NCBI RefSeq assembly: GCF_000003815.2
Contig: NC_049991.1
Span: 10,871,024 to 10,935,023, forward strand
Length of the DNA stretch: 64,000 nucleotides
Origin: Branchiostoma floridae
Lineage: Eukaryota; Chordata; Leptocardii; Amphioxiformes; Branchiostomatidae
Direction of reading: 5' to 3'
The notes below the pieces were generated by a model. The model saw only the letters and a list, made by a program, of their open reading frames with translations, ran no database searches and had not been told where the DNA came from. Below, one piece after another: positions 1 through 64,000 of the stretch (position 1 is the first letter of the stretch; each line of letters starts with the position of its first letter). The translations under genes were made by a program, and so were the position numbers.

Positions 1-322
1 TCCACAATAACTGGCCTGGATGTTAAAAGGTTGAATTGACAGGTCTCAAATTCTCAGGTAATGCCATTAACCTGTTACCATGGCAATGACAGCTCTCCTG
101 TCAGCCCCACAGCTATGCTCTTTGTGATGTGACATCTCAGGCCGGGCTTCCTGCTGTGTCTAACAAACAAGTCTCCAGGTAAAAGGAAAAATTAAGTAGA
201 TTTCTGCACGCAGCTGGTTGATAACAGCCTGCTTATAGTAACATCTCATAAAACATGTACTTACATGTCATTTCCTTATTAGATAAATGGGTCACTCTTG
301 TCTTGTACTAAATTTTTAACCT

Positions 323-2152
323 GTTCATAGCAGGGTTGTAGCCAGCGCCCGTCCTTCCGTCCTTTGACGGAATTTTGCAGCTGGGGACGGAAAAATATTT
401 TGCCCATTCCGTCCTCTGTGACGGAGAAAATCGATATGTAAAGATACAACAAAAACTAAAAATCTTGCAAAGATCTCCAAAAATTCAAAGGATTTTTTCA
501 CAGCGCCGGGGCAGGGGTCCGCATTTCAGGCTATTCAGAAGGCTAATTTTATCAGGTTTTTAGGGCCATATCTACGATAATAGTAGCAGTCACTTAACTT
601 CTTTTCAGTTTGACATAACAATATTTCAAGTCAAAGCGTCAAAGTCAACTAAAAACTCGTAAACAACAAACTTTACTCAGCTCAACATTAACGTTAACTA
701 TTGTCCGGTTTGCCATCCGAAGTTGAAGCGCTTATTTATAGCGCTAGTAGTATCTTCGATGCGCCGTTAGCCGCCGTGCCGTGCGATTGTTGTTGACGGT
801 CTTACATCCCTAAGTTGCCGCCTCGCTGTCAGACGATATTCCAACGGACATGTTTCAAGAAAAATACCCGGCGAAACCATTGTTCCGCGTCAGATTCTAT
901 TCTATAAACATGTGGGTTACAGTCTGATAAATATTTTGTAGAAGCACCGCTATGGGAAAGTGCAAGGAATAATCACGTAGCATACGAAGTTCGCTGTCAA
1001 CTGTCACACGACTGTTTGAAACTCTAACCAACAGCCGCGGCCTTTGATGAAGTCGGCGAAAAGGTGCACTGCCTCTGCAACAAGGAAGCCGACGGTCTCA
1101 CGGTGGGCGGGGCCACATGACGAGGCTTACCCCGAAAGCCCCGGCCCCGAAAGGAAATGCCAAGCTTCTTGGTTTTACATACAAACTTACGATGGTTTGT
1201 ACTTTACGTTGCCGAACCAAAGAGCTTCAAATTTAGAACAGGAAATTTGGGAACGCGACCCGCCCTTGCTCTAGAAATGTGTCAGAGAGAATTGATTTTA
1301 TTTTCCGCGCTGAAAAAGAAATGACGCTTACTAATAGTAAGAGCCTATGTGATCAACCCCGCTCCCCATATAAGGAGATTCCCGGGAAAATCTGGCTGTT
1401 CCGGGGAGGGGTCCCACCCCGCTATAATAGGACCGCGCCGGATCAAACCGTGGGTGATTCTTTCAAGTGATTCGTTGTACATGCTCGCCGTCTATGTTTC
1501 CAATCTTTGTAAAATGTTAAAATGCTACTTACCTCGTTCAGATGAACTGACAGATGAAGTGTGTTGTGTTAATCGACGGTTTCTCTCATCGGCGACGGTA
1601 GGAATCGACGTGAACTTTGATACGACTTAACTAAGTAAGACGCAAACGGCCGGTGTTGAAAATGTTTTATTCTCGCCGATGTGAGGGCGCCGTTATCCCT
1701 TGTATGTGCTATTGTGCTTGTGTATATTTCTCGTAGGACGTAGATACGTTATAAATTTTTGTTGTACTAAAAGTGCTGTTTCTTTTCTGTGTAAATTCTA
1801 TACAATATAGAAGTGCAGCTGTGTAACACGCTTACAATCTTACCCTCATACCAGCAATCTGTGCGATCACTGCGGTGGCGGTGGCATCGGCCCCTTTCCT
1901 AAATAAAATCCAGCGTAAAACCCTCGTGTAATTTCTTTTACCAAAACAGATGTATTAACAGCTCAAAATGCTGGAAATAGCGTTTCAGAGGGTCTAGATT
2001 TCAAAATTTTCCGGGGGAGCATGCCCCCGGACCCCCCTAGGAACGTCGCGCCTTTGGCGCGACATCTCGCGCCTACGGCGCTCGATAGGATTTTCAGTCA
2101 AAAGTGGGGGGACGGAAAATGATTTCGGGCTGGCTACAACCCTGGTTCATAG
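323..2152. mobile_element. Non-autonomous hAT-like DNA transposon with 8-bp target duplication
   Basis: The element runs from 331 to 2144 (1,814 bp). Its ends are perfect inverted repeats of at least 16 bp: CAGGGTTGTAGCCAGC at the left and its complement at the right. The 8 bp GTTCATAG are present on both sides (323-330 and 2145-2152), a clean 8-bp target-site duplication. An 8-bp duplication with CAGGG-type ends is characteristic of the hAT superfamily. Just inside the left end are repeated 'CCGTCC..GACGG' stretches. No transposase reading frame is visible; the longest frames (under 100 codons) have no BED finger or hAT dimerisation motif, so it must be mobilised in trans. On its minus strand, about 1970-2085, it carries a GC-rich module with the core CCGGGGGCATGCTCCCCCGG that also occurs in two other elements here. 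It lies in what would be an intron of the minus-strand gene at 2658-17481. Confidence 0.85.
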
Positions 2153-2657
2153 TAAAAGGCAAATAAATCACAACTACTTCACATTTCCATTGGACTGTAA
2201 AAGGTGTATCTAAATATTTTACAAAATGTTATGAGTCAAAATTATGAAATTTTGGGATGTGAGATTTGTCAGAAATACCAAATGACTCCTTTGAAGAAAA
2301 GGACAATCATTCACAGAAAAGCCACTAGGTGGCCCATTATTGAACTTGACCTTCTTTCCCCAACCCCTACCCACCTACTCCATATCATACGGATCCATCA
2401 ACAGCTTCTTGAGTTATGCTGTCCACACACAGACAGACACAAAAACCAAAACATAACCTTATTGTCAAAGTAAAAATACACTATTGACTTCCATCCATGC
2501 CAAAATTGATAATCAGCATTGATATCTGAAGGATTAGAGCAAATCTCATCGAGCGTTTTACTGTGATTACCCAAAATCACTGGTAGCTAAAAGTTTCCAC
2601 ACTACAGTAGATCTTGGGATGAACAGACTAGATAAATGAGTTTGTGATGATTCTTAC

Positions 2658-5600
2658 CTCCCCCAGAAGCCATGCAGACTGTACCTGGCTGGAACCAATG
2701 ATACCAGACTCTGACATGCAGTTGATCATTATGACTTATTATCTTCCTGCACACCAGATATATCAGGGCTACATCAGGTTGAGCCAATTGCAGACTGATA
2801 CTAGGAGCTGATGTCATTCGTTACTATGGCAACCACTTGCTCAACTGATGTCCATCAATTCTTGCTTGTTGATTGCAAGAAGGTACTTTCTTTAACCTCC
2901 TTGCTGATTGTGACAAAACGAGTCTGTACAATATTATCCCTGGAGCAGAAGATTTGCCTAAACAAGGTTGCATACACACAGATCCTGGAAATATGTGACT
3001 ATGCTTTGAGCTTAACCTTGAAGACAGATTTGTATCTCATGTCTCATCCTAGTATCTTTTCCTACAATAAGGATCTTAAGGCAAACACAACTGCACCAAG
3101 ACCAGCTATCTGTAACAGTCCAAAACAGACTACACTGATGACAGGGGAACACAACAGACAGGCATTGGGAAACATTTTTAAATACATCCCATTTAACCAA
3201 TTTCTTATCTCTACACTCAGGCCTGAGCTGTGACAATTTTTAAACAGTTTGGTTCACACCCCTGGGATACAAGTACAATAGCACTGCCCCCTGTGGTATA
3301 CTAATCACTACTAACTGCCTGAGTTTGATACAACTAGAACTGCCCACTGCTGGCGGTACAAAGACAGCAGATGTAGATTTGCACATAGGAATATCTGCAC
3401 AATAACAGCTAGGAACCCACATAACAAAACCCAAGGTTCAATACAGGTCACCACGGGGGCAGTAGACAGAAGCCAAGCGGAATTCAATTAAAGATCAGGC
3501 AATAGAGGCAGCCATGGTAGAGACTGGGTAATTGGGGAGCCCAGTGGTTGTCAGCAAGGATATTAGTGTTCTGAGACAGTCTGGGTGGGGGAGACCAGAG
3601 GAAGACTCCTGTAGTATGTCACACCTGGTAGGGATTACAGACTAGAGCTGGCAGGGGAGGATGGGGAGCACCTGTCCTACCTCCCAGTGGGTGGTGGTAT
3701 TCAGACAGAGCAACCCAGTTACATGTATGAAAAGCTTGGGCATTTAAAGTCTTTCTCACATGCCTGTTGAAGTATTCAGACAGAGCAACCTAGTTGCATG
3801 TAGATAAAAAAAGTCATTCTCACCTAGTACCATGTAGATAAAAAGCTTGGGCATTTAAAGTCATTCTCACGTACCTGTTGAAATGTATCACCTGATCATA
3901 ACCAAAGACATCCAAGAGATACAACATTTGACAGCTCTCTATATAAAACATAGCTTGCCTTCCTGTGGAGACACATGCACTAAAAAAATTGTCAGAGCCA
4001 AGTAGAAGAAAATATACTGGAAAACAGGATCGAAGTATGGCATGCAAATAACTTAAAAGTCAAACACAGTCGAAACCTACCTCTGGCTGCAAATCTATGA
4101 TGAACAGGAAAAGCCTTTCTGACAGCATCTTGAAGATACTTGGAAAGACGTGACTCTCTCTCCATGTCCACACTTCTTACCAAGCTATGAACAGTCTTGG
4201 TTTCTTCAATACTCCCTAAGTCAACAGCGACCTTCCAAGGTTCAAGAGCAAGTCAAAGGACAAGAAAACAGAATCCTTCCATATAAGACAGCATGCCAGG
4301 AAAATGTCCCCCCAATGACATGTTTGCAGCGATATTCTACTCCAGGTTGGGCCCCAGCAGTGTCAGCTTCAAACATGTGGTGGGTGACTCCTGATCCACA
4401 CTTCAGGTACCAGCTCTCTTCCAGTCGCAACTGTCATCGATACTGTCAGCTTACAAAACAGGAAACATCCACTCCTCTGGCAAGGTACAGGTCAAGATAT
4501 GTAATCTTGATGTTAAACCTTACTGTAACTTGAGTTCTCCTCTCAAGGCCTACAAGGGAGTCTCCAACTGGTCAGCGCTCAATTATCTAGTCTTGGTGAT
4601 GCTGACAACTCCCTATCTGCATCATTCATCAGGTTTAAACATCTACACCTCCTGATCCAAACTGACAGAAGGAAGCAAATTGTTTTTCCTATGATAGCTG
4701 CAAGTTTCCTGATAGGATAAATAAAGGTAAACTGGTTGGCCCTAAGAGCCGAGACAGATTGGCTCCTTTCCACATCACCAGTATCTACTGAAGAGTAACG
4801 GTCCACTCAAAACTTTTAATCCCAGATAACAGCAGTGTGCAGGCCTCTTGTTTTGACATATACTTGACAGTATTGGTCCTACTTTGAACCCCCCAGCTTG
4901 GAAGCTTCAAAAGAAGTCTGTACAGGAAGCACAGTGTGCAACTTAACAACTGGAAACTGGTGCCTGAGGCAATGGCTTAAGAGTTGTCAGTATGACTTTG
5001 GGCTAGTCTACAGTGATCTAGGTACCAGAAACTAAACACACATGCTTCGACTGGGGAGATACAAAATAGGTTTTGGAATCAGCAGTGGAAATCCCCTTGC
5101 TGTAACTGGATACTTTTTTGTTCTTCAAGTTACTGATTGTTTGCATAGAACTTAACTGAATAGCATATCAAAGGATTATCCTACTGTTTGACTGTAGTAG
5201 TGGACAAGATAGACTATAATGGACAGGGATATTTGTTTTACTATGGATTAAAAGGCCTATGTACTAAAAAGAAAAAAAATTCTTGTTCAGTGCAGACGTG
5301 AACCTTGTCATTGATGCTGTGCTCCTTAATTGACATGCCACTTCAACAAGTAAGGCAGCACGTTATATAAGCTTATAGGACTTTACTTTGGGAAGACAAA
5401 TTTCACCTGCATCACTTAGAAGGAAAATGTTCTGACAAGTTAACAATCAAAGTGATGGTTGACACAGTTGGGAGGTTTAATACCGTTGTCAGACGTATTG
5501 CATCAGGAAATCTATCTTTACAGTTCTCCAAGAAATATAGGTGACACAATGACAATGGTGGTGACAATTTTTAAAACATTTGATTTCTGATGCAAGTAAT

Positions 5601-8600
5601 CTAGTACAAATTTGGTACTGTCTTCTACCAAAAAAAGTTGGAAAATAGTACATATCAATATGATAGGGCTATGAATTGTAAAATTTTATCATATTTACAA
5701 TTATTGATAGAAACATGGAAATGAAGATACACATGTAGTATGACACTGTGACAGCATATCCCCAATGCCTATTATCCATTGCTATGGATTACAATATACG
5801 GATGCAGTCAGTAAGCATGCTAAATTTACAGGATTTAATATTCTGCACTGCTTCGACTCCCAATGTCTTTAAACGATTTCCTCCTAAGTTTCCGGCATCT
5901 CCATTGGTGGCAACCCTCCAGGTCTCAGAGTGCCTTTAGAGGTAACAAGGCCAATGTGTTGCCACCTAGCTAAGTCAGTAAGTGCTCCCACATGCTGAAG
6001 CTTTCCATTTGCCTGTCTCAGGACCCCTTCACATTTCACCTGAGTTCACCTGGAATGGTCCATGTCAGCAATGTTAGAAAAATGTTGCATGGCACGACTC
6101 ACAGAAGGATCATAGCTGTAAACCCTGGTTGAATTTTATAGCATAGCTGTAAGTTACGAAGTAGATATAAAGTACACCACTGAGTTAGGGTGGATGCAGT
6201 GGAAAGCCTGAATAAACATCAATGTATTTATCTAGCCCACATGCCAGCTGCTCTTGAACCTTGAGGAACTGAAGAATTTAAAGGCTCACCTTCAGTTATC
6301 ATGTTGTGCGGGTCTGCAGCAGCTTCCATAATGTCACACTTCCACAGGACAGCCAACATTTATCTGTACCACGTCCATTAATGTCAGACCCGCTCCCTCA
6401 AGGAGCAATAACAGAATTAATGAGCTGTACATTAACTTCCATCTGCCACAAATTTCCTTTAAGTACCCTACGGGCTCAGGGATTTAGCACCAGGAGATAC
6501 TTGCTAACTAATAATACCACTAAACAGGATGTTACGTATAGTCCATGTATCGTTCAACAAACCAGAATCTACTAGACCTACTGAATAAGCTGGCTATCAC
6601 CTATATGCACAGTGGACAATATCAGAGTACACAATCAATTCGAATCAAGGCAAGAGCTCCCTTGTGGTTGACCCTGTCAGGTGGTTAATGGAATTGTGGG
6701 GCAACTCAAGTCAGAATTAACAGAATTACTCTCCCTGGAGTCTTCGCAGAAATGAGGAGTAAATGCTAATTGTGGGCTAGATGCATATTGGTGTTTCAAA
6801 TCATGTTTAATAATGAGGATTTGAGGTTATATTAATGACTTTATTGCTGACCAATAGACTGAGAATGCCATATTTTCATCCTTTTCCCTTTAATAACAAA
6901 ACATTCTAATTTGAGGCAAGCTCCAAACTCAATATGCAAATATTCAGATAAAAACTCAAATGTTCAGACAAAACTAGCCACATGCAACCAGGCAACTAAC
7001 TGTACACGCGTGATACTGTTATCATGGTTTGCTCATGACTTAGACTCTATAACATTCTGATAACATATGGATGTTAAGGGCAGGATAAACCATTCTACTT
7101 TATTTTCATAGCAGCGATGTTTACAACAGTTACTGATAAATTAAGAGAAGATCAAGTTCAATCATACATCAAGACCAGCTGCTGGTCTGATTTCCCTGGT
7201 GGCAGGGCTGCCTGACCAAACCCATACACCATCTCCTCTTTCAGGGTCAAGAACAATATCAAAAGTCATTCCTTCACTGAGTTAAACCACCTTATGGGTA
7301 TTTTCTACAAGTATAAAATCACCTTCACATGCCCTTCAATGCCACATTTAACAAAAACCCACCAACTGATTCCTGTCAGACAGAATAGCTGGCAGGGAGG
7401 TTTTGTCCCTGACATTTCTGGTCTGTTCAATCTACAAGACTGCTAGACTCTATGAACTGGTAAAGTTACAGTCTTTGAAAAATATATACAGTCAATAGAA
7501 ATATACATACTGTCAAATGTCTTCTCAGATGCAGGAGTATGAAATGAAACAGACTGTTATTTTTTTACTGAATAGGCAAAGAAATCCAATCATTAATTCA
7601 GAGATCATACTAGACCTTAGTCATGTGGTGCATGGAGATTAGAAATAACCTGTCGGAAGATTAAACATGGTCCCTTAATGTTCGTGGCTTTATTCTGCCA
7701 TGTATTAATTATAACAGTTAGCAATAAATCAAGAGAAAACTGAGATTGGATTTTCCACTCACTTGCAGTCTACTTCTCATAATTTAGTCACATCACATTA
7801 AATTCCTTTAACGTTATACAAATTATTTCTATTTTTCCTGCTTAACTCTAGCAATTCTAAACATGCAACTGTCTAGGTTTCCAGGTTTAACACAGAAGGG
7901 TAAAAATTTGTCAGAAATAACATACTGTATTATCCTTGACATTGAAATACAGTAACACAAAGCTAGTGGATCCTTCCCAACTGGCCAGCTGGTTCCTTTA
8001 CAACAAACATCAATACATGCCTAATCATTTGCTTTTAGAATACATTTTTACCTTACCTTTATTACAAGAGGCCATCCTGCTCTACAGCTTCGGGAAAGAC
8101 ATGACAGGTTTAGTCTTATTGTGCTATTCAACAACATGAAACTCTCCTCTCGGAGTTGTCCTCTCTGCTTACTTCTATTACTAGCACTGAGACAAACCAG
8201 ATAGCGTACCCCCCTCTTGATTCGTGACATAGGGCATCATCTGTTTCTATATTCATGTAACCTACTGGCTAGATATGACAAATTACAGCAACCACATGAC
8301 TGTTAACTTGGCAATTTCCTGCTGACAGGGGCCAATGAATATGCTAAGAGTTTTTGAACTTGGAGTTCACCAAGCGGACAATTTGGACAGACAGCTTTTG
8401 TGAGAAGAGCCCCCAGCAGTGTGATTTGTGGTCCAGACGGTTACAATGGAAATGAGTTTGCAATTTGTCGATCCCAGCTCAAGTACCCCATTCCAATCAC
8501 ATATATAAAGTTTATGCCACTATTGGCAGTGCAATAGATCTCATTGCAACAACAGCACATCCATCAGAGAACTGCCATTGCTGACAGGGACAACTGGCAG

Positions 8601-11600
8601 TACCATAGCAACCAAATGACATGCTGCAAAAATTTATTGAATATAGACTTGTGGAAAATTGGTTACATTTTAATACCTGCTCATCAGAAAATGCAGTTAT
8701 CACACCTGCAGGCATAATTTCAAATCAAAATTTCATACACATTACCCTGGAGGCTGTAGTTCTGAGAATTGTGTTCACCATGATGCTTCTTCCTAACATG
8801 TTCTGATCCATACAAAGTGGCCATTACACAGCCAGTGGGAAATGGATGTCAATATTCTAAAGGAACATAAAATTGATGGTAGGTCTGATACACTGTGGGA
8901 AAGTAAGAGCATGTTTGGGTACATCAGATGGAGAGCTGTAACTCAACTATAGGTGGAAATCTACCATATAGGAGTACCTCCCCAGTTGGTGTGGCCACAG
9001 GTCACCACACAGGGCTCCACTGGCAAGAAATAGGATCAACTTTCAGTGAGAACAGGTGGCCTTGAGGGTCAGGATCTAATCCTATATATGGGACAGACGC
9101 AGGATAGGAAAGGCTCATACTTATTGCATTTATCACATTGTCCTTGACTCTTTTGAATGAAAGTTTGTTGTCTGACATAATGACTAGTTTGTGACTGTCA
9201 GAATGGTTACATCCTCCTTGCATCCTCTTATCAGAAGAACTTCCATCCTAATCCATTTGGCTCATTACATGGCTATCAACAAAAGGGTAAAACAGACATG
9301 AAAGCAGTCTCTTATCCCTACCAAATGCTTGCAGCTTAGTTCAGGAAATAACTTCACAGTACAGGACTTATGTTGTTCCAGTAGAATTAATGTACCAGCA
9401 GTCTGGATTTACAATATCAACCCTGTCTTGCCTCATGGCTAAAGAAGCAACAGAGCAACCATGGAAGCATGGCTCAGACATCCTCGTCTTCCCTTTTTAA
9501 TGGTCTTCATAAGAACTTTTCAGGTAATTCTATTCACGAGGACACAAGTACAGGCAAGATGGCAAATAGAAGAAGAAAAAAAAGATAAGATTATTGATAC
9601 CCTGACTTGTAGATCTACCTGTATCTTTGGCAAGATTTCCTTCAGTATATTAGTAGTGGGTGTTTATTGTGTTATTTCTAGGTCAGAGGTACAGCCAAGT
9701 GATGGCACACAAGACATCACAGATACATGCTGTTTATGAGAGGAGGAGCCAAAGGTCTACCTCACTGTTGTCTCAGGCTATCAACTCTGTGATAAGCTAC
9801 AGAATGGTGTTTACAGTCCATCAGACAAACTTGTCAGCAAACCAGATTTCCACTGCCTTCAGCAAATGGATGCCAGAGATTCCCATCATGACAAGCATGT
9901 CTCCTGTAGAATGGGGCATGGAGCCAGACTGGCTACCTCGCTCTTGGCAAATGGACCCATGGAATTTACTTGGACCCATGGAATTTACTTCTTTCGTCAG
10001 GCATCTTGGAAGTCTGGTCTTCCTCCCTCTTGTTGCAAAGAATATGAACCCATTGAAAATACTCATAAACCATATAGTATATAATATATAGTATATAATT
10101 ATGCAAACAATATATCAACACTAAAGAATAATAGAACAAATGATAACAAATCTTGTATTCTAAACATCACAATCAATGTGCTATTTTTTTAATATTTGCA
10201 CCTATATGAAATATTTTGTACAATGATCTCCATAGAACATTTGACACTCAAAATACATTTCCACTTCCAAGTCACTTTAACTTTAAGTAATACCTGGTAG
10301 TCAATACCTATTGAAATGCCCATAATGATAACGATGATGAGTATTGATACGGCTATAACATTAGAAATGTTTAACAAACTTTTCCTCCAGTATCAAAACA
10401 ACAAAGCTTGCAATAAATGATGAGGTCTACAATATGGGTTTCTTCCATCACAGTTGAGTCATGGCAAGCAAAAAGCACTAATGGCAAGTTTTACACTTCA
10501 TTCAGCAAAGGAAAGGCCAAGCAGACTGAGACTAAACCAACAGTGAGTTGAGGGTGGGAATGTATTTAATTCTAATCTAAATCATTGCAACAGACAGACA
10601 CTGACTGACTCCTCCTGGTGAAATCTGATGAGCAGAGTCTGATGTGTAAGCAGCCATGGGTAATGGTGTCCTGGTGAGAATGAAAACTTCATTACTGTGT
10701 TTCCTGCTGGGGGTTCTCAATCAATTTATGGTCTTCTGTGGTGGTCAGTGGACTCCCTCAGACTGACACTGAACACTCCACAGATACCCCTCCTCAAACT
10801 ACTGTTTAACCCTGTAAGGGAACCTATAAAGTTCATGGAAAACAAGAAACTCTAAAGTAAACTTCACAGAACAAAATAATGACTCTCTATGACCACTGAA
10901 ACAACAATCTTCCATCAATGCCATATTATGCAAATGGCAAGTCAGTGCATGACCTTGCCATTTCCAGGCCAAATGATTGTTTATACCCTGTCAACAAAAT
11001 ATGTTTAACTTGAACTACTTAAAAGTAGTGATAAATGATATTGAGATTCATGCCAGTGATAACAAGATGAAATACAATAATGATCTGAATCTAGCGAGAG
11101 CTCTACTGAAAGAAAACACCTTCAACAAACCTTGCATTTCTCTGTGCCAGAGCAGTTTTCTGGCTGGAGACTTTGCTGAAACAGCCCTGTCCCTGAAACT
11201 CTGCAGGACTGGCACCAAGGCTGCTGGGTTATCTGAGCTCAGTCCCTCCAGTCAAAACCATTTATCACTCTCAGGGGGAGGACTCTAGTCCCATCATAGA
11301 ACTAACAGTCTGATTCCAACTGACTTTTACTGTACACTCCACAGACTGTAGATTTACTGCTTCCGCTTGGCAGGGGCACACAAAAGAACCTGTCTGGAAG
11401 ATGTCTTCAGGTGTTTGATGGGGAATAATAGAATGTTACATAATTTACGACATGATTAAGTGAGCTGTGAAGAGTTGTAAATCATCGCAAGTTCTTTCAA
11501 CCTTGAAACCTGCCCTCTGTCCTAATCTGATGGTAGAACCACATTTTTGAAAATTACAGTTAGCCTGTAAGTGCCTGGGTCAGACCCATCAGGATTTAAA

Positions 11601-14600
11601 ACAATGCTAAATATGTTGTCATTAAAATAATGATTTTCATAATGATAGAACCAATAAATGATTTCACTTAGGCTTTGACTATATTCAGACTCGATATAAT
11701 GAAATAAAAATAGAAATTCTCAACATGACATAATTACCTGAAAATTTAATGTGCTGGACAGAAGAGTAACAAAGTTGACCTCCAGGTGGCAGCACTGTTG
11801 ACCTTAGGTCTGGGCTCTTCTGTCAGTTTATAAAGAAAATTCATTTACAGAGTATCACTTTCACCCAGGGGTTGGCTCAGGGCAGGGTGGACTGTGTACA
11901 CAGCACAGCTCAGTGTTGATAGAAGACAGCTGGCCTAACCAAAACCTGAACAAGCCTCTGGAACACTTATAACCACCAGTGGGGAATGTGTGAGGCACAC
12001 ACGCAAACTTTCAACCTCACCTTGATAACTTACAGGGTGGGGAGACACAATCTAACATCAAAATCATGGTAGACAGAACAGGTGGTTGGTTCATGACGAA
12101 GAGGGAAGAATTATTTACTCAAGAAATCTTGCTCACCATAAGTGGAGGCTGCAAGTTTATGCTGCATAAACAAAACTCAATATCTTGAGAAAGAATGGCC
12201 AAGGTGATTGATTACATTTATAGAATAAAACAAATGAAAATGTAACTTGTTTTCAGGAGTGTGCCTCAAATTCAATTGTCTGTTTGTCAATGGACCTTAC
12301 ATAAGCTCTTTGTAAATCATCTACAAAAACTTTTTAAACACAAGTTAAACTTCTTAACATAAACCAAGTAGCTGAAGTGTTGGCAAGCTTTGCTGTATAT
12401 GTCATTACAGACAACAGTTTGTCTTTTCATCATAAAGGCAGTTTTGCTGTGTCAAACTATAATCATGGTCACTTTTTTTACTCAAATATATCTTAAGTAT
12501 ATGTATATATAAGTTTCAAGCATATCATGATATCTAATGAGCTTGATGATATATTGTGAGTTTACACCTATTTCATAAATATAATACTTTTAGTAGCCCC
12601 TCATCAGCTAATGGTTTACTGAAAGGATTGAACCCAATAGGATGATGGAATCTACATGTATATCTTAAATCATTGGAAAACTAACAGCAAGAGAAATTAT
12701 TAATATTTGTTTTTCTGGCACACAATCCTGACTACAAGGAAGAGATTTCAACTGCTTGACAGCCATCATATAGAAATCAACCTACATATATTCTGAACGA
12801 AAAGGCAGTACAACAGAAAATAGAATTGTTAATGATATACTGAGACATTGTTAAACTGGATAGTGAGAGAGTGAGTGAGTGTGAGTGATTGTAAGGAAAA
12901 TTCTATAGGTACATTGACTGATGTTTACCAAGCTGGGTAAATGTCACAGAAACCTACCTTCAAATACCTCCAACCTCTCACCCTGTTACTGGGGTAACCA
13001 AGGAGTACACTGTATTCAAAATGCTCTCTAACAGATGGCCTGTATGAAATGTTCAATGAAACATTTCAATCTACCTAGCATGAAACTATAATCCAGCTGT
13101 GGATAATTCCCAAAGTACAGCTACTCCCCCTCCAAGAAATGGGGAAAAGATCAGCCTTTCTGTTGGTAGATTTAATGTCCCTGACCTACAGGTCATGACC
13201 ACTTGACCTCACCTTCCATTCTGACTTTTAAGATGGTGATGATGTGACAAAAATAGTGTCATGGTAAACTTAAAGGCTCCTTTTTGCCAGGTTCCCCAAG
13301 AATAAACATGTCATCGCACTTACATTCATATTGTCCCAACTGAGTCTCAACCTGCATACTAGTACATAATTTTACTGTCTTCTTACAAACCAGTATTGCA
13401 GACCTATTACCAAACTTACCTGGTCATTCTTATCAGCCATTACACTTAGTTTTAAAGGTAGACATGGAACTTCCTGGCAGTTTTAGTTAACATGTATGTA
13501 TGATGATGATGTGTTCTGTATCCATCCTGATCTTCATATAGATGTCATTCATGATAATCATGGCAGACGACAAAATGAGAAACATTCAGTCAGTTATGGA
13601 TAGAAACCTCCACACCTTACAGCAGGTAATTGTCTGAGGTAAGGTTGTGACAGCTGGGGTCTCAGACTATATAATCATAGAATATTTCTATAGCAGAAAT
13701 TGATAGCCCTAAATGCTTGAGGGCACCTCCCCACAAGTGCTCACACTTAACACAAAGATGGCATTTGATACAAGCTTTGGTACTAACAATGGGAAGACAC
13801 CCATTCCGGAGGCAATATTTACTTATTGTGAGAAAATTACATGTTCTGTTGCCTCCCTGGGGCTGGTAATTGTCAAGATAGGTGGATTGACTGGTGTCTT
13901 CTGTGTACCCGACAAAACTCAACCTGGGAGACAGTTGTCCATTGTCACCACCTGTTAAGTGGTCAAACAGCCTAACTTTTCATACTGCAGGTGGGAAAGT
14001 TCTAAATAACTTTACCTGCACAAAGACTAACTCAAAAGTTTAATTGATTATTAGCAGGTATCATTGAAAAACAAAGTAAGAGGTCTTCTCCAATCACTAA
14101 CAAAATTATAGGACATTGGGTATCTGGTATTTGTCATGTGTCTTCTTGGGAATCATCAAGATAAGACCAGGTACTGATAGGCTTACAACATTGGGGAAGA
14201 CTTTCATTGGTGTCTTCATACCCACTTTCATAGTAACTATATTATCATGACTAATATTTTCTTTCACAGTAAGACCTGCTTTTTAATCTTCACTGATGTT
14301 TATAATGTATTGCAGTTGAAAACAGTTCATACTTGCCCCCTCTCCCACAATACAATACAATGGGCACCATTAAAATGGCATTAGCTAGCTCTTTTCCACT
14401 CTATAATCCAGCTGCTTCACAGGCCATTAACTGTTACAAATCATGAGACAACCCTAACCTCAACTGAGGGTCTGCATGGGGGGGTCTTGGTAACGCTTAA
14501 CGGTGAAATCAGGAGGCCCGGTAACGCTTAACGGTAAATTCAGGAGGCCCAGTAACGCTTAACGGTAAATTCAGAATGAGTTACAAAGCATAACATTAAC

Positions 14601-17481
14601 ATTGACGTGCATTCCTATTTATACAACGCTAGATTAGTTATATCATTGGGTGAAAATACATTGTGAGAAGCAAAAGGTGCCCAGAACCCGGAGGAATGAC
14701 AAAGACAATGTCCATGACATTTGTAAATTGACGGAGGCAGAGTTCCCGGGCCGCCACAGAGACGGCGGCAGCAAAGTTCTTATGGGGGGATTGAACTATT
14801 GTGTCAGCACATGGAGCGCCGAAGGCGCGACGCATTCAAGGGGGGTCCGGGCGAATGTTCCCCTGGAAAAATTTTAAAATCAAGACCCTCTTAAATGCTA
14901 TTTCCTGCATTTTCGGCAAATTTTGCCGACCGACTAAGATAGGTTGATTTTGACATTTTCATCAAATTACACATGATTATACTCGTAGCTTTGGCCTCCA
15001 CCCCCAGAGCCCCGACATATTTTTACCAATTCGTGCTCGGAAGGCACGAGGCGTTGCAATATATAGTTCCGGGAAAATTTTGAAATCTGGACCGTCTGAA
15101 ACGCCATTTACTGCATTTTGAAGGACAGATTTTGCCGTAAGACGAAGCTAAATTAAATGACATTTTATTAGAGAGAAAGGTTGATTTTGTGCGAAAACCC
15201 ACGCCCTTAACATATTTTCGCCATGTCGTCGTGAGCGCCAAAGGCACAAGCCGTTTTAATGGAGGTCCGGAGAAACCTCATTTTCTGCATTCTAGGAGAA
15301 CTTTTTGCCCGAAACTTAGCTATGTTTGACACTGAAATCTGTCTGAGTGATAAAGTTTTGAGGGCGACGCTTCCGCAACATATTTTACCATGTTCAGAGC
15401 CGAAGGCCGGGAGGCTCGGAGAAATTTTGAAATCTGGACCCTTTGAAACGCCATTTCCTGCATTTTCAGGGGTTATATCTGACATTAGACTTCCTTTGTA
15501 TAGTATAAAGGGTTACGAAGAATTTCTTGGTAACGGTTAACGGTGAATTCGGGATAACAAATAACGGTTAACGTTGAATTAAAACGACCAATAACGCTTC
15601 ACGAAGAATATACCGATAACGATTAACGTTGAATTAGAGCGGGTCGGTAACGATTAACGGTGAATCAAAATGGCTCATAACGCTTAACGGAAAAAGGCAT
15701 GCAGACCCTCTCAACTGTATAGAGATGTGATTCTAAAGGGATAAACTATGGGATTTGCAACCTGATACAGACGATGTAGATGATTATTCCATAGGTCCCT
15801 ATACTGTACAAGTCCTACCACAGTCAGCTGAGGAGCAAAGAGTACCCTCTCCATAACATCTGACACATGTATCTTGCAACCTGCACACACCCAGGTGTTT
15901 TGGGCAGAGGCATGCTAATCAGAGATGTAAACTATGTGGGGCACAGCTGTACTGAGTGCAGGAAAAGTGGTATGGGAAATCTCATGTCACTTTGCCTTAC
16001 CAAGGAGCTCCTTGGCCTTACTGAGGGTAAGCTTTGCCTTTTGACTACACAGATATGAGAAAGTTAGGGATTTTATAGGATGAGCTTTCAGTTCCCCGCT
16101 GAAAATGTCTGCCACATCATTTCTGGAAGAATTGCAACAATCTTTAACCTTTTAACAGATCTTCAGTAAAGCGCCACAGAATCCCCAACAACACAGACCA
16201 CTCTCAAGGAAAAATCTCTTCAAACATCTCTTACAGTGAGTTAGATTACTTTGAAGGTCACAATCCATATTCATGATGACTGCATTTGAATTGTTTTTAT
16301 GAGTGTGCTGCATTATGGATCAGATAAGATACATTTTGTATGACTATCAGTAACGTTTAATATTATGACCAAGGTTATTCTTTAATATAACGTCAAATTT
16401 CCTACAGTTATGATTGACACAAAAGGAGCTTTTATCCTGATAAAAGCTAGCTCCTTGCTGACACTGACTGCATGAATAATGACAAGCAAATCACATCTAA
16501 TACTTCATGTTTAGAAGTTACCTGTAACGGTTATACCTAAGATGTTACATGATGTAACGTTAGCAACTTTCATGTAACAATGTTAACTGTTTGTCACCTA
16601 TTGTAATGATGATTTTAACTGTCATCACATCAAAGATCATCAAAGGAAAGTTGTGAAACTAGTGAGGTGTTGAAAAGGTCAGGCAAGTTGCCATTTGCCC
16701 AGATTGTTGATCATGTTTTAGGCTACAATGTGGGTTGCAACCACTGCTGATGTCGCTGGTCGGCATGTTTGACAAGACTGTTGTGGAAGTTTCTTTACAG
16801 TGTTTACGTTTAACTGGCAAGTCACGTCGCCTGGCTCTGCTGCTACTGATCTCTAATTTGTTATCGTGCTGCCTGTCAGTGATAAAACATTACCTGACCT
16901 TGAAAGATAAAAAGGCCCCTCAACCACAAAGTAGAGCAAGGTAATCAAAGAACAGAGTAGTTTTTCTACTAAACACAAAAGATGGAATATGGAGGAGGTT
17001 GTATCAGTTTCCTCTGGTCACGGCTGCTCGTAGCTTCAGAACCAAAACAAACCAACATGGCTCCGATTTCTACACAAAACAAAAAGGACAAGAAAAGTTA
17101 AGACTTACGTCCATTCTCCTTCATCATATCCTTCAAGACTGGGTGGTCCAGGACGTCTCTGTGTATCACAGCCAGACGTCTTCTCAGGAAGGCCACGTCC
17201 TCTGCAAGTTCATGATCCGAGTCCTCCAAAAACGGCACGAACTCGGCGCGCTCCCGTCCATCAACAACAGGACACTCGCCTCCCTCGTCCAGTCCCGCCC
17301 CCACTTCCAGCTCGATGTCCTCCTCCAGATCGTCTTGTAGGGGGGTTCCTGCAATGCCATTCCGTTGTCTGGGCTGGTTGATAAGTCCCAGCAACAATTC
17401 TTGGGGTAGACTCTCAAGATCCGAGGAAAAAGAATCCTCCAAAGAGTCGAAGAGGTCGTAAGTCACACCTCCTACGGCCAT
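2658..17481 (-). CDS. Unrecognised protein-coding gene, 5' part (four exons seen, continues off the left edge)
   Basis: I do not recognise this protein. The start exon 17481-17109 opens at ATG (MAVGGVTYDLFDSLED...), encodes an acidic leader and a helical stretch (DVAFLRRRLAVIHRDVLDH), and ends at a GTAAGT donor in phase 1. Three further minus-strand exons join in matching phase: 4215-4081 (acceptor CTTAG, contains ESRLSKYLQDAVRKAFPVHH), 3962-3875 (acceptor CCACAG, contains MLYLLDVFGYDQVIHFN, donor GTACGT) and 2746-2658 (acceptor GTGCAG, contains VRVWYHWFQPG, donor GTAAGA). Together they give 228 codons without a stop. The phase agreement across three junctions and the protein-like composition are the evidence. 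The first intron would be about 12.9 kb and could hide further small exons, so the join between exon 1 and the 4215 exon is the weakest point. The upstream side of the ATG is richer in CpG, as expected for a promoter. It might be a conserved coiled-coil or adaptor protein, but I assign no function. Confidence 0.6.
3699..3893. repeat. Degenerate tandem triplication spanning the 5' splice site of the exon at 3962-3875
   Basis: Three imperfect copies of a ~55-75 bp unit lie at about 3699-3774, 3775-3828 and 3829-3893. Shared blocks are TTCAGACAGAGCAACC, CATGTA.ATAAAA, AGCTTGGGCATTTAAAGTC and TTCTCAC.T.CCTGTTGAA. Read on the minus strand the last block is TTCAACAG followed by GTACGTGAGAA, that is, the end of the exon at 3875 and its donor. 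The first copy repeats this as TTCAACAG|GCATGTGAGAA, a GC-type pseudo-donor. The middle copy has lost the block. Confidence 0.6.
14460..15716. mobile_element. Non-autonomous DNA transposon, copy 1, 6-bp target duplication, subterminal iterons
   Basis: The element is 14466-15710 (1,245 bp). Its ends are inverted: GAGGGTCTGCATG at the left and its complement at the right. TCAACT flanks both sides (14460-14465, 15711-15716), so the target duplication is 6 bp. Near the left end the motif TAACGCTTAACGG occurs three times at 31-bp spacing (14491, 14522, 14553). Near the right end about six variants (TAACG.TTAACGGTGAATT) occur in the same orientation between ~15530 and 15690. Such directly repeated subterminal motifs usually bind the transposase. 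The interior holds about four diverged units of roughly 190 bp, each with 'AAATTTTGAAATCTGGACC' followed by 'GAAACGCCATTTCCTGCATTTT'. No transposase is encoded. A 6-bp duplication fits superfamilies such as Dada or IS3EU, but I cannot assign it. A second copy lies at 37201-38409. Confidence 0.85.
16000..16015. repeat. 16-bp palindrome CCAAGGAGCTCCTTGG flanked by 5-bp direct repeats
   Basis: The perfect palindrome CCAAGGAGCTCCTTGG is bordered on both sides by CCTTA (15995-15999 and 16016-16020). It shares its CCAAGGA/TCCTTGG arms and the 5-bp flanking duplication with the palindromes at 51222 and 61344. On its own a 16-bp palindrome could be chance; the shared arms and duplication make it a likely member of that set. 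Confidence 0.5.
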
Positions 17482-20400
17482 GTTCGCGACTGGGTTTCAG
17501 AATGGTCCACTGTACAGTCACGTCCGAAATTTCTGCTCCGATGAACTGTTAGTAGGAAAACCTACAGCTGCTTCAGGGTAAAAATGCAATAGAAGCTGAT
17601 AACAGCACAGACAAATGACAGACAGATCGAGGTTACAAAGTTTTGTGGGGCCCACCTACATCGACCGCCGACTGTCCAGCTGCGAGGAGGCGGTGCGCGG
17701 CATCGATCACCCTGTTTGAATTTTCCCTCTCATTGCAGTGAAGACAAGCTCAGAACTCTCATGCCGCAAACAAAACAAAACAAAACTTATGTCTCCAGTA
17801 AATCCCGGTCTTCCGAGGTGGACCTCAACAAAGTGGATGAAAGCTCCGAATATTTCTGACCATTACATAGACACTAAGGAGGTCAGTCGATGGGCCGTTA
17901 CGCTTGGTCCTGGGTCATCGTATCCCTTTTGTAGAAAGTCTGGACTGAAAATTTGCATGTCAAAAGCCCACGAAAAACTCCATTCACCGCTATTATTGAT
18001 AGGCGGGTCGCTTTACAGAGAACTGTGAAAAGTTTACACATAGCACGTTAGTCATCCTCTTGTCTTGCAAATGTTTTCAAATGAGCAAGGCAATCGATAA
18101 TAATCTAATTGTTCGTTGACTACCTTGATTCAACGCAGTTTCAATGTGATTGAAAACTCACATTGATTAATTAAAAGCACCCGAAAATACGCTGGCTTGT
18201 TTGTCTAACAGTTTTACAATGAAAATAAACATTGACAGTCAGTGATCTTGTATCATATATTTTAGTAAAATCTAGGTATGCATTCACTTTTTTATTATTT
18301 GATAGATGACTTTTTCCTGGGAGTCAGGTGTGAAAAAAAACTAAATCTATATCCAACATCTGCTTGGACATTGAAGAATCGTCTGGTATCTATTTTCTGA
18401 TAACAAATCATATTTCCTGGTTTCTTTCAATGGGGTGCATAAGCAAATTCAATTAGCTACTTAGCTACAAATTATATGGTCATAACACATCACATGTAAC
18501 ATTACAATAATTCAATTGTCATCACTAGGTAAATTATGCTTGTTTATGCTGAAGCCTTCAGCAGTAGCCTTTTTTTTTACATCTTAACTTTTCCTGCTCA
18601 CTACTTTTTCCTCAATGAATGGGCACAAGGAGTAAAACGAGTCTTACTTTGTTGAAACTACCCATTTGTCCTGCATCATAAGCAACTGTTTTGCCACATA
18701 TAAGCTTAGATCATTTCTAAGTTGTTTATCTTAAGGATTATAAACGTTTGACAATTGCTTATGTAAGTAAGGGGTAGTATGTAGTAAAAAATTACAAGAG
18801 CCCTTGAGAAAATTGCCAAGACTTGTTTGTTACCCGACAAAGAAACACTCCTTTGCTTCTAAATCTCTTTAAGTTACCGAAATCCCTTTTCAAAGATCAG
18901 CTGCTTCATGACTCAAAGGTGAGTAATCGCCCTCACACTACAGTATCTACTTGAGTGGCCAAGTGTTACCGCACCACAAACACATTAAACAAACACTTAC
19001 AGCTAGCGTGGATACATCTGACTGCAGTCGGCTCTTTCAAACATTGAAAACAAAGGTTCGCAGTTTAGTCTTTGAAAAGGAAAGCCTGATTTTACCACTA
19101 GGTTTGTTGTCAGTTTCTATGCAAATTACTGAGTTTCTATGCAAATTACTGAGTGAAAAAGTGTTGGTTGAAAAAAAAGTAAGAGTAATGCAATTTTCAA
19201 GGGCTGCATGATGTATTAGTTGACAGATACAACAAGTATTTCTGGTTATTGCTTTTATTTCTGAAAGGACCATGTCTTGTGACTAATCAATTGTACAATT
19301 TATAGTCATACAAACTCATACTCAAATGTAAAAGAGTTGAATTTGAAAAATAAGAGTACACAAACATATGACAGTGGTACAAGGAAAACATGTCACTGGA
19401 TAATCTACCAAAGCTGCTGAAAAGCTGGGATAGGAGATGCTGAGTAGGAGCAGGTGCTGAGTCAAGCACGGAACTGTTATCTTTCAAACAGGGATTAGTC
19501 CATAGCAATCAGATTAATCTGTCATTAGATAGGCCTAATCCACTTAAAAATGACTATGGAAGAAACCAGAGATTATGTTAATTTTTTAAAAGCAAACCTT
19601 CATTAGAGTCATGAGATAAAGAAAACAGAGCATAAAAAAGAAAAGAAAACCTACATAAATGCATCAGTTGTCAGCTCATTAAGCCTCATATAAAAGATAG
19701 CTGACCCAAGCCTCTTTGCAAAAGTACCTACAATAATAGAGTTAAGACATTCAGAACAGTATTCCATCAAACAGGTAAATCACACTGTGCAATATTCTCT
19801 TTATTTAGTCACCATCACCAAGTTGACATTGGACATTTTATTACACATACATGATGCAGCAAATACACAAGTGTCTGGATTTTCCGCACTTTGCATGTGA
19901 GACATAAAGTTGTGTGATAAAATTAGAATCTCCGCATCAAGTCACTGGTTTGCACAGTCATAGGCATTTATACTCTGCTGATATGTGTTATCTATTACAC
20001 TCTGCTGATATGTGTGCTGCGTTCCCAAATATGATGAACTATAAAATACTTGTAAAACATACTATTGCTTTCTTAACATTCATTTGCTTTAACCTCATTT
20101 ACTAATTTCAGCTGAAACTGGAAGATTTAACATGCACCAAAAAGACAACAGAATTAACCAAATAACATTGTTTTAGAACAACAGCTTTTGAAAATAACAG
20201 ACATTTAATTGTAATATTTATCAATCTTTCGGACAAATATTTGTATATTACTCCAACGGTGTCACATCTAAGCTCCTTGTTCCATCTTATTACACAGTAC
20301 ACTTTTTTCATACAGTAATTCTCAGCTGGAAACAAAATAAATGCAACTAATGATGCATTGATCTATTTGCAATGTTGTAAGTGCAACTGTAATCAATACA

Positions 20401-20545
20401 AAAGTCTAACAATAAACGATCAATACCTCAGATCAGACAAGTTTATGGCAAAAATTTTCTGTTCAAGAAAAAATGAAACCAACAACAACCAAGTTGATTT
20501 CCCTTCTAAGACTTCATAACTTATTTTTGTGAAATCTTTTGCTCT
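17482..20545. other. Intergenic interval between the unnamed gene's start and the CCP110 stop codon
   Basis: The first ~240 bp above the ATG at 17481 are richer in CpG than their surroundings and probably hold the promoter of the minus-strand gene. The part next to 20545 must contain the CCP110 3' UTR. Minus-strand AATAAA hexamers are visible near 19800 and 19252, either of which could be its polyadenylation signal. No further gene is evident. Confidence 0.45.
19112..19151. repeat. 20-bp tandem duplication carrying two ATGCAAAT octamers
   Basis: The unit AGTTTCTATGCAAATTACTG is present twice, head to tail and identical. Each unit contains ATGCAAAT, the consensus octamer of POU-domain factors. 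The duplication lies in the intergenic region downstream of CCP110. Confidence 0.7.
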
Positions 20546-23500
20546 TTATTTCCTATACTTAGTATTCTTTCCTTTTGCTGGCATTGTACTGACTGCTGGA
20601 TACAGGCTTCTCCTGGCAGTCTTGGGTCCTGATGTTGCTGTGAAGGAAGAAGTTACAGTATTTGGAACTCACATTTTAGTAGAACAACCTATCAGTATAC
20701 TGGCAATCAGAATGAAGGTAACCTGTGATCTTTTAACTACTATCACATTTTTAACTTGACTAGAAAATTAAAAATTTTGTTCAACAGATTATGGTTCACT
20801 GATATGCTTGATGATTATCAATATCCAATGCAGTAACACGTATTTCTATGCTCACCTTTTGCAGGTTTGCCTGTTTCTTTATTCAGGTTTGGTGCCGTCT
20901 TTGGACGAACTTCAGAGGCTTTGGTTGCTTGTTTCGCAGCCCTAATTTCAAAGGTATACAAAACTGCACTGTTAACCAAGTAAAACAATTTGCCAAAAGT
21001 ATGACTAACAAAACTGTAATGAAAGCAAGCAGGATGAAAAGGAAAATGTTAGTTTAACAGTGAAGTGCTTGCCCCACCAAGGATCAATTTTTGTTCCAGT
21101 GGAATCATGTCAACACTTTTTAAGAATTCATTTCATAATTCATTAGGAAATATGTTGTTTGTTCACACATAAAATGGTATGAGATCACAAGAGCTTTCAA
21201 AACAGTGAGCAGACAGTACCTGTTCCAAGTCCCTGATCTTACAGGGGAGGATCCCTGAATAGGCCTTAGAATCCTGGAACAACAGAGTCTTCCCGGTTTA
21301 GGGCTTTTCTCAACAAAACAAGAAAGAGCTGAACGAAAACACTACAAGCATAACTTACAAAAATTTCTGTCAACATGTGCTCTCTAAACTAGATTATGAA
21401 AAAAATTTCATTCTTAATACTAGCCAGCAGATATAAGTGATCCCTACGAACAGAAAGGTGTACAGGGAGGATGGTGATTTGAATAGAGAAAACATGAGGT
21501 ACATGTAGATATGTGATACATACTCCAATACAACTCATAGTAGGAAATCATTTCAATGGAATTAAGATCAAGAAGATTAAGCTGGGGTTCCAATTTCAAA
21601 CAGTACCTTGGGTTGATGGTGTTCTTCCTTCTGCTGGGACTGGTGGAACTTGACCTTGGAGGAGCTGTCAGGGAATGACCAAACACTGCAGCCTCTGCCG
21701 CCCTGACAACAGCACAGACAGAACCATATCAGTGATGTCTTTATAGTACTACTGGACTCTTTACCACTGAAGGTTAGACATGTAATGCTATCTACATGTA
21801 GTTATGTTTGTCTGGTTAAGGTGGCATACTCAGGCTCCAAAGGTTCTGGCTACAAAGTCATGACAGGCCCTTAACACAAATTTCTTCACTTCACTCCGAT
21901 GAGGATCCTGAGTCTGTCACCCTGACCACAAGGCTACCAATGCTAATACACCAATGTCACTGACTATATTATACCAACAAATCACAATTAATATTGAAAG
22001 TTACTTTATCAATCAGCTATTATAATTACCTGATCTGACGTTTCCTCTGCAGAGCCTTCTGGGTTGCACTGGATAGACGACTGGGTCTCTTCTCAGCAGC
22101 TTTGGGCTCTGCTTTATTCTACAGAGAAATAAAAAGAAGGTTCTTGGCACTAAAATCTAAGTATGAAAGTATGAAAGATTTACAACTTTTTGTGGTTTAT
22201 CTTATAACCCTTGTTGGTCCAGCATTTATGTGTAAATTTTTTTCTGGCATAGAATGAACCTATTTCTTGTACAAGTGAAACATTAACAGATCCAAGGTAC
22301 CATCTTCATCTTCCTCTCCTCCTGAATGTTGCGATCGTGACTGATGATGACCATCTGACCTTGAACTGGCAGTTGGAAGAAAACATCGTGGACCTCCAGG
22401 AGAGCTGCCTGCAACTGTGGGAACAAATGGGACCATTTTAAAGTCTGAAAATCATTTTATTGTTAGGATTAAATAGAATAAACATAAACTTACTAAGCAA
22501 GTACAGAGTTGTCATCATTATTCATAATAGATGCAAAACATCTGGTATGCAACATTTGAGTTCATAGTGTTACTTAGAATTTAGAGACATTGGAAAGTAA
22601 GAAGTGATGTAAGAGTTCCCACCTGCACCATGACCCTCTGCACCAGTTCTGCATCCTGTGTCGTCACCATCCCCTTCCTAATGGGTGTCTCCTGCTGCAG
22701 ACTCATGATCAACTCAGTCGTGTCCTGTACAGCGACAAAACAGCTGACAGTTAATCGTCGTATCCATTTTTGATTATACTGCTGCTGGGATCCCTGTCAC
22801 AGGGGTAGGCAGCAGTCGGATAGTCTTCACACTGTGCTTCCATGCTGCTGGTCCGTCCAGTGAGTCCAGCTCTGGGCTTCAACACCATGGTTTGCCTCGA
22901 TGGCCGGACCCTACCTTCCGCACCCGCAAGTCAGCGAGGCCCGCAACAATACCGGCTGCTCGTCGGTGACTGCTACCGGCACTGCCTGTGCCTTTATCTG
23001 TATATATATGAAGAACTTTCCATTTCGGTTTGGATAGGGTTTTTTACGGCCGGATATCCTTCCTGACGCCAACCTGTAACCGCACTAACTGGGCTATCAG
23101 TATCACATCATCCATCACACCAGTCTGTCAGTTTATCGCCAGCTGCCGCAATGAAGCTACCCCAGGTCAGGTAGGAGCTTTGTATCGGGGAGCTCATCCC
23201 TTAGACAGGCTGCTTCCACTCCAGCTGATGACCCCTGTCTGGCCAACTCGGTAACCCTGAGTAGGGGGAGGGGTCGAGGGCTGCCAGATCCTGTCCCTTA
23301 TCGAAGAGGGACGGAAAACTGCTAAAGTGGGTTATAGAAATGTTGATGGGCCAAAGTAATTGAAGAAAAAGTCAATAAAAATATATATAAACAAGAGTGG
23401 GAGGGGGGCAGAAAGGCTGTTGGATATTGGCTTGTCATGCGGTCTAACTATGTAAACAAAACAAAAAATGAACATAAGGACACATTAAACCCTGTCATCT

Positions 23501-26500
23501 ACATCCAATAACACTAAAATTGGCCTACAAGAGACCCTCCACACAGATGATGGAGATGGATACACATCCCATGTGCAGCAGGATCCAAGGATGCGGCCAT
23601 CTTGGATCTGACCCTTGACCCTTGATGACAGTTAAGTGGGCTGAATTTCTACTAATCGAACATGGGAACTGCAGCACAATTACATGTTTATCAAAGTATG
23701 AAGATGATATCAGAAGCCTACATTTATCACTAGAATTGATCAAAATCCAAACTATAGCAAGAACAGGTTCTGCATTAATTCCTTTTTGAGAGAGACCACC
23801 TCTGCAGAAGTCTGTATTGTTTTGGTTTTAAACAAAGCTCTTCAGACTGAGGCATTTTTTACACAGGCAATACAGATTAACAGATAAGCCAGGGGCAAGG
23901 TCTGGATAATTAAGTGGAATGCATCCCTCAATTAGGTTAATGAAGTAAAGGAGTCAGGCTGATACCAAGGTAATCAGGTTAACATATTCCTATGTGAACC
24001 ATGGCAACAGCATGCTTTTTAATCAGTCTAATGCATCGTAACACCTGTGTGTCAGGTTGTAGGCGTAGATACCAATACCTAAATCAATCTGTCTTATTAG
24101 GCTGAAGCCAGAGCGGTGCTCTCCATGTAATTGAGGTCAACTGTAATTTTGTACCTTGATGGTTTTCCTTAAAGCCTGCAGCTTCTCAGTCCTGAGGAGT
24201 CTCCTAGTCAGGTAACCCTTTACAGCTGCTGACAGTCGCTCAAACTTGCTTTGTAAGCGAGGTGGCACATCAGTCTGAAAGGTAAAACACAATGTTACCA
24301 CCAGGGACATATATTGCACCATTCAACAGACATTCAGAAAATACACCCAGCTGTTACACAATGTAATGAAACATTGAATATCACTGTATTTCACAGGTGG
24401 AAATTACTTCTGGAAATTAAAAAGGTAAGTTCATTTTGGCATTCTTGTTGGTAGACAAAACTACATGTACTCATATGAATATGCTCAACCTAAATAATCA
24501 AGTTGAATGTGAAAGAATGTGAAAACACTAGCTCATCCTACCAAGTCATGTATAGTCATCCTGAGCGGTGGGGGGACCTCAGGTTTGGGTACAGGTGAGC
24601 CATGCCAGACAAACGGCTCCTGCACCCCCACATTAACAGGGTTCCTCTGTGATGTCCAGGATGTTTGGCTATGTGTGGGACTGGGGGAGGCATAACTGGT
24701 GCTGGTATCAGACTGAGTGTGCCGCCATCCAGCACCTTCACTAGTCGGGACGGATGCATCTGAAAGCTGTCCTTTTGATAATATTGCATGGGTTGGGAAG
24801 GAAGGATCCATGGTTCTGGTCCCGGGAAGAGTCACACTGTATTGCTGAGATGCTGCTGAGACAGGTGCTGTCCTATGAAGGATGGGTCTGCTGAAGTTGT
24901 GGGTTGGAGAGGGTGGAAGTGCATCTCTGCCCTCCAGCCGTCGTAAGGCTGCGGCTGATTCAGTCCATCTCTCCTGCTCACTAATCTCTGCCTGCCTATG
25001 GGTCCAGAAATAACGTAAGCCAACAAGGATTCAGTTATGATAAAAGGTTAGTATTCACATGAATTATAATTCTATAAAAAGTAACATCAGATTTAGGAGG
25101 AAACAACACACAGATGTAATCTTTCTTCAGTATAACATTTTAAAACAGAGTTTCCCAACCAACCTGCTGTATTGTTCTTCAAGTTTAGTTTTCTGCATTT
25201 TGATCCTTTCTTCCTGCAGTTCCAGTTCCTGGTGCATGGCGAGCCGCTGCCTCTCTTGCTCCTGAAACAGAAATCAGCAAACTGTACCTGGTTTCTTCCA
25301 CACAACAGGTTTATCCCTTTTAGAATTTTATCAGTGAACCTTTATTATAGGTGTAGAAATACATGTAGTACATGTCAAAGCAGATTGGGCCCCACAGATG
25401 AGCTGAAATATGTTTTACCTGCATCAGCAGTGCCAGCTGCATCTTGTGCTGATGCTGCATTAGTGCTTTCAGGTCCTCATACTTCTGAAGTTCCTGGAAG
25501 ACATGGATTCATATACATTTCAAGATTCCTCCTTTTGATTAAAATACATTTTGTCTTAATTCATACCAACAACTTTGTGTATACTGGTAGACCCTAGTCC
25601 TTCTGCAGCACTAGAAAGACATAATTAGTCAATTGGGTTCAATAAAGAGATTCATTGACCTACAATGATATGAGGTGACTTTATGCATTATTAGCCTTGT
25701 GAAATTATGAGTTTAAGAGCTTGAAGAACTAACCTGCTCCAGAAACTCAGGATTGATTGTTGGTACATGAGAAGCCTCAGCATCAAGTGCAGAGTTTCTC
25801 TGTGTTTCCCCTGATGCAGGGGCTGTACTGTCAGGTCTAGAGGTATGTTGGGTTTGTTGTCCATGTTGATGTTGTTCAAGGGGTGTTGTCACACTTTTTA
25901 CAGACTTAGTTGTTGGAAGGAGGCTTGCTCCACTTGTAGATGGTGCAGTGTTATTGTATCTACATGTAGTCATAAATCCACTGTCAGGCAGATAAACACC
26001 ACTTCTTTGTGCATTCTGTCGGCTTGGAACAGGAAACTGTCCTGGTTCTCGAACAAGGTAGTCACTTCTCCCTTCTGGGCTGACCTTCTGTTTCTCCTCT
26101 GCTTGCAGCAGTGCAGGGGACGGCATCTCCAGGGTGTAGGAGCCCCTGCGAACATGCTTAGGTGTCGAAACCTCATCACCCTTCTTTGTAGTCAAGTCTT
26201 GGCCTTCATGTGAGGATTGCTTGGCATCAGGAGAATGGACAGATATGTCATTTTTTGACAAATGTTTGTCTGCAGCTGTTGCATCTGGTTTGGTCTGTTG
26301 ATTGTCTAGAACAACTGGAGTTGCACTTTTTCGTTCTTCCTCAAAGTCATTAACATCCCTCAAAGTCGCATCACTGTCCTCTGACACAGGGCTGATGGGA
26401 AGGGTGCAGGACTGGGCTACGGTATTGAGGGACTCGTCAGTACTCATGAAGAACATGGAACTGGTTGTCAGTGTCTGAGTGTGCACAGATGGTTCTTCAG

Positions 26501-28900
26501 TGGACTCAGGAAGCTTGTGGTCTTGTCCTGGGTTCGCTGTGCTTGTCCTTTGTTCTCCACCTGGTTGTGGAAGACTGTCTGAAATGTCAGATTGCACAGT
26601 AGGACCACCAGTAGGCAAGATGTCAGAGACGTCTGGTGTCACATTGGGACTGACGGTTGGAAGAGGTGTGTACTCTCCCAGCAAACTTGTTACACTGTCA
26701 TCTGTACCAGAACGGATTCTGGACTCTGCTGTGCCAACACCACTGTCCACAGTACTCTCTTGGCCCCCTTGTGATATGTCAGCATCCTTGTTGAGATCCT
26801 TAGTATTAGACTCATTTTGATTGTCAGAAACATTTGCACATTCTAATGTACTCTTCATACCCTGTATGTTGTTGTCATCATGGCCAGGACTTTCCCCTTG
26901 CACTTCTGTGAGTTTGTCCTGCAAGCTTTCATCCTTGGCTATGATGGTTCTGTTGAGGGTGCTGTCACTGCTGCTGCTACTGCTCGTGAATTGGCTGGAC
27001 CTTTCCATCTTTGAATCACCTTCAAACGAGGAAGAAGTTTTAAGCTGCCTTGTGATGTTTGGTCCCTCTATATTGCAACTGCTACTGATCTCTGCATTAT
27101 CATTGTCCAATACATCATCCCTGACATCCCCCTTATTTGCACTGAAATTAACTATCATTGGTCCACTATCTGAGGTTGCAGGATTAATGGCCGGAGTTTG
27201 AACCGCATTCTGTTGGCTTTTGTCTGCTTTTTGTTCTTCCACCGATTTGCGTATCAAATTCTGCAGGCTCATACCATAGTAATCCACCTCTTCTAAGCTC
27301 CCCTCTGTGGTCTCTGTGTTGGACCTGTCCTTCCCTTGCCAGTCATCACCAGAAGTACTGTCCACTCTTTCCTTTGTTTCAGACTCCACTGTAGATTCTG
27401 TCTTGGATCGCACCCTACACTCAAAACCATCAGAGGATGGTGACTGTCCTACTGTGCTATCCTCTCCCTCAGAGGACCACTTTCTTCTCTCAACAACTGT
27501 CTGAGACTCATAACTCATCTTATTAGGATCACTTCCAATTTCACTGGACTGATTGCTTGACTCCCTACTGTATCTCGGCCTTGATTCATCAACAGTGCCT
27601 TCGTCACATCTACCTGAATGAAGTTCTGAAACATCTCTTTCATGACCAAACTTTGTGTCTGAATCATTACTCTGCAGGTCTGGATTTTTGTCTCTTGGAG
27701 TGTCTCTACCTGATGAGGACAGAGTGTCAGACTGAGAATCATGGAAGGAGTAGTTGAGAGGGTTGTAAGGAATGGATGGAATGTTGTGCGAGGAAGAGGC
27801 TGTGTTGACACCGGACTGCTCCCCACCACTCATACCAGGACTGGTGACTGGGGTTGGGGTTCTCCTCTCCTGGAAAACAAAACAATAGAGTTAACTGAAG
27901 ACTGCAGATACAATAGGTGGACATACATTGCTTTTTGTATTCTATTTCACAAGCTACCTGATGTTTTCTGCCTATAAGCTAAGCTGTAACTTCAGTGGAA
28001 GCTGGTGTTCTCTATGCAGCGATTCTAATGCACCTTGCAAGTGTTTTTAAAATTGACAGGTTCAGTTGAGACTTGTTCCTGCCAACAACAACAAAATTCA
28101 GGAAAGGTAATTACTAATAGGAAATGAAAATCATGTTGCTATTCTGAAGGATAGAATTAATGTTAACACCTCAATCTTCTGGATAACTGTCTGCACTCTG
28201 TTGAGAAGTCTGTCCCTCCGCTGTACAGCCAGTCTATGCTCCACTCCTGCAGCCAGCTGTCTGTAACGCTGCATCTCCAGGCAGCGCCCTTCATCCATCT
28301 GGGTGGGACAATCACAAAATGGGTGTACATGTAAGGTGAAGAGTATGACAAGATTTGGTCCTCCTTTACATTATCTTTTTTTCTGTTATCAACTCAAACA
28401 GGCTGTATGTTTATCTATGGTAAATCATCTAGAGCTCTCACACAAATTGTATAGTTCAACTTCTTTGCCAGAGCTGTCTCTAGCTTTTAGTTTTTTCCAT
28501 CCCACCCATTGTTTCAGAGCCATGTTGTTGACTTATGTTGATAAATCTGTCATTTTTGGCTTATCACAATAAATTTCAACAGTTTCATGTCATGAAGTTC
28601 AGATTTTTGGGATGAATGGTTGAAGATTTTGTCCATCCCGACAAGCAAATTTCCATCCTGGGATTGAAGGACGGGTCCTGGGAGAGCACTGCATTTTGTA
28701 AAAGGCTTTTAAGCTTCTAAATATCAAAATTACTTCGTTGTCTATCCACGTACCACAGGTGGGAGTATTGGAATCCCATTGAACCTGATGCATGATTGGA
28801 AACCTGTGTCTTCCTCCTCCCTTCCCAGAGTCTCCATATTCTGTGTGAGGACATCTAGTGCCTCAGCCTGGGACTGCAGGAAGTCCATAAACTCAGGCAT
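20546..28900 (-). CDS. CCP110: Centriolar coiled-coil protein of 110 kDa (CP110)
   Basis: CP110 caps the distal end of centrioles with CEP97, limits centriole length and blocks cilium assembly until removed from the mother centriole. Coding exons: 28900-28754, 28298-28170, 27869-25734, 25493-25419, 25261-25164, 24995-24542, 24274-24155, 22724-22623, 22414-22301, 22118-22030, 21702-21607, 20941-20856 and 20637-20546 (TAA). All phases agree, giving 1,245 residues; the human protein is about 1,010. Landmarks matching human CP110: IRFNGIPILPP (residues 38-48), a basic coiled segment (50-92), MSLQNLIRKS (~292), a glutamine-rich coiled coil (~805-870), LSAAVKGYLTRRLL (~1030), QQETPIRKGMVTTQDAEL (~1065), the 'LLEVHDVFF' block (~1093) and SSATQKALQRKR (~1145). 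The extra length sits in the 712-codon serine/threonine-rich exon. The exon holding the start opens at acceptor 28921; the ATG at 28900 was chosen because it gives about the human spacing to the IRF motif. A non-coding upstream exon is likely. Confidence 0.93.
22780..23340. repeat. GC-rich repeat-like segment in a CCP110 intron
   Basis: This block is clearly more GC- and CpG-rich than the flanking intron and has no open exon structure. It contains TTTTTTACGGCCGGATATCC followed by TTCCTGACGCC, a phrase I associate with 3' ends of dispersed retroelements in invertebrates, but I cannot name the family. There is no second copy in the window to align with. Confidence 0.35.
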
Positions 28901-28921
28901 TGCAGACAGGGAAGTGGGCAC

Positions 28922-29901
28922 CTGCAAATGTAAAGCAAAGATATGAAAAGTGATTTTAGGTTTTTAAGCTAAATCCTTATCTTGGCAATATCTGGTTAAC
29001 TACAACCAATATATTAGTAAGAGTGTGTTACAACCAAACTATCAAGAAAGAAAGTATAACCAAATTAGAACAGTTTTTAGACTATGATTAAAGAGAATAA
29101 AATTAAAACTGAATACATACTCGTTTGGACAATTACAATTTGCATGTGCACATAAAAAGATCTAAACAATCTTAAAAGCCTACATCTTCTTCCACATTTG
29201 CTTCCTTTAATACTGATGGTAGCCCATATGAATATCTTACAATGGCCCGTTATCGGTGAATGATCAAAAAGTAGGGACTAGAAAGGGGAACTTGTGTGCA
29301 GTCTCCAAGAGGAAGTGAGCATGCAAATTCTGGGGGACAGCCAACAACTGATATGTCAAGTTTTGCATTTCTTACTGGTACTTCCTTCTGGGGAGCCATT
29401 CACAAGAAGCAGCTCACACCACAACAGTCTACATAACTGTCCAAACTACCAGCACCTGTTTTACTATCAGTTGATGCATCTCATGTAACTATTGCAGGTA
29501 AGGCGACTTGTAAATCATTGTCACCCTTCCATGTTTGATAGTGTTCATTTCTAGTTAACCATGGCAGGCAAGAACAATTGCCATTGTTTATAATTACATA
29601 TTGTACAAAGTGATCTTATACCCTGTCTCCTTTTCAATTATACCCTGTCTGTCTCTCTAAAATTAATTTTTTCAAAAGTAATGGAAAGCCAGTAGGCAAA
29701 AGCTCGATTGCATGCAGTTACTGGTATGTGACAGGATGGTAATTTAGTGGAGTGTACCATGGATATAATCATAAAATTTACATATTCATTTACTTAGGAA
29801 ATATTGCTTCAGTATCAAATGCAATTCTTATACTATTTATTAATCAAGCTATCAAAATCTTCTACAGGTGTAACAAAGTAGTGAGAAAGTCTACGAGCAT
29901 A
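28922..29901. promoter_or_regulatory. Divergent interval between CCP110 and the first membrane-protein gene
   Basis: CCP110 is transcribed leftward and the six-pass gene rightward from this ~1 kb. A splice acceptor at 29862-29867 (TCTACAG) precedes the start codon at 29902, so the rightward transcript has at least one 5' UTR exon upstream. The same acceptor context, TCTACAGGTGTAACAAAG, is repeated before the second paralogue at about 33207. I see no TATA box that I would defend. Confidence 0.4.
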
Positions 29902-31309
29902 ATGGATGCAGAGGCCCGGCTACACATCAACAGAGGCTCATCCGTCAGGAAGACTTTAAAGTCTACACTGCTCAGGAGGGGCTCAAAAGTTTCCAACGTA
30001 AGTGTACCGCGCACGAACACGTGAATTCTATAACCAAACAAATGTATTAAAAAAGTACTTTTACTGTGAAAGTAGGTTTTTTCTATTCATTATTGTTCTG
30101 AAGCCTGGATAAGGGCCAGCTTTTACCATGGAGGTTTCCATCAAACAGACACTGGTCTGTGGTTTGGATAAAGCTACCAAAACAGGAGAAGAGGAAGTTG
30201 AATTGGAATGACTTCCAGATAGTTAATCTCAGCCTTTCAGTTGATGACAAACTATTTTGATGCTATACTAAATTAATCATTAACATGTCAAGACAACATT
30301 GCCAAAAATGGATTTAGCTTGTGACAAATTGACAATGCAAAAAAGCTTTTTGATCACAGAGTATCATACAATACATGTACTTTTACTACAGGAAGAATGG
30401 AAGCCAGTAATCTACAAAGTACTGCGAGGCTGTTACTACCTACTCCTCCTGATACACCTGGCTGTTGTTATACTCGGCATCTACCGCAATGGCAGAACCA
30501 CCTATGACCGCTGGTGTGAAAAACAGAGGGACGCAACACACCCTCCAGCCAACCTGTCCTGCTGGAACTCAACATGGGACGACCCAACCCTGTCCAAGGA
30601 CCTGGGCCTGCCCGAGTTCCTCATTCCTAAGATTAAAATCTTGATCTCTCTGACAAACTCCATCATCATGTTTGTGTTCATGTCAAAAAGGGGTCAGTTT
30701 TTGGGCTTCATAAAGTCATTTCGCAGGTGCCTCACCAAAAAGTGGTTTCTGAATTTTACCTTGAGCTTGAGTCTCGCTTTAGCCTGGAACATAGCTAATG
30801 CAGTGTTTGGCTTATCACAGAAAGATCTGTCTTTCGTTATCAATATTACTGCTTCAGCCTTGATGTGGATGACTAAAAATCTGTTTGACTTTGTCTTTGT
30901 GATTGGCCTAACCCATTATATTCCACCTCCCAAGGCAACCCCTCTGCATCGCATGTACGTCTGCACTCTTGCTTTGTATGGCTTCAGCTATCTAGCTCAG
31001 TTTGCCTACTGTTCGGTTGTTGCTGTCTTCAAAATGAGCTTTGTATCCAAAATCACAGACAATGAGTTCTTCACTTCCATCGACATCCTTCTCACTATTG
31101 CTGCTTCAGGATATAACAGAATGGTGTGGGATTTCTTCACCACCAAACTGTACAAGCCCGACAGGGACATTGTCTCCACTGTTTACTATCCTCTTGTCAT
31201 TCCCAGTGACAATTCATATTTACCCTTGGATGAGGAGGAAAACAGAAATGAAAGAGATGCTAGTGTCAACAATAACTGTACTACCCAGTACCAGGCAAAT
31301 TTGACCTGA
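29902..31309 (+). CDS. Six-pass membrane protein, tandem paralogue 1
   Basis: I do not recognise this family. Two coding exons, 29902-29997 and 30392-31309, encode 337 residues. Exon 1 gives a basic cytosolic leader (MDAEARLHINRGSSVRKTLK...). Exon 2 opens at acceptor TACTACAG and encodes six hydrophobic segments at about residues 44-62, 116-133, 151-170, 178-200, 215-238 and 245-263. The first loop has a Trp-Cys pair, a second Cys and NxS/T sites, which suggests a lumenal or extracellular, glycosylated, disulfide-bonded loop. Motifs shared with the two downstream paralogues are KKWF or QKWF, LTHxIPPxK, QFAYCSVxAVFK, SGYN and TKLYK. The tail is acidic then Asn-rich. A longer reading frame from a TTG at 30299 is intronic. 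The window shows no enzyme motif; a channel, transporter or receptor-like role is possible but unsupported. Confidence 0.85.
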
Positions 31310-31429
31310 ATAGCACTACATTGTATGTGTAACATATATAGTCAGTAATGGTCAAGATTTCAGTGTCTAGTATATATCTAATATAAGTATATCATATATT
31401 ATATACCTAATGTAATTAAATCACATTAT

Positions 31430-31435
31430 AATAAA
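31430..31435 (+). terminator. AATAAA polyadenylation signal of paralogue 1
   Basis: This is the first canonical hexamer downstream of the stop codon at 31309, about 120 bp away in AT-rich sequence, a normal position for a short 3' UTR. Confidence 0.5.
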
Positions 31436-33016
31436 AGACAATATTATCATTACAATATCATATTGTATACATAGCAAGTTACGAAATTGGTACGAGATTT
31501 TTCTCATATGCACTAAACATGAGATGGTTTGATAGTCAGGTTTCACTACTGGCTTGATATTGTTCTCATGTGTAAACTGCTATTGCATTGCATCTTTAAA
31601 AATTGAGACGAGCCATATCACGAGAACCTTTGTTGCCTTCTCGTAGTCTATTTTATCTTGTTCCAGATTTAAGTACATGTGCTGTAGGTAGGAATAAGTT
31701 GTTTTTAGTTGATAATTTACATACCTATATTATATGCACACCCATCTATATACTCTCATTAACCTGTTCTTGTATAGGTGAAGATCAAAAAGCTTACAAC
31801 AGAAATTAAAGATTAATACATGTATACACTATGTAGATCTATAAGACCCGAATCTTAAAACAGGTGCTACATGTACAAAACAATTGATCAGTCAAAATAA
31901 AATGCTGAAATGAGACATGGTTCTTGCAACTTCCTTTTCAACTTCCTTAATAAGTTAAAAGGACAGAAAATATGCTAAGTAATGTGTACACAGCAATCTG
32001 CATTAGAAAGAGGAAGTTCTGCTTGCACACACACTATGAGACTGTAAGGTTGAGGGAGCATATTCACTTCCCATTTTGGACACATACTCTGGATCCATGA
32101 ACCCACAATAAGCACCACTGTTAAAAAGAGGAAGTTTGTTTCGGTAGCTGTGAATCACAATTGAATATATTATTAGCTTGGAAAGGTTCATCGCAACTTT
32201 GACTAATCATTTAACTATTGTATGCATAAGGAGATACATGCATGCCAGCTACATAGTCTACTCAACAATAACTGTGGACTGAAACTTGTAAGAATCCTAA
32301 GGTATGTATGTTTTATTGTGCTAGTATTATAATATGATGAAGATTGTGCTAGTATTATAGCATGCCTAACATCTTAAATTCAAAACATTGTCTAACGTTA
32401 CCACCTCTCTTATTTCTTGTTACATGCAATCTTGTTATGACAATTCTTTGATTCTGATATGAATAATATACATGACATTGTAATGAAATATTGATAAACA
32501 AGTCTTTGCATACAAATGAATTTGGGCTCCAACTTCCAAGAAAACAAGAAGATTGATACTTTGCAATCAATGCAACCATTCAGTGCCATCTAGTAGAAGT
32601 CTTCTAGATATGTTGATTGTTGACTATTCATGTTGGTGTGTACACAGTTTGACTTATCAGTTATATATAGAGACTGGGTGGGGAAGGTAGAGGTGAATAT
32701 AAATTGATCTGTACTAATCACATGGAATGCTGCTGTTCACAGAACATGTTAAGTTATATAAGTTAAGCCCAGCGTTGGTGTATGTACCTTCCACTTTTCC
32801 ATTCACTTCTAGCATTCTTCCAGTACCTTAGAGCACCAAATAGGGAAGTGTTCAAGCTTATGCTTAAAACTATAGAATAAACGCATCTGGGCATACTGCC
32901 TTGCAACCCTCCTCTGGCCTCTTATATATACACAAATTTATGTATATTTCTACTTGAACAGATGTCAACAAATTCATATATGGTACTAGTAAGTAAGTTT
33001 TTTAATCACAGGCCAG

Positions 33017-33117
33017 GAGTCCTGAGCCTTGCTAGCTCCATTCTGCTTTCAACGGTCACTACTCTGCCATGGAGTGGTGACCGTTGGAATTGGAATGAAG
33101 ATAGCATGGCAGGACTC
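33017..33117. repeat. Inverted-repeat hairpin element
   Basis: Left arm 33017-33063 and right arm 33073-33117 are imperfect complements (GAGTCCTGAGCCTTGCTAGC... against ...GATAGCATGGCAGGACTC) with a ~9-bp loop. The inner part TCACTACT/AGTGGTGA and ACGGT/ACCGT pair exactly. It looks like a small foldback MITE. No clear target duplication was found. Confidence 0.6.
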
Positions 33118-33274
33118 AAGACTATGATTTTATAGTACCGTAGTTTTAGGTAGTACTATGGTTTTATAGTACTCTCTCATTATTGATTTCACTAAAAACT
33201 TTCTACAGGTGTAACAAAGCTGTCTGAATTTTGTGAAAGTCTACCAAACGGACCCAGAGGCTCGACTACAGAAC

Positions 33275-34354
33275 ATGTCTTCATCTACAAGTGAGAAGTC
33301 AGCACTGCTCGAGAGGGACTCAGCAGTGAAAGTTTCCAATGTAAGTATACAACGTTGACACAAAGACATGTGAAAGTAGGGCTTTACTATTGATTTGTCA
33401 GTGAATGAATTGAGAGAGGAAGTGATACTGGATAGAAACACTGTCATAGACATTATGGTTCTTGCTTTAAATTAGTTTAATAGAATGTCAATGAATTTAA
33501 ATACATGTAACTATATTTCCTTTCAGGATGACAAACAATACATGATCCAGAAGGCAAGCCAGCTGGGCTACTGCATGTTGGTGGTCACCCACCTGTTTGC
33601 TATTGGCTTCAACATCTACAATGACATCACAGTCTTCCAACACACATGGTGCAAGAACCAGAAGGGTCACGGCAGTTTCTGCTCAAATTTTACCATCACT
33701 GAGTTGGGCGTGCCTCGCTACTTTACTTCCCAATTCAAGCTGGTGACTTCTCTAGTTAATACACCCCTGTTTTTTGTTTTTCTCAAACACAATGGTCACT
33801 TCTATGGATTTAAACTGTCTTTTGTAAAGTGCCTTTCACAAAAGTGGTTCCTGGGTTTTCTATTGTCTTTATCAATGGCTGTAACGTGGGACTTCATAAA
33901 CACAGCAATCGCTATCGAACTTCAAAACTCTGAAGCACTCCAAATAACCATCACAGCATTTGGTTGGCTTATGAAAAACATTCTTGATGCTGTCTTGGTG
34001 GTAGCTCTAACCCACTACATTCCACCAAGCAAAGACAAGAAGTATTTCCTGCTGTACAGCTTCACTGTGGTTGTATACAGCATTAACTACTTGGGCCAGT
34101 TTGCCTACTGCTCAGTGCTTGCTGTGTTTAAGATCAGCCTTGTAGCAAATAAAACACAGTTCTGGTCCATGATAGATATCCTGCTGACTGTGGCTACATC
34201 AGGGTACAACAAGACTGTCTATGATGCTCTCTCCACTAAGCTGTATAAATCTGACAGGGACATTGTAGCCTCTGTGTACAACCCTCTGCACTTGCAGATG
34301 GGCAGTTCAAATGGAGAGTCAGGATCGCACATAAGGGGAGAGATGGGACGATAA
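33275..34354 (+). CDS. Six-pass membrane protein, tandem paralogue 2
   Basis: Coding exons 33275-33340 (MSSSTSEKSALLERDSAVK...) and 33527-34354 give 297 residues. The junction is phase 0 with donor GTAAGT and acceptor TTTCAG, the same architecture as paralogue 1. The leader exon keeps the SALLxR...KVSN ending of paralogue 1 (STLLRRGSKVSN). Six hydrophobic segments, the first-loop Trp-Cys...Cys-x-Asn-x-Thr pattern, LTHYIPPSK, QFAYCSVLAVFK, SGYN and TKLYK are all present. The C-terminal tail is shorter and ends HIRGEMGR. The 5' UTR acceptor region also matches paralogue 1, so the duplicated unit included upstream sequence. A frame reaching back to 33485 crosses the acceptor and is not coding. 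Function unknown. Confidence 0.85.
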
Positions 34355-36205
34355 GGTTATCAAGAACAGGACACATCAGACATGACAAACACTCTCCTGA
34401 AGGAACAGTAAAGTTATTATGTGTGCACGTTACATGGAAATGTATTGCACTTTATACACATTGCATATAGCAAATGTGATGATAGAAATCATATGTAATG
34501 ATTATGTGCTTAATATTGGAAGATTGTTTATGTTTATTCATGACATAAAACAGTAATTTAGTAGAAAGCAATTTACTGAGTTTGAAGAATAGCATTAGGA
34601 AAGAAAATATGTGAAACTCATAGTCATATACATGTATATATTAACAATTCTAGCACCAATTATTTTACATGCCAAGCTTGCCATAAAGTTAAACACTCTT
34701 TTGGTCAACAACTATTGAGAGCTAAAAATCTAATTGACAAAATCGTAATTTGTGACTGATGTGGTTGGATAGGGCTACATGTATATGATAAAAGTTTTGC
34801 AAGAAACAACCACAGATATATATTAGATACAGTATTCTATACTTTATAGAGAGTGAAAGTTAAGACAAGAAATTCAATTTCCTCGTCATATTACATGTAA
34901 TCTATGTGCCATGCAGTTACAGAACCCATTATAATATATTTACCATAACTTAAAATATAATTGATGGAGTAACAATTACATGTTATGAAACTAGTGTGCA
35001 AACAATAAACTGAGTGAAGTATAAAATTAAAAACGTTTCTTTCAGATCTGCTTTCAATGTTCAATAGTTTCTTTGAAAAGTAATTGCAAAGTAAGGAAGT
35101 CAGTAGATAGTGAAACTACAATTTTGTCTGACACAGGGTACATCAGTTCTTATTCATTTGTCCTCTAGTTCAATTAGAAAGGTCAATTAATAATCTGTAA
35201 CACGTATGTAGGTGTAGGACTGTATCATACTATGTCAGATGTTCAATTGACTAGCCTGGAACTTGGAAGCTTGCCAGGTTTCAGAAAATGTAGTTCCCCA
35301 AAGGTAGCCAATCCCTGTGAATGACCATGAATGACACAAACAGGATCTTTTCTTTTCAACATACCAAAGTTCAGGTTACGTCTGTGTAGCATAGATACAT
35401 GAAACAGGGAACTAGCTACACATGTAGGTATCAGTTCCTTCTTTCCTACTTCACAACTTTTCATAGCAGCAGAGTGAGCAGACTGTAGGTAAGTAAATTC
35501 ATTTTGCAACTTGAAGTTGTTTGTAAGTAAGTTCAATTTTTTAGGTCAAATTTGGCTTGGGTGATGGAACAATGGCTCAACATGATCTTCAAGTCAACTC
35601 TTCATTTTATAACACATTCGTCCTTCAAAATATCCGTTAAACAAATCAAGTCTGACTACATGTGTATTCAATACCAGTAAAATTGTTATTTTTCTTTTTC
35701 ACTTGTAGGGCCGATTCCAAGCAAGGCTGAAATTGTATTTGAGTTGTGGGACTTCCAGAAGTTGAGGTAATTACACCATTCAATAAATCTTTGGAGAGTC
35801 TGAGACATCTGAGAGCTACATGTAATGTAATGGTGAGAGGGGAATATAACATTTGCATCCACTAAATACTGGCCCTTTCTGGTGCTTTCAGATGGCAATT
35901 GTAATAAGGCCAAGTCTAAAAATAACACTTCCTCCTAGATAACAAGCTTGGCCTTTGGGAAGTCCTGATTGTCCAACTCTGAGTCTGATAAAGCAGACTT
36001 TCCTCAAGCAGCTGCCAAATTAAAACAAGTTAACCAATATCTGAAAAATGCTACACTCCAAGCAAGTAGATGATTTTAGATATGATCATATTTGTTCAAA
36101 ATCTAATGCTCTAATACAAATACACATTTCAAAATCATAGAAACAACAAGATTTCCAACAATATATTTTTTTGACCATCACTCTTTCTCAGATCAGATTG
36201 GGAAC
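34355..36205. other. Interval between paralogues 2 and 3
   Basis: AT-rich, with the 3' UTR of paralogue 2. I looked for a copy of the leader exon (KVSN followed by a donor) or of the TCTACAGGTGTAACAAAG acceptor upstream of paralogue 3 and found neither. No other gene is evident. Confidence 0.45.
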
Positions 36206-37042
36206 ATGCATCCAAAGATGGTTAAGGCTGGCCAGCTGAGCTACTATCTGCTCCTCCTGATTCATCTGTGTGTCATCGTCCTCAGCGCTTACCGCAACGT
36301 CATCAATTTCCAGATCACCTGGTGTAAAGTCCACAAGAGCATGCCAACCATCTGTACAAACTTCAACAACACTGCGCTAGGACCTCCCTTCTTAGTGCCA
36401 AAGATGAAGGTTGGCATATCCGTGTTCAACACAGTCATCCTTCTTCTGCTGGTCAAAACACAGGGCAGGTTTCTGGGCTTCAAGAAGTCATTTCTGAAAT
36501 GTGCATCTAAGAAATGGTTCATGAGTTTTCTATCATCATTCCTTGTTGCCTTTGCATGGGATGTGATGAACATGTCCATTGGCTTCTCTCAAAAAAATGC
36601 AAACCCTATTGCTGAATCAGCTCTTGGCTGGATGTTCAAAGACATTTCTGATGCATTCCTTGTCATTTCCCTGACTCATCACATCCCACCTGGCAAAGGG
36701 CACAAGGTGTACTACATGTACTTCTTGAGCCTGGCACTGTATGCTCTCAATTACCTTGTCCAGTTTGCCTACTGCTCAGTCCTGGCTGTGTTCAAACTGA
36801 GCGTCCTAGCTACAAGTGTGTCCTCCAACTATAGTGAGCTGCTGTCAGCTGTGGACATCTTACTGGTGATAGGTACCTCTGGTTACAACAAGATGTTATG
36901 GGATTTCTTCTCTACCAAGCTGTACAAGCCAAGCAAGGACATAGTGTCCAAAGTCTACTATCCTCTCATTGTTATACCTGATGATTGTGATGAGTCCTAT
37001 ACAGATTTAGATGTTAATGAGGACACAGAAAAGTTTTCCTAA
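36206..37042 (+). CDS. Six-pass membrane protein, tandem paralogue 3
   Basis: A single exon of 278 codons is seen, starting at ATG 36206 (MHPKMVKAGQLSYYLLLL). It aligns with the second exon of paralogues 1 and 2: six hydrophobic segments, Trp-Cys...Cys-x-Asn in the first loop, KKWF, LTHHIPPGK, QFAYCSVLAVFK, SGYN and TKLYK. A good acceptor (CTCTTTCTCAG) lies at 36181-36191, 14 bp before the ATG. An exon beginning there would be out of phase with the phase-0 junction of the other two copies. Either this copy lost the leader exon and starts at 36206, or its upstream exon is only UTR. Function unknown. Confidence 0.8.
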   Translation: MHPKMVKAGQLSYYLLLLIHLCVIVLSAYRNVINFQITWCKVHKSMPTICTNFNNTALGPPFLVPKMKVGISVFNTVILLLLVKTQGRFLGFKKSFLKCASKKWFMSFLSSFLVAFAWDVMNMSIGFSQKNANPIAESALGWMFKDISDAFLVISLTHHIPPGKGHKVYYMYFLSLALYALNYLVQFAYCSVLAVFKLSVLATSVSSNYSELLSAVDILLVIGTSGYNKMLWDFFSTKLYKPSKDIVSKVYYPLIVIPDDCDESYTDLDVNEDTEKFS

Positions 37043-37194
37043 GAACATATATGTACAAACTTTTAAATCTTAGAAGTTGAATATCATCAAGTCATAGAAA
37101 ATATACATGCATCAGTCCATTGCTACTTCAATCAAATCAGAGCTTGCAGTCTTCCATAACATAGCACAGTAGTATAGAACTATGTACTCTGTAG

Positions 37195-38415
37195 TCTCAA
37201 GAGGGTCTGCATGGGGGGGTCTTGGTAACGCTTAACGGTGAATTCAGGAGGCCCGGTAACGGTTAACGGTAAATTCAGGAGGCCCGATAACGCTTAACGG
37301 TAAATTCAGAATGAGTTACAAAGCATAATAGTAACATTGACCTGCATTCCTATTCATACAACGCTAGAGTACTTATATCAATGGGTGAAAATGCATTGTG
37401 AGAAGCAAAAGGTGCCCAGAACTTGGAGGAATGACAGGGACAATGTCCATGATATCTGTAAATTGACGGAGGCAGAGTTCCCGGCCCGCCACAGAGACGG
37501 CGACAGCAAATTTCTTATAGGGGGATTGAACTATTATTTCAGCACATGGAGCGCCGAAAAAATTTAAAATCAAGACCCTCTTAAATGCGCACTATTTCCT
37601 GTATTTTCGGCAAATTTTGCCGACCGACTAAGCTAGGTTGATTTTAACATTTTCATAAAATTACACATGATTATACTCGTAGCTTTGGCCTCCACCCCAA
37701 GAGCCCCGACATATTTTTACCATTTCGAGCTCGGAAGGCACGAGACGTTGCAATATAAGTCCGGGAAAATTTTAAAATCTGGACCGTCTGAAACGCCATT
37801 TACTGCATTTTGAAGGGCAGATTTTGCCGTAAGACGAAGCTAAATTAAATGACATTTTATTAGAGAGAAAAGTTTTTGGTGCGAAAACCCACGCCCCTAA
37901 CATATTTTCGCCATGTCGTCGTGAGCGCCAAAGACACAATTTAGCCGTCGCAATGGAGGTCCGGAGAAACCTCATTTTCTGCATTCTAGGAGAACTTTCT
38001 GTCCGAAACTAAGCTATGTTTGACACTGAAATATGTATGAGTGATAACTGAGGTTTGAGGGCGACGCTTCCGCAACATATGTTCAGCGCCATGTTCAGCG
38101 CCGAAGGCCGGGAAATCGGGAAATTTTGAAATCTGGACCCTTTGAAACGCAATTTCCTGCATTTTCAGGGGTTCTATCTGGCATTTGACTTCGTGTGTAT
38201 AGTATAACGGGTTACGAAGAATTTCTTGGTAACGCTTAACGGTGAATTCGGGATAACAAATAACGATTAACGTTGAATTAAAACGACCAATAACGCTTCA
38301 CGAAGAATATACCGATAACGGTTAACGTTGAATTAGAGCGGGTCGGTAACGATTAACGGTGAATTAAAATGGCTCGTAACGCTTAACGGAAAAAGGCATG
38401 CAGACCCTCTCTCAA
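37195..38415. mobile_element. Non-autonomous DNA transposon, copy 2, 6-bp target duplication
   Basis: The element is 37201-38409 (1,209 bp), in the same orientation as the copy at 14466-15710 and nearly identical over most of its length. Ends are GAGGGTCTGCATG and its complement; TCTCAA flanks both sides (37195-37200, 38410-38415). It has the same three left and about six right TAACG.TTAACGG iterons. It differs by small deletions, for example the CCGAAGGCGCG...GGGGGTCCGG stretch of copy 1 is missing near 37557. No transposase is encoded. It sits just 3' of the third membrane-protein paralogue. Confidence 0.87.
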
Positions 38416-39152
38416 AGCAGAACTTCTCCAGGCAAATTCGTAGCTTCCGCCAAGTCCTGTAGGCTGTAGTCTCAACATGCTGCTACAATTTTGCTACTGA
38501 CCTTATCGAACAAAGAAAAGGCTGGCTTAACCGGCTTTCGGCAATGAGTCATATCATACAAAATGTATTTTGTGTTCAGTTTGCCAACAGACGCATGAGT
38601 GACCATATTTGGGCAAAGGCCATCCAACTCTAGTACGGTACTATACCGTATTATGTTTTCCCTGTCAGGTCGTGAATGTCAAGTTTTCTAACACAGTAGT
38701 ATTAAAGTGAGTACAAATATTCAACAGCATCTCACACCACAAAATTGTACTATAAGGTAACTTAACCATGTATATTATAACCAAGGACGCTATACTGTAT
38801 AGAGGGGATTAGAGGGACTACTATACAACCAAGAAATATGCGTACATATATAACAAGTTGTGTTCATACAAACTTGCTACTTATATATCAGATCTTGTCA
38901 GCTTTAACCATTTGTAACAATAAAATAACCTTTCACTAGTCGCTGTTTTCTTAAGCTTTGTCGAGTCCTTGAACCTTCAGTTGCAGCTCTGAAACAATAT
39001 CTGCACACAGATCCGAAGTATAAACACCCTCAAGCACAGCGTAGGGCTTCTTTCACATTACAATATGTATCTAGTTTTCACTTTTCATGGGCAACATGTC
39101 TTTAACGACTAAAATGCCCTTAATAACCGAATATTTATCAATATTTACTCAC

Positions 39153-39185
39153 CTCTCGCAAACTTGAAATTCTAACGCCCGCCAT
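39153..39185 (-). other. Possible leftward first exon divergent from FLCN
   Basis: On the minus strand ATGGCGGGCG opens eleven codons (MAGVRISSLRE) that run straight into a strong donor, GTGAGTAAA. The AATATGGCGG context resembles a YY1 site, common at start sites. An acceptor-like TGTGCAG precedes 39000, but the sequence there has an early stop in the required phase, so I cannot build a protein. It could be a non-coding or very short transcript. Confidence 0.25.
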
Positions 39186-39199
39186 ATTTTGGTATTTGA

Positions 39200-39207
39200 T
39201 CACGTGA
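39200..39207. promoter_or_regulatory. CLEAR/E-box motif TCACGTGA, distal
   Basis: The palindrome TCACGTGA, extended to GATCACGTGACC, lies 516-523 bp above the FLCN start codon. It matches the core bound by TFEB/TFE3/MITF (GTCACGTGAC). See the second copy at 39436. Confidence 0.6.
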
Positions 39208-39435
39208 CCTTGTATGCACATGAGATGGCATCAAAACGATTGAATAAGCCTGAAGAAAGTAAAATATCTGGTGTATAAAAGATATAATTAACTCTTTTAA
39301 AATAGAGATATGTTGTATGAACATTTTTCACACATTTATGGCTTGTATCGTACATCGACATGGCACCGTGTGGCAATTTACTATTTCCCTTTTCGTTCAT
39401 TTGTTTGTTTGCCCCGAGGTCAAAGGTGTGACCAG

Positions 39436-39443
39436 TCACGTGA
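39436..39443. promoter_or_regulatory. CLEAR/E-box motif TCACGTGA, proximal
   Basis: The same 8-bp palindrome, in context CAGTCACGTGAAG, lies about 280 bp above the FLCN start codon. Two copies within 244 bp directly upstream of FLCN, a known negative regulator of TFEB/TFE3, suggest feedback control; binding is inferred, not shown. Confidence 0.6.
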
Positions 39444-39722
39444 AGCTTTACTGTTAGTCAGAACCACAAGATCACAAGTTTTTCAAGGCATTTCTGGAGC
39501 ATTAGGTCGCTTCTTCTCGTTGTGTTTTCTGAGGGAAGTCACCAGTTGTATTCTGTATGTTGTTCAGCGGTTCTGTCGTTACGAGTAATACGGGGACTCT
39601 CCACAAAGCGTGCCAATTAAATATGTCTGTTTGTTTACTGAAGCGGACCAGCTAAGAAATAATTTTTGGGTCAAGAAGTTTCGTTGGTGACGTTAGTTGG
39701 CCTGTGTTACTTTTGATGGAAG

Positions 39723-42700
39723 ATGAACGCGATCATCGCCTTGTGCCACTTCTGCGAGCTGCACGGCCCGAGCGTGTTGTTCCACACACAAGCCTTTCAC
39801 TCCAGGGAGCCTCAGGTATGAACACCTGCCTTGTTTCTGTGAAACAACAACATCATTATAAAGTTAATCATTAATTTAACAGACATTTATTCAATGTCAA
39901 GCATGATAATTTCTCTAGTATTCAGATATGCAGATTGAATACGAGCGATCTTTTTTTTCAGTTGTTTTCTGTTTACACCGAAAAATTGAAATTTATACCT
40001 AGAAATATACACAAAGTCATGTATCATGCCCATGACATTTTGTGTATTTTGATGTCTTTTATATCATACTTTTCGCTCCCAAAAGCTGCCTGGCTGGGCC
40101 CCAGATTGGAAATGTGACCTAAGCCTAACTGGGAGTGCTGGTATATGATATTTATAATGAACCTGTTGTTTATTATCCCATATTTTAGAAAGAAGAATGA
40201 ACTCCTTAATTTCATAGAATTCACCAGGGAATAAACACTGCAGGGTTTTCTAATAAAGTCTTAAAATCTCAAACTGCATGTTCATCATTATAAGTCTGTA
40301 ATGATTTCGATAGATCAGATAACAGTGATGTAGGAGGCTCTCGTTATACCAAGGACTTTATATAAAGTCCTTGGCAATACTAGTACATGTATGTGATGAT
40401 GCAATGTCTCTATTTCTAACTCCAAGGGACTGGATGCAGAGTCAGGTGAAGAGTCAGGCTCTCTTGCCTCCTTCCTGTCGTCAGGCCGGCGTTCCCGGTC
40501 TCAGTCAGCAGCATCCAGCACCAGCAGTGTGTCCAACACTCCCAAGAAATCAGAAACTTGTCAGGTACTACAAACAAGTACATCATACATACTGGTCATG
40601 GAATTTATGTACATCATATAACGTCCTTGGCATTTGCCCATATGCTTTGTTGTTAGTTGCAATCCCATTGATAAATTGCCCGACACATTTCATCATGGTT
40701 GACAAGATGTTGCCAAGCAACCCATTGTTGAAACATCTTCCCTGCTGTGAACTGATGAAAGCACCAAATTTGTACTGGCTGCAGCAATAGTCTGCCTGAA
40801 GGTATGAAGCTATTTTATCATTTTCTCACCTTTTGTTGTGACAGGCCTGCAGATCTGTGCCCTCAGGCCATCCAGGCTTCGTCAGCAAAGACCCAGATAC
40901 CAAGATAAGCTATGTGAGCAGTCAGTACCCAGAGCATCCCCAGCTCTTCAGTATCGTCAGACAGGCCTGTGTCCGAAGTCTCAGCTGTGAGGTAGGTCAT
41001 TTCTACCCGCTACTTTGCAGTACTACTTCTTCTACTTCTACACAATACTAGACAAAACCCCGCATGGGGCATGACGTCTAGGACAGATTGGACTAGTTGG
41101 TTGAACCTAGGAAAAAATATTGTATTTATGGTTACCTGACCAACACCCTAGGCTTGCTGCCCCAAATTTTTGGTAGGGACATAAAAGTTTGATCTGAGTG
41201 ATAAAAATGCTGTATAGTCATTTTCCAACATATTTTCCCCATTTATGTCCCAATAGAAAAGTTACATAAATGGACCCACCAAACCTAAGCTCCCAAATAT
41301 GTTTGAATCATGCATTATTGTAATTGTATATTTCTTGGATCACTTCAGCTGAAATCTAAAGAAAGATAGACTTGATACCTACCTGCTGACATTTCCTAAG
41401 GCCTTACTCCCTGTGTTGAAAAACATTCAGTTATATGATTAGCCCTTATTTAATCCCAGATTGTCAGAAGAAGAACAGACCCTGCTGTGTTATCTGATGA
41501 TGTTGCAGAAAAGAGATTAAGACACTTACTGCTTGAGAAGTGTGGGACGCAGGGCGTGCCTTTTCACAATAGGGCAAGTCAGAGTTAGTTACTGTAGACA
41601 GGGTCTGGGCTCTCTGTAATGTTTATTAACATTCTGTTGAACATATTTGGTTATAATCAACGTAGAAACATTGGTGATCTTTATTAACCTACAAGCATAT
41701 CTACAGGTGGCATAAGACAATATCAAAATAGCCAAGGCAGTATCCAACTGGCCACCTGGATACATATTAGATCTTTATATACTAATTGTCATTTTGTCCT
41801 TCTCTTCTAGGGTGTTACTATTTTGCATGTACTTACTCAACCCTTTCATTCAGTAAACACAATATGCATTGCTATATGACCAAATGATATTAACCTTATA
41901 CAAAACTAATAGGGTGTACTAAACTACAGTCAAACCTGCCCAAGCGACCACCTCTTCTTAGCGACCACCTGGCCATTGCAACTGCTTTTTCTCGGTCCCG
42001 AAAATTTTCCCCATTGACGTAAGTATTAAGCAACCTCTTCACAACAACCACCCAGCCAACATAACCACGGCCACCAAAAATTGAACCAAATCTACCGATA
42101 ACGAACACGTCATTTTCAAATTTTGAGGTGTCATCCATTTTCAATGATAGCTAGCGCAATTTTGTGCCGAATTCGGTCAGTTTGCGACAGATTTTGACTA
42201 ACATTATGATGTTATCTTCAAAATGAATATGGCGACGGACGCAGGTGCTTGTGCTTGCCATTTGCCATTAAACACAAGGGAAACCATTTAAACTATGCAT
42301 CGGGTATGTTGTGAGTCGATACTCTTCTAACCGCCCACCTGACAAAATCGACTGCTTTTGCCCGATCCCCAGGTGGTCGTCTTGGGCAGGGTTGACTGTA
42401 CTTTCATGGAATGGTGTAACATGTTTAGTACTCACACTTACTTTAACAAAAATGTAATTATAATCATAAACTATGTAAGGAAAACCTGGTTTATTGCATG
42501 GGGGACAGAGATGTCTGGAAGGAGAGGGTGGACTTGGTCCGGGCAAGCAGCCAGCGATGATGATGATGATGATGATGATGATTGCATAAGTACTAGTGAA
42601 TAAGAAAAAAATTAATGATATGCCATGTCACTTACTCTAGGTGTGCCCTGGACGAGAGGGTCCCATATTTTTTGGAGATGATCACTGGGGTCATGTGTTC

Positions 42701-45700
42701 AGCCATACATTCTTCATTAAGGACAGCCAGGCCCGAGGTTTCCAGCGCTGGTACTCCATCATTGTTGTCATGATGGACAAAATCTACCTCATCAACTCAT
42801 GGCCCTTCCTGGTCAAGCACATTGGAGAGATCATCAGCAAACTACAGGACAAGGCAATTAAGGTGTGTGGTTTACTTTGAGAAGTGTGTTTTATAAACAA
42901 GTCTTTATTGACTGATTTAAGGCCTAATTGCTGTTGTAGCTCTGACTGGAGTCATCGCATAACAAGTCATGTTGTATACCACAGATATTTCAGGAGAAGG
43001 ACCAAGTAAATATGTAGTGATGTTCTATGTTATCACAGGTATTCATTTGTACCATATATGTGAACAGGAGTAGTATCTTTCCATGAAAAGATGTTACCAT
43101 ATGGTATTTTATGTTGCATGAAAGGTATATGATCAGGAGCGGTACCATGAAAAGATGTTACCATATGGTATTTCATGTTGCATGAAAGGTATATGATCAG
43201 GAGCGGTACCATGAAAAGATGTTACCATATGGTATTTCATGTTGCATGACAGGTATATGATCAGGAGCGGTACCATGAAAAAATGTTACCGTATGGTATT
43301 TTATGACAGGTATATGACCAGGAGCAGAACCAGTGTCCAGAGAGAGCCAGGAGAATGAACGAGTCGTTCATGGCGCCGGGGGATTTCTTCCGGAGGCAGC
43401 GTGGTGGGGATCACTTCAGGCCACTTGTCACCCTCACAAAAGATGATGGTTTATTCAAGTGAGTTAGAAAGTCCTCTGTTAAATGTTTTATGTAACATCA
43501 CTATTCATTCAACTCAGCAGTGTATCTTATGGTTTGAAAATAAATCCAATTACTGTACCATATTTATAAGGTATACATGTCTTAAAGCTGTTTCAATATT
43601 GTTCAATGTTATTTGCTTTATTCGGAATAAAACAATCTTTAGATAAAGCCACCGCCTCATTACCAGTTAGAAACAAACTTTTCGATGCATGTGTCAAACC
43701 TATTCTACTTTATGGCTCAGAAATCTGGGGCGCATTAAAAAGCCCTAAAACCTGTCCCATTGAATCTGTTCACCTTAAATTCTGCAAACAAGCACTAAAT
43801 ATCCCCAGACCAGCATCTAACCTTGCCACAAGAGCGGAATTAGGGAGGTACCCCATTCAACTGGAAGCCTCCCTGAACGCTATCAAACACTTTCTAAGAA
43901 TCCGTCAAAACGTGCCAGCTGACAGTCTACAAGCCGACGCCCTATCTTGTCAATTACAACTAGATGCAAATGGAAACAAGTGCTGGGCGTCCGGCGTTCG
44001 TAAGATACTGGAGGAATGCGGTTTTGCCTACATATGGAGATCTCAGATATCTCTAGGAACAAACCTATTACCTATAACCAACGCCATCAGCCAACGATTA
44101 AAGGATATTTATATTCAAACATTTAAAGCTGAAATACACAATGACAACCGGGACAAATCTTTCGGTAACAAATTACGAACCTATAGATTATTCAAGACTA
44201 TTTATAAAGAAGAAGAATATCTGATGGTGAAAAACATACAACACAGAGTGGCTGTCACTAAACTCCGGATTAGTTGCCACAAGTTACATATCGAAACTGG
44301 AAGGCACAACCGCACCCCTCTGCAGCATAGAGTCTGCCAATTTTGTGATTTGCAACAAGTCGAAGATGAACAGCATTTTATTTTACACTGTAAACTGTAC
44401 CATAATGAACGGATTGTGCTTTATGAATATATAAGAAAAGAGTTCCCATATTTTGAACACCTTAATGCAACGGATAAATTTCTATTTTTGATGCGCCTAG
44501 ACAAACCCTGTATATCAAACATTATCTGTTCCTATATCTACAACTGTACAAAGAAGCGAGAAGATGTCGACCATCCTGTTAGCTTAGTACCTTCAGCTAG
44601 TTAATTGTATCTTGTTGTTTTTGCATATGTTTGTTATGTCTGTTATCAGTCATGTCTGTTATCAGTGACCTGTACCTAGCCCGTCGAGGCATGAATGTAC
44701 AATAAAGGTCTTTCATTCATTCATTCGTTATTGAATGTATCCAGGTTTTCCTTGTCATATGATAAACCAATATACAATTTAATTGAATGAGAAGAATATA
44801 AGACAAGGCCTGATTACCATGGTATCTCTGTTGATACCTGGCTAATAGTGGCTGTGTTTTTAAGGTGGCTGCACCAGTGGTTTGTATGGGTGCTAAAGGC
44901 TGGGGGAAACAGGATGACAGAGAAACTACTGGAAGGGCCTCCGACAGAGGACGTCCTTATAGACATGGAGAAACAGGAAGGTAGGAAATTATGGCAGAAT
45001 ATCACTACCGTGAAATCCAGGCTTAAAAAAGTGACAAAACATTATTCAATGCTATTAGTAATGTTCAACATACAGTAATCTATTGATAATGGGTCAATTG
45101 CATTCAAATTTGTTGGCTTGCATTCAATTTCAGTCCAATGTTTGGTGACAAATCATTCCAAAAATGCAATGTATTCTTAGTGATTTTGAGAAAAACTCAT
45201 TTGCAGTACTAAACTGCCTCATATGTCCAATTTTCTGATACTAATGCTGTATTGTGATTTGGCCTAATCTGCCTGCATGAAATTAACTTGATCAATCAAT
45301 TGATCAATCAATCAATACAGAAACGGAAGAAGGTTTCATTAAGATCAACACCAAGCCTATGCCAAGCCCAGACCAACCCACAGCTACTGAAGAGCTCCAG
45401 CAGACGTCCCCACCAGAGGCAGAAGAGGCTGGTGCAGAGGGTGATGCAGACAGCACAGCACCAGTCTTCACATCCCTCAGACACTTCAGACAAGTAAGTC
45501 ACAATCTGTGCTTGAAATGGTGATCTCATTGAGTCTGCGCAAGAAATCCTGTCCTAAGAGTTTTTGTAGAAGGAATTTTGCATTCTCCTGTCCTGAAACT
45601 TGCTCTCAGTGTTGAATACAGCCTTTTGTTTGTTTTTTCACAGATAATTGGCAGTCAAGGGTTCCATTCTATTGCACACCATATCCTGATCGGTAATCAA

Positions 45701-46749
45701 ATCATCATCAGAGGAGAGAAAAGGCCCACAATGGAGTCAATCATCAATGTTTTAAAGGTGAGTAAATGTCTATTTTTGAATGGATATTTCTTTGTTCCTT
45801 CACCAAGTTAATTCTTTACCTTCAACAAAGTAACTCTTAAAACACATTGATTTGTGACTTCTTGTTTTGCAGTCTTTACTGCCAATGGGCTGCTGTCGAA
45901 TAGTTCCATACAGCGCCACCTATGAAGACTCCTGGAAGTGCAATTTCCTGGGTCTCCCACTTGTAGCACAAATACCTGCACACGTCATGTCTTCAGAGTA
46001 CTACGTCATCATCGATGTGCTATCACCAGCAAAAGTACAACAAACTTTGGAGCCAGATGTGTTCTTTCAATACTCCTTCCTCATGACCACAAAGGCTCAG
46101 TTACCTGAGAAAGGTGAGAAGAAAGTCTCTTTGGTTTTAGCTTGACATTTGTTTTTGTCAGCATTTCTGGATATAAAGTTGCTCTTTTTACTGTTCTTTA
46201 CTTGACCATGTTCATATATCCTCTATTGGCTACAGGCCCTGCCATCCTACAGAAGATAGAACTTGCCCTAGAGAATGAGAACCTGTCCAGTGCAGTAGTA
46301 GATGCCTGTTTGGTGTCCCTCAAGGAGGAATGGATGAAGTAAGTTTATCCTTCACAACACAAAACTTGAATATGCTAATTCTTCACCTTGATTTTGTCCT
46401 GTTTTGCAAGAGGCATTTTTGTAACTACTCTTTCTTTGTTGTGCTCTTTTGAACATTCATGCAAGTCCTAATGAGAATTTTCCTGTGATCTGTTGGAACC
46501 ACTATTTTTTCTTCACTGTCATGACCTATTAATAATGTTCTCCCCTCTGTAATCCCTAGCAAAGTGAAGGTGCTGTTCAAGTTCTCCCGAGCTGGCAGCC
46601 GGTCCAGAGAGGACACCCTGAAGCTGCTGCAGGTGCTGGAGGCTACAGAGGAGGACACGCAGATGCTGAAGTTCTGGATGACAGGACTGAGTAATCAACA
46701 CAGGACACACATGCTGTCATCAGCAATCAGTACTTCACCTCCTATGTAA
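39723..46749 (+). CDS. FLCN: Folliculin, complete
   Basis: Folliculin, with FNIP partners, is the GTPase-activating protein for RagC/D at the lysosome. It allows mTORC1 to phosphorylate TFEB/TFE3. Eleven coding exons: 39723-39815, 40427-40564, 40845-40991, 42641-42862, 43310-43458, 44865-44980, 45321-45493, 45644-45757, 45873-46113, 46236-46338 and 46560-46749 (TAA). All phases agree and give 561 residues against 579 in human. The start [20 protein letters not shown] is almost the human start. The longin region contains [20 protein letters not shown], then [17 protein letters not shown], in which the arginine corresponding to human Arg164 (the Rag arginine finger) is kept at residue 158. The C-terminal DENN region contains [15 protein letters not shown] and LKFWMTGLS. 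The serine-rich and acidic linkers are the diverged parts. The exon-5 acceptor lies within a 64-bp minisatellite, and intron 5 holds a LINE fragment. Confidence 0.97.
40349..40374. repeat. 26-bp perfect palindrome of the CCAAGG...CCTTGG set
   Basis: CCAAGGACTTTAT is followed directly by its exact complement. It sits in FLCN intron 1. The flanking pentamers are TTATA and CAATA, which match at three of five positions, so a target duplication is only suggestive here. Confidence 0.6.
41704..41758. repeat. Short inverted-end repeat related to the hairpin at 63783
   Basis: The segment begins CAGGTGGCATAAGACAATAT and ends GGCCACCTGG, so its ends are inverted. Its GTGGCATAAGA..TATCAAA.. and ..GCCAAGG.. 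blocks match, read as complement, the right arm of the hairpin in the last SNX14 intron. Both are likely members of one small MITE family. Confidence 0.5.
41925..42400. mobile_element. Tc1/mariner (pogo-like) MITE in FLCN intron 3
   Basis: The element spans 41927-42398 (472 bp) between TA dinucleotides. Its ends are inverted repeats of about 28 bp beginning CAGTCAAACCTGCCCAAGCG on the left and CAGTCAACCCTGCCCAAGAC on the complement of the right end. A TA target and CAGTCAAACCT-type ends are typical of pogo/Tigger-like elements. No transposase is present, so it is non-autonomous. Confidence 0.8.
42556..42582. repeat. (GAT)n microsatellite
   Basis: About nine GAT triplets lie in FLCN intron 3, between the MITE and exon 4. 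Confidence 0.9.
43081..43309 (+). repeat. 64-bp minisatellite that includes the FLCN exon 5 splice acceptor
   Basis: Three full units start at 43081, 43145 and 43209, exactly 64 bp apart, and a shortened fourth starts at 43273. Each begins CCATGAAAAGATGTTACC (third base run AAAAAA in the fourth) and ends with AAGGTATATGATCAGGAGC or a variant. The fourth runs into the real exon: TATGACAG|GTATATGACCAGGAGC. The third unit carries TGACAG|GTATATGATCAGGAGC, an intact-looking acceptor plus the first exon codons. The first two have GAAAG in place of GACAG. An older partial copy (GAACAGGAG) may lie near 43062. Confidence 0.9.
43590..44730 (+). mobile_element. 5'-truncated non-LTR retrotransposon (LINE, CR1/Jockey-like) in FLCN intron 5
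   Basis: A 332-codon frame (43606-44604) encodes the end of a LINE polyprotein. Its start, [19 protein letters not shown], is the conserved end of the reverse-transcriptase region in CR1/L2/Jockey-type elements. A C-terminal CxxC...H...C cluster (about CQFCDLQ...HFILHC) follows. The frame is intact to its stop; a short 3' UTR, an AATAAA at 44701 and an ATTC tail (about 44711-44726) follow, as in elements that end in short tandem repeats. The catalytic YxDD region and endonuclease are missing, so it is a dead 5'-truncated insertion. It has the same orientation as FLCN and is removed with the intron. The exact left border and target duplication are unclear. Confidence 0.85.
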
Positions 46750-47566
46750 CTTAATGAAGGGGATCACTGGTTGATTCTCTCATTAGCTCAGAAATAATTA
46801 ATGATACAATGTAAAATGTAAAGTAACTGGAACGTAGGAGGATATTGAATTCAGATGCTGATTTGAAATTCAGAATAAAAGTCTCAATTTTTTTTAATAC
46901 AATGATGAATTAAATGCTCAATAAGGTGGTGTTGCAAGGCCATACCTTGGAATGTCTCTATATTGCAGAGACTTGGAAACATACAATAGAGTTGATGGTC
47001 AGACATCCAGATAATAAGATATGCCAAATAGCAATTACTCAAGCAAATGTGTACATTAATGGTGCTGCATATTTCTATCTTATGCTATTCAGTGCAATGA
47101 ACTGTAAGTCTATTGTAAGTATATTATGCAACATGAACAATATGTCCTCAAAATTACAACATGTACATGGTTGGTTGAATCATTCAACCAACATACATAT
47201 ACTTGAATGTGTAGGTAATGAAATACAGGTATCAATGCATATTGTTGTTAGATGAATAACAGCATAAAACTACCAGATTGGGACTTGACAATTGAATTGA
47301 ATATAATATATCTATGAAAGCAGAAAGTATCAATTCTCAATGGCATTGGAAGGTAGTTTTGTCTTTCACTATTGAAACACAGTATACTTTTAATCTATAT
47401 TTTGTACAGATGTACAAAGAATATTAAATACAACACAGAATACAAGAAAATAAATCATTTCTTGTCTCCTAAATTGTGTGTGCATCAGTCAGTCTTCCTG
47501 AACTGCTATCAAAGAACACCAAAAAACATACATGTAGGAAGCCCTGGACAAAGCGACCAAAGTTTA
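46750..47566. other. Convergent 3' interval between FLCN and METTL25B
   Basis: The two genes end facing each other with about 820 bp between stop codons. An AATAAA for FLCN lies at 46874. I see no other gene or element. Confidence 0.6.
46874..46879 (+). terminator. AATAAA polyadenylation signal of FLCN
   Basis: This is the first canonical hexamer after the FLCN stop codon, about 125 bp downstream. Confidence 0.55.
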
Positions 47567-49583
47567 CTATGAATGTTTGTTTGAAAGTAGTACAAAGTTT
47601 CTGGGGGACAGTCTTGGATTGAACAAGGGTACCAGTTGGCAGTTGGTCCCATGTTCCCTTAGGTACTGCATCCTGTCCAGCAGGAGCAGAGTTTCCACTA
47701 CAGGAGCCAGCACCAGACGCAGGCAGTGGAACACAACAACGTCCTTCCAACACGCCAGCATCTCAGCAGCCTCTGCTGCATCAACTGGGACACTTGTATC
47801 AGTGGGATATATTAACCTTGCCAGGGCTTTCTCTGCATAGGTTTGGAAGTCCATCTTATGTGTTTTACGAATGCTCCTGATCCCAGCCCTCCTCTTGGTA
47901 CTGTCATGCTTGACAATAAAGTGTTCCAGTGTAGCCCTGTAGCAGTGTGGCATCATTACCTCACTATCATCACTCTTCAACCTCTCTGTGTACATGTCTA
48001 TGGCATGGCAAGCTAGTTCTCGGGCTTGGTAACTCATTTCAGCATTCAGATTTTTGACCATCTGGCTCATAGGAAAGCCATAATCTGAACAGACATACTG
48101 ATGTTGAATGTCTACTGGCCCATCTCGTCTGGTCGTGCTTTCATTCGGACATGTCATTTTCATGTAACAACATCCCACTGAAGCAAGGGCACGGATATCA
48201 TTGCAGCGTGTGAAGACTCTCAACATGGTGGGTGCCAGGTCCCCACATGTATGCAGTCCAACCATGCTAAAGCCTTTTCTGTCACAAGGAGCATCACCCT
48301 CGTGGGACACAACCTTTTCTGCTTGTGTCGGATCAGTGTTACTTCCACTGGCACAGCAATTCGCACTTGCTTCTTCGGATGTTCGAATTTTCTTTGTACT
48401 TGGAAGTTCCATGTCTACATTGCAATTACTAACTTGTTCCGTGACAGTGAATGATGATTGCTCTAATTCACTTCCATGAAGACTTAAGACTGGATTCTGT
48501 TGGTTGATGACAGACAGAAAGTCATCTACAGAAATGTCTGGTTTGAGGAAACAGGTCACATGACTAGGCTGAGCATGCAGAACCTCATCAATATCAGCCT
48601 CCTGTTGTTTCTTCATCTTCTCCTTAGTAATATCAGTCACCACTTGTTTGTCAAACCTTGCAGCTCCGGTGACGTGACATCCCTCGGCCTCCACACTGGT
48701 AACATTCAGCCTGTGTGCAAAGGACAACACTCGTGACAAATGTCCTTGTCCTGATCCAATGTCCACCACGTTAGAGCAACCCACCTGATCACACAGCCAT
48801 TTAACTGTTGTGGCCAGTCGAAGAATCTCATGCTGCTTCTTGGGCTTGACATGCCTGCAGAAGCAGTGCTGCAGTTCCGGGCTCCGCAGCTGTCCATCAC
48901 GGATCTCTTCTGGAAGGCTTGAACCATCAGCCCTGTTTGGTGATGGAACATCAGATAAATGTTATCGTCTATCATAAAGTCATTAACGGCATGCCAAAAT
49001 CTATTAAAAAAATTAAAAGCCAACACAAAAAAAACACCTTTAAAAATAACTAGGATATGAATGAAGGTCAAACAAATGAGAATTGCGTGGACACCCACCC
49101 CAGCTGTCCTAGCAGTGTACTGAGGTTGCAGGCTTGCCTAGGCAGTGTGAGGGAGTGTGCTGTTGCTCTGAATGCCAGCAGTGACAATGGCCACACTGTA
49201 GTTCGTGCACCTCTACCAGATGAGCAGAGTAAGTCGTCAGCTATTTCTGCAAGACAATTGAATGGATATTTGTTTAGTGAATGAAAACATAAAGTCAATA
49301 TTATTTAAAGTGTGTAGTTCTACATTTGCTCAATGAGCTGCCTAGGCTATAGTATAAGCCCTTAAAAAAAGGCTTAATCAAGTTGATCTCACTAATCTGT
49401 TGCTCTACTTTTACCTTGTGGGGCAATGTCATGCAAAACATTCCGCCAAGACTCCGGTATCTTGTCCCAGTGCTTCTCGGTGAAAAACTCACAAACATAG
49501 GCATCTAACAGCCAACTATACTGTCCTAGGAACGACGTAATCTGCACAAAAAGATGCTGGAATGTCTCAGTTTCGTCCTCCAT
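47567..49583 (-). CDS. METTL25B: METTL25B/RRNAD1-like methyltransferase-fold protein, complete
   Basis: Three coding exons, 49583-49415, 49246-49099 and 48932-47567, agree in phase and give 560 residues. The start MEDETETFQHLF leads into LLDAYVCEFFTEKHWDKIP, which matches the N-terminal region of human RRNAD1. PKKQHEILRLATTVKWL is followed by the SAM-binding motif I, VVDIGSGQGHLSR (residues 161-173). Further conserved blocks are GLHTCGDLAPTMLR, ALASVGCCYMKM, the 'HCYRATLEHFIVK' block, VLAPVVETLLLLDRMQYL and LSPRNFVLL. ALASVGCCYMK and SPRN favour METTL25B over its paralogue METTL25. The human protein is about 475 residues; the extra length is a Ser/Thr/Glu-rich linker of roughly 100 residues between motif I and GLHTCGDL. 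The substrate of this family is not firmly known to me. It shares a probable bidirectional promoter with SNX14. Confidence 0.93.
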
Positions 49584-50032
49584 GCCTGCACATTCCAGAG
49601 TTCAGCTGGTTAGACTGCTGCAACACGCACAAAACCTAAAATACAGTACAATTTGGTAAAAGAACATTCAAATGGCTATTGTCATGACACTATATTGCAA
49701 AAGAATAATAAAACATTGAAATTTCGTTTTGGGTGTTCAAATTTTGCACAATAGCTTGAAATTTACTTTCTTTACTTTTTTAGCGTTGCGTTGCGTATCG
49801 CAATTCGTACCTGGGAAAATTTAGGGACAAATCAGTAGCTTAACATTGTTGCTGTTGTAATAAGTGCAAAAATACTTCTTGAAGTTATACATCTTAAGCA
49901 ACCTGTTTCTTGATATATTTTCTTTAGTGTTACCGGTCAAGGCGATCTAAGTCTGCGGTTAATTTATTCTAACGACATCCCCGCACGTCGGAAGTGAGAA
50001 ATAACGGTTTACCCCTCCTCAGCTGGGCCAAG
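49584..50032. promoter_or_regulatory. Probable bidirectional promoter METTL25B / SNX14
   Basis: The two start codons point away from each other and are 449 bp apart. The interval is rich in CpG in its middle (GCGTTGCGTTGCGTATCG near 49793). The SNX14 start codon lies in CCAAGATGGCGATCG, a close match to the YY1 element AAGATGGCGGC, which often overlaps start codons of TATA-less genes. No TATA box is evident. Confidence 0.6.
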
Positions 50033-53000
50033 ATGGCGATCGGTGTTCTGATGGATCTGTTCCGACGCCACTCCAGATTTTCTGCGGCCGGGGCCGTGCT
50101 CCTCCTGGCCACAGTCATCATGTACAGGTAACCGCAGTTAGTTTTTGAGTTTATGAGTTTCTGACAACTTCTAGGTCCATGGTTCTGAGTTGCACAAACC
50201 CTTAGAGATCGACGAAAATTGGTGTTGTTTACCGGTAGGATTTTTTATGCTTCCACGCCCACATCCCACATATGGACATCTTCTCATCTGGCATATACTG
50301 GGGTTGTCATGGGCTACGGACATTTCAAAAGTGAGCTTTGGATACCACTTTTACGGATATTCAAATATTTTTATTTTTGGGGTGTATGTGTGAAATATTA
50401 GAATAATAGATCATTAGATGTATCGTTATGTTTTTATCAGGTGTCACCTAGGAGATGTTTTCAAGGTGAAATTACTAGGAATTGATATGTACGTCAATAA
50501 AAGCATAGGTGATAAAGGTACAGAAGTAAGGAAATGTTGTTTATTTCCTATAGAATATAGGCACACTTTGACAATTGTTGAACAATTTTTAGTACCCTGC
50601 TGGCTTATAACGTTGAATCTATCAAAAATCAACAACCTCTGTGAAACTGTATTGATCATTTGAAGAGATCTAAGGATATTCAGTGAATGAATGCTAACGT
50701 TACTTGCTGTAGAAAAAGTGAAAGACATGTAAGATGGAATAGTTAATGCCAGACATTTTATGTTTTTCTATCCTTGGTGCCCATCTGAAGTGGTGCAGTG
50801 CTGGAGTGGATGTCCTCTAGGTATCTTTGTTTTGTATTGGTGAAAGCTCCTTGATGAGCATTGGATCTTCCCTGTCAATGCATGATTTTGCCTTGGTTGG
50901 AGTCATGCATTTTTTTCAGGCATGTTGAAAAAACTTTGCATTGATTTTGGTTTGTGCACGGCCACGGAGTGTCAGAAAGGGCTAAATGTGTGTGAAAAAA
51001 AATTGTGCCAAAATAAAGATTAGTATGTAGTTAACATTTGACAATTTGTATGAGTACCTAGCTTTCAAAGCTCATTTTAAAGAATATTCAAATGCTGGAA
51101 ACAACTGTCTTTTGATGTATGGCAATCTATTTGGCTGCTTCATAAAAAAATGCATTGGAGAATGACACATGTCTAGGAATGTCTGTAGGTGCTTTATACA
51201 TGAAGGTACAGGTGGGTAAGACCAAGGACATTATATGAGACGTCCTTGGTAAGACTAAGACTTTCTATCTTACTCCTCCCAGATTTAAGGTTTGTTGTTG
51301 CTTACAATTTTTCTAAGGTGGCATGCTATTGGGAAGTAATTACCTTTTGTTAGGAGAGTGGCTGATCATCAGTATTATTGATAAGGCAAAAATATATATG
51401 ATTAGTTCATTTATGTTAGAATGATTCAAAATTTCTTTTCCACAGCTACGCACATATCTTCATGATCTTCTGGTCATTTGTGGGTGGAATGGTACTTTGC
51501 TACATGTTTTTAGGGTAAGTGTATATTATAATATTGAAAAAATGTCTGCTTATTCTGTCTTATTTTAACAAGTTCTGTGACACGAAGTCCACTGGTCTTT
51601 TTCGGTTTCAATTCCACAACCTTTCAATGTGACAGAAATAGCAATTTTATAATATGTGCATCATCTTTTACAGAAGAACCAAAAACATGATGCCCAATTT
51701 TCTCATCATGTACAACCGCAAGAAAGAGGTATGTCTTCCACTTAACCATTACATTTTTGTATAAAATTTTTATTAGTAGTATTTTGAAGTGATAAACTCA
51801 CATACATATGTATTGTAGAATCACGTATTTTGTTATCCTTTTTTCACAATACTCTTGGTGTCTTGGCTGACTGTTATCTTTCCAACATGTACATATCTTT
51901 CATTTACTTTATTATCTGTCAATTGTTGTTTTGTTGCAACCTGTACTCAACTCAGTGGGTATGTGTGTACAATAATTTAAAGGTCTTCATTCATTTATTT
52001 GGGCCAAACATGTGTATCAAACATTGATATCTGTTCCATTCCTTGCAGCCAGAGTTGGATGACCTGGAAAGAGAGGCCCTGAGAAAAAGCTGTCCTGTAT
52101 GCGGGGACCCCAGATGTGCCAGGCACAGGTAAGTCTGGCGCCTCCTTCTTCTATTCCTTATATGTGTCCAGGGAGTCATGAAAAGCAGGCTGAAGCCTGA
52201 GTGATGTAACCCAGATAAAACGAAACAAATGAAATGAAACATATCATACTAGCAGAGTAGGCTACACGATGGATTGAGTCTGGTAAGCTTGTCAGCATCT
52301 GAAGTGACATCATGTATATATGTATTTTAAAGCTTAAGTTAACACAATTGTGGGGTATTTTGCCAGAAACAAAGTCCTTGCTAGTCTGGTATCCAGCTGT
52401 ATTATAGCTCCCAAGTCTCTTCTGTCCTCTTAGCAAACATCTGCGGAGAGGACAGAAGAGACTTGGGAGCTATAACACGGCTGGATACCAGGCTACATTG
52501 CAGGTCCTTGCAGCCTGAGAATCTCTTTGTTTCCTTTCTACCCAGACCTGGTCTGTCCATACTTGACCTCCAGCCATGGACCAGTTTGAAGGTGACAGAA
52601 AAAGTGGATATGGCATTGTCTGAGGTCAGCAATATTTCCCACATGCATCTTTCTTGCACAGCTGCTGTATGTAAAAACATCACATTTTTAAGCATTGCTT
52701 GTTTTCTAGATACAGGAAAATTAAGAAATGCTGTGTTTTGTCTTCTTTCAGTTTCTGGAGCTGGTTTTAAGAGACTTTGTTTACACCTGGTACAGGTAAG
52801 CACAATCATGCTCCTTTCTTCCTCTTGTTCTTTGCCACAAGGTTCAGTAGACACTGATACAGGCTACCACAGCCTGTCACTCTCTTCTCTTCTGCTCTGT
52901 ACCTGCACTCTGACTCCTCCAAGATGTACCCCAGCTCCTATAAGTCCTGCATAACATGCTCCTTTAAAATGCCTATTGACTAAAGTAAGAAAGGAATTTC

Positions 53001-56000
53001 CTGCTTGTTGATTACCAATACATCTTAGATATCATAGCACACTATCATTATGTCAATCCGTTTTCAGAGACTTGAGCACAGACGAGGCATTTGTGGATGA
53101 GATGAGGGTCAGCCTGAGATTCATCCTCTCATGTCTGATCAGGAGGATAAAGAAGGTGAGGAAGATCTCACTAAAATGTCATCTTTGTGTAGTTGGTATT
53201 TTCCATTCATATACCATAGTTATAGGAGTGTTTAAAAATAGACAAATTTACCTGTACATGTATTACTGTATGAATGGGTATTGTATGTTGTATCCCTTTT
53301 AGACGGACCTCCCTACCTTTATTGTCAACAAGCTGATAAAAGCTGCCATGAGTCACCTGGACAAGTATGTCCGGGCCATGGAATCAGGTGAGTGGCTTCC
53401 TTTAACAGTCTTTGACACTTTCTGCTGTAAACAGTATACAAACATGTCATCAATGATGAGCAAGTAGTAGGAACAAGATAAGGAAAGCACTTTGTCTTAA
53501 GAGTCATTGTATGTACTGATGAAGGTTAGACATTGTATTTGTTGACTGATCAATAAACCAGTACCAAGTTTTTAGGGTAAGATGATTAAGTTTCTATGAA
53601 CCATATTGTTTACCTTTGTTCCATTGTTGACCTGTGTTAGCCCCGCCAGGGGCTGATCTAGAGAAGGCCACGTTAGAGCTGTACGGCTCAGAACTCCACT
53701 GTGTCATGCAGAACAGACGCACAGAACTGCAGTACCTCCGCTACCTGTCAGGGGAAATCTTCCCCTACATTCTCCCTGCAAGGTCACTCAAGTGCAAGTA
53801 GGTTTTTCACTCTTTCATCACAAATATGTTCACAGTATTTCATTGTTGAATTTTTTTCCATTGTTTCATTGTTGAATACTGTAGTGCTGTAGCATTTGGA
53901 CCTAGGGTATATTTTATACACTAAGAAGGCATTAAGCATTTTGAAAATTCCTTTGATTTTTCTCACAGGAGCCTGTGTGCTTTGCTGAGGGAGCTCCTGT
54001 CAGCCTCAGTCTTGATGCCAGCCATTGACAAAATAGCTGATCCTGTAAGTGTGTTGTGTAGGCCTTTTTCATTGGTACAATGTATGTGAAATACAGTTTG
54101 GCATTGAAGATGTATAATTGAATTGAGAGGTAGATGAAATGAAAACTCTTGTCTTTCCTGTGCAGGACTTTGTGAACAACTTAATGCTGGTATTCCTTGA
54201 TGAAACTCCGGTAAGTAATATTCTACTTTTCTTATATATTCCACTTTTGTGATAAATCGTTATTTACCAAATATGAAATCATTTAAGAATGTTAACGTTG
54301 CCCCTTAATTAAAATACTACTACTTAATTGAGCTCATGTTTCATGTTTAACAGATGGCAGTGGCTACAGAACCTCCCTCCCATGATGTCGACCTGCTCGC
54401 TCACTTCAGCCAGCCCAGACAGGCTCCCATTGAATCAGTATGTTCCTCTCTTTCTTTGCACGTTGATACAAATGTAAAGAAAAATCTGTAACAATTGCAT
54501 GATGCAGTTGGTTTGAAATTTTTAAGAAGTGTTACAAATGTGTCCTGTTCAAACTGTAAATGCAAGTCCATTCATTAAAAGTTGATGTTTTAGAAAACTT
54601 AACCCCTTAGTACGATTGCATTGACCATTGGTATGGACCACATGGAGTGTGGTTGTTAAAGTGTGGACATTAACTCTTAACAAATGATGGAATGTCAATA
54701 GATAGACACATAAAAAATGCTAGCCTGTGTTAATGTAAGGGGCGGATTGGTCCCCCTTCACAATAAGGGGCCGAACCACTGGAAGGTCTGCTAGAAGCAT
54801 GATAAGATATAGTATTAGAATACTCCAGTCTATATGTTATCACAATCTCTTGCTGGCAGAGATTAATTGACCCCCACCCTGAGATACTATAGTACCAGAA
54901 ACAGTCACTAGGAGAGTGATTTAGTCAGGGTATACAGTAGTAAGTATGTTGCCTGTTCACCCTGCTGTTCCCAGGCTCTACGGTTGGACCTACCAGACAT
55001 CATGAACAACCAGACCACGCTGTTCCGCTTCATGCAGTTCCTGAAGGATGAGGCATCTGTGCACGTGCTGCAGTTCTGTCTGTCTGTTGGTCAGTATGCC
55101 ATCATCCATAGTACCTCTAACTCTCACACTTCAAGCAATCAAATGGTTTACAAAAGAAGAAACAAACAAGAAAGTTGCAGATAGACACTGAATTGTATCT
55201 TTCTCTACGGTGTATTTGTCGTGGTTGTATTTGTTAGAGGTTCGGACCGCCCTGTATGTCAGCTCTAGATTTCTAGAAGCCAACATTTCCTTCATAACCG
55301 ACGACACAGAAAAGAGAAAAAAGACCAAGACCTGCAGTGTCTTTCCAGAATGTTTTTTTTTTTGTTTCTTTATGAAATATTTAAGAGCTAATCAACATTA
55401 AGCTTGACAGGTTTGTCAGCCAGCCTCCTTCAGAGTCCTGTTAGTAGTAGAAGTCACAATTTTTGCAACACCATACGTATTACATATAAAATCCTTCTTC
55501 CCTTCCAGAGGACTTCAACAGGAGGAGTCTGAACCCAGACATGACCGACCAACAGAAGATGGACCTGCACCAGGAGGCCAAGATGATCTATGAGATGTAC
55601 TTCAAGGCTGATGCTGCGGACAAGATCCAGTTTCCTGCTGACGTCACAGCAGAGATTAAGTCAAGTCAGTATCTATTAATCATCCAAATGTTCCAATATC
55701 TACTTAGTAAAATGTAAATGAATACATGAGCAGCAAGATACATGAATTCTTCTTCCAGATAAGAACAGATTCTTGTAGTGGAAGATGATAGTAGTTAGAA
55801 CATGTAAGAGGCTATCTAAAAGATATTGTGTCATCATGTCAATTGCCTTTTGAAACTGATGCCACATCTGTTCTTAAATCTGTAGTTGTGGAGGGACCAC
55901 CAGAAGGAGTGACTAGGCTCAGAACAAGTACTCCACTTTTCAGGTAAGAACACAACAATGCATGACAGAACCATGGCTTCTCATTCTCCATGATTATCAG

Positions 56001-59000
56001 AGGCGGCAGCACGAAATTTCGTATGGGGGGGCGAACTTTACTGACAGAATTTTGCAGCACATGTAGCGCCGAAGGCGCTCCCCTTCGCGCCAGAGGCGCG
56101 ACAATCCTAGGGGGGTCCGGGGGCATGCTCCCCCTGGAAAGTTTGAAATCTTGACCCTCTAAAACGCCATTTCCTGCGTTTTGACGGGCAAGTTTTGCTG
56201 CCAGGCTAAGCTAAGTTTGATGGCAATTCTGTAAGAAAGACACATGGTTTTTAATAGCGAGGGCGATGCCTCCAAAATATTTCTATGATTTCGAGTACCG
56301 AAGGTGCGAGCTGTCGCAAGGTTGGTCTGGGGAAATTTCGAAATCTGCACCCTCTGAAACGCCATTTTCTGTATTTTTTGGGACAAATTTTGTTGGCAGA
56401 CTATGCTAAATCTAACGCCATTTTTATCAAACAAAGAAATTGTTTGAGGGCGATGACCCACACAAATTTTCACCATGTCGTTGTGAGCGCCCGAGGCGCA
56501 AGTAATCGCTAGGGAGGTCCGGAGAAAATTTTGAAATCTTGACCGTCTGAAACGTTATTTCCTACATTTGGGGGCCACATTCTGCATATAAACTAAGCTA
56601 AGTACGATAGTTAAATTCAGTTTAAAATATTTTTGAGAGCGACGCTCCGGCAACATATTGTCCTGCGCCGAAGACGCGGGCCGTCACAAGGGAGGTCTGG
56701 CGAAATTTTGAAATCGGGACTCTCTGAAACGACATTTCTTGCATTTTCGGGGGTAAATTTTGCCGTTAGACTGGCTTGATTTAATGAAATTATACACGAA
56801 ATGAAATTATTAAAAAATACACAACGTTTCAGCTTGCTTTTTAGGGGGGGGGGGCGATGCCCCCCCAACATATTTTCCGGGGGGGGGGGGCAGTCGCCCT
56901 GCCCCCCCCGGTGCCGCCACCACAGATTATGAAACTCAATAGCTTGCTTGAATGCCGATTGTATTCTAATTGTCAGGGAAAATGCTTCGTACTTGATGTA
57001 CCTCATCTTGTTTTCCAGTGCTTATGAGCATGCCTATGGGCTGTTGGAAAACACCTTCCTGCCTCTCTTCTACCAGAGCGACGATGTGAGTGATAAGCTG
57101 CATAGTGCACAGATTTCTCAATTGTTTTCTATAACTTTTGGCTAAGCTGTTCCTTCTTGACATCATTGTTAGTAATCGTAATGTTATTTGTTTCCACATG
57201 CTGCAGTACTACACTATGTTGTGTGGGGGCCGTTTGCCAACCAACATTCCCAAATCAGCTTCAAGGTACTTGTCCAGTTCTTCTTTTGTAGTACATTTTT
57301 TATTATGCTCCACCAGCACTTTCTGCATTCTAACATCATTACACAGCAGTGTTATGTCATTCCAGGTTTGTGTGTAGTATGTATGTGTGTGGAACATCAT
57401 ACTTGTGTGTGTGGAACATCATACTTTTTGTTCTTCTATTGAGCTTATTGTGCAGCTCCATATTGCATATTCAAATTATAGGAAGAAATGTTAATTCAGA
57501 AAATAACTTCAAATTTACAGAATACACTATTTAAGAAATCGTCATGATTTGTGATACAATTTAAGGCACTTTTGCTGCTTTTGCATACTGCCAACCTATC
57601 ACCTTACATGTGCATGTGTATATACCATGCAAGCATACAGGCATTTCACGTAGGTTGAGCTTCCCATACATTAACCTATAAGCATTCTTGTTCACAAGCA
57701 CAAGATGTCAGCAAAAAATTTTAATCCAACACAACATGCATCCTCCTTTTGTTCCTAACCACTTTTGCCTCACTTCCTTTCTGCTGCTCTGGACATAGCC
57801 CTAACCTAGAGAGTGTACTGTATGATGGGAAGTCTGAGACAGTGAGTGTGGGGCTGAATTTGCCGACTGGCTCGGCCTCCGTTGAAAATATTCCTATCTC
57901 TGCCATGACTAACATGGTCAATTCGTGCAAGTGAGTAACCCATGGCAGTGTTATGGATGTTTTTGTGGTGCAGTTGTTAATTGTCTTGTGATTGGCAGTG
58001 TGTGTTGTACTTTAACAAGTGAATGTTTGGATAATATTACCAGTAGTAGCTCTTTCTGTTGGTATCTAATGCATCAGAGTCAGACTTCATTACTATGTGG
58101 TTTTTCATGTCAATAAATGTTACTGAAAATCTTGAAACTTTTCTGGTGGTTTTATTTTCAATTGGTGTTTTTTTATGGTGACTTCCCCACTTTGAATTTG
58201 TAACATGTTCTGCATCACTGCTGTACTACAAAACTGTTAAGTGGTAAATCTAAAACTGTGCAAAAACCTCTTTTCCCTCCTATTGCAAAATAAAACCACT
58301 GTGAAGTTGAATGAATGCACAGTATATCAGCTAAGAGCTCAAAGTTTATTTCCTCCCCCCTCCCCTCCTACAGGTCTGCTGGTAGGAAGAGCATGGAGCC
58401 GTTTGCCGCCGTGTCCAAATTTGGAAACAAGCTGAAGGAGATGCTGAGGTCCAACACAGGTGATGGTCTGTAAGGTTTACTGGTTAAGTGGAACCTGTCT
58501 GTCACACATAGCTGTCATGTCTCCATGGTTCGTATTGTTCCCATGCCAGCTGTCAGGTCACCAAGCTGTCATTGTTCAAGGCCATATCATGTCAAGGTCA
58601 CCCTTGCATTGCAGAATGTTGTGTCCTCATACTCAATAACATATCATTGTGAATAATCAATGACATAACACTAAACAATCTAATAACATGCCATATTGCA
58701 TTTTGTGGTTAAGAGTATTGTCTGTTGGAAGGAAAATGCATGAGAAGTGTGCTTCATATACACGTATGTAGCATATCTGTATGTCAATGATACAATAGTA
58801 AATTGTAAGATAATGGAACTAGATAAAGTATATTTTTGTCAAAGTTACTGAAGATAGCTAAAGAGACCTTGAGACCCTCAGAAATGTTAGTAGTGCTTTT
58901 TATCCATTCCTCTGAAGACCTTTCAGATCACATGGCCATAATGTTAATGTTACCATATCTCAACAATATGGATGCAGTAATAGACAAGAACATGTTTCAT

Positions 59001-62000
59001 ACTGACTTTCCAAATTCCCAAACTCTTTCAGTTGATGACCGACTCCTGGCATTATATGATGACCAGGAGGACCAAACACCAGTAAGCATCAAACAAACCT
59101 ATCCTTGTCCTTTGCTATTACAATTATTTCTGCATAACACTGAATACAATAACTGGTCAGGATACGTTTCACTGAGATACATAATTTACTTTTGTAGGTT
59201 TGTAGTAATGATGTTCTAAGGCAATCAAGTAGTACCTTTATTTACACATAGCCAGTATAACCACCCTTCAGTGTACCACACCATCTCTGTAGGTATGCAC
59301 CATGGTAGCAACTAGTTACTGTAAATGCATTTAATTTCTCGGAAGCGGGAAAAGGACTGTTCGCGATGGTTTTAAGTTCGTGGTAGCACCATCCACTGTA
59401 GTCTCTTACTGCCATGGAAAAATGTTCTCGGTGGATTTATGTTCGCGGTGAATTGGCAACGCGAAAACCGCGAACATTTCTACATTTACAGTATATTACA
59501 CTGAACATCTACAACCTGTTACACCTAGATTTTGCACATCTAACTTGTAAGAATTGTTTGAGAATTCCCCTTCTATACTTGGTGGCGGCAAGTTCTACTA
59601 ACATAGTGTTATACATGTAGAATAAGTTAGTAATATCAGCCAGGATCACCATTTCTTCCATCACCTGTTCCACAGGACATCAGCCCCATGGAGCCGTATG
59701 AGGAGGAGGAACTAGAGGATGAGATTGAGGCTGAGTTCATCCCGAAGGACCTGAGTGCCTGGAGGGTGGCCATCCCTAGGGCAGAATCCAGGTCAACAGT
59801 CCTCTATGTTTCTTTCATGCTCATTGTTTGATGAGCCTACTTGACTGTATAGGAAACTGTAAACACGTAATATGTAAGTCAAACTACAATCAATTTAGAA
59901 ATCTAACATTTCCTTTAAGACAGTGGGTGTTATCAACTGAATTTTTGAAATGGTAAAAATGTTGGTAAGTTGCTTGCTACATCACCATGTAACTCAGGAT
60001 GTTGTTTTGGGTTTCAGATATGAAAATGGCAAGCAGTACTATGTCTACATCATCTCAGTACAAAGAATAGACATCAGAGAAGGAGGTAAGTTACTGTTTT
60101 ATAGTATGTGAACAATATCTTGCAATACAATAATCACTACAGGTAAAGCCGTCCATAGTGAAAAATATTGCGTTACTGTATTCCTTGCTTGCATGCAATG
60201 TCTTTTCTCTGTTGTAAGTTTAGCTACACTATTGCGATACATTGCACCAAGGTTATTATCATAGAATGATGTAATTGATATTTTTCTATTACAGAAACCT
60301 CAGGCCCATCTGGATGGGAGACTACAAGGTAGGGATTGTGTTCCTTCATGTATTTACTTGTCTTACATATCTCTTGAAAGTTGAGATGAAACTGCACTTC
60401 CTTGCACAACCAGTTGGTGGTCTTTTTGCTCTGCTTTGCCCCCATTGTACGAGAGCTACAAAGAGTTTTTAGAGACTTTTCTCCCACTTTCCACTTTACA
60501 GAAGGTACAATGAGTTCTATGTCCTGGAGAACAAGCTGACAGAGTTTCATGGGGAGACCCTGCTGGAAGACTGCTGTCTCCCCACCAAGAGGATCCAGCT
60601 CACCAAACCCAGCCAGGAGTTCATCGACTCCAAAATAGCCATCTTCGAAAAGTGGTTGCAGGTAAATAGATTAGATTATCGCTTTTAAGTTTCACAAAAC
60701 AGTCATTGATTGAAGGAAATTGTTGTAACTGTATGCATACGTGACTGATGAACCCCTTCAACGATTTTAAGATTTTGTCTCTTTTCAAGACTTGATACAT
60801 GTATAGTAGACACATACATACACCTAGAGTAAGTTGAACTCAAATACAATAAATTTTACTCTAGATGACATATGTAATGTACGGAATATGAAACATGAAA
60901 CATCCATGTTTACAGTAACTGTAGGTTGAAATTGTTTTGATCTGAGCTGTACATAATACATGATTTGTGTGGGTGTAATGTTTGAATATTCACATGTCAG
61001 CGATATCCAGACAAGAAAAAGAAAGCAAAGAACTGCATGATTGTATGATAATACCCAGACAATCAGCAGAAATGAATAGTCAAGAGTTACTGGAAAAACT
61101 GTATGTAAGATGATGCTTATGTAATATGTTGTTCACAGTACAGTTACCTTATCCCTATATAACCTCCTTGCCTTATCAGAAATGGCAAGGTCATTGTATG
61201 TCGCTGTGTCAATGGAGGTCAGCCATAGAGGATTGAAGGGATAAAGAGAAGTCAATAAAGGAGAAATCTACAAATCCTATACAAGTAACAAGTTGACCAT
61301 TGATATACAGATGATGGAGATGTGAGGTGTATTGTGTGTATGATCAAGGAGGTTATATAACCTCCTTGGTATGATGAAGCCTTGCCTGTGTGCTGTGCAG
61401 GTGTATTGTGTGTATGATGAAGCCTTGCCTGTGTGCTGTGCAGGTGTATTGTGTGTATGATGAAGCCTTGTCTGTGTGCTGTGCAGGTGTATTGTGTGTA
61501 TTATGAAGCCTTGCCTGTGTACTGTGCAGGTGTATTGTTTGTATGATGAAGCCTTACATGTGTGCTGTGCAGGTGTATTGTGTGTATGACGAAGCCTTGC
61601 CTGTGTGCTGTGCAGGTGTATTGTGTGTATGATGAAGCCTTGCATATGTGTTGTGCAGGTGTATTGTGTGTATGATGAAGCCTTACCTATGTGCTGTGCA
61701 GGTGTTGCTGACCAAGCCAGCACTGAGAGGCAGTGAGCTGGTGCACAGTTTCCTGTCACCGGGGCCGGAGTTTGAGACCAGGCTGCTGACAGATGTCAAC
61801 ATTGGTACAAACTCTTCATCATTCATGTTTGAAACAACATCATACTCCAATATTATACTAGTTCACAGTACCTTCCTGGTATCATGAACTACATGTACAT
61901 TGTTGCAATAAATGTCCAGACTTTGGAAGTGTTATAGCTATAAGCAAAGCTTTATTTTAGCCAAATACAGCTTTCCAGATGAATTTACATGTATCTGTTC

Positions 62001-63755
62001 ACATTTGCATATTCCCCAGTATAGAGTTTTGCATTAAAAAACAAATTCTTGTAACAGAATGCTGCTGCTTTGTAAATTGTACTAACCAGCATTTTGTGTA
62101 TTTTTTTTGTACAGGTAAGATGTTGAAGTCAGTTCCAAACAAACTAGTCAAGGAGGTAAGTGAACTTTCACCTGTGAAAACTGGCTTTTCAAAACTAGGT
62201 CATGCTTGTTTGTTCCATGGGGAAACAAATGTGTTTAAATGCTCTTAAACTCTTTCACAAGTATCTTATTCCTGTATCTTACACACTGTTTTTTGACAAG
62301 CTTAACTTTCTCTCACAGAAAGGACAGCACCTGGAGCCTTTCCTACAGGCTTTCCTGGCTTCTACAGAGACAACCAAGCCACGGCAAAGGTATAGTCAAC
62401 ATGTACTTGTACTACTGTTGTAAGAATTCAGTGCTGCAAATGTAAAACTACATACCATGTTGTACTACCGGTACCAGGAACTTACTTGTGTATGTACTAA
62501 GTATATAACACAGTATATTTTGTGCTACTGAGAACATTGGTAACCATATGCCCTACATACATGGAAATTGTTCGATCAGTTAGTTCAAATGAAGTACATT
62601 TTCTAAACATATCATATTTTCTCACTTGCAGCAAGCCAGAGGAAATTGAAGAAAGTCCCAAAGATAAGATGGAAAGGAAGGTGCTCTAGTCATTTTCTAT
62701 TTGATTAACATTAAAAAAAAACATTAACAACTTGTAAAACCCTCCATCAAGTTAAGCCTTTTATATCAAATTGTTGCAGTTAACATTCGCATGTAAATTG
62801 AGTGTACATGATGTGTCATTATGTTTTTATTTATGTTTTTACATTCATGATTATAGAAATATCTTTGATGCAAATTGCATTTCCCAAAGTCTCATAAAGA
62901 AATAAGTCTTGATAAAAAAATAACATAAAAAGATAACATGAATGTCGTGTTATGCAGATTGCCTACCCGATCTATGGGAACAATGCTGCTGGTTTGGTCA
63001 GCATCCACAAAACAGAGCCAGACGGGCTGCAGATCAGGGCACTGCACGGGGCCGCAGACTTCCTCCTGTACATAGGTCAGTTTTACTTGTACATCAGTAA
63101 CAATAGTGTAGAGTAACTCACATTTTCAATGTTAAGCTCCATATCCTTCTGTCTGTTCATATACTAGTACAATGTAGTAGCAACCTGAAAGTGTTCAAAT
63201 GTTTTGATTTTCACATTGGAAAAATCATTGTTGAAGAAAACAGTAGCATACAGGATCACCATTAACATACTCCTTTCCTATCTTCCACAGCACGTACTGT
63301 GTACAAGGTCCCGACTTGGTTCCACCATGTTGCCATGGCAGCCAGAATTGTTGGTAAACATGCACTGGAAGGTTACTTGGACAGGTGGGAACCTACTGGG
63401 AACCATGCTTCCTTTTTTCACTTGTAGTCAATCATCTGTATAAAAAAAGGTATTGAAGGGACTGAAATGCAAGTCCTGTTTAAACAGTGTAATACATACT
63501 GTTATTAATGAAATGTCAGTTGGTAGCAATAGTAACCCTTGCTGAGAGATCAGTGTGTGTGGTTGCAGTGGTGTTTGATATTGGAAAGCTGTTAGCCAGA
63601 CAGAAGTAGTGTCCCTTTGCCACCCCTTACATATGCATGTACTTGTCATCTTATCAGCACTTTCCATGGTCTTTTTCCATGCAGCTATCTTGCAGGCAAG
63701 ATAGAGCAGGTGAAGCAGGAGCACCAGGTGGTGGGACTCATCCACTTACTCCGGG
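50033..63755 (+). CDS. SNX14: Sorting nexin 14, 5' ~90% (3' end beyond the window)
   Basis: SNX14 is an ER-anchored nexin acting at ER-lipid droplet contacts and in endolysosomal lipid handling. 31 phase-consistent exons: 50033-50127, 51446-51514, 51674-51728, 52049-52128, 52546-52624, 52752-52795, 53068-53155, 53303-53387, 53641-53797, 53969-54044, 54166-54210, 54354-54437, 54975-55089, 55509-55664, 55886-55943, 57019-57085, 57207-57265, 57799-57930, 58374-58459, 59032-59081, 59676-59791, 60018-60085, 60295-60328, 60502-60661, 61702-61804, 62115-62155, 62319-62389, 62632-62680, 62958-63075, 63291-63384, 63685-63755. They give 868 codons; human has about 946. Order: two N-terminal membrane segments (YAHIFMIFWSFVGGM), a CPVCGDPRCARH zinc-knuckle-like motif (~88-99), PXA domain (~125-295), RGS-like domain (~330-455; FRFMQFLKDEASVHVLQFCL), acidic linker, PX domain (~590-705; RRYNEFYVLE), GQHLEPFLQAFL, and the start of the C-terminal nexin domain (VPTWFHHVAMAARI). 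Exon 25's acceptor ends a 43-bp minisatellite. Confidence 0.96.
51222..51249. repeat. 28-bp CCAAGG...CCTTGG palindrome with 5-bp direct repeats
   Basis: The ends CCAAGGAC and GTCCTTGG are inverted around a TTATAT-containing centre. TAAGA flanks both sides (51217-51221 and 51250-51254). It lies in SNX14 intron 1. Confidence 0.7.
52382..52495. repeat. 49-bp-arm hairpin element in SNX14 intron 4
   Basis: Left arm 52382-52430 and right arm 52447-52495 pair over 49 bp with only three mismatches, all transitions, around a 16-nt loop. The outer ends are TAGTCTGGTATCCAGC and its near complement. This is a nearly perfect foldback, so it is either a recent MITE or held by pairing. No target duplication was identified. 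Confidence 0.85.
55994..56935. mobile_element. Non-autonomous DNA element in SNX14 intron 15 with the shared GC-rich module
   Basis: The ends are short inverted repeats, AGGCGGCAGC at about 56001 and GTGCCGCCAC at about 56911. The hexamer GATTAT lies just outside both ends (55992-55997, 56925-56930), but the exact border is uncertain, so the duplication size is not fixed. CAG.GGCGG-type ends are seen in some hAT elements. The interior has about four diverged ~190-bp units near 56130, 56330, 56525 and 56705. Each has 'AATTTTGAAATCT..ACC.TCTGAAACG' and 'TCCTGCATTTT'-like blocks, as in the 14466 and 37201 elements. The first unit carries GGGGGTCCGGGGGCATGCTC. Long G runs and C runs occur near the right end (56845-56910). 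No transposase is encoded. Confidence 0.75.
59317..59493. mobile_element. Small MITE with CTGTAAATG ends and TA target
   Basis: The element lies at 59319-59491, in SNX14 intron 20. TACTGTAAATG at the left and its complement at the right bound ~170 bp that contain repeated GTTCGCG and CGCGAAC stretches. TA on both sides fits a Tc1/mariner-type target. Confidence 0.7.
61327..61701 (+). repeat. 43-bp minisatellite that includes the SNX14 exon 25 splice acceptor
   Basis: Eight units start at 61327, 61401, 61444, 61487, 61530, 61573, 61616 and 61659, and exon 25 starts at 61702, exactly where the ninth unit would begin. All spacings are 43 bp except the first, which is 74 bp because a palindrome is inserted. 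Each unit starts GTGTATTGTGTGTATGATGA and ends CTGTGTGCTGTGCAG (with few variants), so every unit boundary looks like a polypyrimidine-weak AG|GTGT acceptor identical to the one used by exon 25 (CTGTGCAG|GTGTTGCTG). Confidence 0.93.
61344..61369. repeat. 26-bp palindromic insertion inside a minisatellite unit, TATGA duplicated
   Basis: The sequence TCAAGGAGGTTAT followed by ATAACCTCCTTGG interrupts the first 43-bp unit. Neighbouring uninterrupted units read TGTGTATGATGAAGCC, whereas here TATGA occurs both before (61339-61343) and after (61370-61374) the palindrome. The unit is 31 bp longer than its neighbours, which is 26 bp inserted plus 5 bp duplicated. The palindrome has a single mismatch (outermost T against G). 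Confidence 0.9.
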
Positions 63756-63782
63756 GTGAGTCGGTCTGTCTGCAGGGTCCTA

Positions 63783-63936
63783 CAGGCAGATTTAGCAGTG
63801 ACATAAGACAGTACCAAAGCTGGCAAAGGAGTATAGCCAGTCAAGGGGAGTCAGTAGGCCACTGGGACTTTGGCTGGCTATGCTCCTTGGCCAGCTTTGA
63901 TACTATCTTATGCCACATGACTGGTAAATCTGCCTG
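63783..63936. repeat. Foldback MITE in the last visible SNX14 intron
   Basis: Left arm 63783-63840 (CAGGCAGATTTAGCAGTG...) and right arm 63874-63936 (...CTGGTAAATCTGCCTG) are imperfect inverted repeats of about 60 bp with a ~33-bp loop. It shares sequence with 41704-41758. Confidence 0.8.
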
Positions 63937-64000
63937 GAGATTAGATACTGCTACAAAGTATCTCATTTGTAAGGGTCTTGATCATGACATAAGAGATGTA

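Follow-up and report, generated by a model that had tools for sequence, protein, structure and literature searches.

Footprints of departed transposons are usually known singly, from laboratory crosses. One of the described systems closest to the structures reported here is the 1360 element, which is also called hoppel or ProtoP. In Drosophila, this member of the P superfamily is described as making a 7-bp target duplication with the motif GTTNAAC, and the P element as making an 8-bp duplication with the motif GTCCGGAC (PMC3276498, the accessible part). P transposase reportedly makes a staggered cut, at the transposon end on the transferred strand and 17 nt further in on the other, so that single-stranded extensions of 17 nt remain (PMC7776569, PMC10983969), and the break left at the donor site can be repaired by end joining (PMC7776569).

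Here, we analyzed a 64,000-nt stretch of Branchiostoma floridae DNA (hereafter, the window) and found that a 24-bp palindrome, present once in unit 1 of a minisatellite with a GTATGAT duplicated around it, is very probably the excision footprint of a cut-and-paste DNA transposon. The minisatellite has eight units, the first of 74 bp and the other seven of 43 bp, and units 2-8 show the empty site in all cases (7/7). The first-pass annotation had pointed out both the longer first unit and its seven empty neighbors, which our analysis bore out: the 31-bp difference is real and is made up of 24 bp of perfect palindrome and a repeated GTATGAT. A palindrome with a duplicated flank had likewise been recognized, and this part stands, whereas its division into 26 bp plus TATGA shifts the boundaries within the same sequence; 24 bp plus GTATGAT is the cleanest reading, since the alternative requires a mismatch in the outermost pair. 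The interval originally given (61339-61374) covers the insert and all but one base of either 7-bp flanking copy, and its boundaries are corrected in Table 1. Assignment of the host gene to SNX14 was not confirmed, as a 72-aa exon peptide from the window had no match among solved structures (E 0.001) or in Pfam (E 5).

Table 1. Footprints, flanking repeats, and minisatellite in the window
Position	Strand	Feature	Flanking repeat	Remark
2876..2903	-	28-bp decayed footprint (probable)	TTGATTG/CTGATTG, 6/7	
16001..16014	.	14-bp palindromic footprint CAAGGAGCTCCTTG	GCCTTAC, exact	
16421..16457	.	37-bp decayed footprint (probable), AGCTTTTATC family	TTGACAC/CTGACAC, 6/7	by eye, outside strict scan
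40350..40373	.	24-bp palindrome CAAGGACTTTATATAAAGTCCTTG, possibly an older footprint	GTTATAC/GCAATAC, 5/7	outside strict scan
51223..51248	+	26-bp footprint CAAGGACATTATATGAGACGTCCTTG	GTAAGAC, exact	
61154..61170	-	one-sided footprint, 17 nt CCTATATAACCTCCTTG	CCTTATC, exact (61147-61153, 61171-61177)	
61325..61699	+	minisatellite, 8 units (74 bp + 7 x 43 bp)		one array listing starts at 61369
61338..61344	+	left GTATGAT copy, 7-bp target duplication		
61345..61368	.	perfect 24-bp palindrome CAAGGAGGTTATATAACCTCCTTG, two transposon ends head to head (footprint core)		
61369..61375	+	right GTATGAT copy, 7-bp target duplication		

The palindrome has company within the window. A strict scan returned five sites (2876-2903, 16001-16014, 51223-51248, 61154-61170, and 61345-61368), and none was found in any of four controls (one reversed and three block-shuffled sequences). 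The one-sided footprint at 61154-61170 lies ~170 bp upstream of the palindrome at 61345-61368. The pattern suggested in the first-pass annotation, CCAAGGA-N(0-14)-TCCTTGG, was also enriched, with three matches in the window versus none in 100 shuffles, yet all three are other sites (16000, 40349, and 51222); the minisatellite palindrome escapes that pattern because its left neighbor is T rather than C. The window additionally contains a 64-bp tandem repeat at 43081-43305 (3.5 copies, 96% matches).

Genome-wide searches were carried out on one assembly of 513 Mb in 431 contigs. The 24-mer, with up to two mismatches, has 251 copies, compared with 0 for its reversed control, and the looser pattern CAAGGA-N(0-30)-TCCTTG occurs at 6857 sites versus 865 in the reversed control. 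Pairs with gaps of 31-60 are in excess too (2091 versus 873), partly owing to another repeat of 59-70 bp; per gap length, the excess is approximately five times denser at the short gaps. That separate palindromic repeat, with CAAGGAGTATAGCCGGC ends, accounts for 5 of 34 places among the gap 31-60 matches listed (C1:939227, 1650953, 4380295, 6728129, and 6761967), and one of its ends is decayed in 6728129. Among 15 loci with the exact 24-mer, nine have an exact 7-bp flanking repeat and two a 6/7 repeat, and several are copies of one larger repeat. In L007 (1412-1545), the flanks of a 24-mer footprint are duplicated in inverted order, as in a fold-back, and a 41-bp unit, made of end plus flank, is repeated in tandem.

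The length of the target duplication was determined from 73 unique CAAGG..CCTTG pairs no longer than 60 bp within 194 kb including the window, in the choice of which the flanks played no part. An exact 7-bp repeat flanks 23 of these pairs, a further 8 match at 6/7, and the other 42 at 5/7 or fewer, compared with 0.13% exact 7-bp repeats when flanks were swapped between pairs. The first-pass annotation had expected duplicated flanks in excess of a control, and that is what we observed; the pentamer that it proposed was not, since with the boundary placed at CAAGG, exact matches of 5, 6, 7, and 8 bp are found in 0, 1, 23, and 2 of the 73 pairs, respectively. Placing the boundary one base further out gives an inner 5-bp match in 27/73 pairs, 23 of which also match at both outer bases, and these extensions to 7 bp rule out a 26-bp element with a 5-bp duplication. 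Because the outer bases vary (G at position 1 and C at position 7 are each seen in 58%), they belong to the target rather than to the insert. Reading 39 exact repeats in both orientations yielded the average GTYWRAC. Among 33 sites chosen by the CAAGGA-N(0-30)-TCCTTG pattern alone, 12 have an exact repeat, 6 match at 6/7, and 15 are not repeat-bounded, which is more than the ratio of 865 control sites to 6857 would predict. Thousands of such scars seem to exist in the genome: scaling the repeat-bounded share (18/33) to 6857 sites gives ~3700, although this is a crude estimate based on the beginning of a single contig.

We then examined how the ends meet inside the duplication. Among the loci examined, the 20-nt end CAAGGAGGTTAAAGAATCAC is present without change at 31 independent sites; GAAAAGAGGG and AGCTTTTATC ends were seen as well. 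At 28 of the 31, an exact 7-bp repeat follows 19-44 nt on; in the other three, L023 matches at 6/7, L113 is bounded at 20 nt by a 6/7 match (the script gave a later match at 66), and L114 has none. The first end does not continue past ~20-21 nt, a limit read at sites selected for a 20-nt end and with the partner reference derived from the same inserts, whereas the partner end measures 0, 2, 4, 5, 7, 9, 11, 13, 16, 17, 18, 19, or 20 nt. Shorter first ends fall outside this count because the 31 sites were selected for 20 nt of the first end. The commonest product is a 39-mer, present at 10 independent sites and accounted for by two 20-nt ends that share a single C where they overlap. Altogether, 47 unique insertions, many at loci chosen for one end, comprise 30 distinct inserts, with the 39-mer at 10 sites and the 24-mer at 8; each is found unchanged at unrelated sites whose 7-bp repeats differ. 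Perfect palindromes make up 11 of the 47 (e.g., CAAGGAGCTCCTTG, CAAGGAGGTTAACCTCCTTG, and the one at 61345-61368), and one-sided inserts, with one end wholly or almost wholly missing, are present at L108, L110, L113, L115, and L116, as well as at 61154-61170 in the window. CAAGGAG/CAAGGAC ends gave 59 bounded inserts (exact 7-mer, within 300 nt), 54 of them shorter than 45 nt, compared with 10-14 over 300 nt for control words shifted upstream. No excess was found for CAAGGA followed by A or T (5 bounded inserts versus 0-7 in controls) or for CAAGG followed by T, C, or G (13 versus 12-15).

From this anatomy, which is read directly, we infer a chain of events from cut to repair. If the 17-nt offset of Drosophila P is a guide, the transposase would cut one strand exactly at the element end and the other ~20 nt inside, so that each flank would keep a single-stranded tail of ~20 nt bearing the transposon tip. 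End joining would proceed through trimming, annealing at short matches, fill-in, and ligation; filling and joining both tails would produce ~40 bp, and trimming would generate the shorter series. Perfect palindromes would arise because both tails have nearly the same sequence and could anneal at a self-complementary stretch, which may lie within TTATATAA at 61345-61368 and may be AGCT or TTAA elsewhere. The fusion of ends most likely occurs at each site as the element leaves. The target duplication flanks transposon tips only, and the junctions vary from one fixed end; partner ends graded from 0 to 20 nt opposite a fixed end of ~20 nt point to repair of an excision break with long tails, and not to a mobile 24-bp element.

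Longer elements with the same ends and a flanking duplication, which the first-pass annotation had envisaged, were looked for at 60 loci with long ends, none of which held an intact source element having both ends and a 7-bp repeat. The long end CAAGGAGGTTAAAGAATCACTTT (up to 2 mismatches) has 98 matches in the genome and 0 in the control. All of the first 20 such loci, mostly of one variant, hold 37- to 41-bp inserts flanked by exact 7-bp repeats (20/20), two sets of them (3 and 2 loci) sharing flanks as copies of larger repeats. A further 20, picked as differing (16 of the CAAGGAGGTTAAAGAATCACTTT family and 4 of the CAAGGAGGTTGAAAAGAGGG family), comprised 18 short bounded inserts (15 exact and 3 at 6/7, the longest being 52 nt in L122) and 2 loci without a repeat. 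The second family, CAAGGAGGTTGAAAAGAGGG, searched as a 21-nt pattern with up to 3 mismatches, has 477 matches versus 17 in the control; among 20 of its loci, 10 are copies of one larger repeat, which carries a one-sided 20-nt footprint (ACCAGAT/ACCAGAA, 6/7), 4 hold bounded inserts (two exact, one 6/7, and one 5/7), and 6 lack a repeat. At L035, L079, L087, and L119, the sequence runs on with ATA past nt 20, the first A belonging to the search pattern. These loci are possibly what is left of elements that were not excised, but the 8 kb downstream of L079 or L087 contained no partner end whose repeat matched. Scarcity of intact copies is expected in kind, because elements that move by cut and paste can scar every site they leave without becoming numerous.

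The first-pass annotation had offered three origins for the palindrome, of which the excision footprint is the best supported, a micro-MITE is disfavored, and two fused ends agree with the anatomy. Were the 24- to 41-bp palindrome itself mobile and moved by a transposase in trans, it would be natural for the 39-mer and the 24-mer to recur among the 47 unique insertions (10 and 8 times, respectively) with differing 7-bp repeats, and for no intact larger source to be found among the long-end loci fetched. MITEs, however, are characterized by many copies of one internal sequence, whereas 48 of the first 50 CAAGGA-N(0-30)-TCCTTG matches listed, unfiltered by flanks, are distinct, and the 47 unique insertions comprise 30 different inserts, the recurring 39-mer and 24-mer being the exceptions. 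Moreover, a single end meets a graded series of partner-end lengths, and the one-sided inserts could hardly transpose as two-ended elements. We consider a micro-MITE improbable, and excision of a larger element, rather than a miniature transposon, most likely gave rise to the palindrome.

Fused ends could also be left when a resident transposon loses its middle in place through aborted gap repair, with no completed departure. This would yield the same two ends and target duplication, and both routes would pass through an excision break; aborted gap repair would, however, be expected to leave ends of many lengths, whereas the retained ends stop at ~20 nt at the sites read and 54 of 59 bounded inserts are shorter than 45 nt. 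We consider internal deletion improbable as well. The fold-back in L007, with flanks inverted around the 24-mer, is the kind of structure that a local template switch or hairpin mutation could create with no transposon involved. Such a process, or chance, is scarcely credible as an account of why these ends should recur with a 7-bp repeat at sites that are unrelated, or of five sites in the window scan versus none in four controls.

Taking the palindrome as an excision footprint, we compared it with the described systems, and the best reading is a P-superfamily-like (1360-like) transposon, the evidence for a link to P transposase being circumstantial. The P superfamily is marked by a 7- or 8-bp duplication and a palindromic GT..AC motif, and both are found here. 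Judged by target site and not by end sequence, the likeness is to 1360, given the 7-bp duplication and the similarity of GTTNAAC to GTYWRAC. The putative long staggered cut would resemble that of Drosophila P (17 nt versus ~20 nt at our selected sites), and the ends of zebrafish Pdre2 begin with CA (CATACCTGTCAAC), as do the footprint ends (PMC10983969, in part). Both elements differ in their 8-bp duplications, and the portions of the reports at hand do not mention for them the mass accumulation of footprints found here. The P-MITEs of Anopheles gambiae, in the accessible account, are similar in being short non-autonomous relatives with perfect flanking duplications; they differ in having 8-bp duplications, P-derived ends of up to 100 bp, and a common internal sequence. 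The GT..AC motif alone is not exclusive to the P superfamily, since the hAT element hobo has it as well: its target motif GTNCGNAC resembles GTYWRAC, but its duplication is 8 bp. Excision of hAT elements leaves little or no transposon sequence behind. A hAT origin was rejected on duplication length (8 bp in 2/73 pairs versus exactly 7 bp in 23/73). Transib and ProtoRAG, whose ends are of the CACTATG type, were rejected because a 5-bp duplication was seen in 0/73 pairs at the CAAGG boundary and the ends here read CAAGGA.

We found no description of such footprints among the publications listed in literature searches (titles and abstract openings, with few subscription journals covered). With thousands of scars seemingly present in one genome, past jumps can be read one by one, and because many retain intact 7-bp repeats, target choice, cut geometry, and repair outcome (microhomology, filler, and trimming) could be measured in bulk for a natural transposon. 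Such scars also carry a warning for annotation, as they can easily be overlooked or labeled as palindromic repeats or micro-MITEs. A bolder proposal, which we regard as doubtful, is that departures of a 1360-like P lineage, with a staggered cut of 20 nt, are preserved by the thousand in this genome and arrivals hardly at all, excision so far outrunning retention that the sources are nearly or wholly gone from the assembly. If this is true, germline excision might be very efficient, or elements might survive only in cells or alleles that escaped sequencing. Should the scarcity of source elements hold, the balance of arrival and departure would be directly countable.

The P-type transposase domain PF21787 occurs in three places in the genome. 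In L035, a PF21787 frame lies between two CAAGGAGGTTGAA ends at 283 and 8240, and the 7-bp flanks are unmatched; this locus is only suggestive as a source, since its flanks do not match and it holds other solitary ends. ORF B of L035 has 22 matches in the genome, three of which, on C1, C3, and C7, are near-identical where read. They belong to a large repeat with an ORF B relative (C1:10147741, C3:28322944, and C7:19368460), the C1 and C7 copies of which are alike over 2.3 kb upstream and downstream to the end of the C1 stretch, with no element edge reached. A P-type transposase was therefore not established as the source, given the unmatched L035 flanks and the absence of an edge to the ORF B repeat in the sequence read. 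Within 9.9 kb of L034, no such ends were found. This locus contains a 767-codon open frame (L034:3392-5692) with a P-type RNase H domain (PF21787) and a match to the RAG1 importin-binding domain (PF12560); in a sea slug, a transposon composed of sequence resembling the RAG1 N-terminus has been described.
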